Shown piece by piece: positions 1 through 64,000 of a stretch of 64,000 bases of DNA. The position numbers and the translations under genes were made by a program. This stretch comes from an uncultured Spirochaetales bacterium (GTDB taxonomy: Bacteria > Spirochaetota > Spirochaetia > Sphaerochaetales > Sphaerochaetaceae), in the NCBI GenBank assembly GCA_949285785.1, contig CASEAG010000028.1, forward strand, positions 229,161 through 293,160, read 5' to 3'. The notes under the pieces are model-generated. The model was not told the DNA's origin, searched no databases, and saw only the letters and a program-made list of their open reading frames with translations. How positions within the stretch are numbered: position 1 is the first letter of the stretch; every line of letters begins with the position of its first letter.

Positions 1-150
1 AAGGATGTCCCCCGAGGACTTGAACGAGTTCATCACGACCCACACAAGCGGAACGATGCATGTCGCCGCCCAGAGGATGAGGAGCGCGAACTTGAACACC
101 TGGATGACATAATGGCGTGCATTATGTGCTCTGATAACGTGGTCTGCCAT
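1..150 (-). CDS. Carbohydrate ABC transporter permease, MalG type (partial)
   Basis: Only the first 50 codons are present; the gene runs off the left edge. The start ATG at 150 follows a GAGGAGGTGAG ribosome binding site. The visible part holds a short cytoplasmic N-terminus, one hydrophobic segment (about residues 20-40) and then the sequence VMNSFKSSGDI, which is typical of the MalG/UgpE-type inner-membrane permeases (binding-protein-dependent transport family). It lies 11 bases behind the companion MalF-like permease gene and is inferred to be the second membrane subunit of the same sugar importer. Confidence 0.8.
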   Translation of the reverse strand, partial: MADHVIRAHNARHYVIQVFKFALLILWAATCIVPLVWVVMNSFKSSGDIL

Positions 151-161
151 TGCTCACCTCC

Positions 162-1031
162 TCAGCTGTAGTTCTCCTTCGGCTCGAGGATCTTCCTCAA
201 GACGAGGGTCAGGGCGACTCCGATGACGATCATCAGCACCGCTATGGAGCTTGCGTAGCCGCCGTTGTATCGGCGGAAGGCCATGTTGTACATGTATGTG
301 CTCAGCAGCTCGGAGGAGTTCATCGGACCACCTTCGGTGATGATGTAGACCATGTCGAACACCTTGAAGCATCCGGAGATGACGAGGATCACGACAGAGC
401 AGATCACGTCACGGATCATCGGGATCGTTATGTAGACAGCCTTCTGCCAGGCGTTGATTCCATCGAGCTCGGCGGATTCGTAGATCTCGTCTGGGATCTT
501 CGACATGCCCGTCAGGTAGATGACGAAATAGAAGCCCACATACTGCCACATCGTCGGTATGGTCACCAGATAGATCGAGGTCGCCTCGTTTATCCAGACC
601 TGACGCTCTCCTCCGAAGAGCTCGACGATGTAGTTGAGAAGTCCGTACTCGTAGCCGTAGATGAGCTTGAACATAAGGCCGATCGCTGTCGCGGAGATGA
701 CTATCGGGAAGAAGTATACGGTCCTGAAGAACTTGAACGTCTTCCTGGTCGTCGAGACGAACATTGCCAATACAAGAGCGAAACCAACCTGGAATATCAC
801 CACAAAGAACATCATGACGAACGTGTTCCTGATACTCTTTGAAATGATTGGATCGGCAATGAGTCTGCTGTAGTTCTCAAGACCCGCCCACGCAGCCTTC
901 GGGGAGAAGTTCTTCCACGAGGTGAAGCTGTACCAGAATGTCTTGATAAGCGGATATATGAGGAATGTAAGTATCAGTATCGCAGCAGGCACGATGAATA
1001 TCGTATATGCCTTCTTGCTCTTCAATACCAT
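162..1031 (-). CDS. Carbohydrate ABC transporter permease, MalF/UgpA type
   Basis: A 289-residue inner-membrane subunit of a sugar importer with about six hydrophobic segments, the first near residues 9-29. The EAA loop that docks on the ATPase is visible near residues 185-206 (ESAELDGINAWQKAVYITIP), as expected for the MalF/UgpA family. I chose ATG at 1031 because AAGGAGG lies just upstream; an in-frame GTG at 1037 falls inside that ribosome binding site. The gene follows the sugar-binding protein gene after a 65-base spacer holding a strong hairpin. No ATPase gene is in view; such importers often share a distant MsmK/UgpC-type ATPase, or it lies beyond the left edge. Confidence 0.88.
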   Translation of the reverse strand: MVLKSKKAYTIFIVPAAILILTFLIYPLIKTFWYSFTSWKNFSPKAAWAGLENYSRLIADPIISKSIRNTFVMMFFVVIFQVGFALVLAMFVSTTRKTFKFFRTVYFFPIVISATAIGLMFKLIYGYEYGLLNYIVELFGGERQVWINEATSIYLVTIPTMWQYVGFYFVIYLTGMSKIPDEIYESAELDGINAWQKAVYITIPMIRDVICSVVILVISGCFKVFDMVYIITEGGPMNSSELLSTYMYNMAFRRYNGGYASSIAVLMIVIGVALTLVLRKILEPKENYS

Positions 1032-1058
1032 ATCCACCTCCTTTTGTCGGATAAGGTG

Positions 1059-1086
1059 GCCACCCTCCCTTCACAGGAAGGGTGGC
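1059..1086 (-). promoter_or_regulatory. Intercistronic stem-loop between binding protein and permease
   Basis: GCCACCCT at 1059-1066 pairs with AGGGTGGC at 1079-1086, with three further pairs inside. There is no U-run, so this is more likely an mRNA-stabilising or partial-termination hairpin, of the kind known between malE and malF, than a full terminator. It would keep binding-protein mRNA more abundant than permease mRNA. Confidence 0.6.
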
Positions 1087-1096
1087 GCTTGATAGA

Positions 1097-2329
1097 TCAG
1101 TTGTAGGTCTTGGCTTCGGCGAGGATTTCGGCAGCTGTCCTTTCTCCAGTGCAGATGTACTGGATTCCAGGCTCGGTCACTGTCAGCCAGCTTTCACGTG
1201 TAACCTGGGAATCACATGCGTTGCGTGTCGCCTGTGCGGTGTTGAGCATTGCAAGGGCGCTGTCCTCGAGCGGAGTCGAACCCTCTGGTGTGTCACAGTA
1301 GATCGCGGGGCTTCCACCTGCCGCGATGAAGCGGGTCATGACCTCGGGGCTGGTGAGGTATTTGAGGAAGTCGAGAGTGACGCCGTCATCGGCGGCCTCC
1401 TTGCTCATGTACCATCCGGAGCCGTAACCGGCAAGGGCGACGTTCGATCCGCCTACTCCGCCGGGAAGCGTCGGCATGGAGATGATCCTCATGTCGGGGT
1501 TGTCCTTGAGGGCGGCGGTGCACCACGAGCCGTTGAACATCATCGCGGCCTTTCCGTCCTGGAAGAGGACGCGCACATCATCGTCGGAAAGCGTCATCGC
1601 ATCTGCCGGGAAGGCTCCCATCTCATATAGATCCTTGATTCTCTCAAGTGCGGGAATCCAGGAGTCACCGAAATAATCCTGCTGGCCCTCTGCTCCAGCC
1701 TGAGCAAGAATCATCATCTCGACCATATATGAAGGCTTTGCGAGACTGGAGGCAATAGCTGTTACGCCATTTTCTGCGAACACTTCAACAGCTTTTATGA
1801 TATTCTCCCATGTCGTCGGCTCCTCGAGACCATACTGGTCGAAGAGCGCCTTGTTGTAGAAGAGGCCCTCATAGAAGCCGATGTAAGGCAGGCAGAGCTG
1901 CTGGCCGTTGACCACGCCTGCTTCAAGAGCGGATGGCATGAATCCCGCCGCCCACTCGGGATCGGCCTCGAGGTACTCTGTGAAATCGACATACAGACCG
2001 CTGTCGTCGATCATCTGGGCATCCGAGCCGTTGTAAAAGAGGATGAGGTCCGCGGGGGTGCGTGCGGCGATGTCGCTCTGGATCTTCGTCCTGAACAGGT
2101 CGTTTGCACCTGCTGTCGGCTGCGACTCGTCAAGAATCCTCACTTCGGGATGCGCTGCCTGGTAATCGGCGATGACTTCCTTCCAGACGGGGGCCCACTG
2201 ATCGGAGCCGGCGAAGTATGTGACGACTCTGATCTCGTTTCCAGCGCCTGTCGTCTCCCCGCTTCCACCTGCGAAGACAGAGGAAAGGCAGAACAATGCG
2301 ATGAGCGAAACTGTCAGTAACCTTTTCAT
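1097..2329 (-). CDS. Extracellular sugar-binding protein of ABC importer
   Basis: A 410-residue solute-binding protein of the family 1 (MalE/UgpB-like) type. Residues 1-20 form a signal peptide ending VFAGGSGE, a form common in spirochaete binding proteins; no lipobox cysteine is seen. The body has the usual features of the family, for example FRTKIQSDIAARTPADLILF and FQDGKAAMMFNGSW (the ligand-cleft region). The ATG at 2329 overlaps the stop of the upstream MFS gene (ATGA), implying translational coupling. An in-frame extension further upstream overlaps the MFS gene and is rejected. The sugar ligand cannot be read from sequence. Confidence 0.9.
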   Translation of the reverse strand: MKRLLTVSLIALFCLSSVFAGGSGETTGAGNEIRVVTYFAGSDQWAPVWKEVIADYQAAHPEVRILDESQPTAGANDLFRTKIQSDIAARTPADLILFYNGSDAQMIDDSGLYVDFTEYLEADPEWAAGFMPSALEAGVVNGQQLCLPYIGFYEGLFYNKALFDQYGLEEPTTWENIIKAVEVFAENGVTAIASSLAKPSYMVEMMILAQAGAEGQQDYFGDSWIPALERIKDLYEMGAFPADAMTLSDDDVRVLFQDGKAAMMFNGSWCTAALKDNPDMRIISMPTLPGGVGGSNVALAGYGSGWYMSKEAADDGVTLDFLKYLTSPEVMTRFIAAGGSPAIYCDTPEGSTPLEDSALAMLNTAQATRNACDSQVTRESWLTVTEPGIQYICTGERTAAEILAEAKTYN

Positions 2330-3513
2330 TTTCTTTCTCCTTTTATCTGAATTGGTTTTAGATCCGTCTTGTCCGTGCTCCATATGAAGAACACGATCGT
2401 CGCCGCCGCCATGAGCAGCGAGCTGAGAAGCATGACGCCCTGAGGCCCGACAAGCGAGCTTGCAAGACCTCCCAGGTACCCGAACACGACCTTCGACCCG
2501 ACTGTGCTTATGAGCACGTTGAGGCTCTGCCCGGTCGCCCTGAGCTCCTTGGGCACGTTTCTTCCGATATACGTGATGATCGTGTAGTTGAAGCTCGTGT
2601 ATCCCGGTCCGTGCAGGAGGTTCACGAATATCGCGACCATCGGGTTTGATATCGAATACAGCAGAATCCATCTTACGGCCGCGATGATGCCTGCGACGGT
2701 CAGTACGGCCCTCTCCCCGAACCTCTTCTCGATGCGTCCGATCAGCATAAGCGAGGGTATCTCCGTCACCGCGCACAGGAACATCATCGTCCCGACCAGG
2801 GAGCTGTCTCCGCCGATCGAGGTGAAGTAGATCGGGTAGAAGCTGTAGAAGAAGTTCAGCCCCATGCTGAATATCAGGTTGAAGCATATCAGCCCGACGA
2901 GGGATCTTTTCTTCAGAAGCGTGCGATACAGGCCCTTCCTGCTTTCCTTCCTCGTGTTCGAACCATAACCCCTTATCGCCGGAAGCGTCAGGGAGAGGAC
3001 GAATGCAAGTGCCATGAATGCACAGACCATGTAGAAGACCGGCCTGTAGGAGTCCTTCAGGAAGAATCCTATGAACAGGACCGTCACGCAGTAGCCGATA
3101 GTCCCGCCCATCCGCAGCTGTCCATAGTCGAAGCGGCCCTTCAGCTCGACGAGCTCGACGCTGTAGTTGTCCAGCAGGGGGACGATCGGATTGAAGAACA
3201 GTGAGAACAGGGTCACAACGACCAGCATCGTGATGAACGACGTTCCGACATAGAACAGGAGGCATATCGATGCGGTCGCGACAAGCAGGAGGCTCAATAT
3301 GCGCGCCTTGTTGGCGATCCTGTCGCTGACCATCGCCCAGAACATCTGCGCCACGAGCAGGAACACGGTCGAGAACGAGACGATGAATCCGATCTGGGTG
3401 TAATCAAGCCCTATCTCGCTCAGATACAGGTTCAGATAAGTGTTGTATACCGACTGCCCAGAATAGAACAGGAAGTAGAGCGCGAAAAGAAGAATGGGGA
3501 AACCGGAATTCAT
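2326..3513 (-). CDS. MFS transporter (LacY/phenylpropionate-permease-like)
   Basis: A 395-residue inner-membrane protein with about twelve hydrophobic segments. Its start (ALYFLFYSGQSVYNTYLNLYL) resembles the MFS_1-like / LacY-NucP-HcaT group, which mainly moves sugars and small acids by proton symport. ATG at 3513 follows GGAGG at a good distance. It is the first gene of the operon with the sugar ABC importer and overlaps the binding-protein gene by 4 bases. It could bring in the same sugar at low affinity or export a product; the substrate is unknown. Confidence 0.85.
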   Translation of the reverse strand: MNSGFPILLFALYFLFYSGQSVYNTYLNLYLSEIGLDYTQIGFIVSFSTVFLLVAQMFWAMVSDRIANKARILSLLLVATASICLLFYVGTSFITMLVVVTLFSLFFNPIVPLLDNYSVELVELKGRFDYGQLRMGGTIGYCVTVLFIGFFLKDSYRPVFYMVCAFMALAFVLSLTLPAIRGYGSNTRKESRKGLYRTLLKKRSLVGLICFNLIFSMGLNFFYSFYPIYFTSIGGDSSLVGTMMFLCAVTEIPSLMLIGRIEKRFGERAVLTVAGIIAAVRWILLYSISNPMVAIFVNLLHGPGYTSFNYTIITYIGRNVPKELRATGQSLNVLISTVGSKVVFGYLGGLASSLVGPQGVMLLSSLLMAAATIVFFIWSTDKTDLKPIQIKGERK

Positions 3514-3529
3514 GCTCTACCTCCTTTTT

Positions 3530-3554
3530 AATTATTAAGCTTTCTTAAATAATT
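3530..3554. promoter_or_regulatory. Inverted-repeat operator of the sugar transport operon
   Basis: AATTATTAAG (3530-3539) is mirrored by CTTAAATAATT (3544-3554) around CTTT. It lies in the 5' leader, roughly +7 to +31 from the predicted transcription start, where a bound repressor would block transcription. Long A/T-rich palindromes of this kind are typical of LacI/ROK sugar regulators, but the regulator gene is not in the window. Confidence 0.6.
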
Positions 3555-3567
3555 AGCTTACAAAGAC

Positions 3568-3597
3568 AGTATATGAGCGGTTTTCGCAAATCGTCAA
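3568..3597 (-). promoter_or_regulatory. Sigma-70 promoter of the sugar transport operon
   Basis: On the minus strand: -35 TTGACG (3597-3592), 18-base spacer, -10 TATACT (3573-3568). Start of transcription is predicted near 3561, about 50 bases before the MFS start codon. The surrounding DNA is markedly A/T rich. Confidence 0.65.
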
Positions 3598-3748
3598 TCA
3601 AAATTTCGCCTGTTTTGATGTTGTTAAAATTTAACTGATTCAGAACATTGAAACGCGGATATATTGGAATTGCACATGCATTCCCGCATGTATTTCCACT
3701 CCGCAGCATCTTGTCGCGAAAGACTCTGCACCACAATGTCAGAACATG

Positions 3749-3783
3749 AAAAAAAAGCCGGAAGGGGAAACCATCCTTCCGGC
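3749..3783 (-). terminator. Rho-independent terminator
   Basis: On the minus strand GCCGGAAGG (3783-3775) pairs with CCTTCCGGC (3765-3757), followed by eight T residues (3756-3749). It ends transcription of the gene at 3811-4260. Confidence 0.88.
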
Positions 3784-3810
3784 ATCATCTCATCACGTCA
3801 GTCTGCCCTA

Positions 3811-4260
3811 TCAGGCATCAGGACCGTTCTCTCCGTTTCCATCGTCAGGCATGACCGGTCCGCTTTCGCTCTCCTTCGTCCCTGCAGCCTCGGGTCTCTC
3901 CTCCACCCTGCTCTCCTGGCTCGTATGGGGAACCGTCCTCGGAGGTTCCCTGTGGACTCTCGGCTCTTCATGTGGCCGCCTGTCCTCGCGTGGCCTTCTC
4001 TCCCCTTTGGGGTTTCTTATCGCAAGATAGGCGAAAAGGAACACTCCGGCGATGCCGAGTATGAACGACATCTGTCCGAAGCTGGTCAGAAGCCGCGATT
4101 CCAGCGAATAGTTCATGTAGCTGGTCTGGAAATAGATCGTCCTGCCGAAGCGGTACTCCACGCTGTCATAGGAACTGGAGATCCCCAGTCCGACCAGCAC
4201 GAAGCCCAGTGCAATCAGCAGTATGGACACAATCAATGTGACTATGGTGCTCTTCTTCAT
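3811..4260 (-). CDS. Membrane protein with charged proline-rich tail
   Basis: A 149-residue protein of unknown function. A hydrophobic segment near residues 5-27 and a second near residues 62-80 flank a short hydrophilic loop (about 28-60), which probably faces outside. The last 65 or so residues form a disordered, highly charged tail rich in Arg, Glu and Pro (for example PREDRRPHEEPRVHREPPR). I chose ATG at 4260 because GGGAGGT lies just before it; a longer in-frame ATG lacks such a site. It has its own terminator and probably forms a single-gene unit. Confidence 0.7.
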   Translation of the reverse strand: MKKSTIVTLIVSILLIALGFVLVGLGISSSYDSVEYRFGRTIYFQTSYMNYSLESRLLTSFGQMSFILGIAGVFLFAYLAIRNPKGERRPREDRRPHEEPRVHREPPRTVPHTSQESRVEERPEAAGTKESESGPVMPDDGNGENGPDA

Positions 4261-4359
4261 ATGCCACCTCCCGCGTGCATCCTTGTGCACACACCAACAA
4301 CAGTAACCCAATGTACGGCTTTTTCAAGCAAGCAGGCGGGAACTACACAGAATTTCCAT

Positions 4360-4935
4360 CTACAAGGTGCAATCGAAGGAGACTGCATGGATGATGCCGT
4401 CCCCCTCGACCTCTTCGATGCCACGTACCCTGAAGCCTATGGTGGTGAGAGTATTGAGCACATCCTCCACGGTGTAGTACTTGGTAAGGACCTCCTGATC
4501 GCAGAACCACAGCGGAATCATCCGCTCTTCGGCAAGATTGACCTTGAGGCTGTCCTCGAAGGAGAAGATGAAATGTCCACCGGCGGAGAGACCGTCATGT
4601 ACGTCGAACAGGAATCCGACAAGATCCTTCTTGGGGATATGGTTTATGTACATCGGCGCATAGACCAGGTCATAGACGCCCTCCACCCCCTGTCGGAGCG
4701 GGATTCTGGAATCCGGGTCGATGGTGGACCTGAAGACGGAAAGCGCCTCGTCATCGGCGCACATAAGCTCCACGACGGCATCCTCGATGCGTTCATCCGC
4801 CATGGCCGCCGCAATCAGGCTGAACGGCCCGACCGCAAGAATCCTCGAGCCGGAGACGAGCCGGTCGAGCGCAACTGGAAGAGATGCATACAGCCCGCTG
4901 TTGTCCTGCAGCCAGGCATTGAATTCCTCGATCAT
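4360..4935 (-). CDS. SAM-dependent methyltransferase-like protein
   Basis: A 191-residue cytoplasmic protein. RILAVGPFSLIAAAMADERIEDAVVELMCADD looks like a degenerate class I methyltransferase motif I and the acidic end of strand 2. Further on, VYDLVYAPMYINHIPKKDLVGFLFDVHDGLSAGGHFIFSF matches motifs IV-VI, and residues 155-175 resemble the family's late helix. The glycine-rich loop is weak (VGPFSLIA instead of GxGxG), so SAM binding is uncertain. No ribosome binding site is seen; a TATAGT box sits six bases before the ATG. Confidence 0.55.
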   Translation of the reverse strand: MIEEFNAWLQDNSGLYASLPVALDRLVSGSRILAVGPFSLIAAAMADERIEDAVVELMCADDEALSVFRSTIDPDSRIPLRQGVEGVYDLVYAPMYINHIPKKDLVGFLFDVHDGLSAGGHFIFSFEDSLKVNLAEERMIPLWFCDQEVLTKYYTVEDVLNTLTTIGFRVRGIEEVEGDGIIHAVSFDCTL

Positions 4936-4941
4936 GACTCA

Positions 4942-4947
4942 ACTATA
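4942..4947 (-). promoter_or_regulatory. -10 box six bases before the start codon (leaderless)
   Basis: TATAGT on the minus strand is followed by TGAGTC and then the ATG at 4935, which would place the transcription start on the start codon. No clear -35 box. Confidence 0.4.
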
Positions 4948-4980
4948 ATGCAGAACGCTGGACCGTGGTGAAAAAACATG

Positions 4981-5682
4981 TCACGAAAGCGCCGCAAGGC
5001 TGATGTCCAGCAGTCTGGAGGCCAGTCGATGTATGGACTCGTCCTCGAGAAACGACACGCCCTCCTCGTCCAGGCCTGCGGCCCAGTTTATCGAGTAGGC
5101 TATCGCGGTATGCCGGATGCCAAGCTCCCGAAGGAGCACCGCCTCGCTTGCAAGGGTCATGCCGACGACGTCCGCACCCATGTTGCGGAATGCCCTGATC
5201 TCCGCCGGCGTCTCCAGTCTGGGGCCGTTGGTCATGATGTAGACGATTCCGGCCCTTATCTCCTTCTCCCCGGCCATGTATGCGCTCTTGGCGAAGGCGG
5301 AGGCGAGCTGTCTGTCGAAGCAGCCGACCATGCCCACATGCCTGAGGGGATTCCCGATGCCATCGAAGAACGTCAGGTCCCGGCCCGATATGTCGATGAA
5401 GTCATCCACCACGCCGAACGAGCCCGGCGAGAGGCGGCTGGTTATGGAGCCGACGGCATAGATGCCGATCACATCGCTCACGCCCAGGTCGGCAAGAGCC
5501 TGGATGTTGGCCTTGTAGTCTATCCTGCCGGGAGCGACCGAATGGTCCACCTTGTGGCGCGGGAGAATGACGACATCCCCTCTGACAAGCAGCTCGACCT
5601 TCCCATAGCGGGTATCGACGCTCTTCGACTCGAATCCTTCCAGAAGCCTGTCGACCCCTGTTCCGGCTATGATCGCCTTCAT
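4981..5682 (-). CDS. mtnP: S-methyl-5'-thioadenosine phosphorylase
   Basis: A 233-residue cytoplasmic enzyme of the PNP/MTAP family. It splits methylthioadenosine with phosphate into adenine and methylthioribose-1-phosphate. Visible family features are AIIAGTGVD at the N-terminus, LPRHKVDHSVAPGRIDYKANIQALADLGVSDVIGIYAVGSI (phosphate and base pocket), a TNGPRLETPAEIRAFRNMGADVVGMTLASEAVLLREL segment with the GMT methionine of the ribose pocket, and a C-terminal YSINWAAG. It is shorter than many MTAPs (about 270-290). It overlaps mtnA by 4 bases and is the last gene of the operon. Confidence 0.85.
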   Translation of the reverse strand: MKAIIAGTGVDRLLEGFESKSVDTRYGKVELLVRGDVVILPRHKVDHSVAPGRIDYKANIQALADLGVSDVIGIYAVGSITSRLSPGSFGVVDDFIDISGRDLTFFDGIGNPLRHVGMVGCFDRQLASAFAKSAYMAGEKEIRAGIVYIMTNGPRLETPAEIRAFRNMGADVVGMTLASEAVLLRELGIRHTAIAYSINWAAGLDEEGVSFLEDESIHRLASRLLDISLAALS

Positions 5683-6659
5683 TTCACTATTCCTCCTCTT
5701 GTGACGATGCCCGCGACGAGATCGGGAGGGACTATGTCGAATGCGGGATATATCGCCTGGACATCATCCACGGTGGTCCTCATGCCCTGACACGCCTTCA
5801 CCTCGTCGCCGCTGCGGTATTCCACGGCGAAGTCCTCAAGCGAGCTGAAGCGCTCGTCGAAGCCTGTGCTGAAAGCATAATACGGAACACCGTAACGCGC
5901 ACACACGATCGCGCTGGCCAGCGTCCCGACCTTGTTGACGACCCATCCTGTTCTCGTGGCGTTGTCGGATGCGGTCATGTAGATGCCGACCTTGCCGCTG
6001 GAGACCACGTGTGCACTCATTCCATCCGTGATGAGCCTGTGGTCATAACCCATCTCGGCAAGGGCCGGTGATGTCAGATGCGCCCCCTGAAGATATGGCC
6101 TCGTCTCCTGACTGTATACGGTGAACGAACGTCCTTCCTGTCTGGCAAGCGCAAGCGAGAGGAAGAAGGAATGCTCCGCAAAGCACGTGGTCAATATCCC
6201 CATGCCGTCTTCGATCAGCGAGGATCCGAATCGGGCCATATCCAGGTAGTTCGCGTCCTGGTCCTCGAGTATGGTGACGACGATGTCCTCCACACCCGAT
6301 GCGAATGATGACGAGGGAAGCGATTCGAGCTCGCTCCACATCCCATCCAGAGTCCTCTGGACTGCGGTGTTCGTCCTTCTGGCACCGACCAGGAGGCTTC
6401 TGACCTCCTCCATCCTCGCCATGTCCTTGCCGTGCCGACGGGCCTCCATGACAAGCGTCCACAGCGCAACCTCCAGCTGTCCGCCGCCCTGTGTGACCAT
6501 AGCCCTTATCGCATGGGCGCTCTCCTCCGCCGAACGTGAGGCCAGGCTCCTGACCTCGAAGGGAAGAAGGCTGCGCATGCCTATCAGCAGCACATCGTCA
6601 TCCAGATGGGCGATGAACTCGTGCGACAGCGAACGTGGAAGAAGAGGCTGGATGTTCAA
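5679..6659 (-). CDS. mtnA: Methylthioribose-1-phosphate isomerase
   Basis: A 326-residue member of the MtnA/eIF2B-alpha isomerase family, converting methylthioribose-1-phosphate to methylthioribulose-1-phosphate. It has the GARRTNTAVQR substrate loop, the TTC catalytic cysteine (GILTTCFAEH), ETRPYLQGAHLT, and the segment MTASDNATRTGWVVNKVGT, where the catalytic aspartate of the usual GADRI motif is kept. The start is TTG at 6659, inside the stop of the upstream deaminase gene (TTGA overlap), which suggests translation depends on the upstream gene. mtnP follows with another 4-base overlap. Confidence 0.85.
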   Translation of the reverse strand: MNIQPLLPRSLSHEFIAHLDDDVLLIGMRSLLPFEVRSLASRSAEESAHAIRAMVTQGGGQLEVALWTLVMEARRHGKDMARMEEVRSLLVGARRTNTAVQRTLDGMWSELESLPSSSFASGVEDIVVTILEDQDANYLDMARFGSSLIEDGMGILTTCFAEHSFFLSLALARQEGRSFTVYSQETRPYLQGAHLTSPALAEMGYDHRLITDGMSAHVVSSGKVGIYMTASDNATRTGWVVNKVGTLASAIVCARYGVPYYAFSTGFDERFSSLEDFAVEYRSGDEVKACQGMRTTVDDVQAIYPAFDIVPPDLVAGIVTRGGIVK

Positions 6660-7162
6660 TTCCAGAACCCCTCGTGAGTCGAAAGCAGCTCCCGCTTCAG
6701 ATCCTCGTCATCACTCGGCCCGGCGATGCGGATGTCCTTCTGCCCAGCCTTGACGACATCACGGCAGGACAGCGAGAAGGTCGGATTCTCCTCGTTGTCG
6801 CCTGTCAGCCTCAGCAGATCCACCTCGCTCACGCCGTACACTATGCGCCCGATGCCGGCCCAGTAGATCGCTCCGGTGCACATCACACAAGGTTCGAAGT
6901 TCGTATATAGAGTGCACTTGGCCAGTCTTTCAGGCGTATACTCCTTCGCCGCCCGGAGCGTGAGCAGCGTCTCCGCATGATAGCTGGAGCCGCCGATGGA
7001 GAACTCGTTGGTCTGGCTCATGAGGACGTTGTCGTCCTCATCCACGAGCATCGCGGCGAAGGGATGGTTCCCTCCCGCCCTGGATTCCAGCGCCAGCGCA
7101 GAGCATTCCCTCAGATGACGCTCGTCCCTTTCGTCGATTCTGTCCTCGATCACTTTTCCCAT
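6656..7162 (-). CDS. Cytidine/deoxycytidylate deaminase-family nucleobase deaminase
   Basis: A 168-residue zinc hydrolase of the CDA superfamily, closest in layout to guanine deaminase (GuaD) and TadA. The zinc motifs are clear: SSYHAETLLTL (HAE, catalytic Glu) and NFEPCVMCTGAIYWAGIGRIVYG (PCxxC). The late part (RDVVKAGQKDIRIAGP) resembles GuaD-like proteins more than TadA. It is the first gene of an operon with mtnA and mtnP, so its substrate is probably a purine base or nucleoside from methylthioadenosine salvage, such as adenine or guanine; that is inference. No ribosome binding site is visible before the ATG. Confidence 0.8.
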   Translation of the reverse strand: MGKVIEDRIDERDERHLRECSALALESRAGGNHPFAAMLVDEDDNVLMSQTNEFSIGGSSYHAETLLTLRAAKEYTPERLAKCTLYTNFEPCVMCTGAIYWAGIGRIVYGVSEVDLLRLTGDNEENPTFSLSCRDVVKAGQKDIRIAGPSDDEDLKRELLSTHEGFWN

Positions 7163-7173
7163 GGCATATAAAG

Positions 7174-7195
7174 ATTACATGAAGACGGATGTAAT
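7174..7195. promoter_or_regulatory. Perfect inverted repeat upstream of the mtn operon
   Basis: ATTACAT (7174-7180), eight bases, ATGTAAT (7189-7195). The 22-base palindrome lies 12 bases before the deaminase start codon in the divergent spacer and looks like a dimeric repressor site. No -10/-35 pair stands out. Confidence 0.45.
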
Positions 7196-7287
7196 GCAAC
7201 CGGTAATCGCCTTGACGCCTGATGGCTGCAGTGCTTAACTTGGCATAGTGGAGCCTGCCCAGCGGCTTCACGAAAGGAATAAGGATT

Positions 7288-8586
7288 ATGAAAAGAAAGC
7301 TGCTTACAGTTCTCATGGTGCTGCTCAGCGCGGCCATGTGCTTCGCATCCGGAGCAAGGGAGATCGCCGATGACGAGACCATCGTGAAGGTCATCGCAAT
7401 CGACATCGAGGACGATGGGGTCTACCGCGCGACCGTCCAGACCGGTGACGGCACCGTGATCGTATACAGGGCAAGTGAAGAGGAGACCGTCTGCTCGGTT
7501 CCGTTCGAGCAGATCCATGTCGGCTCGGTCCTTGCCGTCAAGGACAACGGCATCATGACGATGAGCATCCCGGCACAGATGTGGGCCACTGAAATAAGGG
7601 ACATCACCCTCGGTGTCGGTGCAGGTGCCTATGACATCACGTTCGCAGAGCCCGAAGGCGTTTATGCGGATGTGATCGCCGAAGAGAATGCCGGTGCGGA
7701 TCTGTGGCCGATGAGCGTTGCAGACGACCTGGCCTCGAGGTTCAGCTATTCATACGCGTATGACCTCGTCGTCGGCTATGCGAGCCAGGGCGTCATCTTC
7801 CGCGGCCCATACTATGTGCGCGGCATCATGGACTTCTGGAACGGATCCGAGCCCCTCACCCCGCTTCAGAGCATGGCCGAAGACGTGAACCTCTACATCG
7901 ACACGATATTCATGAACGGTGTTGCCGAGACGACGGGCCCCGCACCCTCATCAATGGACGAGATCGAGGCGATCACCTCCTTCGAGGACATCAGCCAGCG
8001 CTTCAGCTACGCATACGGCTATGCATCGGCATACCAGGACTACATGTCAGGCATCACTGTGGACCTTGAAGACTATGCCAACGGAGCTCTCACCGCGGTC
8101 TATGGTGGCACCCCGCTGCTTGATGAGGACGAGCGCAGCAGCTCGATCACGGACTACGTCGAATACCTCAGCGAGCAGTATCTGGCATACATCGAGCAGA
8201 TGGCGGCGGAGAACCTCCTGAATGCAGAGAACTTCCTGGACGAGAACGCGGGTGTCGAAGGCATCATCGTCACCGATTCGGGACTGCAGTATGAAGTAGT
8301 GAGAGAGGGTGACGGCGCCAGACCGACAAGCGAAGATACGGTTGTCGTCAACTACACCCTGCGCGACATCGACGGCAATCTGATCGAGTCGTCAGACGGA
8401 TCCCAGTTCGCGCTCTCCGGACTGATTCCAGGCTTCGCCGAGGCCGTGCTCAACATGAACGTCGGAGGCGAGGTCATCGCCTACCTCCACCCATCTCTCG
8501 CCTATGGGGAGAACGGAGCCGGGTCGATCGAGCCCAACTCGCTGCTGGTGTTCGACATCGAGCTGACGGGAATCGTGGAAGAATAA
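7288..8586 (+). CDS. FKBP-type peptidyl-prolyl isomerase, exported
   Basis: A 432-residue protein. Residues 1-21 are a signal peptide (LLSAAMCFASG; the cysteine could be a relaxed lipobox). Residues 330-432 form a complete FKBP domain (VNYTLRDIDGNLIESS, IPGFAEAVLNMNVGGE, YGENGAGSIEPNSLLVFDIEL). Before it lie two copies of a Mip/FkpA-like dimerisation region, with related cores RFSYSYAYDLVVGYASQG (about 151-168) and RFSYAYGYASAYQDYMSG (about 239-256); the first copy looks shortened. Residues 25-130 match nothing I know. It should act as a periplasmic folding helper. It stands alone, divergent from the mtn operon, with its own terminator. Confidence 0.85.
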   Translation: MKRKLLTVLMVLLSAAMCFASGAREIADDETIVKVIAIDIEDDGVYRATVQTGDGTVIVYRASEEETVCSVPFEQIHVGSVLAVKDNGIMTMSIPAQMWATEIRDITLGVGAGAYDITFAEPEGVYADVIAEENAGADLWPMSVADDLASRFSYSYAYDLVVGYASQGVIFRGPYYVRGIMDFWNGSEPLTPLQSMAEDVNLYIDTIFMNGVAETTGPAPSSMDEIEAITSFEDISQRFSYAYGYASAYQDYMSGITVDLEDYANGALTAVYGGTPLLDEDERSSSITDYVEYLSEQYLAYIEQMAAENLLNAENFLDENAGVEGIIVTDSGLQYEVVREGDGARPTSEDTVVVNYTLRDIDGNLIESSDGSQFALSGLIPGFAEAVLNMNVGGEVIAYLHPSLAYGENGAGSIEPNSLLVFDIELTGIVEE

Positions 8587-8613
8587 AGGGCTATTCAGAC
8601 ATCGGATTTCATT

Positions 8614-8645
8614 ACAGGGAGCTGGAGACGGCTCCCTGTCTTCTT
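8614..8645 (+). terminator. Rho-independent terminator
   Basis: ACAGGGAGC (8614-8622) pairs with GCTCCCTGT (8631-8639), followed by CTTCTT. It closes the FKBP gene. Confidence 0.75.
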
Positions 8646-8837
8646 ATCAAGGCACATGGATCTTCAGATTCCGCTTGTCATCGTCTGGAATATATCACTT
8701 TTTCAAAAACGACCAGTCTGCTGACATTGACAGGAACTCCCCCCCTAAGATTTTCCCAGGGATTCTGAGCTGAACGTTGGGTATTCCCGCTCCACGGCGT
8801 CCCTGAATCCATGAAAACAATGGGAGGCATTAGGAAA

Positions 8838-10568
8838 ATGAAGAGACTCTTGGTATTGCTGCTTGTCATTACAGCATTATTTGCATCCTGCAGTTCGGAC
8901 ACGCCTGAACCATCAACTCCGAATGTACCAAATACTCCTGTGGATCCACCAAATGTACCTGATACGCCCGTGAATCCACCGCAGGAAGGCTTGACGGAAG
9001 GCTCGATGCTACTGAAGACGACCACTGAGAAATACATTGTCGAGAGTACGTTCCAAGGCTTGACCGACAAAGTAATGGAAGCGTTCAATTCTGGTACCGG
9101 GACTGTCAGCCTTTCAGACGTGAAACTAGGAAACGGATTCACGGTTAAAAGTGGTACGGTCAAAATAACAAGCGCTTCGGCTCCTGGAGCCAGGGCGGCA
9201 TCGGATGAATACCACCTTGTCATCGACATCACAAGTGCAACCAATAGCAACGAACAGAATCTGTCTCTCGATTATGTATCATCACTGACCATCGAGAATG
9301 GAGCTGTGACTGGAATCAAGCCGATTTCGACTGAGGCAAAGCTTAATGACGCCGTCATCGATGATATCGATAGCAACACATTCATTCCTCTCGCCCTCGC
9401 TTTCCACGACACCGACCTGCTCTTCCGTCTTGGTCATGTGATGGAGGCCATTTCAGAGCAATTCGGAGATGATCTCGGAATTACCATGGATTCCATGTCG
9501 CTTACCGTCGAAGGTTTGGAAGTTGAGATCGATTGCCTCAAGTCGTTCATCATGCCAACAGGAAATGGAGGAATTGTCTTCAGACTGCCGACAAAAGACA
9601 ACCAATGGCATACGATGTCATCTACTGCAGGAATACTCACAATCGATGGGTGGGCAGCAGTGGCTGACACTGGAATCGATCAGACCGAGACCGTTTTGAT
9701 CAAAGACGATGCTGACAGGGAGCTTTCCGATGAATATGTGGCAGGAGAACTTGCAGCCCAGATTTACGGTATCTACTACATGATAATCTATGATTATTTT
9801 GATTGGGATATACCGAATACGAATTCAGGGTCCGAATTTACATTCAAGGCAGACAAAGCGAAGCTGGATGATATAAACACTCTTCTGCGCAGCATGTCCG
9901 GTGATAACACGATGACTGCCAAATCGTTCGAATTTACACAGAGCGGGAACCTTGGTGATGAAACTGCAATGTCACCTGAGAACCCGGGCAAGGTTAACAT
10001 CAGGATGGATCTCACATCCACTGGCCTTATTGAAATCGATGTCAACATCTTCGCATACAGCAACGATATAAGCGACTCACAGATTGTGAGAATCGAAATC
10101 GGAGGTAAAGACTACTACTATCTGAGTTTGGACGTCCTGAAAAGCATGATCCGCGTATTCGGTTCCTTCCTGTACATCAGCGAAGGTGGAGGATTTGTGC
10201 TGGGAAGTCTGATAGCAGAAGAACACCAGGCAGGACAAGTCGTCGATTGTACTTTGACACATGAAGAGACTAGGCCAAATAACCCGCAACTGTCATTTGA
10301 CGGAACGGTAACAGTCAATATTATACGGCCACTTGATCAAGAAACCGGTGTCTCAGGAACAGGGAGATTTTCCTTCACGGATATAGAAGTCCACGACAGA
10401 CTCGGGAATGTGACATATAAGCTATCAGGCAATGGGTCGTACAACATCCCGTTTAGTTTCACCATCGAGTATTTCAGGATGCGTGGCCTCGGCGAATCCA
10501 CACAGGCCGACCTCGACACGGTGAACGCGATGATAATACATGCCATGTACATGATTAACCAGCCATGA
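8838..10568 (+). CDS. Large lipoprotein of unknown function
   Basis: A 576-residue predicted lipoprotein. The signal peptide ends FASC (Cys16), followed by a Pro/Asn/Thr-rich linker with a repeated PNVPNTPVDPPNVPDTPVNP pattern. The rest is rich in beta-strand-like segments and acidic residues; I recognise no domain. ATG at 8838 follows GGGAGG; an earlier in-frame ATG at 8811 lacks a site and would spoil the signal peptide. Base composition is visibly lower in G+C than neighbouring genes, with codons such as AAA, GAA and ATA, which suggests transfer or weak codon selection. It has its own terminator. Confidence 0.75.
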   Translation: MKRLLVLLLVITALFASCSSDTPEPSTPNVPNTPVDPPNVPDTPVNPPQEGLTEGSMLLKTTTEKYIVESTFQGLTDKVMEAFNSGTGTVSLSDVKLGNGFTVKSGTVKITSASAPGARAASDEYHLVIDITSATNSNEQNLSLDYVSSLTIENGAVTGIKPISTEAKLNDAVIDDIDSNTFIPLALAFHDTDLLFRLGHVMEAISEQFGDDLGITMDSMSLTVEGLEVEIDCLKSFIMPTGNGGIVFRLPTKDNQWHTMSSTAGILTIDGWAAVADTGIDQTETVLIKDDADRELSDEYVAGELAAQIYGIYYMIIYDYFDWDIPNTNSGSEFTFKADKAKLDDINTLLRSMSGDNTMTAKSFEFTQSGNLGDETAMSPENPGKVNIRMDLTSTGLIEIDVNIFAYSNDISDSQIVRIEIGGKDYYYLSLDVLKSMIRVFGSFLYISEGGGFVLGSLIAEEHQAGQVVDCTLTHEETRPNNPQLSFDGTVTVNIIRPLDQETGVSGTGRFSFTDIEVHDRLGNVTYKLSGNGSYNIPFSFTIEYFRMRGLGESTQADLDTVNAMIIHAMYMINQP

Positions 10569-10604
10569 TAGAACACTTCTCAGCTCAGTCCTGACTGGGC
10601 GCAA

Positions 10605-10635
10605 CGGAGAGCCCCAGTCGGGGCTCTCCGCTTTT
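10605..10635 (+). terminator. Rho-independent terminator
   Basis: A perfect 11-base-pair stem, CGGAGAGCCCC (10605-10615) with GGGGCTCTCCG (10620-10630), loop AGTC, then CTTTT. It ends the lipoprotein gene. Confidence 0.88.
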
Positions 10636-10657
10636 ATGTCTGAATGATGACTGATTC

Positions 10658-11044
10658 TCACTTCATCGGGAACGTGAACACGACATCCCTGAACCGAGAC
10701 GGAAGATTCGTCGAGATGCCTCTCCTGTAGCGTCCTTCGCCAAGGAGCAGGAAGCGCCCCTCGCACAGTATGAACACGGAGGATGCATCCATGTCCGAGA
10801 CGACCTCCTCTCCATCGAGGGCGATGACGAGCGCACCTTCCCCCTTCTTCACCTCGAACTCGAATCCACCTTTCGAGCTCATCGCACTGGTGACCTGGTA
10901 GGAGACGCTTTCATCCTCGTCGCAGGAATAGGTTCCGTCCTTGCGCTCATATGGAAGAGAACGGTCCATGACCGTGATGACATGGACCATTGCCGGAACC
11001 ACCGGCACATACGTCTCCAGCTGGGATAGGATGTCGAAGATCAT
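10658..11044 (-). CDS. YhcH/YjgK/YiaL-like (DUF386) protein
   Basis: A 128-residue cytoplasmic protein. It begins MIFDILSQLETY, like the MIFxNL start of the YhcH/YjgK/YiaL family, and its end (FILCEGRFLLLGEGRYRRGI ... RDVVFTFP) matches the cupin strand region and the KVVVKV end of that family. Some conserved family residues around the metal site are not obvious, so this is a divergent member. Characterised relatives are linked to sialic acid and sugar metabolism. The ATG overlaps the stop of the upstream kinase gene by one base (TGATG), so the two are co-translated. Confidence 0.55.
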   Translation of the reverse strand: MIFDILSQLETYVPVVPAMVHVITVMDRSLPYERKDGTYSCDEDESVSYQVTSAMSSKGGFEFEVKKGEGALVIALDGEEVVSDMDASSVFILCEGRFLLLGEGRYRRGISTNLPSRFRDVVFTFPMK

Positions 11045-11688
11045 CAGATGTCTTCGCCCTTGTGCGCACAGGCCACCTCGGTGAACGAGAGGATCTGATC
11101 GACGCATCCTCCGATGCCGAGCTTGGCACTGTCGAGCGCAAGGTCGTATGTGCGGCACATGCCCCACTTCTTGTCCGAGTAGTAGTTGTAGAAGTTGGCA
11201 CGTGTCTTGTCGTTCTTCAGACAGATGTCCTCTGCCTTGTCCTTGGGGACCTCGTAGACATTGACCGCACGATGCACTCTGGCCTCGAGAGGAGCATGGA
11301 TGAAGATGGATATTACATTGGGGTTGTCGCGCAGCACATAATCCGCACAGCGGCCGATGATGACGCAGCTGCCCTGGTCGGCGATCTTCTTGATCGTCTT
11401 GGACTGGATCAGGAAGAGCTGGTCGTTGAGAGGCATCTCGTTGAAGCCGAGAGCACCTGAACTCATCGGATAGTTTCCCATCACGAGCGAATACAGCAGC
11501 GAGGATGTCGGCTTCTCGTCGGCATTGTGGAACAGCGCCTCGCTCAGTCCGCTGTCCTTGGCAGCCAGAGTCAGAAGCTCCTTGTCGTAGAACGGGATGC
11601 CGAGCTTCTCTGCAAGCGTGCGCCCCACCTTGCGTCCACCGCTGCCGAACTGACGGCCTATCGTGTAGATGATCTTTGCTTTCTCCAT
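11044..11688 (-). CDS. Cytidylate kinase-like family protein
   Basis: A 214-residue P-loop kinase of the cytidylate-kinase-like group. It begins with IIYTIGRQFGSGGRKVGRTLAEKLGIPFYDKELL (phosphate-binding loop and following helix), continues with QGSCVIIGRCADYVLRD and IFIHAPLEARVHR, and ends with a KTRANFYNYYSDKKWG and YDLALDSAKLG region, all typical of this family. Relatives are common in anaerobes and spirochaetes; the substrate is not established and may not be CMP. It follows a GATATAATG-type promoter and an AGGAGG site and is followed directly by the YhcH-like gene. Confidence 0.8.
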   Translation of the reverse strand: MEKAKIIYTIGRQFGSGGRKVGRTLAEKLGIPFYDKELLTLAAKDSGLSEALFHNADEKPTSSLLYSLVMGNYPMSSGALGFNEMPLNDQLFLIQSKTIKKIADQGSCVIIGRCADYVLRDNPNVISIFIHAPLEARVHRAVNVYEVPKDKAEDICLKNDKTRANFYNYYSDKKWGMCRTYDLALDSAKLGIGGCVDQILSFTEVACAHKGEDI

Positions 11689-11707
11689 TTACTTCCTCCT
11701 GGCCCTC

Positions 11708-11713
11708 ATTATA
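11708..11713 (-). promoter_or_regulatory. -10 box for the cytidylate kinase-like gene
   Basis: A perfect TATAAT on the minus strand, about 20 bases before the ATG at 11688, with AGGAGG between them. The -35 region is not clear. It separates this unit from the exporter genes upstream. Confidence 0.5.
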
Positions 11714-11745
11714 TCACCTTGACCGGCGCAAAGAAGTTTTTTTTC

Positions 11746-13518
11746 TCATTCGGCGAACTGGCTCATGTACAGTCGCCAGTAGACGCCCCTGCGTTCCATG
11801 AGCTCGCCATGGCTTCCGTCCTCGACGATCCGTCTGTCCTGTACCACGAAGATCCTGTCGCAGTTCCTGATCGTCGAGAGGCGGTGGGCGACGATGAAGC
11901 TCGTGCGACCTCTGCTCAGCAGCTCGATGCCCTTCTGCACCAGGATCTCGCTGTTGGTATCGATGCTGCTGGTGGCCTCGTCGAGGACGAGGATAGCAGG
12001 ATCGGCCAGAAGCGTACGGGCAAGGGCGACAAGCTGTCTCTGCCCGGCCGACAGCCTCGCACGGTCCACCATGGTGTCGTACCCGGACTCGAATCGGCAA
12101 ATCATCCCGTCGATGCCGAGTGCCCGGCACACCTTCCTGATCTCCTCCAGTGATGCCTCAGGTCTGCCGTATGCGATGTTCTGCCCTATCGTGCCGGAGA
12201 AGAGACTGCTGTCCTGGGTCATGACGACGACACTGCGTCTCAATGAGCGGTTGGAAAGTCTGGAGACATCATGACCGTCGATGAGGATGCGCCCCTCTAC
12301 GGGGTCGTATAAGCGGCAGATGAGATTTGCAATCGTCGTCTTGCCTGCTCCCGTCGGCCCGACCAGGGCTATGCGCTGCCCCTTATGCACCGAAAAGGAC
12401 ACATCCTCAAGTACATTCACATCAGGCTCATCAGGATAGGCGAACGTGACGTGTTCGAAATCGACGCGTCCCTCGCATCCATCGATGTCCTCGGCATCAT
12501 CTGCCTCCCGTATCGGGGACTTCTCGTCGATGAGTTCGAACACCCTGCCCGCTCCGGCCAGGTCGTTTCCAAGCTGGTTGTACATGTTGGCAAGCGCCCT
12601 TATCGGCTGCCAGAACAGCGAGATGTACGAAGTGAAGGCGATCAGCTGGCCGACACCGGTCGAACCGCTGCCCAGCAGGAATATCGCGACCAGGAAGATC
12701 ATCGCATAGCCGATACCCTGGCTGACATCTATCACGATGCCGATCGTATCCGACAGTCTCACGGCCGACGTCCATGTCGATTTCACCTCGTCGTTGATCC
12801 TCTCGAATGCATCACGGCACTCCTTTTCGGCACAAAACGACTGGACGACCTTGATGCCGTCGAAGAGTTCGTGGCTGTATCCTGCGATGTTGCTCTGCTT
12901 CTGCCTGTATGTCTGCCATCTGGGGTATGTCCTGCTCATTATGACGAAGGCTCCGATGACGATCACGGGCAGACAGGAGAACGCACCTGCGGCCAGAAGC
13001 GGGTCCATGATGAACATGGCGACGACTATCACCAGCAGAAAGAAGATGTTTGGTACAAGAGATGTCACGACCTGCTTGAGCATGTTGTTCAGCGAACTCA
13101 CGTCTCCGACCAGACGGGACAGTATCTTCCCGGTCGGCCGGCTGTCGAAGAACTGCAGGCCAAGCCTCTCGACGTTGGAGAACGCCTCGTCCCTTATCCT
13201 GAGCACGACACCGTTGGATACCCTGGACATCACGTAGACCCTTACGACATAGAGGATCCACCACAGCACGACCAGCGATACATACAGCAGCACCGTATCG
13301 ACAAGCCCCTCCGTATCGCCCCCTGCGATGTCCACGTCCACGGCATGCCGCGTGAGGAACGGAAGAACGGTCAGGATGACGGAGGAGACCATCATGACGA
13401 GGACCACGAACGCCACACGCCACCTGTACTCCTTCATGTAGCCCATCGTTCGCATGAAGATGTCCTTTTTCCGGTACTCGTTGCGCCTCTCGTCCACGTT
13501 GCTTCTATTCACGCTCAT
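11746..13518 (-). CDS. ABC exporter subunit B (membrane-ATPase fusion)
   Basis: A 590-residue half-transporter: about six membrane helices (roughly residues 35-330) and a C-terminal ATPase with Walker A GPTGAGKT, signature LSAGQRQ and Walker B VLDEATSSID, with the catalytic Glu present. It pairs with the adjacent 577-residue protein as a heterodimeric multidrug or lipid exporter. ATG at 13518 follows GGGAGG and lies inside the end of the upstream gene (14-base overlap). An in-frame extension beyond this start overlaps the partner gene and is rejected. Confidence 0.88.
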   Translation of the reverse strand: MSVNRSNVDERRNEYRKKDIFMRTMGYMKEYRWRVAFVVLVMMVSSVILTVLPFLTRHAVDVDIAGGDTEGLVDTVLLYVSLVVLWWILYVVRVYVMSRVSNGVVLRIRDEAFSNVERLGLQFFDSRPTGKILSRLVGDVSSLNNMLKQVVTSLVPNIFFLLVIVVAMFIMDPLLAAGAFSCLPVIVIGAFVIMSRTYPRWQTYRQKQSNIAGYSHELFDGIKVVQSFCAEKECRDAFERINDEVKSTWTSAVRLSDTIGIVIDVSQGIGYAMIFLVAIFLLGSGSTGVGQLIAFTSYISLFWQPIRALANMYNQLGNDLAGAGRVFELIDEKSPIREADDAEDIDGCEGRVDFEHVTFAYPDEPDVNVLEDVSFSVHKGQRIALVGPTGAGKTTIANLICRLYDPVEGRILIDGHDVSRLSNRSLRRSVVVMTQDSSLFSGTIGQNIAYGRPEASLEEIRKVCRALGIDGMICRFESGYDTMVDRARLSAGQRQLVALARTLLADPAILVLDEATSSIDTNSEILVQKGIELLSRGRTSFIVAHRLSTIRNCDRIFVVQDRRIVEDGSHGELMERRGVYWRLYMSQFAE

Positions 13519-15238
13519 GAGATGCCTCCCCGTACTGTGCCATGCAGGTTCTGCAGTATAGTCCACCGAGTGCCATGAGGGATTCGTGCGTCCCTCTTTC
13601 CACCACACGCCCGTTGTCCAGGAAGATGATCTCGTCGCAGTCCCTGACCGATGAGATCCTGTGCGCGATGACGATCCTAACTCCATCATCCGACACCGTA
13701 TCCAGCGAATGCTGGACGGCCTTCTCCGTCTCCATGTCCAGAGCCGACGTCGAATCGTCGAACACGATGACGGGGCTGCGCCTCACGAGCGCACGTGCGA
13801 TGCACAGCCTCTGTTTCTGTCCACCAGAGAGGCCGACACCCTTCTCTCCGACGACCGTGTCGTACTTCATGGCCAGGGCGTCTATGAAGCCATGGGCCTG
13901 GCTCAGTGCGGCCGCATGCATCATCTCCTCATCATCCAGCTTGTCCTGGGCACCCTTCTTCAGGTTCTCCCTCACGCTCTCGCTGAACAGGAAGATGTCC
14001 TGGTCGACGAGCGCGATGTCCCTTCTCAGTTCATCCACCGGAAGGCGGGTCGTGTCCACCCCTCCGATCCGGATCTCGCCGGATGTAGGGTCGCAGAACC
14101 GCATGAGAAGATTGACGATCGTCGTCTTCCCGCTGCCGGTGGCGCCCATTATGCCGAGGCTGCACCCCTCGTGCACGCTGAATGACAGGTCGTCCACGAT
14201 TCTGCGTCCATCGACGACGTATGAGACATGGTCGAACTCCAGGTCACTGCCATGTTCGTCCTTCCTCGACATCGCCGGCAGGCGCACCGGGACCTCCTCA
14301 TGACGATTCATGACAGCCGAGACCTTCCTTGCACTTGCACGCGCCTGGCTGACGTTGGTCAGGACCCAGCCTATCTCCAGCATCGGCCAGACCAGGCTGT
14401 TGACGTATTCCATGGCCGCGGCAAGACGGCCGAGGGTCATGTCACCTCTCATCGTCATCACACCACCTGCAAACAGCGCCAGGGCGACCATGATCCTTCC
14501 AAGGGACGAGACGGCACCGTCATACCTTCCGAAGAGTGTCTCAAGCGCCACGTTGAGATGGAAGAAGGACCTGCTGTGACCGGCAAAGCGTCTCCTCTCG
14601 ACCTCCTCGCATCCGAACGCCTTGACCGTCCTTATGGCACCAAGAGCCTCTCCCGCACTCCGGTTGAGAGCGACGGTCTCGTCGGAGATCCTCTCGAACA
14701 CGGCATCGCCCTTCGCCTCCTCCCTGTAGGCCAGCAGGCCTATGACAGGCATCATCACGATGGCGACGGCGAACACCTGGGGACTGATGCTAAGCAGAAA
14801 CGCCATCATGACGATGCAGTGTATGACGATCTCGACCAGGAACACACCTATGAAGCCGAACGAGAAGCCGATGTTCTCGGCATCATGACGTACACGGCTC
14901 ATCAGCTCCGATGGCGTGTTGGACCTGAAGAACGAGGCGTTCTGACGTTCGATATGATCGACGAGATCGCTTCTTATATCATGTATGACGGCCTGGCTTA
15001 TCCTGTCGGAGGTGAACTCCTGGACGTACTTGAAGACACCTCTGGCGGCAAAGCAGAGGCATAGGGATGCAACCATGAACAGTGCATGGCCGATTCTGGC
15101 CGAGGAGATGCATTCATCGATCAGATGGCTCATGAGCACAGGGCTCATCGCATCAGCCGCGATTCCAAGAAGCATGAAGACCAGACATCTTGCGTATAGT
15201 CTCCTGTTTCCAAGGACATGTCTACGATAGCTGTACAT
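13505..15238 (-). CDS. ABC exporter subunit A with degenerate catalytic site
   Basis: A 577-residue half-transporter with about six N-terminal membrane helices and a C-terminal ATPase: Walker A GATGSGKT, signature LSGGQKQ, Walker B VIVFDDSTSALD. The catalytic Glu after Walker B is Asp here (DD instead of DE), while the partner protein keeps Glu. One weakened site of this kind is characteristic of heterodimeric exporters such as TM287/288 and LmrCD, which supports the pairing. The substrate is unknown. An inverted repeat lies ten bases upstream of the ATG. Confidence 0.88.
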   Translation of the reverse strand: MYSYRRHVLGNRRLYARCLVFMLLGIAADAMSPVLMSHLIDECISSARIGHALFMVASLCLCFAARGVFKYVQEFTSDRISQAVIHDIRSDLVDHIERQNASFFRSNTPSELMSRVRHDAENIGFSFGFIGVFLVEIVIHCIVMMAFLLSISPQVFAVAIVMMPVIGLLAYREEAKGDAVFERISDETVALNRSAGEALGAIRTVKAFGCEEVERRRFAGHSRSFFHLNVALETLFGRYDGAVSSLGRIMVALALFAGGVMTMRGDMTLGRLAAAMEYVNSLVWPMLEIGWVLTNVSQARASARKVSAVMNRHEEVPVRLPAMSRKDEHGSDLEFDHVSYVVDGRRIVDDLSFSVHEGCSLGIMGATGSGKTTIVNLLMRFCDPTSGEIRIGGVDTTRLPVDELRRDIALVDQDIFLFSESVRENLKKGAQDKLDDEEMMHAAALSQAHGFIDALAMKYDTVVGEKGVGLSGGQKQRLCIARALVRRSPVIVFDDSTSALDMETEKAVQHSLDTVSDDGVRIVIAHRISSVRDCDEIIFLDNGRVVERGTHESLMALGGLYCRTCMAQYGEASHERE

Positions 15239-15247
15239 GTTTTCACC

Positions 15248-15262
15248 CGTGTCATGGACACG
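15248..15262. promoter_or_regulatory. Small inverted repeat before the exporter operon
   Basis: CGTGTC (15248-15253), ATG, GACACG (15257-15262). It ends about ten bases before the exporter start codon and may be a repressor site or a leader hairpin. The remaining spacer to 15466 shows nothing I can name. Confidence 0.3.
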
Positions 15263-15466
15263 TAATCAGATCAGGGATTCACGCATGAAGCGAGATACGA
15301 CTATGAAAGAGCACGACTTTCCGAAGAAGTCTCAGGGCTCGCGATGGAGCGGAATGGTGTAGTGCAATGATGTGACAAGCATTTACATACCCTCCCTTTC
15401 TGTCGTATCCGCATTCACCCTAGAACATGAAACGGGTGCTGTCAATATGAATCATGAGGACCTGCC

Positions 15467-16468
15467 CTAGCCGGCAGGCCTCTCCAGTTCCAAAATCGAC
15501 TGCCAGACGCTGTCGATCACGGGAACGCCGTTTGCCAGATTGTCCTGTCGTGTCCTGTATAGCCGCTGTCCGGGATAGCGTATGCCCTCACCCTGTCGGG
15601 AGACCTCGTCCAGTATCCGGTCGACGATACCATCGACCATGCTTCTGTCATGCAGTCTTGCGGGGTCGATGGCGATCATGATCTGCGTAAGGCCACGCTC
15701 ATCCTTAAGGCGTCCGACCTCGCTCACGGACGCTCCATCGGAGAGGGCCGTGGCCACCAGGTCGAGCGCCAGCGACAGTCCGCTCCCCTTCCAGAATCCT
15801 ATGGGAAGCACACGGCAGTTGGCCTCTATGACAGCGGGGTCGTCCGTGAGACGGCCTTCGTCGTCGAATCCTCCCGGCCACGGCAGACGCTCACCCTTGA
15901 GTCTGTACTCCTCCAGCTTCCCGTACGAGTACTGGCTCATCGCGGCGTCGAACACGAAATGGGCGCCATCGGACCGGGGTGTGGATATTATCAGGGGATT
16001 GTTGCCGACCAGCGGCTTCACTCCTCCCCATACGGGCATGTTGGGCTTCGTGTTGGACCAGCAGATTCCGATACAGCCGCTTCCGGCTGCAAGCAGCCCG
16101 TAAGTCGAGCCCCTCAGCCAATGGTTGTTGTAGCCCAACGCAACAAGTCCTATCCCATTTGCATGGGCAAGCTCGCATGCCCTCTCCATCGCCCGCCAGG
16201 CGTTTATCGGGCCTATGCCGAAGTGGCCGTTCCAGCATTCCATGGATCCGAAGGAGGATGTCAATGTCGCCTTGGCATCCTTGTCCACCACCCCATCTTC
16301 GATGTTGTGCACCATCCTGACGAAGCGGTTCGTTCCATGGGTATATACTCCGTCGAGGCTGTTGTCGGCGATGATCCTGGCAAGAAGAGCGGCATCCTCC
16401 CTGTCCACGTCACGCGACAGCAGGATGCCGAGCATAGTGTCATACAGCTTTTCGTATGGGATTCTCAT
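15467..16468 (-). CDS. dlgD: 2,3-diketo-L-gulonate reductase / malate-lactate dehydrogenase family
   Basis: A 333-residue NAD(P)-dependent oxidoreductase of the Ldh_2 family, close in length to E. coli DlgD/YiaK (332). Family features include DGVYTHGTNRFVRMV (catalytic His region), ALGYNNHWLRGSTYGLLAA, VGNNPLIISTPR and DAAMSQYSYGKLEEY, and the late GSGLSLALDLVATALSDG. DlgD reduces 2,3-diketo-L-gulonate to 3-keto-L-gulonate; relatives act on other 2-oxo acids, so the exact substrate is open. It is the last gene of the BMP-importer operon, overlapping the dehydrogenase gene before it by 4 bases. Confidence 0.82.
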   Translation of the reverse strand: MRIPYEKLYDTMLGILLSRDVDREDAALLARIIADNSLDGVYTHGTNRFVRMVHNIEDGVVDKDAKATLTSSFGSMECWNGHFGIGPINAWRAMERACELAHANGIGLVALGYNNHWLRGSTYGLLAAGSGCIGICWSNTKPNMPVWGGVKPLVGNNPLIISTPRSDGAHFVFDAAMSQYSYGKLEEYRLKGERLPWPGGFDDEGRLTDDPAVIEANCRVLPIGFWKGSGLSLALDLVATALSDGASVSEVGRLKDERGLTQIMIAIDPARLHDRSMVDGIVDRILDEVSRQGEGIRYPGQRLYRTRQDNLANGVPVIDSVWQSILELERPAG

Positions 16469-17520
16469 CTGGGTCTCACCGGTGCACCACCAGCTGCAGC
16501 GCTTCTATAGCAGGCCTCGACTATGGCCACCGCCTTGCGGGCCTCGAGGCCGTCAATAAGCGGTCGTCTGCCCTCCTTGAGCGAATCCACGACATCCTGT
16601 AGACAGGCCACATGCCCACTGGAGGAGATCGCCATCGGGTCGTTGGCACCGCCTGCAGTAGATGATGTGGCATAGCGGGAGCGTATCTCCTCATCCTCGG
16701 GCCTCTCGTCCTTGAACGACCAGGCCTTGATGCTTTCGTCCTCGAGAATCACGGAACCGTCAGTTCCGCAGATCTCGACCTTCTTCAGGAATCCCGGCCA
16801 GGTGGCCGTGGTCCCCTCGATGACTCCCAGGGCGCCGTTTGCGAACCTGAGGCTGGCCACGGCGGTGTCCTCGACGTCTATCCTCTCGTGTCCCAGGGCT
16901 CCGCCGAACGACGAAATGCTCTCGACGTCCCCTCCGAACCATGACATCAGGTCGATGGCATGGATGCCCTGGTTCATCAGCACTCCGCCACCTCCTATCG
17001 CCATGCTTCCATGCCAGGGCGTGGAATCGTAGTACTCCTGGCTCCTGAACCACTTGAACTGGGCATCGACGAGGACGATGCGTCCGAAGCGTCCTTCATC
17101 CAGCGCCCTCTTCACCTCGACGGACGAGGGGAAGAAGCGGGACTGGAAGATGCCGGAGAGCACCACACCCTTCTCGTCGGCGGCCTTGATAATCCTGTCG
17201 CAGGCCTCCGTCGTGGCCTCGAGCGGCTTCTCCACCAGAAGCGCCTTCTTGCCATGGGCTATCGCACTCATGCATGCCTCAAGATGAGAGGCGGATGGCG
17301 TGGCGACCATGACGATGTCCACATCCTCGTCCGCCATGAAGTCCTCAAGAGTCGCATGGTTCACGATCCCGTGCTTTTCAGCAAAGGCATCCCCCTTCGC
17401 CCTGTTGTGGTTGTAGCAGGCGACAAGCCTGGTGTCCTCAAGCGAATCGGCGGCAAGCGCATGCACCGCAGCAATCGCCCCTGTGCCGACTATGCCGACA
17501 CCATATCTTCCATCTCTCAT
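16465..17520 (-). CDS. Gfo/Idh/MocA family sugar oxidoreductase
   Basis: A 351-residue NAD(P)-dependent dehydrogenase. The N-terminal Rossmann fold shows VGIVGTGAIAAVHALA; KKALLVEKPLEAT carries the conserved EKP lysine; GGGVLMNQGIHAIDLMSWF includes the GxxxxxxxHxxD catalytic block. Such enzymes oxidise sugars, inositols or aldose derivatives. The ATG at 17520 overlaps the upstream permease gene (ATGA). Position inside the BMP-importer operon and next to dlgD suggests it acts on the imported ligand, possibly a sugar or sugar acid. Confidence 0.85.
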   Translation of the reverse strand: MRDGRYGVGIVGTGAIAAVHALAADSLEDTRLVACYNHNRAKGDAFAEKHGIVNHATLEDFMADEDVDIVMVATPSASHLEACMSAIAHGKKALLVEKPLEATTEACDRIIKAADEKGVVLSGIFQSRFFPSSVEVKRALDEGRFGRIVLVDAQFKWFRSQEYYDSTPWHGSMAIGGGGVLMNQGIHAIDLMSWFGGDVESISSFGGALGHERIDVEDTAVASLRFANGALGVIEGTTATWPGFLKKVEICGTDGSVILEDESIKAWSFKDERPEDEEIRSRYATSSTAGGANDPMAISSSGHVACLQDVVDSLKEGRRPLIDGLEARKAVAIVEACYRSAAAGGAPVRPR

Positions 17521-18461
17521 GTCCTTATCTCCCTGTTGAACGGCTTGCCCAGAGCGCTGGGGCTGGTGGTCTGGTTGCGGGATGTGAAGGCGAGCACGAC
17601 GACGACCACGACATAAGGCAGCATGACGAAGAACTCGTATGGCAGGTCTATTCCAAGTCCCTGCACGTTGTACTGGATCGTCTGTGCGAAGCTGAAGAGG
17701 AGTGCACCACCCATGATCTTGACCGGATGCCAGTGGCCGAAGTAGACCAGGGCGACCGCGATGAAGCCGCGCCCCGCGATCAGCTCGTCGCTGAACATCT
17801 TGACCTGGCAAACGGAAAGGTACGCCCCGGCCAGTCCGGCAAGTGCACCACCGAGGGCGAGCGCCTCGTATCGTGTACGGTTGACGTTGATTCCCATGCT
17901 GTCGGCGGCTCTAGGATGAGTTCCCACCGCCCTGACCTTCAGTCCCCAGCTGGTCTTGAAGAGGATGTACCAGGCCACTGGCACGAAGAGGAACGCGAGG
18001 TAGACCATCAGGTTGTGGGAGAAGAATATCGGGCCGATCACGGGGATGCGGCTCAGTACGGGAACCGGAGTGTTCGCCATTCCGGGGATGGACTGGGTAC
18101 CGCCTACGAAGTGCCTGAACAGAGTGCCGGCCGTACCTACTCCGAACATCTGAAGTCCGATTCCCGCGATTCCCTGAGGAGCGCGGAACGTGACGACTAT
18201 TACGCCGAAGAACAGGCCGAGCAGAGCACCCACGAGTGCGGCGAGAAGCAGTCCGAGCCAGTTCCATCCATTGGACACGGGTCCACCGTGGCCCACGAGG
18301 AACGGGACAAGCATTCCGAGGAACGCACCCATCGCCATGACACCCTCACAGCCGAGGTTGAACACGCCGCTGCGCTGGTTGAACATCTCGCCGATCGAGG
18401 CAAGAAGAAGAGCGACCGAGAAAGGCACCGTCATCGACAGGATGTTGATTATCAGATCCAT
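17517..18461 (-). CDS. BMP-family ABC transporter permease 2 (NupQ/YufQ-like)
   Basis: A 314-residue membrane protein with 8-10 hydrophobic segments. SIGEMFNQRSGVFNLGCEGVMAMGAF is the hallmark of branched-chain/BMP-type permeases, and RAVGTHPRAADSMGINV is the cytoplasmic coupling loop. ATG at 18461 was chosen because GGAGG precedes it; the upstream permease gene ends one base before. It forms the membrane channel with the 364-residue permease. Confidence 0.88.
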   Translation of the reverse strand: MDLIINILSMTVPFSVALLLASIGEMFNQRSGVFNLGCEGVMAMGAFLGMLVPFLVGHGGPVSNGWNWLGLLLAALVGALLGLFFGVIVVTFRAPQGIAGIGLQMFGVGTAGTLFRHFVGGTQSIPGMANTPVPVLSRIPVIGPIFFSHNLMVYLAFLFVPVAWYILFKTSWGLKVRAVGTHPRAADSMGINVNRTRYEALALGGALAGLAGAYLSVCQVKMFSDELIAGRGFIAVALVYFGHWHPVKIMGGALLFSFAQTIQYNVQGLGIDLPYEFFVMLPYVVVVVVLAFTSRNQTTSPSALGKPFNREIRT

Positions 18462-18462
18462 T

Positions 18463-19557
18463 TCAAGCCTCCTTGTCTGCATGGCGTGCACAGAAGCGTC
18501 TGTACAGCCTGTCCTCCAGATATGTGTTCTGGAGGATCATCTGCGTCGTGACGATCACGATGATGATGAGTCCCTGCATGACATCCACGATGTTCGCAGG
18601 CACACCGACTGCACGAGGCGTGAGTGTCGAGCCGTAGATCAGCAGGGCGAAGAAGAACGACGCCGGAACGATGCCGAAGGGATGGAGCATTCCGAACAGG
18701 GCGACCACGACGGCGCTGAAGCCGTAGTTGTTGGTGACACCTTCTATGGCCCTTCTGTGGACGGCCGCAATCTCGATGCCGCCCGCCAGTCCGGCGAAGG
18801 CTCCCGAGATGACCATCGCCAGCGTCACGTATGCAGGTACGTTTATTCCGCCGTAGCGGGCCGCCCTGCTCTGGGCGCCGCTGGCCCTCATCTTGTAGCC
18901 GAAGCTGGTCTTCCACATGAAGAGGTAGACGAGCACTGCGAGGACGAGCGCGATGAAGACCCCGTAATGGAGCCTACCCGTTATTCTTCCTATCTCGATG
19001 GAGGTCGTCAGACGTGCCGACTGCGGCGTCCCGGCTCCGGAGAGCGCCTCCGCCGGATCGAGCAGAGGAACGCGGAGACAAAAGGAGTAGAACTGCGCCG
19101 CGATGTAGTTGAGCATGACCGTGCTGAGAAGTTCGGACACCTGGAGCTTAGCCTTGAGTATGCCGGGGATGAAGCCCCACAGACCACCGCATACCATGCC
19201 GGCAAGCAGTGCAAGCGGTAGAAGCAGGGGCCTGGGAAGTTCTGGTGCCGACAGCGCGACCGTCGTGAAGCCCAGGATACCCATAGCCATCTGCCCTTCG
19301 GCTCCGATGTTGATTATTCCGGAGCGGTACGCGATGGCGACACCCAGGGCGATGATGCAAAGCGGGACGGCGCGGACGAAGACCTCCGTCAGATGCCCGA
19401 CCCTGGTCAGCGGCGTGATGACGATGGTGTAGAAGGTCCTGAAGATGTCGGCACCGAGTATCATGAGGATGAAGGACGACAGCAGAAGCGTCGCCAGGAC
19501 GGCCAGCACTATGACCGAGACCTTGTAGAGTATCTTGAATCTTCTGCTGTCCATCAT
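18463..19557 (-). CDS. BMP-family ABC transporter permease 1 (NupP/YufP-like)
   Basis: A 364-residue inner-membrane permease with about ten hydrophobic segments. AYRSGIINIGAEGQMAMGILGF and RASGAQSRAARYGGINV match the paralogous motifs in the second permease. Its start overlaps the ATPase stop (ATGATG region; 19557 and 19554 both possible), with GGAGGA just upstream. It belongs to the importer formed with the neighbouring genes. Confidence 0.88.
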   Translation of the reverse strand: MMDSRRFKILYKVSVIVLAVLATLLLSSFILMILGADIFRTFYTIVITPLTRVGHLTEVFVRAVPLCIIALGVAIAYRSGIINIGAEGQMAMGILGFTTVALSAPELPRPLLLPLALLAGMVCGGLWGFIPGILKAKLQVSELLSTVMLNYIAAQFYSFCLRVPLLDPAEALSGAGTPQSARLTTSIEIGRITGRLHYGVFIALVLAVLVYLFMWKTSFGYKMRASGAQSRAARYGGINVPAYVTLAMVISGAFAGLAGGIEIAAVHRRAIEGVTNNYGFSAVVVALFGMLHPFGIVPASFFFALLIYGSTLTPRAVGVPANIVDVMQGLIIIVIVTTQMILQNTYLEDRLYRRFCARHADKEA

Positions 19558-21077
19558 TCCTCCTCCTTCAGTCCGGCCATGTAGATTCCAAGCGTCCTCC
19601 TGTTGGCCTCCTCGTGGGTGAGGACCTTCTGGATGCCGCCCTTGTAGATGACCGCGATGCGGTCGCACAGGTTCATGATCTCGTCAAGCTCCTCGCTGAT
19701 GAGCAGAATGCCGATGCCCTCCCTCCTCTTCTTGAGAAGCTCCTGATGGATGAACTCGATGGCGCCCATGTCCAGCCCTCTTGTCGGATATACGGCTATG
19801 AGGAACTTCGGGGCACGCGTGATCTCGCGCGCCAGGATGACCTTCTGGATGTTTCCACCGGACAGCGAGCCGGCTGCGGTCGACGTGTCCGGCGTCCTGA
19901 TGTCGAACTGGTCCTTGAGCGTCACCGCATTGTCGTTTATGACCTTCTTCTTCAGGAAGCGGTGCCTTGAGAACCTGTCGCTGTCGCTGTCCTTCAGGAT
20001 GAAGTTCTCCTTGACGGCGAACGACGGGACGATGCCCTCGATGTTCCTCTCCTCCGGGATGTAGCCCATGCCATGGTCTATGACGTAGTATGGGCTCTTG
20101 TTCGCGAGGTCCACCCCGAAGAACTCTATGGTGCCGCTCTCGACCGGCCTGAGTCCGTTGATGGCCTCGGCGAGCTCTCTCTGGCCGTTTCCGGACACAC
20201 CGGCAAGGCCGACGATCTCCCCCTGGTGCACATCAAGCGAGAGATTCTCGAGGGCCAGGAAGCCGCGGTCGGAACGTACGCTTATGTTCCTTATGCTCAG
20301 GGCCAGTTCCCCCTGCACCCTGGGCTCCTTGTTCTCTGGAAGGACGATCTCGTGCCCTGTCATGAGGGCGGCTATGTCGCCTGACGAGTAGTCGGCCGTG
20401 TCACCCGAGAACACCACGGCACCGTGGCGGAGGATGACGACCTTGTCGCTGAGCGCCTTGACCTCGTTGAGCTTGTGGGAGATGAAGATGATCGACAGCT
20501 CGTCCTTCATCCTCTTGAGAAGCTCTATCAGTTCGTCGGTCTCCTGTGGCGTGAGTGCACTCGTCGGCTCGTCGAGAATGAGGAAGCGGGCTCCCAGACA
20601 CAGGGTCTTGACCAGCTCCACGCGCTGCTGCTCACCCACCGACAGCTGCCAGATGTAGGCATCGGGGTTGACTGCCAGGCCATAATGCTCACTGACCTCG
20701 ACGACGCGGCTGCGGACCATGTCGAGATCGAGCTTCAGAGGCTTCCACGCCTTCTTGTAGCCCAGCGCCACGTTCTCGGTGACCGTCATGTTCGGCACCA
20801 GCATGTACTGCTGATGGACCATTCCGAGTCCAGCCTCGAACGCATCCTCCGGCCCCTTGAAACGCACTTCCCTGTCGTTGATGAGTATCCTGCCCTCATC
20901 CTGCTGGTAGATGCCCATGAGGATGTTCATCAGTGTCGTCTTGCCGGCACCGTTCTCGCCTACGAGGGCGAGGATCTCCCCTTCGTCCACCGTCAGCGAG
21001 ATGTCGTCGCTGGCGAGCACTCCCGGGAAACGCTTTGTGATGTGCTCCATCCTCAGCTGTCTGATTCTCTCTTCCAT
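19554..21077 (-). CDS. BMP-family ABC transporter ATPase (NupO/YufO-like)
   Basis: A 507-residue ATPase with two nucleotide-binding domains in one chain, as in the RbsA/YufO group. First half: Walker [13 protein letters not shown], signature [10 protein letters not shown], Walker [12 protein letters not shown]. Second half: degenerate Walker [13 protein letters not shown], signature [13 protein letters not shown], and the expected [12 protein letters not shown]. It drives the two downstream permeases. A strong hairpin separates it from the binding-protein gene. Confidence 0.9.
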
Positions 21078-21100
21078 ATCGTTCTTCCAGAAAACAAGCA

Positions 21101-21128
21101 GGGCACCGTCCTCTTCGGACGATGCCCC
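21101..21128 (-). terminator. Intercistronic hairpin / partial terminator
   Basis: On the minus strand GGGGCATCGTCC (21128-21117) pairs with GGACGGTGCCC (21111-21101) with one G-U or mismatch, loop GAAGA, followed by TGCTTGTTTTC. It sits between the binding-protein gene and its ATPase gene and probably lets only part of the transcripts through. Confidence 0.65.
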
Positions 21129-21145
21129 GTATCCATCACTCGTCG

Positions 21146-22165
21146 TCAGATCTGGACATCCGCCCAGTCTGCCAGGACTCCGGCGCTTGCCTCGAACGAG
21201 GCGAGGGCCTCGTCGACCTTGGCCCTGATCTCGTCCGTCACCAGTGAGGAGAGAGCCGGGTTGTAGTCGAATACGAATCCGCCGTTGTTGAAGTTCATCG
21301 GGATACAGACGCCACCCTTGACTCCTTCGTCAAGGCTCTCGATCAGACCGACGACCACTGCGGTGTAGTTGTAACTGGATGCCGCGACGCACTTGGCCTG
21401 GCCTTCAGGGGTGTCGAGCTGCGCGAGATCCTGTCCAAGCCAAAGGACATCATCGTATTCGGCACAGGCCCTGAGTGCTCCGATGGCCTGCTGGGAAGAT
21501 CCTGTGAGCACGTCGGCCCCTGCATTGATCTGCGTCGTCGCAAGCTCAGCGGACTTAACGTAATCCGAGAAGCTTCCAGTGTAGGCGACATTGACGACGG
21601 CATCGGGGTTGACCGCCTCGACTCCCATGACGAAGCCTCTGTTGTAGCGTGCCGCGTCACCACTGTCTACAGGACCGACCAGTCCGATGTTGTTCTTCTT
21701 CGTGAGCATGCCTGCGATGATTCCGGACAGGTAACCAGTCTCCTCGGACTCAGGCATGTAGGTGAACACGTTGTCTCCGACGATGTCGCTGGATGTACCG
21801 AACGCGAAGGACACGTCAGGGAACTCGGCAGCAAGGTCGGTGACCATGTTCTTGTACTGGGCGCCGTGGGCTATGATCAGGTCGAAGCCGTCGGCGATGT
21901 ACTGGCGTGCAATCGACTCGGAGTCGACTGTGGTCATCTTCTCCGAATACTCGAACGTGAATGCTCCGGGAAGCTGCTCCTGAGCACCGACGAGGCCCTC
22001 GTACATCGACTGGCACCAGCCCTTGTCGTCGATCGTGTTCTCGATGATCAGAGCGACCTTGTAGCCGCCATCTCCACCTGCACTCTCTTCGGACGCGCCA
22101 CCGGCGAAGATCGTGAACGGAGCAAGTGCGAGCAGCACCATGAGTGTGATGATGAGTCTCTTCAT
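21146..22165 (-). CDS. BMP-family substrate-binding protein (BmpA/PnrA-like)
   Basis: A 339-residue exported protein. The signal peptide ends IFAGGASEES; no clear lipobox. KVALIIENTIDDKGWCQSMYEGL matches the ligand loop of BMP-family proteins (DKGFN/S in PnrA), and DLIIAHGAQYKNMVTDLAAEFPDVSFAFG is the second conserved block. PnrA from Treponema binds purine nucleosides, but the family also contains autoinducer and sugar-binding members. The DDKGW tryptophan where many have F may alter the ligand. It is the first gene of the operon, downstream of a good promoter. Confidence 0.88.
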   Translation of the reverse strand: MKRLIITLMVLLALAPFTIFAGGASEESAGGDGGYKVALIIENTIDDKGWCQSMYEGLVGAQEQLPGAFTFEYSEKMTTVDSESIARQYIADGFDLIIAHGAQYKNMVTDLAAEFPDVSFAFGTSSDIVGDNVFTYMPESEETGYLSGIIAGMLTKKNNIGLVGPVDSGDAARYNRGFVMGVEAVNPDAVVNVAYTGSFSDYVKSAELATTQINAGADVLTGSSQQAIGALRACAEYDDVLWLGQDLAQLDTPEGQAKCVAASSYNYTAVVVGLIESLDEGVKGGVCIPMNFNNGGFVFDYNPALSSLVTDEIRAKVDEALASFEASAGVLADWADVQI

Positions 22166-22220
22166 AGACGTCGCGCAGGAACTTTTCCTTCCTGCCTCCT
22201 CCTTTTCCTTAGTATGGATG

Positions 22221-22235
22221 ATGCCCGACGGGCAT
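22221..22235. promoter_or_regulatory. Inverted repeat in the bmpA-operon leader
   Basis: ATGCCC (22221-22226), GAC, GGGCAT (22230-22235). It lies about +8 to +22 after the predicted transcription start and may be an operator or a 5' protective hairpin. Confidence 0.45.
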
Positions 22236-22249
22236 TTCCTATATGTCAC

Positions 22250-22279
22250 ATTATGCGGGCATGAATGCAATCATGTCAA
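22250..22279 (-). promoter_or_regulatory. Sigma-70 promoter of the BMP-importer operon
   Basis: Minus strand -35 TTGACA (22279-22274), 18-base spacer, -10 CATAAT (22255-22250). Transcription should start near 22243, giving a leader of about 80 bases. The DNA from here to 22444 is A/T rich and holds no gene that I can support. Confidence 0.65.
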
Positions 22280-22444
22280 AGCGATTCCTTCCATTTTCTA
22301 CGTTTTCATACCCAGTAAATTTGAGAAAATGCTCAAAATACACCATATCGTTTTGAGCTATCTGCACAATTCGGCCTGTTTTTCACCTCACATCGCAGAC
22401 GTCATGGAATCGTACGGATTTTTCACACGTTCTTCACGGATGCA

Positions 22445-23971
22445 TCAATACGAGGCGCCAAGCGCATCGATGCATGCGATGCCATCGAGTGCCGCCGACA
22501 CGATGCCGCCGGCATGTCCCGCCCCCTCTCCACAGGGATAGAACCCCTTCATCTGGCAAAAGTCAGGACCCCTTTCTATTCTCACGGGCGAGCTTGTACG
22601 CGTCTCCGGTGCAATCAGGAGTGCGTCCTCGCAGAGGAACAACCCATGCGACTTCCTGACGAAATCGCCGAGCCCACGCCGCAGGCTTCCTGCAATCAGA
22701 TCGGGCAGAACATCATCCATGCGTCTGGGCACCAGACCCGGAACATATGAAGAGCGCGGAAGACCCGATGACAACCTGTCCTCCAGGAAATCCGTCATCC
22801 GCTGGGCCGGTGCCTTGAATCCCTCGCTGAAACAGCTCCTCTCTATTGAGGAAATGTATTCCAGCATCGACAGCTCATCCGCATAAGGTATGTCGGATAC
22901 CCTGAGCTGGACCACGATTCCACTGTCCGCCCATCTTCCTCCGCGGTTGGACGGGCTCATCCCGTTCACCACAAGAGCCCCCTGCTCGCTTGAAGCAGGA
23001 ACGATGAATCCTCCCGGACACATGCAGAAAGAATAGACGCCTCTGCCATCGACCTGAGTGACGAAGCTGTAGCTCGCAGGAGGCAGGAAACGCCCTCTGC
23101 CCTCCGCACTGTGGTACTGCATACGGTCAATGAGACTCTGCGGATGCTCGAGCCGCACTCCGACAGCGACATCCTTCGCACTCATCGCATACCCGTCCCT
23201 TCTGAGGAACGCGTACACATCCCTGGCGCTGTGACCTGTCGCAAGGACGACCGGCCCATGGAATTCACGACCGTCGGCACACACGACTCCCCTCACTTCG
23301 TCGGACGTGCGGACAAGGCCAGTGACACGGGTTCTGAAGTGGACCTGTCCGCCATGGGCTAGAATCGTGCCTCGGATGTTCTCGATCACCTTCGGAAGAA
23401 CATCGCTTCCGATGTGCGGATGGGAGTCGAAGAGAATCTCATCCTTCGCACCATGCTGGACGAAGAGCGAGAGGACCTTCGACACATCCCCGCGCTTCAC
23501 CGAACGCGTATACAGCTTCCCGTCGGAGAATGCACCGGCACCGCCTTCGCCGAACGCGTAGTTCGACTCCTCGTCGAGGATGCCTTCCCTGTTCAGTCTT
23601 GCGACATCCCGCCTCCTCTGATGGACGTCGCATCCCCTCTCGAGCACGATCGGGAACATTCCGACCTCCAGAGCCCTGAGCGCGGCGAACAGTCCCGCGG
23701 GACCCGCACCGACTATGATGACAGGTCTCGACGGGTCCGCATCACGGAAACACGTCGGCTTCGAAAGGGGCTTGGCAGGCTGTCCGATATACACTCTCAA
23801 GCGCGCTGCGATTCTTACAGGAGGTCTTCTTGAGTCGATAGACCTGCGAAGCCACTGCACCGCCGCGATGTCGCGGCGGTCAACCCGCAGTCTCTTCGCG
23901 CATGAAAGCGCCATGAGCCTGTCGTCGGATGCCTCTTCAGGCGTCAACACTATGTCGAGATCCCTGACCAT
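22445..23971 (-). CDS. FAD-dependent dehydrogenase (COG2509 type)
   Basis: A 508-residue flavoprotein. After an N-terminal extension of about 80 residues comes the FAD-binding motif PVIIVGAGPAGLFAALRALE, followed by ERGCDVHQRRRDVARLNREG and NYAFGEGGAGAFSDGKLYTR, the signature of the uncharacterised COG2509 family. The C-terminus closes the FAD site (GFYPCGEGAGHAGGIVSAALDGI). The substrate is unknown. ATG at 23971 fits the family's usual N-terminus (MVRDLDIVLTPEEA); an in-frame ATG at 23986 is possible. It is divergent from the ABC-F gene with only about 65 bases between. Confidence 0.8.
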   Translation of the reverse strand: MVRDLDIVLTPEEASDDRLMALSCAKRLRVDRRDIAAVQWLRRSIDSRRPPVRIAARLRVYIGQPAKPLSKPTCFRDADPSRPVIIVGAGPAGLFAALRALEVGMFPIVLERGCDVHQRRRDVARLNREGILDEESNYAFGEGGAGAFSDGKLYTRSVKRGDVSKVLSLFVQHGAKDEILFDSHPHIGSDVLPKVIENIRGTILAHGGQVHFRTRVTGLVRTSDEVRGVVCADGREFHGPVVLATGHSARDVYAFLRRDGYAMSAKDVAVGVRLEHPQSLIDRMQYHSAEGRGRFLPPASYSFVTQVDGRGVYSFCMCPGGFIVPASSEQGALVVNGMSPSNRGGRWADSGIVVQLRVSDIPYADELSMLEYISSIERSCFSEGFKAPAQRMTDFLEDRLSSGLPRSSYVPGLVPRRMDDVLPDLIAGSLRRGLGDFVRKSHGLFLCEDALLIAPETRTSSPVRIERGPDFCQMKGFYPCGEGAGHAGGIVSAALDGIACIDALGASY

Positions 23972-24023
23972 GTCCAAAAGATACATGAAAAGACCATGCT
24001 TGTTACAGGCACCCCCTTTCCCA

Positions 24024-24029
24024 TAGAAT
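24024..24029 (+). promoter_or_regulatory. -10 box seven bases before the uup start
   Basis: TAGAAT, then seven bases to the ATG at 24037; TTGTTA lies 18 bases upstream as a weak -35. No ribosome binding site is present, so the mRNA is predicted leaderless. Confidence 0.45.
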
Positions 24030-24036
24030 CCAGTCC

Positions 24037-25890
24037 ATGAACGTCCTGTCCATCCAGAACATCGAAAAGACCGTCGACGACAGACCCCTGTTCACCGAAG
24101 TCACGCTCGGCCTTGATGCCGGCGAGAAGGTCGGCATCGTCGGACGCAACGGTGCCGGCAAGACGACATTCCTCAAGGTTCTCAGAGGCCTCGTGCATCA
24201 GGACGAGGGGACGATCGCCATGGCAGGCGGATCCAACATGGTCACACTGGAGCAGAACGTGACCTTCGGCCCTTCAGCGACGATAAGGGATTTTCTCTAC
24301 GAATCGGATCACCCATCGACGGGGCTTCTTGCAGATTATCACAAGTCCCTGGAGTCCGGTGACGAGAGGCTGTCGCAGAGGCTGCAGGCGGAGATCGACA
24401 GATTGGACCTATGGAATCTCGAAAATGATTTTAAGACATATCTTACCAGATTCGGTATGAAATATGATATAAATCATGAAATGAAGACCTTGTCCGGTGG
24501 TGAGCTGAAGAAAGTGGCCATTGCGCGGATGTTTGCGCTCCGCCCCACCATAATGCTTCTGGACGAGCCTACGAACCATCTCGACATACGGACCATAGAA
24601 CTGCTCGAGAAGGATCTGCAGAACTCGTCTGCCGCCGTCATAATAGTCACCCATGACAGATACATCCTCAACAGCGTGTGCACGACCATCTGGGAGCTTG
24701 ATGGCGGACGCTTCTACAGACACCCGGGAAACTACGAGGCCTACCTCGAACGCAGAGCGGAGAGGATACTGATGCTGCAGAAGGAGCAGGACCGGCTGGC
24801 CTCCATACTGCGCCGCGAGCTCGTATGGCTTGCCAGGGGACCGCAAGCCAGAACGGGAAAGGACAAGAACCGCAAGGAGCGCATAGAGACGATGCTATCC
24901 CAGGTTAGGAACGTGCAGGATGTCAGGCAGACGTCGTTCTCCTCGCTCGAGCGTAGGCTTGGCAAGAAGATTCTTGATCTGAAGCATGTGTTCAAGAGCT
25001 TCGACGGACGTACGCTGTTCGAAGACTTCAGCTATTCCTTCAAGAAGGGCGACAGGATAGGCGTCGTGGCGGACAACGGAATGGGCAAGTCCACACTGCT
25101 GGACATCATCGCGGGTGTCGTCGAACCCGATTCAGGCATGATCGACCGCGGGGTCAACACACACATGGCGTATTACGACCAGCTTGGACGGAGTCTACCT
25201 CTGGACAGGAGCGCCCTGGAGTTCCTCGAGGACATATCCTCCCGCGTCCTCTTCTGCGGCGGCGAGATAAGCGCCGAGCGTCTTCTCGAGCTCTTCGGCT
25301 TCTCCCGAACAAAGATGCGCACACTCATGTCGGTGTATTCAGGTGGTGAAAGGAGACGGGTGTATCTGATCTCCAGGCTCATGGAGAACCCCAACTTCCT
25401 CATCCTGGACGAACCGACGAACGATCTCGACATTCCCACGATGGAGAATCTGGAGGAGTATATCGCATCATTTCCCGGATGTTGCCTGATAGTCTCGCAT
25501 GACAGGGCGTTCCTGAACTGTACCTGCACATCCCTTTTCGTCATCCAGGACGGCAAGGTGCTCGACATCCCCACCACCTATGCTCAATGGAGGGAGAGCG
25601 CTGATGCACGGCCCCGTGACCAGGCCACGCCAAAGACGGACACTGTCCAGCGTCCTCGACGGGAGCAGAAGGGACTCACGTTCAAGGAGCAGAGGGAGTT
25701 CGAGACGATAGAGGCCGAGATCGAGGAGATGGAGCAGGAGAAGGCGCGCCTCGAAGCCGGATTCACGGATATCGGCGAAACGGCGGACGGCACACTTGCA
25801 CAGCGCACGCGTCGCTACGAGGAGCTTGTGCGCCTGATAGACGAGAAGACGGAGCGCTACTTCGTTCTAGCAGAGAAGGCGCAGTCATGA
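24037..25890 (+). CDS. uup: ABC-F family ATPase, Uup-like
   Basis: A 617-residue soluble protein with two ABC domains and no membrane part. Domain 1: Walker A GRNGAGKTTFLK, signature LSGGELKKVAIARM, Walker B MLLDEPTNHLD. Domain 2: Walker A ADNGMGKSTLLD, signature YSGGERRRVYLIS, Walker B LILDEPTNDLD. The linker between (about residues 235-310) is charged and helical, and residues 525-617 form a coiled-coil C-terminal domain as in Uup. ABC-F proteins act on ribosomes or nucleic acid. The second Walker A has MGKS, still functional. Confidence 0.88.
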   Translation: MNVLSIQNIEKTVDDRPLFTEVTLGLDAGEKVGIVGRNGAGKTTFLKVLRGLVHQDEGTIAMAGGSNMVTLEQNVTFGPSATIRDFLYESDHPSTGLLADYHKSLESGDERLSQRLQAEIDRLDLWNLENDFKTYLTRFGMKYDINHEMKTLSGGELKKVAIARMFALRPTIMLLDEPTNHLDIRTIELLEKDLQNSSAAVIIVTHDRYILNSVCTTIWELDGGRFYRHPGNYEAYLERRAERILMLQKEQDRLASILRRELVWLARGPQARTGKDKNRKERIETMLSQVRNVQDVRQTSFSSLERRLGKKILDLKHVFKSFDGRTLFEDFSYSFKKGDRIGVVADNGMGKSTLLDIIAGVVEPDSGMIDRGVNTHMAYYDQLGRSLPLDRSALEFLEDISSRVLFCGGEISAERLLELFGFSRTKMRTLMSVYSGGERRRVYLISRLMENPNFLILDEPTNDLDIPTMENLEEYIASFPGCCLIVSHDRAFLNCTCTSLFVIQDGKVLDIPTTYAQWRESADARPRDQATPKTDTVQRPRREQKGLTFKEQREFETIEAEIEEMEQEKARLEAGFTDIGETADGTLAQRTRRYEELVRLIDEKTERYFVLAEKAQS

Positions 25891-25924
25891 AAAAAAGACG
25901 GGAAGACCATGTCGTCTCCCCGTC
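25890..25924 (-). terminator. Rho-independent terminator of the beta-glucuronidase gene
   Basis: On the minus strand GACGGGGAGAC (25924-25914) pairs with GTCTTCCCGTC (25907-25897) with one wobble, followed by seven T residues (25896-25890). It overlaps the stop of uup by one base. Confidence 0.75.
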
Positions 25925-25948
25925 CGCTCATGCATCGGATTCGAATAC

Positions 25949-27751
25949 TCACTTCTTGTATCCGAAATTCGGGATGCCGCCCCATCTTCTTCTGAAGTAG
26001 TGCGCCGCCATCTTCGGCTTTCTGTCCCTGGTGAGAAGCCCCTTGCGGTTGCCTTCCGCCCTGTAGACACCCTGTATGGTATTGAAATCGGCGAAGTTCC
26101 ACGGATGCTCGCCCACGACGAAGTCCCTCCTGTCCAGCTCGGCGTTGGTCCGCTCGTAGTACATCACCTGGAACTCCTCGCTGAACATCTCCGGAACCGT
26201 CAGATGATGGCCTGGCAGCGTGTCGGCACCGTACTCGGTGACGATCAGCGGCTTGTCGATGCCCTGCCAGAAGTCCAGCTCGATGTTCCAGGCGTGACAG
26301 GCCGCATCCATGTCTCCGCTGAGGTTGTACCAGCCGTAGTAGCGGTTGATGCACACCACATCCATCTCTCTGGTGGCCAGGTCCCGCTCGTAGTTGTTCT
26401 GGCAGCAGACGAACGTGACAGGTCTGTCCTGCGGATCCAGCGAATGGGTGTACCTGTAGAGGCTGGTCCAATAGTCCCTTGCAGACTCTGGAAAGTGCTC
26501 GCTGTCAGGCTCGTTGGCCATCGACCACATCACGACGGACGGATGGTTCTTGTCGCGCGCGATGAGGTCGCGGATCACGTCCTCGTGATGGCTCCTGATG
26601 TCGAACGTCGCATACGGATCAGTCGACGGGCCGGCACCCATGCCGACCGCCGGAGTCTCGTCGATGATCACGACCCCCTGTTCATCCGCAAGGTCGTAGA
26701 TCTCCTCCGCATACGGATAGTGGCTTGTGCGGAACGAGTTGGCGTTCAGCCAGCGGATCAGGCTCATGTCCCTCACGTCGTATGCAAGGTCGAAGCCCCT
26801 TCCATGTATCGCCGAGTCCTCATGCTTGCCGAAGCCCTTGAAGAAGAAGGGCTTTCCATTGATCAGAAAGCGGTGACCGTCGACCTTTACCGTCCTGATG
26901 CCGAAGCGCTCGTCATAGCGGTCGTCGGCAAATGTGACGCGTACCGTGTACAGATACGGATCGTCGGGATACGGATTCCAGAGCCTGGCATGGGCGATCA
27001 CGATCCGTCCTGTCCGTCCATCCGCATGTGCCACCACGTCGCCTTCACGCGACAGGATGTCGACTGACACGTCCCCGTCGCCTACGGTCTCGACACGATA
27101 GTCGACGATGCCGTTCTCGCCGTCGATGGACGGTACCAGGACGATGTCTCGGATATGATCCTTCGGCGTGGAGTACAGCCTCACGCTCCTGTTGATTCCG
27201 GCATAGTTGAAGAAGTCGAAGTTGGGAAGATTGCGCTTCGTCCTCCAGACCTTGGCGGCCTCGACCGAAGGCACCCCGGCGTTGTCCGAGCCGAAGAACG
27301 CGGTGCCCTCCTCGTTGCCGACGGGTAGCGTCGAGTGCAAGACCCTGTTGTCCACAGCCACCTGAAGGAGAAAGTCGTCCCCTGCCTCCACTATGCCATC
27401 GAGTTCGACCTCGAATGGGAGGAAGCCACCCTTGTGCTCCTTCACAAGCCTCCCGTCGATGAAGACCCTGGCGAAATGCGTGACGGCGTCGAAGCGCAGA
27501 ACCAGGCGCTGACCGGTCAGGAAACGGGGAATGATGAAACGTCTTTCGTAATAGGCCCAGCCGCAGTGCTCGCGGTACCTCGGCTCGTCCTTCTGGTCGT
27601 TGTAGCTGGCAGGCACGCAGATGATCTCGCCATTGTGGGCGATGAAATCGTCATCGATGTCCCCCTGATGGGTTCCGTCGTCGAGACAGAATCTCCACAC
27701 GCCATCAAGACTGATGACGCTGCGCTTTTCGTTCATTCTAGGATACAGCAT
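25949..27751 (-). CDS. uidA: Beta-glucuronidase (glycoside hydrolase family 2)
   Basis: A 600-residue enzyme, nearly the length of E. coli GusA (603). Domains in order: jelly-roll sugar-binding domain (about 1-180, SLDGVWRF and DAVTHFARVFIDG), immunoglobulin-like domain, and a TIM barrel from about 275. The acid/base Glu is in MWSMANEPDSE and the nucleophile Glu in LIVTEYGAD. The NxK motif that recognises the glucuronide carboxylate is present in EGNRKGLLTRDRKPK, so glucuronidase rather than galactosidase is well supported. No signal peptide, so it acts in the cytoplasm on imported glucuronides. ATG at 27751 follows GGGAGG. Typical of gut bacteria. Confidence 0.92.
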   Translation of the reverse strand: MLYPRMNEKRSVISLDGVWRFCLDDGTHQGDIDDDFIAHNGEIICVPASYNDQKDEPRYREHCGWAYYERRFIIPRFLTGQRLVLRFDAVTHFARVFIDGRLVKEHKGGFLPFEVELDGIVEAGDDFLLQVAVDNRVLHSTLPVGNEEGTAFFGSDNAGVPSVEAAKVWRTKRNLPNFDFFNYAGINRSVRLYSTPKDHIRDIVLVPSIDGENGIVDYRVETVGDGDVSVDILSREGDVVAHADGRTGRIVIAHARLWNPYPDDPYLYTVRVTFADDRYDERFGIRTVKVDGHRFLINGKPFFFKGFGKHEDSAIHGRGFDLAYDVRDMSLIRWLNANSFRTSHYPYAEEIYDLADEQGVVIIDETPAVGMGAGPSTDPYATFDIRSHHEDVIRDLIARDKNHPSVVMWSMANEPDSEHFPESARDYWTSLYRYTHSLDPQDRPVTFVCCQNNYERDLATREMDVVCINRYYGWYNLSGDMDAACHAWNIELDFWQGIDKPLIVTEYGADTLPGHHLTVPEMFSEEFQVMYYERTNAELDRRDFVVGEHPWNFADFNTIQGVYRAEGNRKGLLTRDRKPKMAAHYFRRRWGGIPNFGYKK

Positions 27752-27812
27752 GTCGTGTCCTCCCGATCTGGAGTGTCGTGGATATGGAAGGCCATCCGGC
27801 CAATGAAATGAA

Positions 27813-27843
27813 GAGGAGACGGCAGGTCGTCCCGTCGTCTCCT
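27813..27843 (-). terminator. Probable terminator after the superoxide reductase gene
   Basis: GAGGAGACG (27813-27821) pairs with CGTCTCCTC (27835-27843); on the minus strand TTCATTTCATT follows. The T-run is interrupted, so strength is moderate. Confidence 0.5.
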
Positions 27844-27866
27844 CATCAGATGCATGTACCGGTCTG

Positions 27867-28241
27867 TCAGACCTCGGCCTTCCACAGTCCGTGGAGATTG
27901 CAGTAGGCGTATGCGGCCTTCACGCGGTCGCCCGGCGTGATTGCGAATGTGAGCTCGGGCTTGTCGCCGGCCTTCAGGTTCTTCCTCTGGCCGCCCTCCT
28001 CGGTCTCGAGGTACACCCACTGGATGAGATGCTCCTCGGTCATCGGATGGAGCGTGGAGCCGATCGTGACGGTGACACTCGTGCCGTCAACCTTGATCAC
28101 GGGCACATGCTTCTCGGTGGCGGCGTCCGTCGTGTTGGGCACAAGCTCGGCCATCTTCTCGCCGCAGCATACCACTGGTACGCCGGAATCATGGATCTTG
28201 CCGATGATGTTCTTGCAGTGATTGCAGATGTAGAACTTCAT
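27867..28241 (-). CDS. Desulfoferrodoxin (superoxide reductase)
   Basis: A 124-residue two-iron protein that reduces superoxide to hydrogen peroxide in the cytoplasm of anaerobes without making oxygen. The N-terminal desulforedoxin-like centre has Cys6, Cys9, Cys25 and Cys26. The catalytic centre has Glu43 and His45 (TEKHVPVI), His65 (LHPM), His71 (EEHLIQWV), Cys114 and His117 (YCNLHGLW). All expected ligands are present, so it is the two-centre (class I) form. GGAGAGG precedes the ATG. It follows a membrane-anchored coiled-coil gene in the same direction. Confidence 0.93.
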   Translation of the reverse strand: MKFYICNHCKNIIGKIHDSGVPVVCCGEKMAELVPNTTDAATEKHVPVIKVDGTSVTVTIGSTLHPMTEEHLIQWVYLETEEGGQRKNLKAGDKPELTFAITPGDRVKAAYAYCNLHGLWKAEV

Positions 28242-28279
28242 TTTATCCTCTCCTTGTTTGACTATTCGGACGATACGTC

Positions 28280-28750
28280 CTATTTCGTGGATTCATCCTC
28301 GATCTCGCCGATGACCTGTGCATCGGTGCGGGTCGGGATCATCTTGCGTATGAAGGCCTGGACACCGACATATGTCTTCTCGAACTCGCTCTCGCTCTCC
28401 TTGAGCGCAGCCTGCCAGGCAGCGCCGAAACCGGGGCTGTTGAGTATAAGCCGGTCGACTGCGGTCTGGTAGACCGTCAGGCGCTGAAGCTCCTTGCGTC
28501 CCGGCTTCTGGGCATAGGTCTGGATGCTTATGCGAAGGTTCTCGTTGGCCTTCTTCAGCTCCTCGTTCTCCTTCTTCAGCTTCGTCAGCCCTTCGCTCTC
28601 CAGCTCCATTCGGTCGGTGAGCATCTGTCTCAGTCTTGCACTCTCCTTGTCGCATGAGGCCTTGAGGGCACGCATCCTGATGGACATCACGATGAATATG
28701 ATGATGGCCACGGCGAGTCCGCCACAAAGACCATAAATGACATTCTCCAT
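28280..28750 (-). CDS. Membrane-anchored coiled-coil protein
   Basis: A 156-residue protein of unknown function. Residues 5-25 form a membrane anchor, residues 30-80 a charged coiled coil (TKLKKENEELKKANENLRISI), and the rest is a soluble helical region. The layout (short N-out anchor, then cytoplasmic coiled coil) is like that of RmuC-type or DivIC-like proteins, but I cannot assign a family. A GGAG site lies nine bases before the ATG. It is followed after 38 bases by desulfoferrodoxin and may share its transcript. Confidence 0.65.
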   Translation of the reverse strand: MENVIYGLCGGLAVAIIIFIVMSIRMRALKASCDKESARLRQMLTDRMELESEGLTKLKKENEELKKANENLRISIQTYAQKPGRKELQRLTVYQTAVDRLILNSPGFGAAWQAALKESESEFEKTYVGVQAFIRKMIPTRTDAQVIGEIEDESTK

Positions 28751-28907
28751 ACAAAAGACTCCAGGTCGTCAGTCTACGATGGAAGCCCATCGCATAGGAA
28801 ATATAGCACATCGCAAGGCATATGACCAACTCGTCCATGCTGGAAATACCATGAAACAGCAATACTCCGGGTACCCCGCATGCCCGGCAGGCGTCGACTT
28901 ATCCTGA

Positions 28908-28937
28908 TTGACCCGCATGTCACATGGAAAGTATCAT
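28908..28937 (+). promoter_or_regulatory. Promoter of tRNA-Leu
   Basis: TTGACC (28908-28913), 18-base spacer, TATCAT (28932-28937). Transcription would start near 28944, nine bases before the mature tRNA. Confidence 0.6.
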
Positions 28938-28952
28938 TCTTGAAAAATCAAG

Positions 28953-29034
28953 GCCCGGATGGCGGAACTGGTAGACGCAAGAGACTTAAAATCTCTCGAC
29001 TTCGGTCGTACGAGTTCGATCCTCGTTCCGGGCA
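28953..29034 (+). tRNA. tRNA-Leu (anticodon UAA)
   Basis: An 82-base type II tRNA. Acceptor stem GCCCGGA pairs with TCCGGGC; the D-arm carries GGTAGACGC; the anticodon arm is AGAGA-CTTAAAA-TCTCT with TAA at its centre; a long variable arm CGACTTCGGTCG follows, as in leucine tRNAs; the T-arm is CGAGTTCGATCCTCG. The discriminator is A, as leucyl-tRNA synthetase requires. The CCA end is not encoded. Confidence 0.95.
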
Positions 29035-29053
29035 TCATCCGATCGGAATGTCA

Positions 29054-29569
29054 TCATGCCTCGACGCTGTGTAGCGACGTGTAGACCATTCCATTGGCCG
29101 TGCGCTCGCTGAGCATCAGGTCGATCGAGTCCACATGGACGTGTATGGGATCGATTCCTCCGACATCCGATGTGGTGACCACCCTGCGTCCAAGCGTGAT
29201 ATGCGGTCTGTAAGGCCGTCTCTGAAGGCTCAGTCCTCTTGCAGCCAGTTCTCCGTGAAGGTCCTTCTGGAGACAGGCAAGCGGTCTGGAATGCTCAAGT
29301 CCCGCCCACCATGTGTCCCCTTCCTGCCGGCTGAAGAACCCGATGGAATCGATTGTCAGTTCGAATGGCTCGAAATGCACAGCCTCCATGGCCTCGACGG
29401 CAAGACGCTTCTCCCTATCGTCGCATTCACCAAGGAACTCCAGTGTCAGATGAAGATTGTCGCGTGCGACGAACGCGCCATGGACCGCATGATCGTGAAG
29501 ACCGTCGCGGACACCAGCCAGCCGATCGACGGTTCCCTCATCGAAGAGTATTGCAATGAAAAGACGCAT
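29054..29569 (-). CDS. thpR: RNA 2',3'-cyclic phosphodiesterase (LigT/2H family)
   Basis: A 171-residue enzyme of the 2H phosphoesterase superfamily. The two catalytic motifs are NLHLTLEFLG and RPHITLGR (HxTx each). It opens 2',3'-cyclic phosphates on RNA; the E. coli protein also joins tRNA halves in vitro. The N-terminus MRLFIAILFDE is typical. ATG at 29569 was chosen over a longer in-frame start since the family begins here. TATTAT lies six bases before the ATG with no ribosome binding site, which suggests a leaderless mRNA. The gene ends 20 bases after the tRNA on the opposite strand. Confidence 0.88.
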   Translation of the reverse strand: MRLFIAILFDEGTVDRLAGVRDGLHDHAVHGAFVARDNLHLTLEFLGECDDREKRLAVEAMEAVHFEPFELTIDSIGFFSRQEGDTWWAGLEHSRPLACLQKDLHGELAARGLSLQRRPYRPHITLGRRVVTTSDVGGIDPIHVHVDSIDLMLSERTANGMVYTSLHSVEA

Positions 29570-29575
29570 ATGGAG

Positions 29576-29581
29576 ATAATA
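29576..29581 (-). promoter_or_regulatory. -10 box six bases before the thpR start
   Basis: TATTAT on the minus strand, then CTCCAT, then the ATG at 29569. No clear -35 box. Confidence 0.4.
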
Positions 29582-29766
29582 GCACGTTCCTACACCAGAT
29601 GCACTTTCCATCTACATACAGAAGGCCGGCGCACATGAAACCCGCATGAACCTGCACACAAGTGCGTTTTCGATTCATGTTCTTCATGCATATTCCCGAT
29701 TCCCCACCATGCGCACTCCATTTTCCATATCTACATTCAGCTCATATTCCAGGTACAGGAGGAACA

Positions 29767-30534
29767 ATGGATATGAAAAGAAGAATGATGACGATGGCGG
29801 CCGTGGCGCTGGTCTCGATGATTTCGCTCTTCGCCGCGGACACATGGGAGAGCGGAACGCTCTTCCACACGAACACGCTTGTGGACGGCAGCGATGAATA
29901 CATCGCCACGACCAGGAGCGTGCAGATCGAATACCGCAATTCGAACGGTGAGGGAATCGGCGAATCATCTGCAACTGCGTACTACACACTGAAGAACCAT
30001 GGTTCGCTGATCGAACGCCAGCTTTCAGGCGACAGGGATGTGTTTGCGCTGCTCGACACGATTTACGACGGATACGTCATGACCCCCTTCAACGACGGCA
30101 TTTACTCCTACGATCATGATCGGCTTGAGGACATGGATGTCGACGGGGTTCTGTGCGAGGTGTACAGGTTCGAGGTGGCCATGGATTTGAACACGCTTCA
30201 TGCAGGAAGAGCCACGGGAGAACTGATTGGCTGGGACGAAGAGGAAGGCGAAGAGGATGGAGACATCGTCATGACGCTGTATGTAGACCCATCCAGCGGG
30301 CTCATCGTCAGACAGGACATGCATATCGAGCTTCCCGGCAATTCATACGTGGACCAGAGCTCCTGGTTCGAGCTCCAGGAAATCGACGGGGCCACAGTCA
30401 TGGTCCCCACACAGGCCGAGACCTCGGGCCGGCTGCAGAAGGCCTCGAACGCACCGGACGTACTCGACAGCGTGTATTTCAGTGCACTCGAGACATTCTC
30501 GGGTTATCAGATGGCAGACGGCTGGCACGAGTGA
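29767..30534 (+). CDS. Exported protein, outer-membrane lipoprotein-sorting-like
   Basis: A 255-residue protein with a signal peptide ending ISLFAADTW. The mature part has a pattern of beta strands seen in LolA/LolB or DUF4292-like folds (for example TRSVQIEYRNSNGEGIGE, SLIERQLSGDRDVF, YVDPSSGLIVRQDMHI, MVPTQAETSGRL), but I see no decisive motif. ATG at 29767 follows AGGAGGAAC; a longer in-frame start lacks a site. It could be a carrier of lipoproteins or lipids in the periplasm; this is a weak guess. Confidence 0.65.
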   Translation: MDMKRRMMTMAAVALVSMISLFAADTWESGTLFHTNTLVDGSDEYIATTRSVQIEYRNSNGEGIGESSATAYYTLKNHGSLIERQLSGDRDVFALLDTIYDGYVMTPFNDGIYSYDHDRLEDMDVDGVLCEVYRFEVAMDLNTLHAGRATGELIGWDEEEGEEDGDIVMTLYVDPSSGLIVRQDMHIELPGNSYVDQSSWFELQEIDGATVMVPTQAETSGRLQKASNAPDVLDSVYFSALETFSGYQMADGWHE

Positions 30535-30604
30535 ACTGTGCAGGCGAGTCGATTCGGCAGGCGTGGATTTCTCCCGCCTGCTTCATCTTTCCACGACACT
30601 GGCA

Positions 30605-30610
30605 TATGAT
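30605..30610 (+). promoter_or_regulatory. -10 box six bases before the tatD start
   Basis: TATGAT, then TGTCCC, then the ATG at 30617. TTCATC 17 bases upstream is a weak -35. No ribosome binding site, so a leaderless mRNA is predicted. Confidence 0.45.
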
Positions 30611-30616
30611 TGTCCC

Positions 30617-31378
30617 ATGACGTTCTTCGACACCCATTTCCATCTGCCCGGCATCCTGGACAAGGGGATCGCCATCGATGAACTCGGCCACCTCGAGGGC
30701 ATGGACATCGGCTGCGAGCCGGGCGACATCGACCGGCGGGCTCCTCTGATCGCCCGCTTTCCCGGACTCTTCCATTCAGTTGCCGCCGGCCCATGGTGTG
30801 CAGGACATGCAATGGATGTCGACGGCATCGTGGCCAGGATAGAGCATGATGCCCGCTCGTCCGGTGCGCACTTCATCGGCGAGATAGGACTGGACTACCA
30901 CTGGAACTACGGCACGGAAGGCGACATGGAATCGCTCTTCGAGGCGCAGCTCGAGCTGGCCGGCGCTCTGGACCTGCCCGTCGCAATCCACAACAGGGAT
31001 GCCGACGAACAGACGATCCGGATCCTGAGAAGGCATCATGTCGCAAGAGGGGGCATCATACACTGCTTCTCTTCCGACCGGGCCGCGGCCGAGGCCTTCC
31101 TGGAACTCGGGTACCACATATCCTTCGCCGGAAACGTCACGTACAAATCGAACTCGAAGCTCGTCGAGGCCCTGAAGGCCGTACCTCTGGACAGGCTGCT
31201 GCTAGAGACCGATTCGCCCTACCTCGCACCGGTACCGATGCGCGGGCGTGTCAACACGCCGCTGAACATCGCACACACCTACGCCTTCGTCGCGGCGGTC
31301 AAGGGCATCGATGCAGAAGCTCTCGACCGGATCGTAAGAGACAACTTCTACTCGATCGTACGGTATGGCGTCTCGTGA
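30617..31378 (+). CDS. tatD: TatD family metal-dependent hydrolase
   Basis: A 253-residue TIM-barrel hydrolase of the TatD DNase group. Metal ligands are in FDTHFHL (HxH), IGEIGLDYHW (Glu), VAIHNRDAD (His), IIHCFSSD (His) and LLETDSPYLAP (Asp). Relatives are 3'-5' exonucleases or D-aminoacyl-tRNA deacylases. Its last 31 bases overlap the end of the oppositely directed gene at 31348-32034. Confidence 0.9.
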   Translation: MTFFDTHFHLPGILDKGIAIDELGHLEGMDIGCEPGDIDRRAPLIARFPGLFHSVAAGPWCAGHAMDVDGIVARIEHDARSSGAHFIGEIGLDYHWNYGTEGDMESLFEAQLELAGALDLPVAIHNRDADEQTIRILRRHHVARGGIIHCFSSDRAAAEAFLELGYHISFAGNVTYKSNSKLVEALKAVPLDRLLLETDSPYLAPVPMRGRVNTPLNIAHTYAFVAAVKGIDAEALDRIVRDNFYSIVRYGVS

Positions 31379-32034
31379 ATCCCACCCTGGCCGGAATGCA
31401 TGATGCGCCACATCTGGCCGAAATCCTCGCCGACCGCGATGACCTCCTGGCCGTTCTCAAATGCGTTCATGTAGATCGCAGGGACGACAAGCACACCCTG
31501 CCAGTCGGAAAGCAGCGCCGAGGCCTTTTCAGGAGACGGGATTGCAAGAGCGGTGGCACCATCGGCCTCGAGCTCATCCAGAGTCCTGTCACCGGTGACG
31601 CCGTTCAGGCGTCCCTGGAAGGCTACGGCGATGCGTCCGGCGGACAGCTCCGTCTCCTTGGCATCTTCCGAATCATACAGGAGAATAGCCTCCGGGCAGG
31701 CATCGAATGCGGCGCTCCACAATCCGCCCTCATCCGGAATGAACACATGCGTGAAGACCTCGTCAAGCCCCTCGTCCACAAGACCGTAGCAGGCGCTGCC
31801 CTCGGGGACGTCCACTCCGTCCGACAGGGCTGCAAGCGCGGCGATGGGCGACCATATCGCCTCACGGGGCGGAATGTCCGGATAGACGACGAGCCTGCCA
31901 CGGCCATCCATGAGGACCGCCTCTTCGCTCGTCACGACGATCACAGGCGATGAGATTGCGATGACGAGCGCCACCGCCAGAATGAACGATGCAGCGGCTA
32001 GCGCCACGATGATGATCACGGATCTTCTACGCAC
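31348..32034 (-). CDS. Exported or membrane-anchored protein of unknown function
   Basis: A 228-residue protein. Residues 5-29 form a strong hydrophobic segment, either a signal peptide or an anchor. The mature part has alternating alpha/beta segments and resembles a periplasmic binding fold in style (VVVTSEEAVLMDGRGRL, GDRTLDELEADGATALAI, DWQGVLVVPAIYMNA), but no family is clear. The start is GTG at 32034; a TATCAT box (32048-32043 on the minus strand) lies eight bases before it, and no ribosome binding site is seen. Confidence 0.6.
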   Translation of the reverse strand: MRRRSVIIIVALAAASFILAVALVIAISSPVIVVTSEEAVLMDGRGRLVVYPDIPPREAIWSPIAALAALSDGVDVPEGSACYGLVDEGLDEVFTHVFIPDEGGLWSAAFDACPEAILLYDSEDAKETELSAGRIAVAFQGRLNGVTGDRTLDELEADGATALAIPSPEKASALLSDWQGVLVVPAIYMNAFENGQEVIAVGEDFGQMWRIMHSGQGGIHETPYRTIE

Positions 32035-32143
32035 GAGCTACGATGATAAGGCAATGGAGCCGGGGACCTCAAGTCTCGATTGCAAAAGGCGGAGGAAAGG
32101 GATAACATTGCCAATGAAACAAAACCCCAAGGAGAATATGGAA

Positions 32144-33142
32144 ATGGTCAGTTACAAAGATCTCGGTCTTGTCAACACCCGCGACATGTTCGCGAAGGCG
32201 GTCAAGGGCGGCTATGCGATTCCCGCATACAACTTCAACAACATGGAGCAGATGCAGGCTATCATCCAGGCATGTGTGGAGACGAAGAGCCCTGTCATCC
32301 TGCAGGTCAGCCGTGGAGCAAGGGACTATGCGAACATCAACATCCTGCGCAACATGGCCCGTGGAGTCGTCGAGTACGCCCATGAGCTCGGCTGCGACAT
32401 CCCTATAGTCCTCCATCTGGATCATGGCGATTCCTTCGAGACATGCAAGGACTGCATCGACAACGGCTTCTCCTCCGTCATGATCGACGGATCCAGCCTC
32501 CCCTATGAGAAGAACGTTGAGGTCACGAGGAAGGTCGTGGAGTATGCACACCAGTTCGACGTCACGGTCGAGGGCGAGCTCGGAGTGCTTGCAGGCATCG
32601 AGGACGAGGTGGCATCCGAGGTTACCCACTACACCCGGCCTGAGGAGGTCGAGGACTTCGTTTCCAAGACCGGAGTCGACTCGCTCGCCATCTCCATCGG
32701 AACGAGCCACGGAGCCAACAAGTTCAAGCCCGAGCAGTGCACCAGGAACGCCGATGGCATCCTGATTCCGCCACCGCTGCGCTTCGACATCCTCAAGGAG
32801 ATCGAGGTCAAGCTTCCCGGCTTCCCGATCGTACTGCACGGTTCCTCCTCCGTTCCCCAGGAATACGTCAAGATGATCAACGAGCATGGAGGCAAGCTCA
32901 AGGACAGCGTCGGCATCCCCGAGGAGCAGCTGCGCGAGGCCGCCAAGAGCGCCGTGTGCAAGATCAACATCGACTCCGACGGCCGTCTGGCGATGACCGG
33001 CACGATCAGGAGGATCTTCGACGAGCAGCCTTCCGTCTTCGATCCCAGGAAGTATCTCGGACCTGCACGTGACGCTCTCAAGGAGATGTACATGCACAAG
33101 AACATCGACGTGCTCGGTTCCGCCGGACACGCTCTCGACTGA
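32144..33142 (+). CDS. fba: Class II fructose-1,6-bisphosphate aldolase
   Basis: A 332-residue zinc aldolase of glycolysis and gluconeogenesis. Visible are YAIPAYNFNNMEQMQAII, the zinc ligand LDHGDSFE, VMIDGSSLPYEKN, EGELGVLAGIEDE (Glu metal ligand), SIGTSHGANKFKP (His zinc ligand), VLHGSSSVP and KINIDSDGRL (NIDxD phosphate loop). The length and sequence fit the type seen in spirochaetes and Clostridia. I chose ATG at 32144 (MVSYKDLGLVN), nine bases after AAGGAG; earlier in-frame ATGs at 32114 and 32135 are possible. Confidence 0.95.
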   Translation: MVSYKDLGLVNTRDMFAKAVKGGYAIPAYNFNNMEQMQAIIQACVETKSPVILQVSRGARDYANINILRNMARGVVEYAHELGCDIPIVLHLDHGDSFETCKDCIDNGFSSVMIDGSSLPYEKNVEVTRKVVEYAHQFDVTVEGELGVLAGIEDEVASEVTHYTRPEEVEDFVSKTGVDSLAISIGTSHGANKFKPEQCTRNADGILIPPPLRFDILKEIEVKLPGFPIVLHGSSSVPQEYVKMINEHGGKLKDSVGIPEEQLREAAKSAVCKINIDSDGRLAMTGTIRRIFDEQPSVFDPRKYLGPARDALKEMYMHKNIDVLGSAGHALD

Positions 33143-33165
33143 GAGACTGCCCGCAAAGGCATATG

Positions 33166-33202
33166 ACAGGACGGCTTCCAAACGGGAGCTGTCCTGTTTT
33201 CT
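33166..33202 (+). terminator. Rho-independent terminator of fba
   Basis: ACAGGACGGCTTCC (33166-33179) pairs with GGGAGCTGTCCTGT (33184-33197) including two G-U pairs, loop AAAC, followed by TTTTC. Confidence 0.85.
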
Positions 33203-33258
33203 TTGAATGGTGGAAGATGAAAAGTCCCGTTTTCCTCTTCACGACCTCCATTCCCGTT

Positions 33259-33288
33259 TTGACAGTGCTGTAGCGGTTATGATATATT
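33259..33288 (+). promoter_or_regulatory. Promoter of the infC-rpmI-rplT operon
   Basis: -35 TTGACA (33259-33264), 18-base spacer, -10 TATATT (33283-33288). Transcription is predicted to start near 33295, right before a small hairpin, TGTGGC (33296-33301) with GCCACA (33305-33310), that would cap the 5' end of a leader of about 60 bases. Confidence 0.7.
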
Positions 33289-33354
33289 CCACAACTGTGG
33301 CATTGCCACATAGACTGGAAATTGGCTTGGCCCGGCTGGGGTATGGGAGTTTAA

Positions 33355-33888
33355 TTGGCTACAAAGGATTTACGTATCAACAGGCAGATTCGTGCACATG
33401 AAGTGCGGCTCATCGACGAGAATGGCGAGCAGAAGGGCGTCATGAAGACCTTCGACGCCATGCATCTGGCAGAGGAGGCAGGTCTCGATCTGGTGGAGGT
33501 CTCCCCTAATGCGAATCCTCCGGTATGCAAGATCCTGGACTTCGGCAAGTACCGCTATGAGATGGAGAAGAAGCAGAGGGACGCCAAGAAGAACCAGACC
33601 GTCATAAAGGTCAAGGAGATCAGGATGCAGCCGAAGATCGACAGGCACGATCTCGAGACCAAGAGCAAGTTCATCTCCGAGTTCCTCGGTGAAGGCAACA
33701 AGGTCAAGGTCTCCATCCGCTTCCGCGGACGCGAGCTTGCTCATCCCGAACTCGGCAAGGAGGTCCTGGACCGCATACTTGCGATTCTCACCGAAAATGG
33801 TGTACAGTATAATCTTGACAAGGGAGCCTTCATGGAAGGAAAGATGATGAGCATGTTCGTCTCCCCTGTCAGAGCACAGAAGAAATAA
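33355..33888 (+). CDS. infC: Translation initiation factor IF-3
   Basis: A 177-residue protein that binds the 30S subunit and checks start-codon pairing. The N-domain begins [60 protein letters not shown] covers the linker; the C-domain includes [16 protein letters not shown] and [15 protein letters not shown]. The start codon is TTG at 33355, after TATGGGAG; no ATG or GTG is available in frame. Rare infC starts (AUU in E. coli) underlie IF-3 autoregulation, so TTG may serve the same purpose. Confidence 0.95.
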
Positions 33889-33890
33889 GG

Positions 33891-33904
33891 GCCGTACGGC
33901 TTTT
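33891..33904 (+). terminator. Weak hairpin between infC and rpmI
   Basis: GCC-GTAC-GGC (33891-33900) followed by TTTT. Too small for an efficient terminator; at most it may attenuate read-through to rpmI-rplT. Confidence 0.25.
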
Positions 33905-33960
33905 ATATAACGTAGCTTCAGGGGTGCTTGTTTCCCTGCGGCGCGATGAGGAAGGTTGTC

Positions 33961-34158
33961 ATGCCTAAGATGAAAACAAGAAAGAGCGCTGCAAAGCGTT
34001 TCAGGGTTACCGGGACTGGCAAGGTGGCTTACAAGAAGATGGGCCTCCGCCATATTCTCACGAAGAAGAGCTCCAAGCGGAAGATGAATCTCAGACACGC
34101 TGGAATCTTGAGTGACGTGGAAGCAAAGAGGGCGAAGTCCATGCTTCCCTATGCATGA
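33961..34158 (+). CDS. rpmI: 50S ribosomal protein L35
   Basis: A 65-residue basic ribosomal protein. [21 protein letters not shown] is the canonical start, and [16 protein letters not shown] the middle motif. ATG at 33961 follows GAGGAAGG. It lies between infC and rplT in the conserved order. Confidence 0.97.
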
Positions 34159-34171
34159 GGAGTGAGAAGAT

Positions 34172-34528
34172 ATGCCGAGAGCAGTTGACGGAACCAAACA
34201 CAAGGACAGAAGGAAGAAGATTCTCGACCAGGCCAAGGGCTACTGGGGTCGCAGAAGCACAAACTACCGCGTTGCAAAGGACGCTGTCGCCAAGGCTGGA
34301 CAGTATGCCTACCGTGGAAGAAGGGAGAAGAAGAGGGACTTCAGGAAGCTGTGGATCGCACGTATCAGCGCTGCGGTGCAGGCCGAGGGTCTCAACTACT
34401 CCCAGTTCATGCACGGCCTGAAGCTCGCAAACATCGAGCTCAACAGGAAGGCGCTTTCCAACATGGCCATCGAGGACAAGGCCGCATTCAGCGCTCTTGT
34501 CGCTCAGGTCAAGACAGTGCTGGCGTAA
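34172..34528 (+). CDS. rplT: 50S ribosomal protein L20
   Basis: A 118-residue ribosomal protein that binds 23S rRNA early in assembly. [39 protein letters not shown] and [20 protein letters not shown] are diagnostic. The ATG follows GAGGAG. In other bacteria L20 represses its own operon through the mRNA; no matching pseudoknot was identified here by eye. Confidence 0.97.
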
Positions 34529-34560
34529 CGCGCAAGACCACACTTTGAGGGAGGTGGGCC

Positions 34561-34899
34561 ATGTCATTGATCGAAAGCAGCAGACTGCTCGAGGAGAGAG
34601 TCAGGAAGGCGATCGCCCTTATCAACAAGCTGAGGGCTGACAATTCCGAGTTGACCGAGAGGCTCCAGCTGGTCAATACCCACAACGAGGAGCTGCAGGA
34701 ACTGCTGAACAAGACAAGTGCGGATACCGCAGTCATCGAAGCTGCGATCTCCTCCGCCCTCGATTCGCTCGACAGTCTGGATCTCGACGATCTGGGCGAC
34801 TTCGGAACGCTTGATTCCGGAGAGCTGGCCGAGGCTGAGAACTTCACCCTCGACGGCACGGGCGAAGACCTCGATACGTTCGAGGACAAGGACTTCTGA
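34561..34899 (+). CDS. Coiled-coil protein, ZapB-like
   Basis: A 112-residue acidic protein. Residues 5-55 form a continuous coiled coil (SSRLLEERVRKAIALINKLRADNSELTERLQLVNTHNEELQELL is split over heptads), followed by an Asp/Glu/Leu-rich tail (SLDSLDLDDLGDFGTLD). Its form resembles the cell-division protein ZapB. It follows rplT with a good GGGAGG site and precedes the probable 6S RNA gene; in many bacteria a zap gene lies next to ssrS. The link to division is inferred from form and place only. Confidence 0.65.
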   Translation: MSLIESSRLLEERVRKAIALINKLRADNSELTERLQLVNTHNEELQELLNKTSADTAVIEAAISSALDSLDSLDLDDLGDFGTLDSGELAEAENFTLDGTGEDLDTFEDKDF

Positions 34900-34910
34900 T
34901 TCCTTTCAGG

Positions 34911-34945
34911 AAGGACAGTACCATCAGGTGCTGTCCTTTCCTATT
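34911..34945 (+). terminator. Rho-independent terminator of the infC operon
   Basis: AAGGACAGTACC (34911-34922) pairs with GGTGCTGTCCTT (34927-34938) with one wobble, loop ATCA, followed by TCCTATTC. Confidence 0.8.
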
Positions 34946-35002
34946 CATGAATCCACAGCAGCGGTCACAGTCGTCATGATGGGACCTGTTCCATCAATGG
35001 TG

Positions 35003-35032
35003 TTTACATATCCTGAGCAATCATGGTTTAAT
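35003..35032 (+). promoter_or_regulatory. Promoter of the probable 6S RNA
   Basis: -35 TTTACA (35003-35008), 18-base spacer, -10 TTTAAT (35027-35032). The predicted start of transcription, near 35039, coincides with the first base of the RNA's closing stem. Confidence 0.6.
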
Positions 35033-35038
35033 TGAATC

Positions 35039-35199
35039 GGGCAGATGCATAAGTCTCTTGGCTCAACTTCCAATTTACGGAGGCCGGTCATAGAAGGACC
35101 TAATTGCTCCTACCTCATGAACGGTTTAAAGGAACAGAACGTCCTGCTCAACTAGGCTTCCCCCTTGAACAAACAGGTTCAAGAGTACGCCATCTGCCC
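35039..35199 (+). ncRNA. ssrS: Probable 6S RNA
   Basis: No open reading frame fills this 161-base stretch. Its ends pair perfectly: GGGCAGATG (35039-35047) with CATCTGCCC (35191-35199); CTCTTG (35055-35060) can also pair with CAAGAG (35180-35185). Near the 3' end CTTGAAC (35164-35170) and GTTCAAG (35177-35183) form a small hairpin very like the CUUGAAC hairpin on the 3' side of the E. coli 6S bubble. A T-rich tail (CTTTCTTTCTTCTTTTC) follows and a promoter fits the 5' end. Position after a Zap-like gene fits ssrS synteny. 6S RNA binds sigma-70 RNA polymerase. tmRNA, SRP RNA and RNase P RNA do not fit. Confidence 0.6.
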
Positions 35200-35251
35200 T
35201 CTTTCTTTCTTCTTTTCATCCTCCCCTTTTGCCTATATACTTGCCACACGT

Positions 35252-36541
35252 ATGAGCAGACTTGATTCAATCAGATTCATCAGTCTTCCCAAGAGCATGG
35301 AAGAGAAGATAACAGGTTTCCACATCGACAGCTCGATCCCGATCCCAGTGCAGCTGCCTGACGGCCAGAAGAGCCTTGATGCGGACAAGGTGACACTCGA
35401 GTCGATCGTGGCAGGCATGCTGGTCGTCATCGCCTACAGACCCGAGGACGTGAACGCATCCTATTACAGGGACTTCGTCCTCGCCGCCCAGCCCAACGCC
35501 ATCGAGGAGCTGAACACCGCCGCCATAGCAAAGGAGAAGCAGAAGGACTATCCATTCGCGGAGCAGCTCTTCCTGACCGTCTACCACATGCTTCCACAGA
35601 GTGCAAGCTGCATTAACCTCGCAACCCTGTACTCCTCCTGGGCCGTTTACGAGAAGGACCAGAAGGATGAGAAGGCGGAGGACTTCTATCTGACCAAGTG
35701 CATGAACACGCTCGAGGATGGTCTCGAGAGGTTCGGAGAGAACGAGGACCTGCTCGCCGAGCTGGGCAGCCTGCATACATACCTTGGCAACCTCGAGGAG
35801 GCCCAGGGCTATCTTGAACGCTACATGAAGGTCGCCGAAGAGGGAGAGAGGAAGCAGAAGCTGAAGAAGATGCTCAAGGACGTAACGCTGCGTCTGGACT
35901 CAGACCAGGAGATCAAGCAGGCATACGACTACATGATGCTGGATGAGGAGGACAAGGCGATCGAGGTCATCGACAGGTTCATCGCCGGCAATCCCGGAAT
36001 CTGGCACGGTCACTTCATCAAGGGCTGGGCGCTCAGGAGGTTGAAGCGCTACGGCGAGGCCGAAGAGGAGCTGCTGAAGTGCATCTCCTGCGGCGAGTCC
36101 AATGCCGACATCTACAACGAGCTTTCGATCTGCGCACTTGAACGTGGCGACAGGGAGCTGGCCAAGAGCTATCTGGACAGCGCCGTCGACCTTGACGAGG
36201 ACAATCTGACGCTCGCCTCCAACCTCGCCTTCCTGCATCTCATGGACGATGAGTTCGACGAGGCCAAGGAATGGATCGAGAAATGCCGCATCCTCGCACC
36301 GGAGGACAGACAGGTCCAGTCCATGATGGAGGAGTACACCGCCAGGACGGGAGAGCAGTTCGGCCCTGTCATCAGGCAGGAGTATGTCCACGACCCCGAG
36401 AAGAAGGAGCATGGGCACCACGACGAAGAGACATGCGGATGCGGTCATGACCATCATCACCATCATGATGATGTCGACGACGCGGACGATGACGGCTACG
36501 TTGAGGAGCTTGCGGCGATGGCCGAGGAGGAGACGATATGA
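35252..36541 (+). CDS. TPR protein with His-rich C-terminus
   Basis: A 429-residue soluble protein built mainly of tetratricopeptide-like helices (about residues 80-375), e.g. LLAELGSLHTYLGNLEEAQGYLE, FIKGWALRRLKRYGEAEEELLK and LASNLAFLHLMDDEFDEAKEW. Residues 1-75 are a separate domain (DSIRFISLPKSMEEKITGF). The C-terminus carries CGCGHDHHHHHDD inside a very acidic tail, a likely metal-binding cluster. ATG at 35252 has TATACT ten bases upstream and no ribosome binding site; an in-frame TTG start further up lies inside the 6S RNA gene and is rejected. Its stop overlaps tsaE (ATGA). Confidence 0.75.
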   Translation: MSRLDSIRFISLPKSMEEKITGFHIDSSIPIPVQLPDGQKSLDADKVTLESIVAGMLVVIAYRPEDVNASYYRDFVLAAQPNAIEELNTAAIAKEKQKDYPFAEQLFLTVYHMLPQSASCINLATLYSSWAVYEKDQKDEKAEDFYLTKCMNTLEDGLERFGENEDLLAELGSLHTYLGNLEEAQGYLERYMKVAEEGERKQKLKKMLKDVTLRLDSDQEIKQAYDYMMLDEEDKAIEVIDRFIAGNPGIWHGHFIKGWALRRLKRYGEAEEELLKCISCGESNADIYNELSICALERGDRELAKSYLDSAVDLDEDNLTLASNLAFLHLMDDEFDEAKEWIEKCRILAPEDRQVQSMMEEYTARTGEQFGPVIRQEYVHDPEKKEHGHHDEETCGCGHDHHHHHDDVDDADDDGYVEELAAMAEEETI

Positions 36542-36957
36542 TCTTCACTTCCACATGCGAAGGAGAGACGAAGGAGCTTGGACGAAGGCTCGCCGAGAAG
36601 GTGAAGCCCGGTTCCGTGATTTCGCTCAGAGGCTCGCTGGGTGCAGGCAAGACCGTTTTTGCGAAGGGATTCGCCGAGGCGCTTGGCATCGGCGAGGCGA
36701 TCGTCAGTCCGACCTTCACGCTGGTTCAGGAATACGATGGAAGGCTGAAGATGTATCATCTGGACCTCTACCGTCTCAGCGGAGAAGACGAGTTCGAATC
36801 CATGGGCGGCGAGGACTTCCTTTACAGCGACGGAGTCACGCTGATCGAATGGAGCGAGAAGATCGACTCCATGCTCCCCCAGGACACGATATACGTGGAG
36901 ATCACGATCGCCGACGACCTGTCGCGCACCATCACGATCACGGGGGCTGAACTATGA
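36538..36957 (+). CDS. tsaE: tRNA threonylcarbamoyladenosine biosynthesis ATPase TsaE
   Basis: A 139-residue P-loop ATPase that works with TsaB and TsaD to make t6A at position 37 of ANN-reading tRNAs. Walker A is RGSLGAGKTVFAKG, followed by SPTFTLVQEYDG (TsaE signature), YHLDLYRL and the EWSEKI motif. It overlaps both neighbours by 4 bases, directly before tsaB as in many bacteria. Confidence 0.93.
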   Translation: MIFTSTCEGETKELGRRLAEKVKPGSVISLRGSLGAGKTVFAKGFAEALGIGEAIVSPTFTLVQEYDGRLKMYHLDLYRLSGEDEFESMGGEDFLYSDGVTLIEWSEKIDSMLPQDTIYVEITIADDLSRTITITGAEL

Positions 36958-37652
36958 CCATACTTGCATGCGATACATCCACCTCCACATTGCATCTTGC
37001 ACTCGTGAAGGACGATGCGGTGCTCGAGGAGAGGATGATCCAGTCCTTCCAGCATTCCGAGGGGCTTCTCGAACAGATCGACGACATCCTCTCCTCCAAC
37101 GGCCTCGCCCTCTGCGACATCGACCTCTTCGCATGCACCAGGGGACCGGGGTCGTTCACATCGCTCCGCATCGCGATGTCGACTCTCAAGGCGTTCGCCC
37201 TCGCCCTTGACAGACCTCTGGTATCCGTGCCGACGCTGCAGGCGATCGCACTGGCCTGCAACGCTCCTGGCGACGCCCTCGTCGCTTCGGTCATCGATGC
37301 CAGGAAGAGGCGCTACTACATAGGACTCTACAGGAACGGAGAGGCGGTCATGGATGATGTCGACGGAAACGTCGAGGACATACTTGACCGGCTGGAAGGA
37401 GAGAAGCGCATCATCGTGACAGGTCCTGATGCCCAGGCGTTCGCAGACAAGCTCCGCCAGGCTGTTGACGGAAGTGACATCCAGGTGGACGGACAGGTTC
37501 CCCGCCCTCTCGGGACGGTCATCGCCTCTATGGCGGTGAAGCGGTACAGGAATGCCGGGGCCGACGATATAGGCCAGGGCCCCGTATACATCAGACGTTC
37601 CGATGCAGAGGAGGCGTTGATTGAGAAGCGCCGCAAGGAGGAAGGCAGATGA
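36954..37652 (+). CDS. tsaB: tRNA threonylcarbamoyladenosine biosynthesis protein TsaB
   Basis: A 232-residue ASKHA-fold protein, the dimerising scaffold for TsaD. ILACDTSTSTLHLAL is the N-terminal motif, and FACTRGPGSFTSLRIAMSTLKAFAL the conserved GPGSFTGLR-like block. VIDARKRRYYIGLYR follows. Length is normal. It overlaps tsaE and trxB by 4 bases each. TsaD and TsaC are not in the window. Confidence 0.93.
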   Translation: MTILACDTSTSTLHLALVKDDAVLEERMIQSFQHSEGLLEQIDDILSSNGLALCDIDLFACTRGPGSFTSLRIAMSTLKAFALALDRPLVSVPTLQAIALACNAPGDALVASVIDARKRRYYIGLYRNGEAVMDDVDGNVEDILDRLEGEKRIIVTGPDAQAFADKLRQAVDGSDIQVDGQVPRPLGTVIASMAVKRYRNAGADDIGQGPVYIRRSDAEEALIEKRRKEEGR

Positions 37653-38551
37653 AGGATTCATATGATGTCATAGTGGTCGGAGCAGGACCTGCGGGCATGA
37701 GTGCCGCAGGGTATGCCGCAAGAGCGGGATACGACGTGCTCCTTCTGGATGCCGCAGCCCCCGGCGGGCAGCTGATGTTCATAGACCAGATCGAGAACTA
37801 CCCCGGATTCGAGAGCATATCCGGCTTCGCCCTGGCCGAGAAGATGGAAAGCCAGGCGAGTGCATTCGGTGTGGAAATCGAATACGGCGAGGTCACATCG
37901 CTCAGGAAGTCCGACGACGGCTTCACCGTATCGACATCCGATGGCGATGTGCGTGCCAGGGCGGTCATCCTGGCGATGGGTGCACGCCACAGGCATCTCG
38001 ATGTGCCAGGTGAGGAGGAATACTCAGGTCGAGGCGTGAGCTACTGCGCCACATGCGACGGCCCGTTCTTCAAAGGCCGCAGAGTCGTTGTGGTCGGAGG
38101 TGGGGATACGGCCCTGACCGATGCGGTGTATCTGTCCAGACTGTGCTCCAGTGTCAAGCTGGTCCACCGTAGGAACGAGTTCCGCGCGCAGAAGGCCATC
38201 CAGGACAAGATGAAGGCGTGTGCGAACATACAGACTGTCACGCCGCACACCATCAAGGAGATACTCGGAGATGGAGAGAAGGTCACCGGCGTCGTGCTGG
38301 ATGACGGAAGCACGATCGAGACGGATGGAATCTTCATCTTCACGGGGATTGTGCCGAACAGCCAGATCGTGAAGGGTCTTGTCGAGCTGGATGATGCCGG
38401 CTTCGTCATGACGGACGCCATGATGAGGACCAGTCTTGAAGGCATGTATGCAGTGGGCGACCTGAGGACGACGCCCTTCAGACAGGTGGTCACGGCCGCC
38501 GGAGACGGAGCTGTCGCCGCACATATGGCAGACGAGTACCTCAGTCGCTGA
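37649..38551 (+). CDS. trxB: Thioredoxin reductase
   Basis: A 300-residue FAD/NADPH flavoprotein that reduces thioredoxin. FAD-binding DVIVVGAGPAGMSAAGYAARAG, redox-active CATC in SYCATCDGPFFKGR, NADPH-binding VVVGGGDTALTDA and the C-terminal FAD loop AVGDLRTTPFRQVVTAAGDGAVAA are all present. Length fits low-Mr bacterial TrxB. It is the last gene of the TPR-tsaE-tsaB-trxB unit, ended by a terminator. Confidence 0.93.
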   Translation: MKDSYDVIVVGAGPAGMSAAGYAARAGYDVLLLDAAAPGGQLMFIDQIENYPGFESISGFALAEKMESQASAFGVEIEYGEVTSLRKSDDGFTVSTSDGDVRARAVILAMGARHRHLDVPGEEEYSGRGVSYCATCDGPFFKGRRVVVVGGGDTALTDAVYLSRLCSSVKLVHRRNEFRAQKAIQDKMKACANIQTVTPHTIKEILGDGEKVTGVVLDDGSTIETDGIFIFTGIVPNSQIVKGLVELDDAGFVMTDAMMRTSLEGMYAVGDLRTTPFRQVVTAAGDGAVAAHMADEYLSR

Positions 38552-38573
38552 AACACTTCGCCTGATACGCATG

Positions 38574-38623
38574 AAACAGCGGTGAAACGATGCTGAAAAC
38601 GGCCTTTTAACCGCTGTTTTTTC
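38574..38623 (+). terminator. Terminator of the trxB operon
   Basis: AAACAGCGGT (38574-38583) pairs with ACCGCTGTTT (38610-38619) followed by TTTTC. The loop is long (26 bases), so folding is less certain than for the other terminators. Confidence 0.6.
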
Positions 38624-38652
38624 TTGACTTGTGATTTCATGTGGAGTGTAAT
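38624..38652 (+). promoter_or_regulatory. Promoter of glgA-glgC, probably leaderless
   Basis: -35 TTGACT (38624-38629), 17-base spacer, -10 TGTAAT (38647-38652). Six bases later comes the ATG of glgA, so transcription should start at the start codon. A GGAG at 38643-38646 would lie within the promoter rather than the mRNA. Confidence 0.6.
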
Positions 38653-38658
38653 TGAAAC

Positions 38659-40095
38659 ATGAATATCCTGATGGTGTCCTCGGAGACCGTGCCTTTCTCC
38701 AAGTCCGGTGGACTTGCCGATGTGGTCGGTGCATTATCTTCAGAGCTTGTAAAACTTGGCCATACGGTCAAGATATTCATGCCTCTGTATGGAAGCATCG
38801 ACACGAAGGGCTTCAGGAAGGAATGTTCATACAAGGTCGACATGCTCTCAGGCCGTCAGGAGGTCACGCTGCTTGCCAGAAAGGTCGCCGGGGTCACCTA
38901 CCTCGGCCTCTCGCATGAGCTGTTCACCTCACGCAAGGGCATCTATGGAGACACGTCATTCACGCCCTACCCGGACAACCTCCTCCGCTTCAGCCTGATG
39001 TGCAAGGCCGCGGTCGCATACGCGAAGAAGGACAGAAGCGACATACTCCACGCTCACGACTGGACCGCAGGACTGGCGGTATACCTCGCGAAGGAGGCCG
39101 GTCTCGGGTGTGCAACGGTGATGACCATACACAACCTCGCCTACATGGGGGACTTCGCCCGCTACGATGCACTTCTCGCGAAGTTCACGCCTACCAGACA
39201 GATGCTCTCCGGTGACGGCATGGACCTGCGCTTCAACATGCTCAAGACAGGACTCTCATATGCAGACAGGATCACGACCGTCAGCCCGACATATGCCAAG
39301 GAGATCCAGGGAGCGGAACAGGGATGCGGACTCGACTGGCTGCTGCGGCAGCGGAGCGATGTCCTTTCCGGAGTGATAAACGGCATCGATACAAGTGAAT
39401 GGAATCCTGCGAAGGACAGGTTCTTCAGCCAGCATTTCAGTGCAAAGGACATATCCGGGAAGCGGGCGCTCAAGGCCGAGGTGCAGAGGCAGTTCGGTCT
39501 TGCGGTGAATCCCGACGTGCCTCTGGTCGCCATGATCAGCCGGCTCGCCGAGCAGAAGGGATTCGGGCCTCTGCTGGAAGGCGACTACAGCGCGCTCGAG
39601 CGGATCGTGGCCACAGGTCGCTGCCAGTTCCTGATCATAGGCACGGGAGACAGGCGATACGAGGACAAGCTCAGGGAGATCGCCTCGAGACACGACAACA
39701 TCTCCGTGAACATAGTCTTCTCACAGGCGCTGTCGCACCTTGTGGAGGGAGGGGCCGACTTCTTCCTCATGCCGAGCAAGTACGAGCCGTGCGGGCTGAA
39801 CCAGATGTATTCGCTGCGCTACGGCACGCTTCCCATCGCCCATCGCACAGGAGGTCTGGCGGACACCATCGAGGATGTCGCCCAGAGCGATGGCAGAGGC
39901 GACGGCTTCCTGTTCGACAACGTCTACAGCGATGAGATCGTCGCCGCCGTGAACAGGGCGGTCGACTTCTATCAGGACAGGAGCGCCATGGAAAGGGCCA
40001 TAAGGAACGCCATGAGAAAGGACTTCTCCTGGAAGAGATCAGCACAACAATATGAATCGATATACGAGAACGCATTAGGAGGAAACCACTCATGA
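38659..40095 (+). CDS. glgA: Glycogen synthase (ADP-glucose)
   Basis: A 478-residue GT5 glycosyltransferase, the usual length for bacterial GlgA (477). The N-terminal domain has PFSKSGGLADVVGALSSEL (ADP-glucose binding KxGGL) and HAHDWTAGL; the C-terminal domain has ISRLAEQKGF and the EPCGLNQMYSLRYGTLPIAHRTGGLADT block with the catalytic Glu. It elongates alpha-1,4-glucan for storage. It overlaps glgC by 4 bases. Confidence 0.95.
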   Translation: MNILMVSSETVPFSKSGGLADVVGALSSELVKLGHTVKIFMPLYGSIDTKGFRKECSYKVDMLSGRQEVTLLARKVAGVTYLGLSHELFTSRKGIYGDTSFTPYPDNLLRFSLMCKAAVAYAKKDRSDILHAHDWTAGLAVYLAKEAGLGCATVMTIHNLAYMGDFARYDALLAKFTPTRQMLSGDGMDLRFNMLKTGLSYADRITTVSPTYAKEIQGAEQGCGLDWLLRQRSDVLSGVINGIDTSEWNPAKDRFFSQHFSAKDISGKRALKAEVQRQFGLAVNPDVPLVAMISRLAEQKGFGPLLEGDYSALERIVATGRCQFLIIGTGDRRYEDKLREIASRHDNISVNIVFSQALSHLVEGGADFFLMPSKYEPCGLNQMYSLRYGTLPIAHRTGGLADTIEDVAQSDGRGDGFLFDNVYSDEIVAAVNRAVDFYQDRSAMERAIRNAMRKDFSWKRSAQQYESIYENALGGNHS

Positions 40096-41390
40096 TTCAG
40101 AAAGGAAAGAAAGTCATTGCCATCATCCTCGGAGGAGGAAGAGGAACAAGACTCTATCCGCTCACGATGGACAGGTCCAAGCCTGCCGTGCCGTTTGCAG
40201 GCAAGTACCGCCTCGTCGACATCCCGATCTCGAACTGCATCAACAGCGGCGTCAACAAGATCTACGTCCTGACGCAGTTCAACACGGCATCCCTTCACAA
40301 CCATATCGTCAACACATATCAGTTCGACCAGTTCTCCGGCGGTTTCGTCGAGATTCTCGCCGCCGAGCAGACCTACACGTCCGAATCCTGGTACCAGGGC
40401 ACGGCCGATGCGGTCAGGAAGAACCTCAAGCACTTCTCCGACCAGCAGGCCGACTACTACATCATCCTCTCCGGCGACCAGCTGTACAGCATGGACTTCG
40501 GCCAGATGCTTGAAAGACATATCCAGGCAGGAGCCGACCTGACGATCGCCGCCAAGCCGATCAGCCGCCAGCAGGCGACAGGCCTTGGGATCATCGGAGC
40601 CGACGAGAACGGCATGATCAAGAGCTTCTACGAGAAGCCGGCACCTGACATGGACATCAGCGACTACCGCATTCCTGCCAAACTGATGAAGGACCAGCTT
40701 GGCAAGAAGGTCGATTCCTCCAACGAGTACCTGGCTTCCATGGGCATCTACATCTTCAACACGAAGGTGATGGAGGAGGTCCTGAACAACGACGAGACCG
40801 ACTTCGGCAAGGAGATCATCCCCGAAGTCATCAAGACGCGTCCCGTTGCGACATATCTGTTCGACGACTTCTGGGAGGACATCGGAACGATCAAGGCATT
40901 CTATGAGACAAACCTCAACCTCGCCTCGATCAACCCGAGCTTCAACTTCTACAACGAGGAGATGCCGATCTACACCCACAGAAGGCACCTGCCCGCCACC
41001 AAGATGAACTTCTGCAATATCTCCTACTCGCTTGCCAGCGAGGGATCGATAATCACCAACGCCTACATCGTCAACTCGATCATCGGCGTCAGGACGATCA
41101 TCGAGTCCGGGGCATCCCTTGACGGTGTCTACTACATGGGTGCAAGCCACTACGAGACCGAGGAGGAGAAGGCGGAGAACGCCAGGAAGGGAATCCCCAA
41201 CATCGGAATCGGAAAGGGCACGATCATCCGCAAGGCGATCATCGACCAGAACGTCAGAATCGGCGATGGTTGCCGCATCGGAATCGACGACATCCCGCGT
41301 CCTGAAGGCGACTACGAGATGTACAGCGTCCACGACGGCATCATCGTCATCAACAAGAACGCCATCATCAAGAACGGAACGGTTCTCTGA
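40092..41390 (+). CDS. glgC: Glucose-1-phosphate adenylyltransferase
   Basis: A 432-residue enzyme making ADP-glucose for glycogen synthesis. LGGGRGTRLYPLTMDRSKPAVPFAGKYRLVDIPISNCINSG is the nucleotide-binding start, ILSGDQLYSMDF contains the catalytic Asp, and the C-terminal third is a left-handed beta-helix. GGAGGAAACCACTC precedes the ATG. It is normally the allosterically controlled step of the pathway. Branching enzyme and phosphorylase are not in the window. Confidence 0.95.
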   Translation: MIQKGKKVIAIILGGGRGTRLYPLTMDRSKPAVPFAGKYRLVDIPISNCINSGVNKIYVLTQFNTASLHNHIVNTYQFDQFSGGFVEILAAEQTYTSESWYQGTADAVRKNLKHFSDQQADYYIILSGDQLYSMDFGQMLERHIQAGADLTIAAKPISRQQATGLGIIGADENGMIKSFYEKPAPDMDISDYRIPAKLMKDQLGKKVDSSNEYLASMGIYIFNTKVMEEVLNNDETDFGKEIIPEVIKTRPVATYLFDDFWEDIGTIKAFYETNLNLASINPSFNFYNEEMPIYTHRRHLPATKMNFCNISYSLASEGSIITNAYIVNSIIGVRTIIESGASLDGVYYMGASHYETEEEKAENARKGIPNIGIGKGTIIRKAIIDQNVRIGDGCRIGIDDIPRPEGDYEMYSVHDGIIVINKNAIIKNGTVL

Positions 41391-41411
41391 AGAAAGACAG
41401 AAAGGACATCG

Positions 41412-41440
41412 GACGGCCCGGGATTCCGGGCCGTCTTTTT
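41412..41440 (+). terminator. Rho-independent terminator of glgAC
   Basis: GACGGCCCGG (41412-41421) pairs with CCGGGCCGTC (41426-41435), followed by TTTTT. Confidence 0.9.
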
Positions 41441-41457
41441 CCACATGCGTGAAAATG

Positions 41458-41489
41458 AAAAAAAGGCAGGAGAATCATCATCCCCTGCC
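41458..41489 (-). terminator. Terminator of ilvE
   Basis: On the minus strand GGCAGG (41489-41484) pairs with CCTGCC (41470-41465), loop 13 bases, followed by TTTTTTT (41464-41458). The stem is short. Confidence 0.55.
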
Positions 41490-41509
41490 ATGCACGATTC
41501 CTGAAGAAA

Positions 41510-42538
41510 TCAGCAGATGCGGTGAATCCAGCCCTCAGGCGCCTCGATCTCGCCCATCTGGATACCTGTGATCGTCTCGCGCAGACGTGTGAGGACGGGT
41601 CCCATCCCATCCATTCCACTGGGCACGTCGATGTCCCCCTCCCCTGTATGGATCTGGCCGACCGGGCTGATGACGGCGGCGGTTCCGCAAAGCCCGACCT
41701 CTGCGAACGAGGAGACCTCGTCGAAGCGCACAGGTCTCTCCTCGACCTCGAGGCCAAGATAGTCCTTCGCGACGACCATCAGCGACCTTCTGGTTATGGA
41801 AGGAAGAATCGAGGGCGACTTCGGGGTGATGACCTTCCTTCCGTCCTTCGTGACGAATATGAAGTTGGCACCGCCGGTCTCCTCGACATAGGTCCTGGTC
41901 GCGGCATCCAGATACATGTTCTCGCTGAAGCCCGCCTTGTGCGCCGCCTCGCCGGCATACAGACTCATTGCGTAGTTGAGTCCTGCCTTGATGTCGCCCG
42001 TCCCATGAGGAGCAGCCCTGTCATAGTCCGACAGCATGATCCTGATGGGCTTCACACCACCCTTGAAATATGGTCCCACCGGTGTGCAGAACATTCTGAA
42101 CTCGTAGCTGGGAGACGGCGCGACGCCGATGACCGGTCCGCAGCCATAGATGAACGGTCTGATGTAGAGAGTGGCCCCGCTTCCGAAGGGAGGAACATAG
42201 CCAAGGTTCGCCTTGACAAGCTCGTCCAGGGCCTTGATGAAGTCCTCGGTGGAGATCTTCGGCATCACCAGACGGTCGCAGGTCCTCTGCAGACGCTCTG
42301 CGTTGAGGTCGGGACGGAATGCCACGATCTCGCCTTTCTTCGTCTCATACACCTTGAGTCCCTCGAACCCTGTCTGGGCATACTGAAGTGCACCGGCGCA
42401 CTCGCTGATGGTGACCTCCGCCTTGTCGGTCAGTCCGCCCTCCTGCCAGCTTCCATCCTTCCAGATGCGGCTGTAGCGCCAGTCGGTCCTCATGTAGCCG
42501 AATCCGAGCTTCGACCAGTCGATGTCTTTCTTCTGCAT
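41510..42538 (-). CDS. ilvE: Branched-chain amino acid aminotransferase
   Basis: A 342-residue PLP enzyme of class IV. Visible are YAQTGFEGLKVYETKKGEIVAFRPDLNAERLQRTCDRL, YIRPFIYG, the PLP lysine in TGDIKAGLNYAMSLYAGEAAHKAGFSENMYLDA, EETGGANFIFV and CGTAAVISPVG. The longer BCAT-2 (eukaryote-like) form of about 340-360 residues fits. It transfers amino groups between glutamate and leucine, isoleucine or valine. GGAGGT lies before the ATG. No other branched-chain biosynthesis gene is near; it may work in degradation or scavenging. Confidence 0.93.
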   Translation of the reverse strand: MQKKDIDWSKLGFGYMRTDWRYSRIWKDGSWQEGGLTDKAEVTISECAGALQYAQTGFEGLKVYETKKGEIVAFRPDLNAERLQRTCDRLVMPKISTEDFIKALDELVKANLGYVPPFGSGATLYIRPFIYGCGPVIGVAPSPSYEFRMFCTPVGPYFKGGVKPIRIMLSDYDRAAPHGTGDIKAGLNYAMSLYAGEAAHKAGFSENMYLDAATRTYVEETGGANFIFVTKDGRKVITPKSPSILPSITRRSLMVVAKDYLGLEVEERPVRFDEVSSFAEVGLCGTAAVISPVGQIHTGEGDIDVPSGMDGMGPVLTRLRETITGIQMGEIEAPEGWIHRIC

Positions 42539-42616
42539 GGCCTGTACCTCCTTACTGCAATTCCCATGATTGAGAAACTTATTCCTTTTGGAGCCATGAT
42601 GTAAAGCTGGAACAAC

Positions 42617-43003
42617 CTATGAGCGAAGAAATTCCACAATCCTGCGGTCGGAGTCGACCAGATCGAGACTCGAGATCTCATCCAGCGTCATGAACGCGAT
42701 TGCGGAATGGACACACAGGTGGAAGTCGTGTTCAAGCAGTCTGACCTCATGCGCCATCAGATGGTAGAGGACATCATGATTGACGAAGTCCACCTGGGCG
42801 AGGAACCGTCCCACCTCGATATGCACACCGAGCTCCTCCATGAACTCGCGTTCGAGCGTATCGCCGACAGATTCCCCCCAGCGGTTCTTTCCGCCTATGA
42901 ACTCCCAGCGGGAATCGTTGCCGCTGCTACCGCCCTTGCGCTTTCCGACAAGATAGCGTCCATCCTCCACGACTATCCCGCAGGTCGTGATCCTCTCGTC
43001 CAT
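42617..43003 (-). CDS. Nudix hydrolase (MutT-like)
   Basis: A 128-residue pyrophosphohydrolase. The Nudix box is GKNRWGESVGDTLEREFMEELGV, with all catalytic positions (GX5EX7REUXEEXG). The N-terminal strand TTCGIVVEDGRYLVGKRKGG and WEFIGGK resemble MutT/CTP pyrophosphohydrolases, so it may clean oxidised nucleotides. It follows the small membrane protein gene after 16 bases and belongs to the nnr-led operon. Confidence 0.88.
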   Translation of the reverse strand: MDERITTCGIVVEDGRYLVGKRKGGSSGNDSRWEFIGGKNRWGESVGDTLEREFMEELGVHIEVGRFLAQVDFVNHDVLYHLMAHEVRLLEHDFHLCVHSAIAFMTLDEISSLDLVDSDRRIVEFLRS

Positions 43004-43019
43004 GGCATCCCTCCTCTTG

Positions 43020-43400
43020 TCAAAGCAGCACCAGGGCCGGGCAGATGAAATGCACGGCGGTGAATGCCACCAGCATTATGGCGCAGGTCCTGTCGCTCAG
43101 CTTGAGATACGTCCTGCGGTCCTCGTCGGCGAAGCGGGCGAAATACGCCGCTATGAAAAGGCACAGGAGCGCAGGAAGCAGATCCCCGAGCAGCACAGGA
43201 CCAGGATCCATCGGAAGCAGGATGTTGAGCAGACACAGCACAAGCCCCGCGGATGTGAAGAAGATCCTGAAGCGCCTGTCCACGATGAGATTGTGCTTGA
43301 CGCGCAGCAGGAAGCCCAGTGCAGTGCGGTACTCGTCCAGAAACAGCATCAAAGATGTGAATATGAAGTATGCGATCGTCAGCAGCCAGGTCTGGATCAT
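43020..43400 (-). CDS. Small four-helix membrane protein
   Basis: A 126-residue protein of unknown function with hydrophobic segments near residues 3-20, 45-62, 68-86 and 104-124. The loop RVKHNLIVDRRFRI is basic and likely cytoplasmic. No conserved motif recognised. The ATG overlaps the stop of the nnr gene (ATGA), so it is co-translated with it. Confidence 0.7.
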   Translation of the reverse strand: MIQTWLLTIAYFIFTSLMLFLDEYRTALGFLLRVKHNLIVDRRFRIFFTSAGLVLCLLNILLPMDPGPVLLGDLLPALLCLFIAAYFARFADEDRRTYLKLSDRTCAIMLVAFTAVHFICPALVLL

Positions 43401-44806
43401 CTGAGCACTCCGATCTCGTCGACAAGCTCTGCGGCAGTATAGAAGCCCGCCTTCTCGTGCAGACTTCTGCCGGCAAGTTGATGAAGGAGGACGGCATCAA
43501 GGACCTCTCCATCGCCACCTGCCAGTACGGCAGCCACTATGCCTGCCAGCACATCCCCGCTGCCTGCGACGCCGAGGGATGGATTGCATCCGTCAACGAC
43601 GGACGTCTGCACTCCATCGCACACGTATACGCACTCGGCCTTCAAGACGATTGTAGCGCAAAGGCGCCGGGCCATCTCCTCCAGCTCAGCGTAGAACCCG
43701 TCGGGGGAGAGGCTTCCATCCAGCCCTCCCAGACTCCTGTATTCACCGACATGTGGGGTGAGCACCAGTGACGATGCCTTGCTCGTACCCGGATACAGTC
43801 TGATTGCATCCGCATCCAGTATGAGAGTCCTGAGAGGCATGGAGCACACCTCCTCGACCAGTGCCCTGGCATCGTCCCCTAACCCTAGTCCAGGTCCCAT
43901 GAGCACGCTGTCGAATGTCGCGGCAAGAGCGCGGAAATCGGAAAACGGACGGACCATGACCTCCGCTCCGCACTCGGCGCTGGCCAGCTCGACGAGAGAC
44001 GGGTCGGTGAAGAGCGTGACCATGCCGCAGCCCGCCTTGAACGCGGCCTTCGCCGCAAGACTCATCGCCCCCATGTACTGTCTGCTGCCACCAAGCACCG
44101 CCACCCTGCCCCGTGAGACCTTGTATGAATCGGCAGGAAGCTCAAGTCTGCGGTAGTCCTGGACAGATGCAAGCGATACGGAGGATGCGGAAAACGCATC
44201 AGCCGGGTATGAAAGTGGGACCGTCACGATCTCCTTCGTGAAGCGTCTGTTTCCCAATGCATGCAGACTCGTCTTGTCGCTGCCGAAGGTTATCGTGAGA
44301 TCCGCCTTGACAGGCTCATCGCAGTGGAAATCGTCGCAGATCCCGCTCGGGACGTCGAGGGACACGACAAAGGGACAAGAAGCGCTGTTGATCGAATGTA
44401 TGATGTCCTGCTCGGCAGGGCGCACCGCACCGCTCAGTCCGGCTCCAAGCAGTCCATCGACGATACAATCGTAGCCTTCCATCGTCTCGACGCACCGCAT
44501 CCCGAGCCTCTGGCATATCAACAGCTGAAGCGCCCTGTCATTGCTCTGCCTGCCTTCATGCAGAAAGAGCGATATGTTGCCGTAGCCATGGGTGTACATG
44601 ATGCGGGCCGTCGCAAGCGCATCGCCTCCGTTGTTGCCGCATCCGGCGACGAACAGGATGCGTTCATGCCTGTCGAGCCTGTTCATGAGAATGGACGCGG
44701 CGGCGCAGGACGCCTCCTCCATGAGGGAGGCCGACGGTATGCAGCAGTCGTCGATCGCCTTCCTGTCCGCCTGGCGGCATTCGGCCGCCGTATGAAGCTG
44801 GATCAT
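43397..44806 (-). CDS. nnr: Bifunctional NAD(P)HX epimerase / dehydratase
   Basis: A 469-residue repair enzyme for hydrated NAD(P)H. The N-terminal YjeF epimerase domain (about 1-205) has FVAGCGNNGGDALATARIM and VVSLDVPSGICDD; the C-terminal ADP-dependent dehydratase domain (about 210-469) has RVAVLGGSRQYMGAMSLAAKAAFKAGCG, VLTPHVGEY and SLGVAGSGDVLAGIVAAVLA with the catalytic Asp of GSGDVL. The fusion is the usual bacterial form. First gene of a four-gene run with a membrane protein, Nudix hydrolase and ilvE; nucleotide repair links it with the Nudix gene. A weak TAAGTT box lies six bases before the ATG. Confidence 0.92.
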   Translation of the reverse strand: MIQLHTAAECRQADRKAIDDCCIPSASLMEEASCAAASILMNRLDRHERILFVAGCGNNGGDALATARIMYTHGYGNISLFLHEGRQSNDRALQLLICQRLGMRCVETMEGYDCIVDGLLGAGLSGAVRPAEQDIIHSINSASCPFVVSLDVPSGICDDFHCDEPVKADLTITFGSDKTSLHALGNRRFTKEIVTVPLSYPADAFSASSVSLASVQDYRRLELPADSYKVSRGRVAVLGGSRQYMGAMSLAAKAAFKAGCGMVTLFTDPSLVELASAECGAEVMVRPFSDFRALAATFDSVLMGPGLGLGDDARALVEEVCSMPLRTLILDADAIRLYPGTSKASSLVLTPHVGEYRSLGGLDGSLSPDGFYAELEEMARRLCATIVLKAECVYVCDGVQTSVVDGCNPSLGVAGSGDVLAGIVAAVLAGGDGEVLDAVLLHQLAGRSLHEKAGFYTAAELVDEIGVLR

Positions 44807-44947
44807 GGAATAAACTTAGCCCAAAGCGGCCGACTCGTCCATAAGAACAGCGGACGATGATTAATCATATTCATACAACAAACTTGCAAAGTATTGCATA
44901 AGAAGGAAAAATCATCTAAAAGAAGTAATATTGCGAGGAATGTGCTA

Positions 44948-45880
44948 ATGACGAAATATACCATCAAAAGACTGATAGGAATGATCCCTACTCTCTTCAT
45001 CATTGTCACACTTAGCTTCTTCATCGTACGCATCGCCCCGGGTGGTCCGTTCGACGGAGAGAGGGCCTTGCCTGAAGCTGTAAAGAGGAACATAGAGGCA
45101 AAATATCACATGGACGAACCTCTTCTGATGCAGTATGGACGCTACATGTTCGATGTGATCAGAGGCGACCTCGGGCCCAGCTACAAATACAAGGACTATG
45201 ATGTCAACACACTCATCGGCGTATCGCTTCCGAACTCCATCGTCCTGGGTTCGTTCGCCATGGTCGTCGCACTGATATTCGGAATATCGCTGGGGACTCT
45301 GGCGGCCGTGCGGCAGAACACCATACTCGACTATTTCCCGATGATACTGGCCTCTTTCGGCCTCTCGATCCCCCTGTTCGTGTTCGCGCCGCTGCTGCAG
45401 CAGGTCTTCTGTCTGTGGCTCGGATGGTTCCCGACAACCGGATGGTTCATGAACAACAACGCACCATTGCGTACGGCGGTGCTGCCCACGATCGCCCTCA
45501 GTTTCGCCTATTATGCAGACATCGCCCGTCTCACCCGCTCGAGCATGGTAGAGACGCTCAGGAGTGACTACATCCGCACTGCAAGGGCCAAGGGCATGAA
45601 GAACAGCACGATCGTCTTCAAGCATGCGATGAAAGGCGCTATGCTTCCCGTCGTGTCTTATCTCGGACCGGCGTTCGCAGGAATCCTGACCGGCAGCATC
45701 GTCGTCGAGCAGGTGTTCCTCGTCCCGGGACTGGGCAAGTTCTTCGTACAGTCGTCATTCAACCGTGACTACACGCTCATCGTCGGTGTCGTCATAGTCT
45801 ATTCGGTGATCCTGATCGTGATGAACTTCATCGTCGACATCGTCTACGCGTTCCTCGATCCCCGTATAAGCTACAAATAA
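44948..45880 (+). CDS. oppB: Oligopeptide ABC transporter permease OppB
   Basis: A 310-residue inner-membrane subunit with six hydrophobic segments. IKRLIGMIPTLFIIVTLSFFIVRIAPGGPFDGER is the OppB signature start, and LRSDYIRTARAKGMKNSTIVFKHAMKGAMLPVVSYLGP the EAA loop. ATG at 44948 follows GAGG; an earlier in-frame ATG at 44894 lacks a site. It starts the oppBCDF operon. The upstream A/T-rich spacer (44807-44947) must hold the promoter but no clear pair of boxes was seen. Confidence 0.92.
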   Translation: MTKYTIKRLIGMIPTLFIIVTLSFFIVRIAPGGPFDGERALPEAVKRNIEAKYHMDEPLLMQYGRYMFDVIRGDLGPSYKYKDYDVNTLIGVSLPNSIVLGSFAMVVALIFGISLGTLAAVRQNTILDYFPMILASFGLSIPLFVFAPLLQQVFCLWLGWFPTTGWFMNNNAPLRTAVLPTIALSFAYYADIARLTRSSMVETLRSDYIRTARAKGMKNSTIVFKHAMKGAMLPVVSYLGPAFAGILTGSIVVEQVFLVPGLGKFFVQSSFNRDYTLIVGVVIVYSVILIVMNFIVDIVYAFLDPRISYK

Positions 45881-45892
45881 GGAGAGACTGCG

Positions 45893-47488
45893 ATGGCAAT
45901 ATTCAGGAAGAAGGAAATCGCGAAGAACGAGTTCAATCAGGTCATTGTCGGAACAAGTCTCACAAAAGAGGCATGGAAGCGTCTGAAGAAGAACAGGCTT
46001 GCGGTCGTAGGCGGTGTCATCGTCATCATCTATGCGATCATAGCCCTGTGCGCGGACCTGCTTCCGATCTATCCATATGACGAAGCCATAACCGTACACA
46101 GGAACCTGCGCCCCTCCCTCACCAAGACGGCCGGAGACCTCATGCTCGAGCAGGAGATGAAGAACATGTTCTTCCAGGCATGGAGACAGGGCCGTCTCGA
46201 GCTCAGCGATCAGGAGGATGCGCAGATCGAGGCCTGGGTCAAGGCCAGCAAGACCAATGACGTGTGGGATCTCGTGTATGCCCGCGGCATGGAGGCGATC
46301 GACAACGGCACGTTCGAATGGAACAGTAGCGAGCAGAGCCGCATAGACAGGATGCTCAACCAGATCGCCACCGAGACGCAGATAACGCTCGACAAGGTCA
46401 GCGTCCAGTACGAAGGCCAGACCAGGAACATCGAGGCCATGGACTACGAGGAGCTCAGGGACCTCTACGCATCCCTTCTCGGAGTGGATACGGCAGTCCT
46501 CGAGGAATCGCTTTACAACGAGGTCCGCTCAAGCGTCAGCAATGAGGTCAGGGCGAACGACTCCACGCTCTCGGGAGACGATCTCGAGGCCTCTGTCGAA
46601 ATGGAGATGAACGCTCTCGGCGACGACGGTATCCACGAAAGGGCGAGCACCAACATCATCGGCTACATCGAGCAGCTTGCTCTGAGAGGTGCGAACTCCG
46701 ATGTGCAGGCCCTCATTGACTCCGGTTCGATCGAACTGCCATACAAGGGTACGTTCGACCTGAGCAACGGTCTTCATGTCGAGCTCGAGGTGTCGCTGAT
46801 GCACCAGCGCCGATACATCTGCGGAACAGACTATCTCGGACGCGACCTGCTCAGCCGCATCATCTACGGCAGCCAGATCTCGATCGCGATCGGCATCGTC
46901 GGCACTGTCACCAGCATCTTCATCGGAATCCTCGTGGGAGCTCTCGCAGGATACCTTGGAGGCAAGGTCGACTACTACCTGATGAGATTCGTCGACATCA
47001 TGTACGGCCTGCCGTACATGCTGCTGGTCATCATCTGCATGGCCATCTTCGGAAGGAACATCATCAACCTGTTCTTCGCTCTTGCGCTCGTATCCTGGCT
47101 TACGATCGCCAGAATGGTGCGTGGCCAGATCATGAGCCTGAAGAACCAGGAATACGTCGAAGCGGCCAGGAGCATGGGTGCCAGCACGATGCACATCATC
47201 TTCCGCCACATGATCCCCAACAGCCTCTCGATCATCATCGTATACTCCACGATCAGGATTCCCGCATTCATCATGCAGGAGAGCTTCCTGTCATTCCTCG
47301 GACTTGGCGTCCAGGCACCTTACGCATCCTGGGGTTCGCTGATCGGAGATGCGGTGTCGTCCATGGCGCTGTATCCGTACAAGCTGATCATCCCCTCGAT
47401 CGTGATGGTCATCTTCCTCTTCTCCATGAACTTCTTCGGTGATGGACTGAGGGATGCCTTCGACCCGCAGAGCAAGAACCAGCTATAA
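45893..47488 (+). CDS. oppC: OppC permease with a large extracytoplasmic insertion
   Basis: A 531-residue permease, whereas OppC is usually about 300. After the first membrane helix (about residues 36-55) comes a hydrophilic, mostly helical and acidic stretch to about residue 300, before the conserved GTDYLGRDLLSRIIYGSQISI (about 310). The usual core then follows, with the EAA loop VEAARSMGASTMHIIFRHMIPNS and QESFLSFLGLG. About 200 extra residues are thus placed between helix 1 and the canonical domain, on the outer face of the membrane. Frame is intact throughout. The insert may contact the binding protein or capture peptides; this is inference. Confidence 0.88.
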   Translation: MAIFRKKEIAKNEFNQVIVGTSLTKEAWKRLKKNRLAVVGGVIVIIYAIIALCADLLPIYPYDEAITVHRNLRPSLTKTAGDLMLEQEMKNMFFQAWRQGRLELSDQEDAQIEAWVKASKTNDVWDLVYARGMEAIDNGTFEWNSSEQSRIDRMLNQIATETQITLDKVSVQYEGQTRNIEAMDYEELRDLYASLLGVDTAVLEESLYNEVRSSVSNEVRANDSTLSGDDLEASVEMEMNALGDDGIHERASTNIIGYIEQLALRGANSDVQALIDSGSIELPYKGTFDLSNGLHVELEVSLMHQRRYICGTDYLGRDLLSRIIYGSQISIAIGIVGTVTSIFIGILVGALAGYLGGKVDYYLMRFVDIMYGLPYMLLVIICMAIFGRNIINLFFALALVSWLTIARMVRGQIMSLKNQEYVEAARSMGASTMHIIFRHMIPNSLSIIIVYSTIRIPAFIMQESFLSFLGLGVQAPYASWGSLIGDAVSSMALYPYKLIIPSIVMVIFLFSMNFFGDGLRDAFDPQSKNQL

Positions 47489-47504
47489 GGAGGATGACAA
47501 GTCA

Positions 47505-48533
47505 ATGAGCAGTTTCAAGGACAAGGAAGTTCTGCTTGAGGTCAAGGACCTCAGGACATATTTCAAGACGGACAACGGCATCCTCAAGGCCGTGGACGGC
47601 GTCTCGTTCAAGGTCCACGAGGGCGAGACCGTCGGTCTGGTCGGCGAATCCGGTTGCGGAAAGAGCGTCACGAACCTGTCGATCATGCGTCTCGTGCCCT
47701 CCCCTCCCGGCAAGATCGTCGGAGGCGAGGTCATCTACCGTGGCACCGACATCATGAAGCTCTCCGAGAAGGAGCTGAGGAACATCAGAGGCAACAAGAT
47801 CTCCATGATCTTCCAGGACCCGATGACCAGCCTCAATCCCTATCTCAGGATATCGACGCAGATGATCGAGACGATCAGGCTGCACCAGAACATGACGAAG
47901 GATGAGGCGAGGGAGAGGGCCATAACGATGCTCAAGCTCGTGGGAATCCCCTCTGCCGAAAGCAGGATCGACTGCTATCCCCACCAGTTCTCCGGCGGAA
48001 TGAGACAGCGTGTCATGATAGCCATGGCGCTCAGCTGCAATGCCGACCTGCTGATCGCGGACGAGCCCACGACGGCACTGGACGTTACGATCCAGGCGCA
48101 GATCCTCGAGCTCATCAAGAAGATCAGCCAGCAGCTGAAGACCGCTGTGATCCTCATCACCCACGATCTGGGAGTCGTGGCGGGCATGTGCGACAAGGTC
48201 TGTGTCATGTATGCAGGCCGCATCGTCGAGAGTGCGCTCACCGACGACCTTTACGAGAATCCTGCCCACCCGTATACCAGAGGCCTGATCGCCTCCGTTC
48301 CGAAGATGGACGGCAACAGGGAGGAGCGTCTGTTCTCCATCGAGGGACAGCCGCCAAACGTCATAGACCTGCCCCCATGCTGTCCTTTCCACCCCAGATG
48401 CGACAGGACCTGCGAGGTCTGCCGCCATGCCTACCCGCCTGTTAAGCAGATCGGCGAAGACCACTACGTGGCCTGCTGGCTCAACTGCAGCGAGGAGGAG
48501 AGACAGGAAGCCATGAAGGGAGGTGACAAGTGA
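47505..48533 (+). CDS. oppD: Oligopeptide ABC transporter ATPase OppD
   Basis: A 342-residue ATPase. Walker A GESGCGKSVTNLS, Q-loop IFQDPMTSLNPYLRIS, signature FSGGMRQRVMIAMAL, Walker B LLIADEPTTALDVT and the switch His in ITHDLGVVAG are intact. The C-terminal Opp/Dpp domain has CPFHPRCDRTCEVC, the cysteine cluster that can bind an iron-sulfur centre. ATG at 47505 follows AAGGAGG. It overlaps oppF by one base. Confidence 0.93.
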   Translation: MSSFKDKEVLLEVKDLRTYFKTDNGILKAVDGVSFKVHEGETVGLVGESGCGKSVTNLSIMRLVPSPPGKIVGGEVIYRGTDIMKLSEKELRNIRGNKISMIFQDPMTSLNPYLRISTQMIETIRLHQNMTKDEARERAITMLKLVGIPSAESRIDCYPHQFSGGMRQRVMIAMALSCNADLLIADEPTTALDVTIQAQILELIKKISQQLKTAVILITHDLGVVAGMCDKVCVMYAGRIVESALTDDLYENPAHPYTRGLIASVPKMDGNREERLFSIEGQPPNVIDLPPCCPFHPRCDRTCEVCRHAYPPVKQIGEDHYVACWLNCSEEERQEAMKGGDK

Positions 48534-49636
48534 TGGAAGACAGGGAAATCATTCTGCAGGTGAAGAACCTCAGGCAGCACTTCCCCATCGATGGCGGTGG
48601 TCTGCTCAAGAAGACAGTCGGCTACATCCGTGCCGTCGATGGAATAAGCTTCGACGTCTACAAGGGCGAGACGGTAGGCATCGTGGGCGAGTCCGGTTGT
48701 GGAAAGAGCACGACCGTGCGCTCGATCGCCCAGCTGTACAAGCCCACCACGGGAGAGATCCTCTTCCATGGGGTCGACCTGTGCAAGGCTGACAAGGACA
48801 CCCTCCTCAAGGAGAGGCGCAACATCCAGATGATCTTCCAGGATCCGTACGCCTCCCTCGATCCGAGGATGACTGTCCGAAACATCATCATGGAACCGCT
48901 GAAGGTCTACAACAGCCGCGGCCTTCTCGAGAAGAAGTACACGGACGACGAGCTGGACGAGCGGGTCAAGGACCTGATGGAGAAGGTCGGCATCAACAAG
49001 GCCTTCGTGAACCGCTATCCGCACGAGTTCTCGGGAGGACAGCGCCAGAGAATCGGCATCGCCCGGGCCCTTGCGCTCCGCCCGGAGATAATCCTTGCCG
49101 ACGAGCCGGTCTCCGCGCTTGACGTCTCGATCCAGGCACAGATCCTGAACCTGATCAGCGACATCCAGAAGGAGATGGGCGTCACGTTCATCTTCATCGC
49201 ACATGACCTGGGCGTCATCCAGCACATCTCGCACCGTGTCATAGTCATGTACCTTGGCAAGATCATGGAGGTCGCCGGATCCGACGAGCTGTATAGCAGG
49301 CCGCTCCATCCGTATACGGAGGCCCTACTCTCCGCCGCCCCGATTCCGGATCCCAAGGTCGAGAGGAACAGGCAGAGGATCGTGCTCGAAGGCGACGTGC
49401 CATCGCCCGACAAGGAGAGGCACTGCTGCTATTTCTACGACAGATGCTCCAAGCGCATGGACAAGTGTGCACACTGCCTGCCTCCGATGTTCGATTGCGG
49501 AGGCGGGCACAAGGTCGCCTGCTTCCTGTACGACGACAAGCCTGTCGCCGAACCTGCGGACGACCAGCCCACAGAGGGTGAGCTCAGGCTGAAGGAGAAG
49601 CAGCAGAAGAAGAAAGCCAGGGCGAAAGAAGCCTGA
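48533..49636 (+). CDS. oppF: Oligopeptide ABC transporter ATPase OppF
   Basis: A 367-residue ATPase partner of OppD. Walker A GESGCGKSTTVRS, Q-loop IFQDPYASLDPRMTV, signature FSGGQRQRIGIARAL, Walker B ILADEPVSALDVS. The C-terminus has the CCYFYDRCSKRMDKC cysteine cluster, then a Lys-rich tail (KEKQQKKKARAKEA). An extra loop after the Q-loop (NSRGLLEKKYTDDELDERVK) lengthens it slightly. ATG at 48533 follows GGGAGG and overlaps the oppD stop (TGATG); a GTG three bases earlier is possible. Confidence 0.93.
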   Translation: MEDREIILQVKNLRQHFPIDGGGLLKKTVGYIRAVDGISFDVYKGETVGIVGESGCGKSTTVRSIAQLYKPTTGEILFHGVDLCKADKDTLLKERRNIQMIFQDPYASLDPRMTVRNIIMEPLKVYNSRGLLEKKYTDDELDERVKDLMEKVGINKAFVNRYPHEFSGGQRQRIGIARALALRPEIILADEPVSALDVSIQAQILNLISDIQKEMGVTFIFIAHDLGVIQHISHRVIVMYLGKIMEVAGSDELYSRPLHPYTEALLSAAPIPDPKVERNRQRIVLEGDVPSPDKERHCCYFYDRCSKRMDKCAHCLPPMFDCGGGHKVACFLYDDKPVAEPADDQPTEGELRLKEKQQKKKARAKEA

Positions 49637-49647
49637 CCATGAGAAGA

Positions 49648-49676
49648 GGCCTTCCGGATCACGGGAGGCCTTCTTC
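49648..49676 (+). terminator. Terminator of oppBCDF
   Basis: GGCCTTCC (49648-49655) pairs with GGGAGGCC (49663-49670) with one wobble, loop GGATCAC, followed by TTCTTC. It sits between convergent genes and may serve both. Confidence 0.65.
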
Positions 49677-49681
49677 ATGTC

Positions 49682-50236
49682 CTATCGTCTCAACCCTCTT
49701 TCAAGCGCCTGCTTGTCGATGTCGAGTGGAAGCTGGGTATAGCCGGCTATGGCATTGGCCATGGTCTCGAGTCTGAGACCGCCTCTCCTGGCCGGAACGA
49801 TCTCGATATTCACATAGCCACCGGTCTCACTGTCAAACACTAGACGGAGGCTGGACATCTCCTTGTGCCGCCAGCTGGGTCTTATCGCGGTGCTGCCCTC
49901 CGGTATGCCCTTATGGAAATGTCTGATGGCGATCATGTGGATCTCATCGAACCGATGGACCTCCCTCTTCACGAACGGGCCGATGCCGAAGATGCCGACC
50001 GCCTGTCCGAGCCGCGAGTCGAAGGCCCAGTCGTCCCTGTAGAAGCAGATGAGGAACGAGAACAGCGCAAGGATCAGAGGAACCAGATATGATAGGCTGA
50101 AGCCCGCCTCCATCACTGCAGAGACCATTCCAAGCATCAGCACAAGAGAGAAGATGAGGCAGAAGACCCTCATCCAGATCGCAAGAGTATAGACGAGCCT
50201 TCCATCCCTCGTCTTCCTGAGCACATATGGAAACAT
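49682..50236 (-). CDS. Small membrane protein of unknown function
   Basis: A 184-residue protein with two membrane helices (about residues 20-42 and 46-66) followed by a cytoplasmic domain of about 115 residues with PH-like beta character (KREVHRFDEIHMIAIRHFHKG, SSLRLVFDSETGGYVNIEIVPAR, ETMANAIAGYTQLPL). Similar two-helix plus PH-like layouts occur in many uncharacterised bacterial proteins. TATCAT lies six bases before the ATG at 50236 and no ribosome binding site is seen; an upstream in-frame start is unsupported. Confidence 0.6.
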   Translation of the reverse strand: MFPYVLRKTRDGRLVYTLAIWMRVFCLIFSLVLMLGMVSAVMEAGFSLSYLVPLILALFSFLICFYRDDWAFDSRLGQAVGIFGIGPFVKREVHRFDEIHMIAIRHFHKGIPEGSTAIRPSWRHKEMSSLRLVFDSETGGYVNIEIVPARRGGLRLETMANAIAGYTQLPLDIDKQALERGLRR

Positions 50237-50242
50237 GAATCC

Positions 50243-50248
50243 ATGATA
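50243..50248 (-). promoter_or_regulatory. -10 box six bases before the start codon
   Basis: TATCAT on the minus strand, GGATTC, then the ATG at 50236. TTGCCC (50272-50267) 18 bases upstream matches four of six -35 positions. Leaderless mRNA predicted. Confidence 0.45.
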
Positions 50249-50465
50249 GCCCACCTGATGACAAAGGGGCAATTGTGGCGGATGAACAATATGCCGGATA
50301 CGGGCAGCAGTCGTCGCAACTGTCGAAAACATCTCCAGAAGCCCTGTTTTCACACAAGCTTTGCATACCAAATGAATAAAAATCAAGAAGATTACATAAA
50401 GGTGTAGAAATTTCGAAGAATATGGGATAGTATACCTCCATCCGAAATTTGACTAGGAGGTTCAA

Positions 50466-52166
50466 ATGAAGAAATCCATTGCGATAGTCATGATGCTCCT
50501 GGCCGTCTTCTCGGTCTTCACGCTCGCATCCTGCGGCGGCAGCGACGAGACGACCACAACGGCCAGCTCCACGGCAACTACAACGACTACTACCACCACG
50601 ACTACGACAACGGCAACGGAGACCACAGCGGCACCTGCTGCGGCGGCCGAGGAGGACTACGTGTCCTTCGTCATCGCCAACGGCGCCGAGCCCGAGTCGC
50701 TTGACCCGAGCCAGATCCAGGGTGTTCCCGAGCACAGGATCTTCGAGGCCCTCTTCGAAGGCCTCGTGGCAGTCGATCCCCAGACTGCGGACGGCGTTCC
50801 CGGAGTCGCAGAGAGCTGGGACATTTCCGAGGACGGCCTGACATACACCTTCCACCTCAGGGAGGATGCCGTCTGGTCCGACGGTGTTCCCATAACGGCA
50901 CAGGATGTCGTCTATTCCTGGACACGCGAGCTCGATCCCGCAACCGGAAGCCCCTATGCATGGTTCCCCGCGATGTTCATCGCCGGAGCGACAGAGTTCA
51001 ATGCAGGCGAGGCTGACGCTTCCGCTCTCCAGATCGCAGCTCTTGACGACCACACCTTCCAGATGACTCTCGTGGGACCGCTTCCCTACGTCATCGGAGC
51101 TCTGTGCCACTACTCCTTCGGCATCGTACCGCAGCATGCCATCGAGGAGTTCGGCACCGACTGGACCAAGCCCGAGAACTTCGTCGGCAACGGTCCTTTC
51201 GTCCTTGCCGAGCATACTCCTCAGGACAGGATCGTCTGCGTCAAGAACGAGCTCTACTGGGATGCAGAGAACGTCGCTCTCGATGAAGTCGTATTCCTCG
51301 CTTCCGACGACACCGCCACGAACTACAACATGTACCTCTCCGGCGAAGTCGACTGGGATACGGGCATCGACCTCAACAACCTCGACGCCATCAGCATGAG
51401 ATCCGACTACCAGGTCGCTCCCCAGCTGTCCACCTACTACTACACCATCAACGTCACAGAGCCGCCTCTTGACGATCCTCTCGTGAGAAAGGCCATCAGC
51501 TATGCAATCGACCGCCAGGGTCTGGTCGACACGGTCACCCGCGCCGGACAGATCCCCTGCTGGGGCATCGTTCCCGAGATGGCAGGCTACGAGCCTCTCG
51601 AGGAGACCGCACAGGGCGGAGTCCTCTACGATCCCGAGTATGCACAGCAGCTGCTTGCAGAGGCCGGATATCCGAACGGAATCGGATTCCCGACGATCAC
51701 GGTCCTCTACAACACCGATGACGCTCACCGCCAGCAGGCCGAGTACATCCAGCAGCAGCTCAAGACCAACCTCAACATCAACGTCGTTCTCGAGAACCAG
51801 GAGTGGGCTACGTACCTCGCCAACAGAAATGCGGGCAACTTCCAGATCGCACGTGCCGGATGGGTCGGAGACTACCAGGATCCGAACACCTTCCTCGACA
51901 TGTTCATCACCGGTGCCGGCATGAACGGTGGAAAGTATTCCAACCCCGAGTACGACGAGCTGATCCGCCAGGCGGCATCCATGCCCGCAGGCGAGGAGAG
52001 GTTCAACGTCCTCAAGCAGGCCGAGGATATCCTCATCAACCAGGATCAGGCCATCATTCCTCTCTATGTCTATGTCTCCCAGGGCATGATCGACACGGAC
52101 AAGTGGGGCGGCTGGTATCCCAACACGATGGACTACCATCCTGTCAAGAACATCTACCTCAAGTAG
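50466..52166 (+). CDS. oppA: Oligopeptide-binding lipoprotein OppA
   Basis: A 566-residue family 5 solute-binding protein. The signal peptide ends LASC (Cys23). Residues 28-55 are a linker of mainly threonine, with one run of twelve, before the conserved body: SLDPSQIQGVPEHRIFEALFEGLV, VAESWDISEDGLTYTFHLREDAVWSDGVPITAQDVVYSW and VGNGPFVLAEH. It delivers peptides to OppBCDF but is separated from that operon by a terminator and an opposite gene, so it has its own promoter and probably much higher expression. Codon use is strongly biased, consistent with that. GGAGG precedes the ATG. Confidence 0.93.
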   Translation: MKKSIAIVMMLLAVFSVFTLASCGGSDETTTTASSTATTTTTTTTTTTTATETTAAPAAAAEEDYVSFVIANGAEPESLDPSQIQGVPEHRIFEALFEGLVAVDPQTADGVPGVAESWDISEDGLTYTFHLREDAVWSDGVPITAQDVVYSWTRELDPATGSPYAWFPAMFIAGATEFNAGEADASALQIAALDDHTFQMTLVGPLPYVIGALCHYSFGIVPQHAIEEFGTDWTKPENFVGNGPFVLAEHTPQDRIVCVKNELYWDAENVALDEVVFLASDDTATNYNMYLSGEVDWDTGIDLNNLDAISMRSDYQVAPQLSTYYYTINVTEPPLDDPLVRKAISYAIDRQGLVDTVTRAGQIPCWGIVPEMAGYEPLEETAQGGVLYDPEYAQQLLAEAGYPNGIGFPTITVLYNTDDAHRQQAEYIQQQLKTNLNINVVLENQEWATYLANRNAGNFQIARAGWVGDYQDPNTFLDMFITGAGMNGGKYSNPEYDELIRQAASMPAGEERFNVLKQAEDILINQDQAIIPLYVYVSQGMIDTDKWGGWYPNTMDYHPVKNIYLK

Positions 52167-52188
52167 CAGCTGTCTCGAGACGAATCCA

Positions 52189-52222
52189 CGGAAAGGTCAC
52201 CTTCGGGTGGCCTTTCCGCTTT
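52189..52222 (+). terminator. Rho-independent terminator of oppA
   Basis: CGGAAAGGTCACC (52189-52201) pairs with GGTGGCCTTTCCG (52206-52218) around a TTCG tetraloop, followed by CTTTCC. Very stable stem. Confidence 0.85.
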
Positions 52223-52226
52223 CCTG

Positions 52227-52255
52227 TTGACTAAAGCCCTCCTCTGTTCTAGGCT
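52227..52255 (+). promoter_or_regulatory. Promoter of the thiBPQ operon
   Basis: -35 TTGACT (52227-52232), 17-base spacer, weak -10 TAGGCT (52250-52255). The start of transcription near 52262 coincides with the 5' edge of the TPP aptamer. Confidence 0.5.
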
Positions 52256-52261
52256 CCATAG

Positions 52262-52334
52262 ATGTCCGGGGTGGCTATATGGCCTGAGATCATACCCGTT
52301 ACCTGATCTGGACAATACCAGCGTAGGGAGCACG
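52262..52334 (+). promoter_or_regulatory. TPP riboswitch (THI element)
   Basis: The conserved aptamer core is complete: GGGGTGG near the 5' side, CCTGAGATCATACCCGTTACC (broken at CTGAGA and TACCC boxes), CTGATCTGG, and AATACCAGCGTAGGGAG at the 3' side. It senses thiamine pyrophosphate and controls the thiamine importer genes directly downstream. Confidence 0.95.
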
Positions 52335-52336
52335 GC

Positions 52337-52389
52337 AGCCTCATTTCATACAGGACCTTCCCCAGGGCGAAGAGAAGAATACGGAGGCT
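52337..52389 (+). promoter_or_regulatory. Ribosome-site sequestering helix of the TPP riboswitch
   Basis: AGCCTC (52337-52342), just after the aptamer, is complementary to GAGGCT (52384-52389), which contains the ribosome binding site of thiB. Pairing would hide this site, indicating control of translation rather than termination. No terminator with a U-run is seen here. Confidence 0.6.
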
Positions 52390-52393
52390 AACA

Positions 52394-53425
52394 ATGAAAG
52401 GAAGAATCCTATCGGTCATCACTCTCCTGCTCTGCTCATCGCTTCTGCTGTTCGCACAGGCGGCAGACGAGTCGACGGGCGAAGACAGGACGCTCACGCT
52501 TTACTGCTATGACACGTTCTCGTCCGAATGGGGCAGCGGGCCTACCCTGATCCCCCTGTTCGAGGAGGAGACCGGAATCAAGGTCGATGTTGTCAGTACC
52601 GGAGATGCAGTCGAGATGCTCTCCAGGGCGATCATGGAGGGCGAAGACTGCCCTGCCGACCTCGTGATGGGAATATCCGACGACCAGGCATCGAAGGCCT
52701 ACGAGTCCGGTCTGTTCGAGCCATACGACTCGCCGGTGCTCGCCGATGTGGACGACTCGCTGGAGTTCGATCCCGAACACAGGCTCATCCCGTTCGACTA
52801 CGGCGTGTTCGCATTCGTCTGGGACAGCCAGAGCGACGTGCCGGCACCGAAGAGTCTGGACGATCTGATGGACCCGATCTACAAGGACAAGATAATCCTC
52901 ATCGATCCCAGGACATCGTCCGTCGGACTTGGCCTGCTGATGTGGACAATCGAAGTATACGGAGAAGACGGCTACCTCGACTGGTGGCGCGCCGTCGGCC
53001 AGAACGCGCTGACCATCGCCGACGGTTGGTCGTCCGGCTACGGGCTGTTCACGGAGGGCGAGGCCCCCATAGTGATCAGCTATACCACCAGCCCGGTCTA
53101 CCATGTGCTGTGGGAGGATTCCACGCGCTACCAGGCACTTGTCTTCCCCGAGGGACATCACAAGACGGTAGAGTCCATCGGCATGCTCGCCAGCAGCAAG
53201 CACAAGGACGAGGCGAAGCAGTTCATCGACTTCATCCTCACCGAAGGACAGGCCGAGACCGCGATTGCAAATTCGATGTATCCTGTCAACAGTGAGACGG
53301 AGCTGCCTGACGCCTATCAGTGGGCACCTGTTCCCGATACGGTTTTCAGCATGGATCCTGAATATGTTGCAGCCAACATAGACAGGTGGACAGAGGAATG
53401 GACGCAGGCCATGATCAACCTGTGA
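52394..53425 (+). CDS. thiB: Thiamine-binding protein of ABC importer
   Basis: A 343-residue periplasmic protein with a signal peptide ending LLLFAQAAD. The mature protein has the ThiB pattern: TLYCYDTFSSEWG, FEEETGIKVDVVSTGDAVEML, PADLVMGISD, RLIPFDYGVFAFVWD, DPRTSSVGLGLLMWTIEVYGEDGYLDWWRAV and SYTTSPVYH. Length is close to E. coli ThiB (327). It binds thiamine and its phosphates. First gene of the operon below the TPP riboswitch. Confidence 0.93.
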   Translation: MKGRILSVITLLLCSSLLLFAQAADESTGEDRTLTLYCYDTFSSEWGSGPTLIPLFEEETGIKVDVVSTGDAVEMLSRAIMEGEDCPADLVMGISDDQASKAYESGLFEPYDSPVLADVDDSLEFDPEHRLIPFDYGVFAFVWDSQSDVPAPKSLDDLMDPIYKDKIILIDPRTSSVGLGLLMWTIEVYGEDGYLDWWRAVGQNALTIADGWSSGYGLFTEGEAPIVISYTTSPVYHVLWEDSTRYQALVFPEGHHKTVESIGMLASSKHKDEAKQFIDFILTEGQAETAIANSMYPVNSETELPDAYQWAPVPDTVFSMDPEYVAANIDRWTEEWTQAMINL

Positions 53426-53439
53426 TACGAGGAGAGCGC

Positions 53440-55116
53440 ATGAGGAAGTCAACGAGAGGATCGGCATTCTATCCGGCATTGGCGTGCATTCCATTGGCAC
53501 TGCTGCTGATTCTCTTCATGCTTCCCCTCGCCTTCAACCTCATGAAGGCATTCATCGGCGAGGACGGCTTCACGCTCGACCTTGTAGTGGATGTCTTCAC
53601 GACACCATATACATACCGCCTGCTCGGCTTCACGCTGCTGCAGGCGGCGCTATCATCTCTCGTATCGGTCCTGGTCGCCATGCCAGGTGCATATCTGTAC
53701 GCGAACTACCGCTTCAGGCTCAAGGGCCTGATGCTCACTCTATCAAGCCTGTGCTTCGTGCTTCCATCCATTCTGGTCGTACTCGGCTTCGTGATATTCT
53801 ATGGCAACTCCGGCTTCGTGAACGCCGTCTGGCAGAAGATCACTGGAAGCGATGATCCGATCAGGATTCTCTACTCGTTCAAGGCGATCATACTGGCACA
53901 TGCATTCCTGAACATACCCGTCGCGCTGACGCTGATCAGCGAGGACTGGGCACATATGCCGCGCAGCCAGGAGAATGCATCCTATCTTCTGGGATCGTCC
54001 AGGCTGCACACGCTCTTCACTGTGACATTGCCGAGGATAGCTCCGACCATTCTCTCCGCGGCACTGCTCATCTTCCTGTTCTGCTTCACAAGCTTCTCGA
54101 TAATCCTTGTGCTCGGTGGAGGACCGCAGTACACCACGCTAGAAGTCGAGATATACAGGACGAACAACATCGTCATGGACAGCTCGAGGGCTTCGGCGCT
54201 GTCGATCTTCAGCTTCACCGTCAATCTCGTCATTCTCGTGCTCTACGTCCTGGTATCGAGAAGCGTGCCTTCCAGGGACAAGAGCCGCGACGACAGGGCC
54301 GTCAGGCCTGCCTTCATGAGGACGAAGGTGGCGATTGCCGTATACAATGCGCTGATGCTCGTCTTCATACTCGGTCCTCTTACATCGATTCTGGTCCGCT
54401 CCTTCACCTCGACTTCCAGCCGCTACGGCGAGGGCTTCTCGCTGAGAAGCTATGCGGAGCTGTTCGGCATGAGGCACAGCATCGGTGTGATGTCGGATGC
54501 ATTCCAGGCGCTGGTCAACAGCCTTGCCATAGGGCTTGCAGTGGCGACTCTCGCCACGCTCATGGCGCTGTTCCTGTCGCTGTACACGTCCAAGAGAAGG
54601 AGAAAGGCGATAGAGGTGCTGGGCATGTTCCCTCTGGCGATCAGCTCGGTCACACTGGGACTCGGCTATTACATCATAAGAGCCCACATACGCTCATCCA
54701 GCACGTTCACAGGCTATGTGCTTGTCGTGCTGGCGCATCTGGTCATCGCGCTGCCATTCGCGATGCGCACGCTGACGCCCGTGATCCGAGGACTGAACCC
54801 GAGGATACTCGAGGCGGCCTACACGCTCGGCTCATCCGTGGGAAGGACATGCTTCTCGGTCGAGATCCCCATGCTCAGGACGGCCATCGCCAGGGCCTTC
54901 ATCTTCTCGTTCGCACTCTCCGTCGGAGAGGTCAATGCGACGCTCACGCTTGCAGAAGGCAGGGTCGTCACCCTACCCATTCTGCTCTATCGCCTGATAA
55001 ACTCGTACAACTACCAGGGGGCATGCGCCATCGGAAGCGTCCTGATGGTCATGACATTCCTGATATTCGCATTCGCCCGGAGCCTGGGCGGCAGGAGGAA
55101 CAATGGGAACTCTTGA
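53440..55116 (+). CDS. thiP: Thiamine ABC transporter permease
   Basis: A 558-residue inner-membrane protein with two fused permease halves and about twelve helices, as in ThiP (536 in E. coli). EAA-type loops are visible in each half: ENASYLLGSSRLHTLFTVTLPRIAPT and EAAYTLGSSVGRTCFSVEIPMLRTAI. ATG at 53440 follows GAGGAG. It forms the channel for thiamine delivered by ThiB. It overlaps thiQ by 14 bases. Confidence 0.92.
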   Translation: MRKSTRGSAFYPALACIPLALLLILFMLPLAFNLMKAFIGEDGFTLDLVVDVFTTPYTYRLLGFTLLQAALSSLVSVLVAMPGAYLYANYRFRLKGLMLTLSSLCFVLPSILVVLGFVIFYGNSGFVNAVWQKITGSDDPIRILYSFKAIILAHAFLNIPVALTLISEDWAHMPRSQENASYLLGSSRLHTLFTVTLPRIAPTILSAALLIFLFCFTSFSIILVLGGGPQYTTLEVEIYRTNNIVMDSSRASALSIFSFTVNLVILVLYVLVSRSVPSRDKSRDDRAVRPAFMRTKVAIAVYNALMLVFILGPLTSILVRSFTSTSSRYGEGFSLRSYAELFGMRHSIGVMSDAFQALVNSLAIGLAVATLATLMALFLSLYTSKRRRKAIEVLGMFPLAISSVTLGLGYYIIRAHIRSSSTFTGYVLVVLAHLVIALPFAMRTLTPVIRGLNPRILEAAYTLGSSVGRTCFSVEIPMLRTAIARAFIFSFALSVGEVNATLTLAEGRVVTLPILLYRLINSYNYQGACAIGSVLMVMTFLIFAFARSLGGRRNNGNS

Positions 55117-56110
55117 GATCAGAGGGCTGAAGAAGAGGTATCCGGAATTCACAATGGAGGTCGACCTCACCGTGAATGAAGGCGAGTTTCTCACCATCAT
55201 AGGACCAAGCGGATCGGGCAAGTCGACACTGCTCAACCTGATATCGGGGCTGGAGAGTCCGGACGAAGGTTCCATCCTCCTCGATGGAAAGGACATCTGC
55301 GCACTTCCGGTTCAGAAGAGAGGCATCAGCATGGTCTTCCAGGACTATGCGCTCTTCTCTTCCATGAATGTCGAGAAGAACATCTCATATGCCATGAAGA
55401 TCCGCAAGGTGAAGCGGAGCGAGCGGAGAAGGCAGACCGATGCCCTGCTGTCGTTCGTCAACCTCTCGGGATACAACAGGAGGAAGGTGACGACGCTCTC
55501 CGGAGGAGAGGCGCAGCGCGTCGCTCTGGCACGCGCCCTTTCAAGCGACCCCGCCATACTTCTCCTTGATGAACCGCTGAGCGCCCTCGACGCGGCCCTC
55601 AGACGCCATCTCAGGGACGAAGTGCGCAGGATTCACGACGAGAACCCCGGCGTGACGACGATATACGTCACACATGACCGGGAGGAGGCGTTCAGCATCA
55701 GCGACCGCATCGCGATAATGAACGGTGGACACATCGAGATGGTCGCGGGCGGCGAGGAGATATACAACCAGCCGGCAAGCCTGTTCACCGCATTCTTCAC
55801 CGGGGAAGGCACCAGTCTGCCGTCGGACATGTTCGACATGGATGTGGATGCCGACACGATCTTCTTCCGGCCGGAAGCCGTGACGGTTCCTCAGACGAGG
55901 TTCTATGGTGATGCCGACGCCTACCTCATACTCGAGAACGTCCAGATAGTCTCCGCCGAATTCCTCGGGCCCTGCTACCTGCTGGGATTGATGTACGAAG
56001 GACACAGAATCCTTGCACAGTCGTCATTCAGACCGGCGGAGAACACCATCACGATCTACATAAGAAAGACCCGGCTGCTTCTGTTCAAGGACGGCAAGGC
56101 CGTCACATGA
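55103..56110 (+). CDS. thiQ: Thiamine ABC transporter ATPase
   Basis: A 335-residue ATPase: Walker A GPSGSGKSTLLN, Q-loop VFQDYALFSS, signature LSGGEAQRVALARAL, Walker B LLLDEPLSALD, switch THDREEAF. It is longer than E. coli ThiQ (232) because of a C-terminal regulatory-type domain of about 100 residues (TOBE-like, IFFRPEAVTVPQ ... RILAQSSFRPAENTITIYI). That resembles the PotA/CysA kind. The stop overlaps the next gene (ATGA), tying the caspase cassettes to the thiamine operon. Confidence 0.92.
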   Translation: MGTLEIRGLKKRYPEFTMEVDLTVNEGEFLTIIGPSGSGKSTLLNLISGLESPDEGSILLDGKDICALPVQKRGISMVFQDYALFSSMNVEKNISYAMKIRKVKRSERRRQTDALLSFVNLSGYNRRKVTTLSGGEAQRVALARALSSDPAILLLDEPLSALDAALRRHLRDEVRRIHDENPGVTTIYVTHDREEAFSISDRIAIMNGGHIEMVAGGEEIYNQPASLFTAFFTGEGTSLPSDMFDMDVDADTIFFRPEAVTVPQTRFYGDADAYLILENVQIVSAEFLGPCYLLGLMYEGHRILAQSSFRPAENTITIYIRKTRLLLFKDGKAVT

Positions 56111-56637
56111 GACGTCTCGCGCTCCTGGTCCTGATGACCCTCATGCTATCTCATCTCGCCGCACTGGAGCTGCGCGTCTCTACATCGGTCCACCAGGGAG
56201 TCGGACAGGCCTTCAACTTCATCGAAGGAGGAGGATGCGACGTGCGCACGAGCTTCAGCACCACGGCCGCCCTTTCCTTCCTCCTGGGCGACGACGACAC
56301 GGTTCTCATAGGCCCGGGCCTCTCGGTCATCTTCAATTCCAGGACACCTGCACTCGAGCGGATGTTCTACAGCGGCTACATACAGGCGGCAGGAGGCATC
56401 GAGGCACGCATCGCGCTTCCCGGTCCGTTCGCCCTCGGCCTTGAAGCCGCACTGGCAATCGGCAGGTACGAGGATGTGGACGTGACCATCTCGTCCATCC
56501 TCGCGCTCATCGCATTCCGCTACGAGCCTGTCGAGTACTTAAGCCTGTCCCCGGCAATCAGCATCGCCTTCAACGGCAGCGATGTCACGGCACGGTTCCT
56601 CATAGGCCTATCCTTCACAAGCGGGGACCTTCTATGA
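56107..56637 (+). CDS. Small exported beta-barrel-like protein, cassette 1
   Basis: A 176-residue protein with a signal peptide ending LSHLAALELR. The mature part alternates hydrophobic and polar residues in strands (ELRVSTSVHQGVGQAFNF, AALSFLLGDDDTVLIGPGLSVIF, GYIQAAGGIEARIAL, FALGLEAALAIG, SSILALIAFRYEP, SPAISIAF, TARFLIGLSF), which suggests an eight-stranded outer-membrane barrel. No family recognised. Its ATG overlaps thiQ and its stop overlaps the caspase gene, both by 4 bases. It is the first half of a duplicated two-gene cassette and may anchor or export the protease; that is inference. Confidence 0.65.
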   Translation: MRRLALLVLMTLMLSHLAALELRVSTSVHQGVGQAFNFIEGGGCDVRTSFSTTAALSFLLGDDDTVLIGPGLSVIFNSRTPALERMFYSGYIQAAGGIEARIALPGPFALGLEAALAIGRYEDVDVTISSILALIAFRYEPVEYLSLSPAISIAFNGSDVTARFLIGLSFTSGDLL

Positions 56638-57554
56638 GAAGACCGTTTCCAGTCATCGCCATCTTCCTCGCCGTACTGCTGGTCTCATGCGATCTCATGA
56701 TGGCGCTTCAGGATGACGGGTCCGGCTACGACGTGTATCTGGTGTCGGTCGCGTTGAACTACCATGGCATCGCAGAAGATGGGATAAGCGAGCTCGAGGG
56801 GACGCTAAACGACCAGAGATATATCTCGCAGCAGCTCGAGCATCTGTGCTCCCTCTCGGGCGTCGGCTACGATGCCTGGCTCGTGAGCGACGGCTCGCTC
56901 ACATCTGAAGGCCTCAACGGCGATGAGGATGTCAGACGGCTCATGAGGATATCAGGAGGAACGAGGACCGAAAAGGAGCTTGAGAAAATCGACAGGGACA
57001 CGATAGACGACATCCTATGTGACGTCTCAAGGCTTGTCGACAGCGACGACCTCCTGGTCTTCCACTACTCCGGACATGGGTATGCAGGGACAGGTGACAT
57101 CCTGCTGCCGGGAGACGGTCATGGGGTGGCCTACCCGCTCGACGATCTTGCCGCCGTTATCGAACGTGTTCCATGCAACCGCTTCATCTTCATGGATTCC
57201 TGCTACTCCGGCAACATCGTCGACGTGACGCTGGACGATGTGAGGACCGGACTCGACAATCTCTTCACCAGATACGACCTGCCTGACAGCAGGACCTGGT
57301 ACAGCGCATCCTGCCAGGTGGATGAGGCGAGCTTCACGGACATGACAGGCTACCCGGTTCCTCTCGGAGCCCACAGCGCAGGTCTGCTCAAGGCCCTCGG
57401 CTTCGACATCATGGCTCTGGAGCCAGGCAGGCCGGAAGACGACGTGCTGACAATCAACACGGTTCTCGAGAGGACGACGACCGGATACGACGACCGTCAG
57501 CATTCGACCAGTACATCAGGCACAAGGGATCTGGTCCTGTTCAGATTCGACTGA
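56634..57554 (+). CDS. Caspase-like (C14/metacaspase fold) lipoprotein, cassette 1
   Basis: A 306-residue predicted lipoprotein (signal peptide with lipobox LLVSC, Cys19). The caspase catalytic dyad is clear: His148 in LLVFHYSGHGY and Cys190 in FIFMDSCYSGN. The DSCYSG form is like metacaspases (DSCHSG). The strand-1 region YLVSVALNYHG followed by LEGTLNDQRYISQQLEHLC is also typical of the p20 fold. The C-terminal part (about 215-306) includes WYSASCQVDEASF and LGAHSAGLLKALGF, matching the p10 region. It should act in the periplasm or on the outer membrane. Substrate and role unknown. Paralogue of the gene at 58166. Confidence 0.85.
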   Translation: MRRPFPVIAIFLAVLLVSCDLMMALQDDGSGYDVYLVSVALNYHGIAEDGISELEGTLNDQRYISQQLEHLCSLSGVGYDAWLVSDGSLTSEGLNGDEDVRRLMRISGGTRTEKELEKIDRDTIDDILCDVSRLVDSDDLLVFHYSGHGYAGTGDILLPGDGHGVAYPLDDLAAVIERVPCNRFIFMDSCYSGNIVDVTLDDVRTGLDNLFTRYDLPDSRTWYSASCQVDEASFTDMTGYPVPLGAHSAGLLKALGFDIMALEPGRPEDDVLTINTVLERTTTGYDDRQHSTSTSGTRDLVLFRFD

Positions 57555-57611
57555 ATACCCTGCTGTGCACAAAAGACGACATAATCGGGTATGTAGCCAT
57601 GAGGAGAGATG

Positions 57612-58163
57612 ATGAGAAGGACATCCATCGCCTCCATCATGGCGCTGATGCTTCTGGGCACTCTTCATGCCGGCATATCATACACGCCATCGATGGATAT
57701 CGGTTCATCGCTTGTGCTATGCAACAACCTGACGCTCGAGAAGGAGCCTGTGGACAGCAGGACCAGCTTCGCCATGGACATCGAGGCCAGTCCTCTGTCA
57801 ATGACCATAGACGGCCGACATACCGTCTCGCTCGCAGTGAAGCTCTCCCGCCTCTCGGATTCGCTTCCATACATGAACACGCTAATGCTCGGCAGCACCA
57901 GGCTGGGCATATTCCTGGACTACGAGGTGCGTATCTCATGTTTCACCGTCTCGGTGAACCTGGGTGCCGGCTATGCCATCGTCAACAGGCAGGACATGGG
58001 CTACGTATACACAGACACCTCGATATCCGCATCATGTCTGGTCGATGAATACATCGCCATGGTCCTGGATGCCGGTCTGGTCTACCGCAGGGAGTATCTG
58101 GAGACGCATGTCGGCGTGGCGATGAAGCTGATGCTTCCTTCCGGCATCACAGGAGGGAGGTGA
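57612..58163 (+). CDS. Small exported beta-barrel-like protein, cassette 2
   Basis: A 183-residue protein with a signal peptide ending LGTLHAGISY. The mature sequence again looks like a small barrel (MDIGSSLVLCNNLTL, SFAMDIEASPLSMTI, HTVSLAVKLSRL, LGIFLDYEVRISCFTVSVNLGAGYAI, SISASCLVDEYIAMVLDAGLVY, THVGVAMKLML). It has little sequence identity with the cassette 1 protein by eye, but same size, place and strand pattern. ATG at 57612 lies five bases after GAGGAG; ATG at 57609 is an alternative. It follows cassette 1 after 57 bases with no clear terminator. Confidence 0.65.
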   Translation: MRRTSIASIMALMLLGTLHAGISYTPSMDIGSSLVLCNNLTLEKEPVDSRTSFAMDIEASPLSMTIDGRHTVSLAVKLSRLSDSLPYMNTLMLGSTRLGIFLDYEVRISCFTVSVNLGAGYAIVNRQDMGYVYTDTSISASCLVDEYIAMVLDAGLVYRREYLETHVGVAMKLMLPSGITGGR

Positions 58164-58165
58164 AG

Positions 58166-59149
58166 ATGAAATCTGGAGCGATGACGCTGGCGATGCTCGC
58201 AATCGTCTCGATGCTTGCATCATGCGAGCTGATGAATGACGATCCCGCCGATGACAGGAGGGTCTACCTGATGACGGTTGCCCTGGATTACGTCGACACG
58301 GACATGAACCCGCTTCGTGGAACCGTGAACGACCAGGATGCAATGGAACGCCAGATCGAGTTCCTCTGCAGACAGGATGGGTGCGACTACACGATGATCT
58401 CGTTCAGCGCCAGGGGCGGCACGTATTCCAGGAGGGAGGTCTCCTTCAGCAGGCGCACCGGAGAGAGAATCTCATACTATTCCACGATACCCCGCACCGG
58501 GATGAAGGAGAGGATTCTCGACGAGATCGGACGCCTCTCGCATCAGGTGACCGACAAGGACATCTTCATATTCCACTATGCAGGACATGGTGCCGACAGC
58601 ACGGGGGACGACGACCGTCACCTCAACGGAGCGCTCGTCGTGGGCGACATCGTCTTCCCGGAAATCGGCTCATGGCAGGACGAGGCGGCCAACCAGTCAA
58701 GTCTCGTGACGATAGCGGAGCTGAAGATGGCCCTTGCCTTCATCGATGCCCCGCGAATGGTGATGCTGGACTCATGCTACTCCGGCTCGCTCATGGGCCA
58801 GGACGTCGATACGGACAGAATCGGCGAAATCCTCTCGTCCATCCGCAGAATGCTTTACACGGGAAGCGTCGGAAACGACCGCTGGTATCTGTTCAGCGCA
58901 TCGCGCGACGACGAGGTCAGCTACGAGGACTCCAGGCGTGGACTGCGGCATGGCTGCTTCTCCGCCGCCATGCTCGAGGCTCTGGGCTACAGGTTCCACG
59001 AAGACGGCATGGAGGGTCCCGGCCTTCCCGACGATCCGACGATAACGGCCAGCATGCTCTACGAGAGGATCGGAGATGACGGACTGTGGGAGTACCAGAA
59101 TCCTCAGATGAATCCATATCACGTGGATCTGGTACTGTTCACTCTGTGA
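58166..59149 (+). CDS. Caspase-like (C14/metacaspase fold) lipoprotein, cassette 2
   Basis: A 327-residue predicted lipoprotein (lipobox MLASC, Cys20). Catalytic His141 lies in FIFHYAGHGAD and Cys204 in MVMLDSCYSGS. It shares with the first copy the segment GTVNDQDAMERQIEFLC and the late pattern WYLFSASRDDEVSYED ... GCFSAAMLEALGY. The loop between strand 1 and the catalytic His is longer and rich in Arg/Ser (SARGGTYSRREVSFSRRTGERISYY is split by it), a possible self-cleavage site if it prefers basic residues. ATG at 58166 follows GGGAGG. Its last 11 bases overlap the end of uvrB on the other strand. Confidence 0.85.
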   Translation: MKSGAMTLAMLAIVSMLASCELMNDDPADDRRVYLMTVALDYVDTDMNPLRGTVNDQDAMERQIEFLCRQDGCDYTMISFSARGGTYSRREVSFSRRTGERISYYSTIPRTGMKERILDEIGRLSHQVTDKDIFIFHYAGHGADSTGDDDRHLNGALVVGDIVFPEIGSWQDEAANQSSLVTIAELKMALAFIDAPRMVMLDSCYSGSLMGQDVDTDRIGEILSSIRRMLYTGSVGNDRWYLFSASRDDEVSYEDSRRGLRHGCFSAAMLEALGYRFHEDGMEGPGLPDDPTITASMLYERIGDDGLWEYQNPQMNPYHVDLVLFTL

Positions 59150-61211
59150 TGAAGTGGCCGGCCTTTATGCGCTCGATCTCGTCGCGGATGGCTGCGGCCT
59201 TCTCGAACTCGAGCCTGTCGGCCAGGTCCCGCATCTCCTTCTCCAGGGAGCGCAGGTACTTCTTCCTGTCCTTCTCGATCAGGAGGTTGAAGCTGGAGCG
59301 CTGTATCCTGAGCTCCTCCTTCTGGATGTCCTCGGCATCCTTCATCTGGCGCTCCAGGATGTCCTCGACGGCCTTGCGTATGGTCTGCGGCGTTATGCCA
59401 TGCTCCTTGTTGTATGCCATCTGCACGGCACGGCGGTGCTCGGTCTCGTTGATGGCCTCCTTCATGGCCTCGCTCATCTGGTCCGCGTACATTATCACAC
59501 GGCCGTCGGCGTTTCTGGCGGCACGTCCTATGGTCTGTATCAGCGAGGTGGCCGAGCGGAGGAAGCCGATCTTGTCGGCATCGAGGATTGCGACCAGAGC
59601 CACCTCGGGAAGGTCGAGCCCCTCCCTGAGCAGGTTGATGCCCACCAGGACATCGAATACGCCCTTCCTGAGGTCGGTGAGGATCTCCACACGCTCGATC
59701 GTCTCGACTTCGCTGTGCAGATAGCGCACCTTCAGACCGAGAGAGGCCATGTAGGAGCTCAGGTCCTCGGCCATCTTCTTCGTCAATGTCGTCACGAGCA
59801 CACGCTCGCCCTTGGCGATCGTGGTGCGTATCTCGCCGTAGAGGTCCTCCATCTGGCCTTCGGTCGGGCGCACCTCGATCGACGGATCGAGAAGACCCGT
59901 AGGCCTTATCAGCTGCTCGACGACACGGGTGCTCTCCTGGAGCTCGGTCCTGCCCGGCGTCGCACTGACATAGATCCGCTGGCCGACCTTGTGGTCGAAC
60001 TCCTCGTACTTGAGAGGCCTGTTGTCGAGGGCGGAGGGCAGACGGAAGCCGTAGTTGACCAGATTGAGCTTCCTGGACCTGTCTCCTTCGTACATCGCAC
60101 CTATCTGGGGAAGCGTCACATGCGACTCGTCGATGAACACGACGAAGTCGTCAGGGAAATAGTCCAGCAGAACCGCTGGCCTCTCGCCGGGGGCGCGGCC
60201 GGCAAGAGGTCTGGAATAGTTCTCGATGCCTGAGCAGTAGCCCACCTCCCTGAGCATCTCGATGTCGTATTCCACACGGCTCTTCAGCCTCTCCTTCTCC
60301 ACGAGCTTGCCCTGGCTGTCGAAGTACTCGAGCTGGTCCGCAAGCTCGCTCTCGATACGTCCGATTGCACTGTCCAGAGCCTCCTTGGGCATGACGAACT
60401 GCTTTGCAGGATACAGCGTGAAGCTGTCCAGCCTGTCGAGCTTCTCAAGCGTCAGCGGATCGAATACGTCGATGGAGACGATCTCGTCCCAGTCCAGGGT
60501 TATCCTCACCGCCGACTCGAGATAGGCCGGATAGATCTCGATCACGTCGCCTCGGACACGGAAGGTGCCGCGTGAGAGCACCATGTCGTTGCGTTCGTAC
60601 AGCATCCTGACCAGCTGCTCGAGCTCCACCTTGTGGTCGAACACCTCCCCCACGTGGTAGGAGTGGATCATGTCCTTGATCGAGACCGGGTTGCCCAGAC
60701 CGTAGATGCAGCTGACAGTCGAGATGACGACCACGTCGCGGCGTTCCATCAGGGAGAAGGACGCGCTGAGCCTAAGGCGGTCGATCTCGTCGTTGATGTC
60801 CGCCTCCTTCTCAATGTACAGGTCCTTGCCCGGGACATACGCCTCGGGCTGGTAGTAGTCGTATGTCGAGACGAAGTACTCGACCGCGTTCTCCGGGAAG
60901 AACGACTTGAATTCCCTGTAGAGCTGTGCGGCAAGCGTCTTGTTGTGCGAGAGCACGAGCGTCGGACGGTTGATCCTCTCTATGATCTTGGCCATGGTGA
61001 AGGTCTTTCCGGATCCGGTGACGCCCTTGAGCGTCTGTGCCCTGTCGCCGGCCTCCAGCCCCTTCGAGAGCGCGTCTATCGCCTGCCCCTGGTCGCCGGA
61101 GACGTCGAATGGCGCCACGACCTTGAACGACCTGTTCTTCAGCACGGCCCCCTGATGGACATTCACCACGTCCTCGCCCGCCCAGGCGGCGCCACCCCTG
61201 TTCTCGCTCAT
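59139..61211 (-). CDS. uvrB: Excinuclease ABC subunit B
   Basis: A 690-residue DNA repair helicase-like protein of nucleotide excision repair. Walker A GVTGSGKTFTMAK, the beta-hairpin region YDYYQPEAYVPGKDLYIEK, VFIDESHVTLPQ (Walker B), RIYVSATPGRTE, and motif VI QTIGRAARNADG are present. The C-terminal UVR motif (LEKEMRDLADRLEFEKAAAIRDEI) binds UvrC. ATG at 61211 follows GAGGTG and overlaps the protease stop (ATGA); an in-frame GTG at 61223 lies inside the upstream gene. Confidence 0.96.
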   Translation of the reverse strand: MSENRGGAAWAGEDVVNVHQGAVLKNRSFKVVAPFDVSGDQGQAIDALSKGLEAGDRAQTLKGVTGSGKTFTMAKIIERINRPTLVLSHNKTLAAQLYREFKSFFPENAVEYFVSTYDYYQPEAYVPGKDLYIEKEADINDEIDRLRLSASFSLMERRDVVVISTVSCIYGLGNPVSIKDMIHSYHVGEVFDHKVELEQLVRMLYERNDMVLSRGTFRVRGDVIEIYPAYLESAVRITLDWDEIVSIDVFDPLTLEKLDRLDSFTLYPAKQFVMPKEALDSAIGRIESELADQLEYFDSQGKLVEKERLKSRVEYDIEMLREVGYCSGIENYSRPLAGRAPGERPAVLLDYFPDDFVVFIDESHVTLPQIGAMYEGDRSRKLNLVNYGFRLPSALDNRPLKYEEFDHKVGQRIYVSATPGRTELQESTRVVEQLIRPTGLLDPSIEVRPTEGQMEDLYGEIRTTIAKGERVLVTTLTKKMAEDLSSYMASLGLKVRYLHSEVETIERVEILTDLRKGVFDVLVGINLLREGLDLPEVALVAILDADKIGFLRSATSLIQTIGRAARNADGRVIMYADQMSEAMKEAINETEHRRAVQMAYNKEHGITPQTIRKAVEDILERQMKDAEDIQKEELRIQRSSFNLLIEKDRKKYLRSLEKEMRDLADRLEFEKAAAIRDEIERIKAGHFITE

Positions 61212-62461
61212 CTGATAAGCCACCTCATGTTCTCGACGGTCTGCTCGACCAGCTGTACGTTCCTGATCGTCATCCTGGCCCCGTTGCGGATCACCGTCAC
61301 GTCCACCTTGTCAGTGCTCGAGGTATCCGCCATGAAGGCATAGTAGTCGTTGTAGCCGGTTATCGGGACGCCGTCCAGAGCCGTGATTATGTCACCGCCC
61401 AAGTAAATCACGCTGGAGCCGTATGCCGTGCGCACGGAGCCGCCCTTCAGACCGGCCTTGTCGGCCTGTCCAGCAGGCACGACCTGGCTGATGAGGATGC
61501 CTTCGCCGACAGGAAGCTGGGCATAGTCCACGATCATCGGATTCAGCTCCACCGAGAGTATGTCGAGCGTTCCCCTGCTCACGCGGCCGTCCCTGATGAT
61601 CCGGCCTGCTATGTCTATGACCGTGTCGACGGGTATGGCGAAGCTTATGCCCTGGGCGCTGCCGCTGGTCGAGTAGATGGCCGTGACGAGTCCGACCATG
61701 CGCCCCTTGGCGTCGAGAAGCGGTCCGCCGCTGTTGCCCGGGTTGATCTGTGCATCCGTCTGGATGAGCCCGGACAGCGAGATGCCTTCGCTTCCTGTCA
61801 CCGTGCGCTCCAGCGCCGCCACGGTGCCCACGCTCTGGGACCAGGAGTAGCCATATGGAGAGCCGATTGCCATGACCTTCTGACCGACCACGAGCTCGTC
61901 GGCGGACATGAACGAAAGCGGGATCAGCGCCTCGTCGCAGTCCACCTTGATGACGGCGATGTCGGTTATCGGGTCACTTCCCACGAGAGAGGCCTCAAGC
62001 TCGTCCCCGTAGAGGAACTTGACCGTGAGCTTGCCGCCCGCGGACACCACATGCGTATTGGTCACGATATATCCATCGGAGGTTATCACGACGCCGCAGC
62101 CCATCGATGATGACAGTTCGCTGGATGCATAGATCTCGACGACGGATCCGGCACACTTCTCATAGACCTTAATGTTCTGCATCTCATCTGCCGAATAGCG
62201 CCAGCTCTGGCTGCCCTCCTCGAAGAGGAGCAGTCCCTCGTCGGAATAGAAGATGTCGTCGACCTCATAGCCTCCCAAAGCAAGCAGGGCACGCTCTCCA
62301 CCCTCCATGCCGATGCGCTCGAGTTCGCGCCTGAGCTCGTCGCTCCGCTTCTCCTGGGATATCCTGATGGTCCATAATGAAAGCAGGACCAGGACCGCGA
62401 CGACTACCACGGCGAGACATACTGCGAGGATGATTCGGGAAAGAGGTGGTCTGGACTCCAT
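61208..62461 (-). CDS. HtrA/DegS-type membrane-anchored serine protease
   Basis: A 417-residue protein. Residues 9-31 form a membrane anchor; a spacer with a coiled segment follows. The trypsin-like domain has the triad His (IVTNTHVVSAGG), Asp (DPITDIAVIKV) and Ser (INPGNSGGPLLD). One PDZ domain lies at about 315-410 (EGILISQVVPAGQADKAGLKGG, GDIITALDGVPI). It is a periplasmic quality-control protease. It is translationally coupled to uvrB by a 4-base overlap. Possible gene names include degS or htrA; the single PDZ and anchor favour DegS-like. Confidence 0.9.
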   Translation of the reverse strand: MESRPPLSRIILAVCLAVVVVAVLVLLSLWTIRISQEKRSDELRRELERIGMEGGERALLALGGYEVDDIFYSDEGLLLFEEGSQSWRYSADEMQNIKVYEKCAGSVVEIYASSELSSSMGCGVVITSDGYIVTNTHVVSAGGKLTVKFLYGDELEASLVGSDPITDIAVIKVDCDEALIPLSFMSADELVVGQKVMAIGSPYGYSWSQSVGTVAALERTVTGSEGISLSGLIQTDAQINPGNSGGPLLDAKGRMVGLVTAIYSTSGSAQGISFAIPVDTVIDIAGRIIRDGRVSRGTLDILSVELNPMIVDYAQLPVGEGILISQVVPAGQADKAGLKGGSVRTAYGSSVIYLGGDIITALDGVPITGYNDYYAFMADTSSTDKVDVTVIRNGARMTIRNVQLVEQTVENMRWLIR

Positions 62462-62528
62462 AATCCGTAAGCTAGCACTATGCCCGCCAAGGGTCAATTG
62501 AACTGGTGCAACGACCCGGTTCCGGAGA

Positions 62529-62534
62529 TATAAT
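62529..62534 (+). promoter_or_regulatory. -10 box seven bases before the methyltransferase start
   Basis: A perfect TATAAT, then CACATTC, then the ATG at 62542. No convincing -35 and no ribosome binding site. Leaderless mRNA predicted. Confidence 0.5.
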
Positions 62535-62541
62535 CACATTC

Positions 62542-63330
62542 ATGGACGACCACCACTGCACAGTCAACGAGAAGGCCTGGGACCTCGAGGTGGACAGGGG
62601 GAACCACTGGACGATACCGGTGGATGGGAAAAGCATCGCCGAAGCCCGCGAGGGACGGATCGCGATGACGCTCACGCCGAATCGTCCTGTTCCCTCATCC
62701 TGGTGCGACATGATAGGGCACGAAGTGCTTGCCCTTGCCTCCGGCGGAGGTCAGCAGGGTCCGTTGCTTGCGGCTTCCGGCAGGGACGTGACAGTTCTCG
62801 ACCTCTCGTCCCGACAGCTTGAACAGGACGAGAGATGTGCAAGGGCCAACGGCCTGACGCTGAGGACGGTGAAGGCGGACATGGGGGACCTGTCGGCCTT
62901 CGAGGACGAATCGTTCGACACGGTGGTCAATCCCGTATCGCTGAATTTCCATCCGGACATAGACAAGGTGTACAGGCAGGTCCACCGCGTCCTGCGCCCG
63001 GGCGGGGTGTTCATGTTCGCCATAGCCAATCCGGTCATGTACATGTTCGACGTCAAGGCGCTGGAGAGAGGCAGGATGAGAATCCGCTACACCCTTCCCT
63101 TCTCAAGCGAGAAGTCGCTCTCGCAGAGGCAGAGACGCCATCTTGTCGACAGCGGGGACACATTCGAATACAGCCACAGTCTCGAATCGATCATAGGAGG
63201 CGTCTGCAGGACGGGCTTCGTCATCCGCGACTTCTACAGCGACACAAGCGACTTCGAGCCCGTCGACAGCTTCGTGAACGACTGCTACTTCGCCATGCTA
63301 TGCATCAAGACGGATGATTTCGCCGGATGA
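62542..63330 (+). CDS. Class I SAM-dependent methyltransferase
   Basis: A 262-residue cytoplasmic enzyme. Motif I is EVLALASGGGQQGPLLAASGRDVTVLDLSSRQL (SAM loop GGGQQGP and acidic Asp), followed by VKADMGDLSAFEDESFDTVVNPVSLNF (motifs II-IV) and VYRQVHRVLRPGGVFMFAIANP (motif V/VI). The set is typical of the Methyltransf_11 family and of proteins annotated as UbiE-like or small-molecule methyltransferases. The substrate is not evident. Its last 33 bases overlap the end of the apbE gene on the other strand. Confidence 0.85.
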   Translation: MDDHHCTVNEKAWDLEVDRGNHWTIPVDGKSIAEAREGRIAMTLTPNRPVPSSWCDMIGHEVLALASGGGQQGPLLAASGRDVTVLDLSSRQLEQDERCARANGLTLRTVKADMGDLSAFEDESFDTVVNPVSLNFHPDIDKVYRQVHRVLRPGGVFMFAIANPVMYMFDVKALERGRMRIRYTLPFSSEKSLSQRQRRHLVDSGDTFEYSHSLESIIGGVCRTGFVIRDFYSDTSDFEPVDSFVNDCYFAMLCIKTDDFAG

Positions 63331-64000
63331 AGTGAGAACGAGCATCCCGACCCCCATTCTCCTGCACAGGTCCTCGGCGCCGCGGCTGCCAAGCACGAAG
63401 CATGCGGTGGACAGGGCGTCTGCCAGGGCGCCGTCAGGGCTTATGATGGAGACGCTCACGATATCGCTCTCGGCAGGCCATCCCGTAGCCGGATCGAGTA
63501 TGTGGTGATAGTCGACTCCATCGACCTCGAAGTGTCTCTGATATGATCCCGAGGTGACCACCGCCGCATCGCTGCAACGCACCGTGGCGAAGTAGCCGCC
63601 GGTGGCGGCCTGCGGATTCTGTATGCCGACCACCCAGTCCTCTCCCGGGCTCCTGCTGCCCAGGCAGTACACGTTCCCACCCAGATTGACGATGGCGCGC
63701 TCTACTCCGCAGGAGGCCAGATGATCGGCCGCCATCTGGCTGGCATGACCCTTTGCGATTGCACCGAGGTCGAGCTGAATGACCCCATCTGTCAGGAAGA
63801 CGCTCATGTGCTCCTCGTCCAGGACGAGACAGTCGATGTCGACATGCTCCACCAGGGATGAAACCAGGGCGGCATCGGGAACCTCATGGACGGGACTGTC
63901 GAACGCCCATAGCGAGCTGATCGCACCGAGAAGGGGATTGAATGCCCCATCTGTCGCTTCCGACAGCGCCTTCGCCCTGGACACGATCTCGAACGTCTGT
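63298..64000 (-). CDS. apbE: FAD:protein FMN transferase (partial)
   Basis: The C-terminal 233 codons of an ApbE family protein; the N-terminus lies beyond the right edge. Visible family blocks are EATDGAFNPLLGAISSLWAF, IQLDLGAIAKGHASQMAADHL, VERAIVNLGGNVYCLGSRS, WVVGIQNPQ, VVTSGSYQRHFEVDGVDYHHILDPATGWPAE and DALSTACFVLG with the metal-binding Asp. ApbE attaches FMN to threonine residues of Rnf/Nqr subunits and other electron-transfer proteins, in line with an anaerobic metabolism. An internal GTG at 63984 is not the true start. Confidence 0.92.
   Translation of the reverse strand, partial: QTFEIVSRAKALSEATDGAFNPLLGAISSLWAFDSPVHEVPDAALVSSLVEHVDIDCLVLDEEHMSVFLTDGVIQLDLGAIAKGHASQMAADHLASCGVERAIVNLGGNVYCLGSRSPGEDWVVGIQNPQAATGGYFATVRCSDAAVVTSGSYQRHFEVDGVDYHHILDPATGWPAESDIVSVSIISPDGALADALSTACFVLGSRGAEDLCRRMGVGMLVLTSSGEIIRLDA

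Follow-up and report, generated by a model that had tools for sequence, protein, structure and literature searches.

The window, a stretch of 64,000 nucleotides, is part of a 2.05 Mb draft genome assigned to the candidate genus Aphodenecus, which belongs to the same family as Sphaerochaeta. Its plus strand carries, in this order, a TPP riboswitch, thiB, thiP, thiQ, a gene for an outer-membrane barrel (barrel 1), a gene for a metacaspase-like lipoprotein (caspase 1), and a second such pair (barrel 2 and caspase 2) (Table 1). The preceding oppA-like gene is set apart from the thi operon by its own terminator, which was graded as good. The second module (57609–59149) begins 54 nt past caspase 1 and finishes against the convergent uvrB. 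A sequence-only reading of the same DNA had ended the feature at position 56640, which leaves out most of it.

Table 1. Features of the thiamine transport operon and its flanks, numbered from the first nucleotide of the window.
Feature	Position	Strand	Evidence or remarks
Intrinsic terminator closing the oppA-like gene upstream	52189–52218	+	13-pair stem with 8 G-C pairs, T-rich tail
TPP riboswitch aptamer	52257–52347	+	RF00059, 56.3 bits (cut-off, gathering score, 54.3)
Predicted expression platform	52337–52389	+	AGCCTC (52337–52342) paired with GAGGCT (52384–52389), the Shine-Dalgarno region of thiB
thiB, thiamine ABC transporter substrate-binding protein	52394–53425	+	TIGR01254, 265 bits (cut-off 93.4)
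thiP, fused thiamine-type ABC permease	53440–55116	+	PF00528 in two stretches; ThiP models lead the NCBIfam matches but score under their cut-offs
thiQ, ABC ATPase, 335 aa with C-terminal extension	55103–56110	+	PF00005, 1e-37; operon position
Barrel 1, signal peptide and 8-stranded outer-membrane barrel	56107–56637	+	Iterated-profile homology to barrel 2
Metacaspase-like lipoprotein 1	56634–57554	+	PF00656, 4.1e-6; lipobox LVSC, HYSGHG, DSCYSG
Barrel 2, signal peptide and 8-stranded outer-membrane barrel	57609–58163	+	AlphaFold2 model
Metacaspase-like lipoprotein 2	58160–59149	+	PF00656, 1.5e-9; lipobox LASC, HYAGHG, DSCYSG
uvrB, convergent neighbour outside the operon	59139–61223	-	PF12344, PF17757; synteny control

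The ThiB protein stays below the cut-off of the stricter model TIGR01276, with 224.9 bits against 317, and the equivalog models for ThiP and ThiQ give 185.5 and 166.6 bits, below their cut-offs of 395.1 and 245.1 respectively; the latter two names are given because of gene order and the riboswitch. ThiE was not detected in the host genome and thiamine pyrophosphokinase (TPK) was, indicating that the host is probably dependent on imported thiamine. The aptamer is the only TPP riboswitch found in the genome. The AGCCTC at its 3' edge is predicted by RNA folding of the window to pair with the Shine-Dalgarno region of thiB with a probability near 1, and this pairing is variable among relatives.

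Genes thiQ and barrel 1 overlap by 4 bases (56107–56110), as do barrel 1 and caspase 1 (56634–56637), both with the sequence ATGA and both as the sequence-only reading had it. If caspase 2 starts at the GTG at 58160, it shares a third 4-base overlap with barrel 2; an alternative ATG is located at 58166. A scan of positions 52100–59400 gave two terminator-like sites where 2.7 are expected, one being the terminator of the oppA-like gene at 52189–52218 and the other a weak hairpin within thiQ at 55329; the latter is the sole site of this kind between 52262 and 59149, the range in which the sequence-only reading had seen no terminator. Promoter-like sites on the plus strand are found only within thiB and thiP, in a number at chance level. 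A separate strong promoter before 56107 had been named as the finding that would uncouple the cassettes from the thi genes, and the scan gives none above chance. By gene order, overlaps and the lack of an intervening terminator or of a promoter above chance, the caspase cassettes are thus located physically within the thi operon, and the thi genes and both modules should be transcribed as one unit.

No caspases other than these two were found in the genome. They match the Pfam C14 family (PF00656) with 27.1 bits for caspase 1 and 38.3 bits for caspase 2, the cut-off being 21.4. Five residues are invariant in 38 aligned sequences, namely the lipobox Cys, His141, Cys204, Asp56 and Asp202. His141 and Cys204 constitute the catalytic His-Cys dyad, which is intact in both window caspases. 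The NDx and DSC motifs of plant metacaspases are the aligned counterparts of Asp56 and Asp202, which match the metacaspase S1 acids, and this acidic pair is likewise present in both window caspases; in TbMCA2 the pair that accepts a basic P1 residue is Asp95/Asp211 (PMC4357240, PMC6426788). The products are expected to be active proteases and are predicted to cleave after Arg or Lys. They had been described as secreted, but with a lipobox Cys invariant throughout the alignment they are better called lipid-anchored, and would be held in the membrane by an N-terminal lipid. The AlphaFold2 model of caspase 2 (pLDDT 90) has a predicted metacaspase fold, with a Z-score of 21.9 and an rmsd of 2.7 over 218 residues to metacaspase-4 (6w8r), and the closest solved structures by sequence are also metacaspases (Arabidopsis metacaspases 4 and 9). 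Legumain and MALT1 give high fold scores as well, as members of clan CD with a shared fold, and the sequences are nearest to metacaspases. The model of the EACC1-associated (anti-phage) caspase, NF047832, was rejected, with 25.4 and 38.8 bits and a cut-off of 140. Most caspase pairs show a dN/dS of 0.11–0.19 and most barrel pairs 0.10–0.25, compared with 0.03–0.15 for the thi genes, indicating that caspases and barrels are constrained yet evolve faster than the transporter. In the window, caspase 1 (0.47) and barrel 1 (0.36) are less tightly constrained, though at a dS of 0.7–0.8.

Neither barrel of the window has a Pfam match, and PF13505, which is matched by 5 of 34 barrel members (best 1e-5), does not detect them. 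The AlphaFold2 model of barrel 2 (pLDDT 93) contains eight long strands after the signal peptide, and the predicted fold resembles OmpA (Z 18.7, rmsd 2.1) and NspA (Z 18.2). The module barrel has eight strands and a signal peptide in common with the OmpA transmembrane domain, NspA, OmpX and OmpW, but the identity to these is about 10% or less, and unlike them it is nearly always found with a lipoprotein caspase at the thi locus. Eight-stranded outer-membrane barrels are usually too narrow to form an open pore; a role as thiamine channel is unsupported, the predicted fold being OmpA/NspA-like with eight strands. The barrel may pair physically with the caspase.

The conservation of the locus was followed in 80 relatives and 80 named loci, retrieved by a ThiB alignment query that was blind to caspases, and these were mapped for thiB, thiP, thiQ, barrel, caspase, uvrB and degQ. 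Once duplicates had been removed, 77 unique loci remained in which thiBPQ is followed by no less than 2.5 kb of sequence. A barrel and a caspase gene are located directly 3' of thiQ on the same strand in 44 of these 77 resolved loci, contrary to the alternative that the cassettes are never next to thi genes in related genomes. The linked loci are mostly from Sphaerochaetaceae, including Sphaerochaeta, Candidatus Ornithospirochaeta and Aphodenecus. Nearly all species of this family, whose spirochaetes live in guts and sediments, have the pair behind their thiamine importer genes. The linked order is also present in two families of the same class (coded f4 and f23), and in another (f3) where thiB lies on another contig, while thi loci of Treponema, SAR324 and others are without the barrel-caspase pair. 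The cassette is present in all 12 genomes of the window's genus with a resolved junction. The module is doubled in Aphodenecus; in a tree of 87 caspases, tandem copies appear in this genus and, separately, in Sphaerochaeta. A local insertion or an artefact is ruled out by the recurrence of the order. The sequence-only reading had also suggested a read-through insertion into an existing operon; such an event, recent and confined to this strain, would agree with genomes in which thiQ or thiP abuts uvrB with no cassette between them, but the sites without a cassette appear to have lost it later, inside the family, and a cassette common to the whole resolved genus and to many genera and families makes a recent insertion extremely improbable. 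The arrangement is old; in its operon form it goes back to the ancestor of Sphaerochaetaceae, and perhaps further.

A TPP riboswitch is located 5' of thiB in nearly all genomes with the thiBPQ-barrel-caspase order. Leaders were compared in 26 loci that have a placeable start codon and either bear the cassette or are close relatives of those that do, and thiB starts 27–60 nt downstream of the aptamer in these, with no transcription terminator in the interval in any of them. A terminator-type riboswitch is thereby ruled out (0/26), and together with the short distance to thiB this indicates that the switch most likely gates translation of thiB. The riboswitch thus probably acts on thiB translation, and the claim that the proteases are under TPP control has to be weakened accordingly, since such control would be at most indirect. 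The genes 3.7–6.8 kb downstream would be reached by the switch only through translational coupling or polarity. A route from the riboswitch to the caspases, by read-through, chained translation and polarity, is possible because the genes overlap, and the proteases may by this route respond to TPP.

The same mode of action has been weighed for the possibility that each module is expressed from a promoter of its own and escapes TPP control entirely, since a switch that probably acts on thiB translation would leave downstream transcription largely free. In 46 of 47 cases the spacing between thiQ and barrel lies within -4 to 123 nt; the gaps of 88–123 nt in some lineages, and of 488 nt in one locus (L087), would speak for separate expression. 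Against this, promoter-like sites are found at 10 of 48 thiQ junctions where 9.6 are expected from shuffled sequence, although the σ70 scan that gives no excess here may not fit spirochaete promoters, and thiQ and barrel overlap by 4 nt in the window and in five other loci. Expression from a promoter of the module itself is regarded as unlikely. A single unit is favoured also by the finding of terminator-like sites at only 3 of 48 thiQ junctions, and by the 40 of 53 modules whose barrel and caspase genes share exactly 4 nt.

A more serious competitor is that the module is co-transcribed with thiBPQ and has an unrelated envelope role, in small genomes where the block thiBPQ-module-uvrB-degQ is rarely rearranged. 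Of the 44 linked modules, 43 have the convergent uvrB-degQ pair next to them, as do several module-free thi operons. No link to thiamine would be expected of a convergent gene for DNA repair, so the block keeps its order for further reasons as well. Caspases occur away from thi genes too (L205, L209, L210, L212–L215, L218 and L123), most of them with a barrel partner, and the loci retrieved for these thi-distant caspases gave no TPP riboswitch. In one genome (G019) a caspase is kept next to uvrB in a locus that lacks thi genes, thiB being on another contig. In four loci, those of G033 and G048 and two more, thiP abuts uvrB and both thiQ and the cassette are missing, consistent with a joint loss of the two. 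The thi-distant modules, G019 and the four cassette-less loci indicate that the module is self-sufficient and that its linkage to thi is old but breakable. Plain adjacency, on the other hand, does not readily explain why same strand, tight spacing (often a 4 nt overlap) and freedom from terminators are kept over deep divergence, or why Aphodenecus and Sphaerochaeta each had a separate duplication or extension of the module within the operon. Such riding along has a substantial chance of being correct, somewhat short of even, and functional coupling to thiamine is only slightly ahead of it.

The explanation that we favour, with a confidence just above even, is that thiBPQ and the module form one unit in which a TPP-responsive envelope protease is made alongside the importer. 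Gene order, its conservation, the intact active-site residues and the lack of a terminator or promoter above chance are established, and the folds are so as predictions. At low TPP thiB would be translated, and the module would be co-expressed with it through read-through transcription and chained translation, with caspase translation usually initiated by ATGA reinitiation after the barrel gene. The likeliest role would be that of a protease tethered to the envelope or the surface and made together with the importer; its task might be the release of protein-bound thiamine or an adjustment of the envelope in thiamine shortage. A thiamine role of the protease module, scavenging included, is plausible but unproven. 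The most specific version, in which a fall in TPP leads to production of the barrel and of a lipid-anchored Arg/Lys protease so that bound thiamine or TPP is freed from proteins of the host, food or neighbours, is a good deal more doubtful.

The window caspases are like the prokaryotic metacaspases or orthocaspases (C14, PF00656) in fold, His-Cys dyad and acidic S1 pair, but differ from other members in being lipid-anchored, paired with a barrel and located in a riboswitch-led operon for vitamin import. Bacterial TPP-riboswitch thiBPQ operons have the same aptamer directly before thiB and the same order of ThiB, ThiP and ThiQ; the operon described here carries extra genes for barrel and caspase at its 3' end, and its switch is moreover presumed to be translational. 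Outside the family a functional analogy, and only that, can be drawn to the gingipains (C25), which are likewise Arg/Lys proteases of caspase fold that are active outside the cell and have a role in nutrient gain. The module caspase belongs to a different family and has a different secretion route. An acidic S1 residue is found also in the gingipain RgpB (PMC4357240). A survey of metacaspase operons from 2012 mentions operons with OmpA domains and transporters but not thiamine, and has no multi-metacaspase operon in spirochaetes (PMC3501461). No description of a barrel and lipoprotein-metacaspase pair with a thiamine operon was found in the open literature that was searched, which does not prove its absence, and the pair is apparently new.

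The statement with the strongest support is that an ancient envelope protease module constitutes the 3' part of a TPP-riboswitch thiBPQ operon in Sphaerochaetaceae. To our knowledge, most discussion of bacterial metacaspases concerns cell death or stress, and little has been learnt of their physiological roles. In the present case they constitute a defined, conserved envelope module that is tied by operon structure to one nutrient and one RNA switch, so that they can be tested under thiamine limitation and with the barrel as a named partner. Even if the link to thiamine should fail, this would be an apparently undescribed pair that is widespread in Sphaerochaetaceae and present in other spirochaete families.

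Measured against the related genome G011, the first module of the window has dN/dS values of 0.36 for the barrel gene and 0.47 for the caspase gene, and the second module evolves more slowly, with 0.25 and 0.17, a comparison that is rough since dS is high. It is as if one module copy were diverging after duplication.

Features at the window and at loci of related genomes.
Feature	Location	Strand
First module of the window	56107-57554	
Thi locus with barrel retained and caspase lost, immediately before uvrB	L159:12577-13407	
Same-family barrel gene 5' of thiB, not 3' of thiQ (genome G028)	L108:2291-2932	-
Lipoprotein ORF immediately 5' of thiB	L088:2863-3594	
Three tandem TPP aptamers	G017:C1:649115-649485	
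Three tandem TPP aptamers	G046:C52:18620-18989	

In G028 the caspase gene lies on a different contig from the barrel gene. The lipoprotein ORF in L088 matches the caspase profile weakly (E ~0.002-0.007), probably only via its signal peptide. Away from thi genes, the caspase gene is followed by two more lipoprotein genes of unknown function (loci L206, L208 and L213), an alternative conserved neighbourhood in several small rumen spirochaete genomes. The aptamers of each triplet are spaced by about 136 nt and individually score below the gathering threshold, yet they are alike across two genera; aptamer pairs are also found in genomes G035 and G047.

At four loci of relatives (L110, L111, L165 and L178) the downstream end of thiP lies directly against the convergent uvrB, an arrangement that suggests joint loss of thiQ and the barrel-caspase cassette. 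With thiQ apparently lost, the importers at these loci would depend on an ATPase encoded elsewhere.
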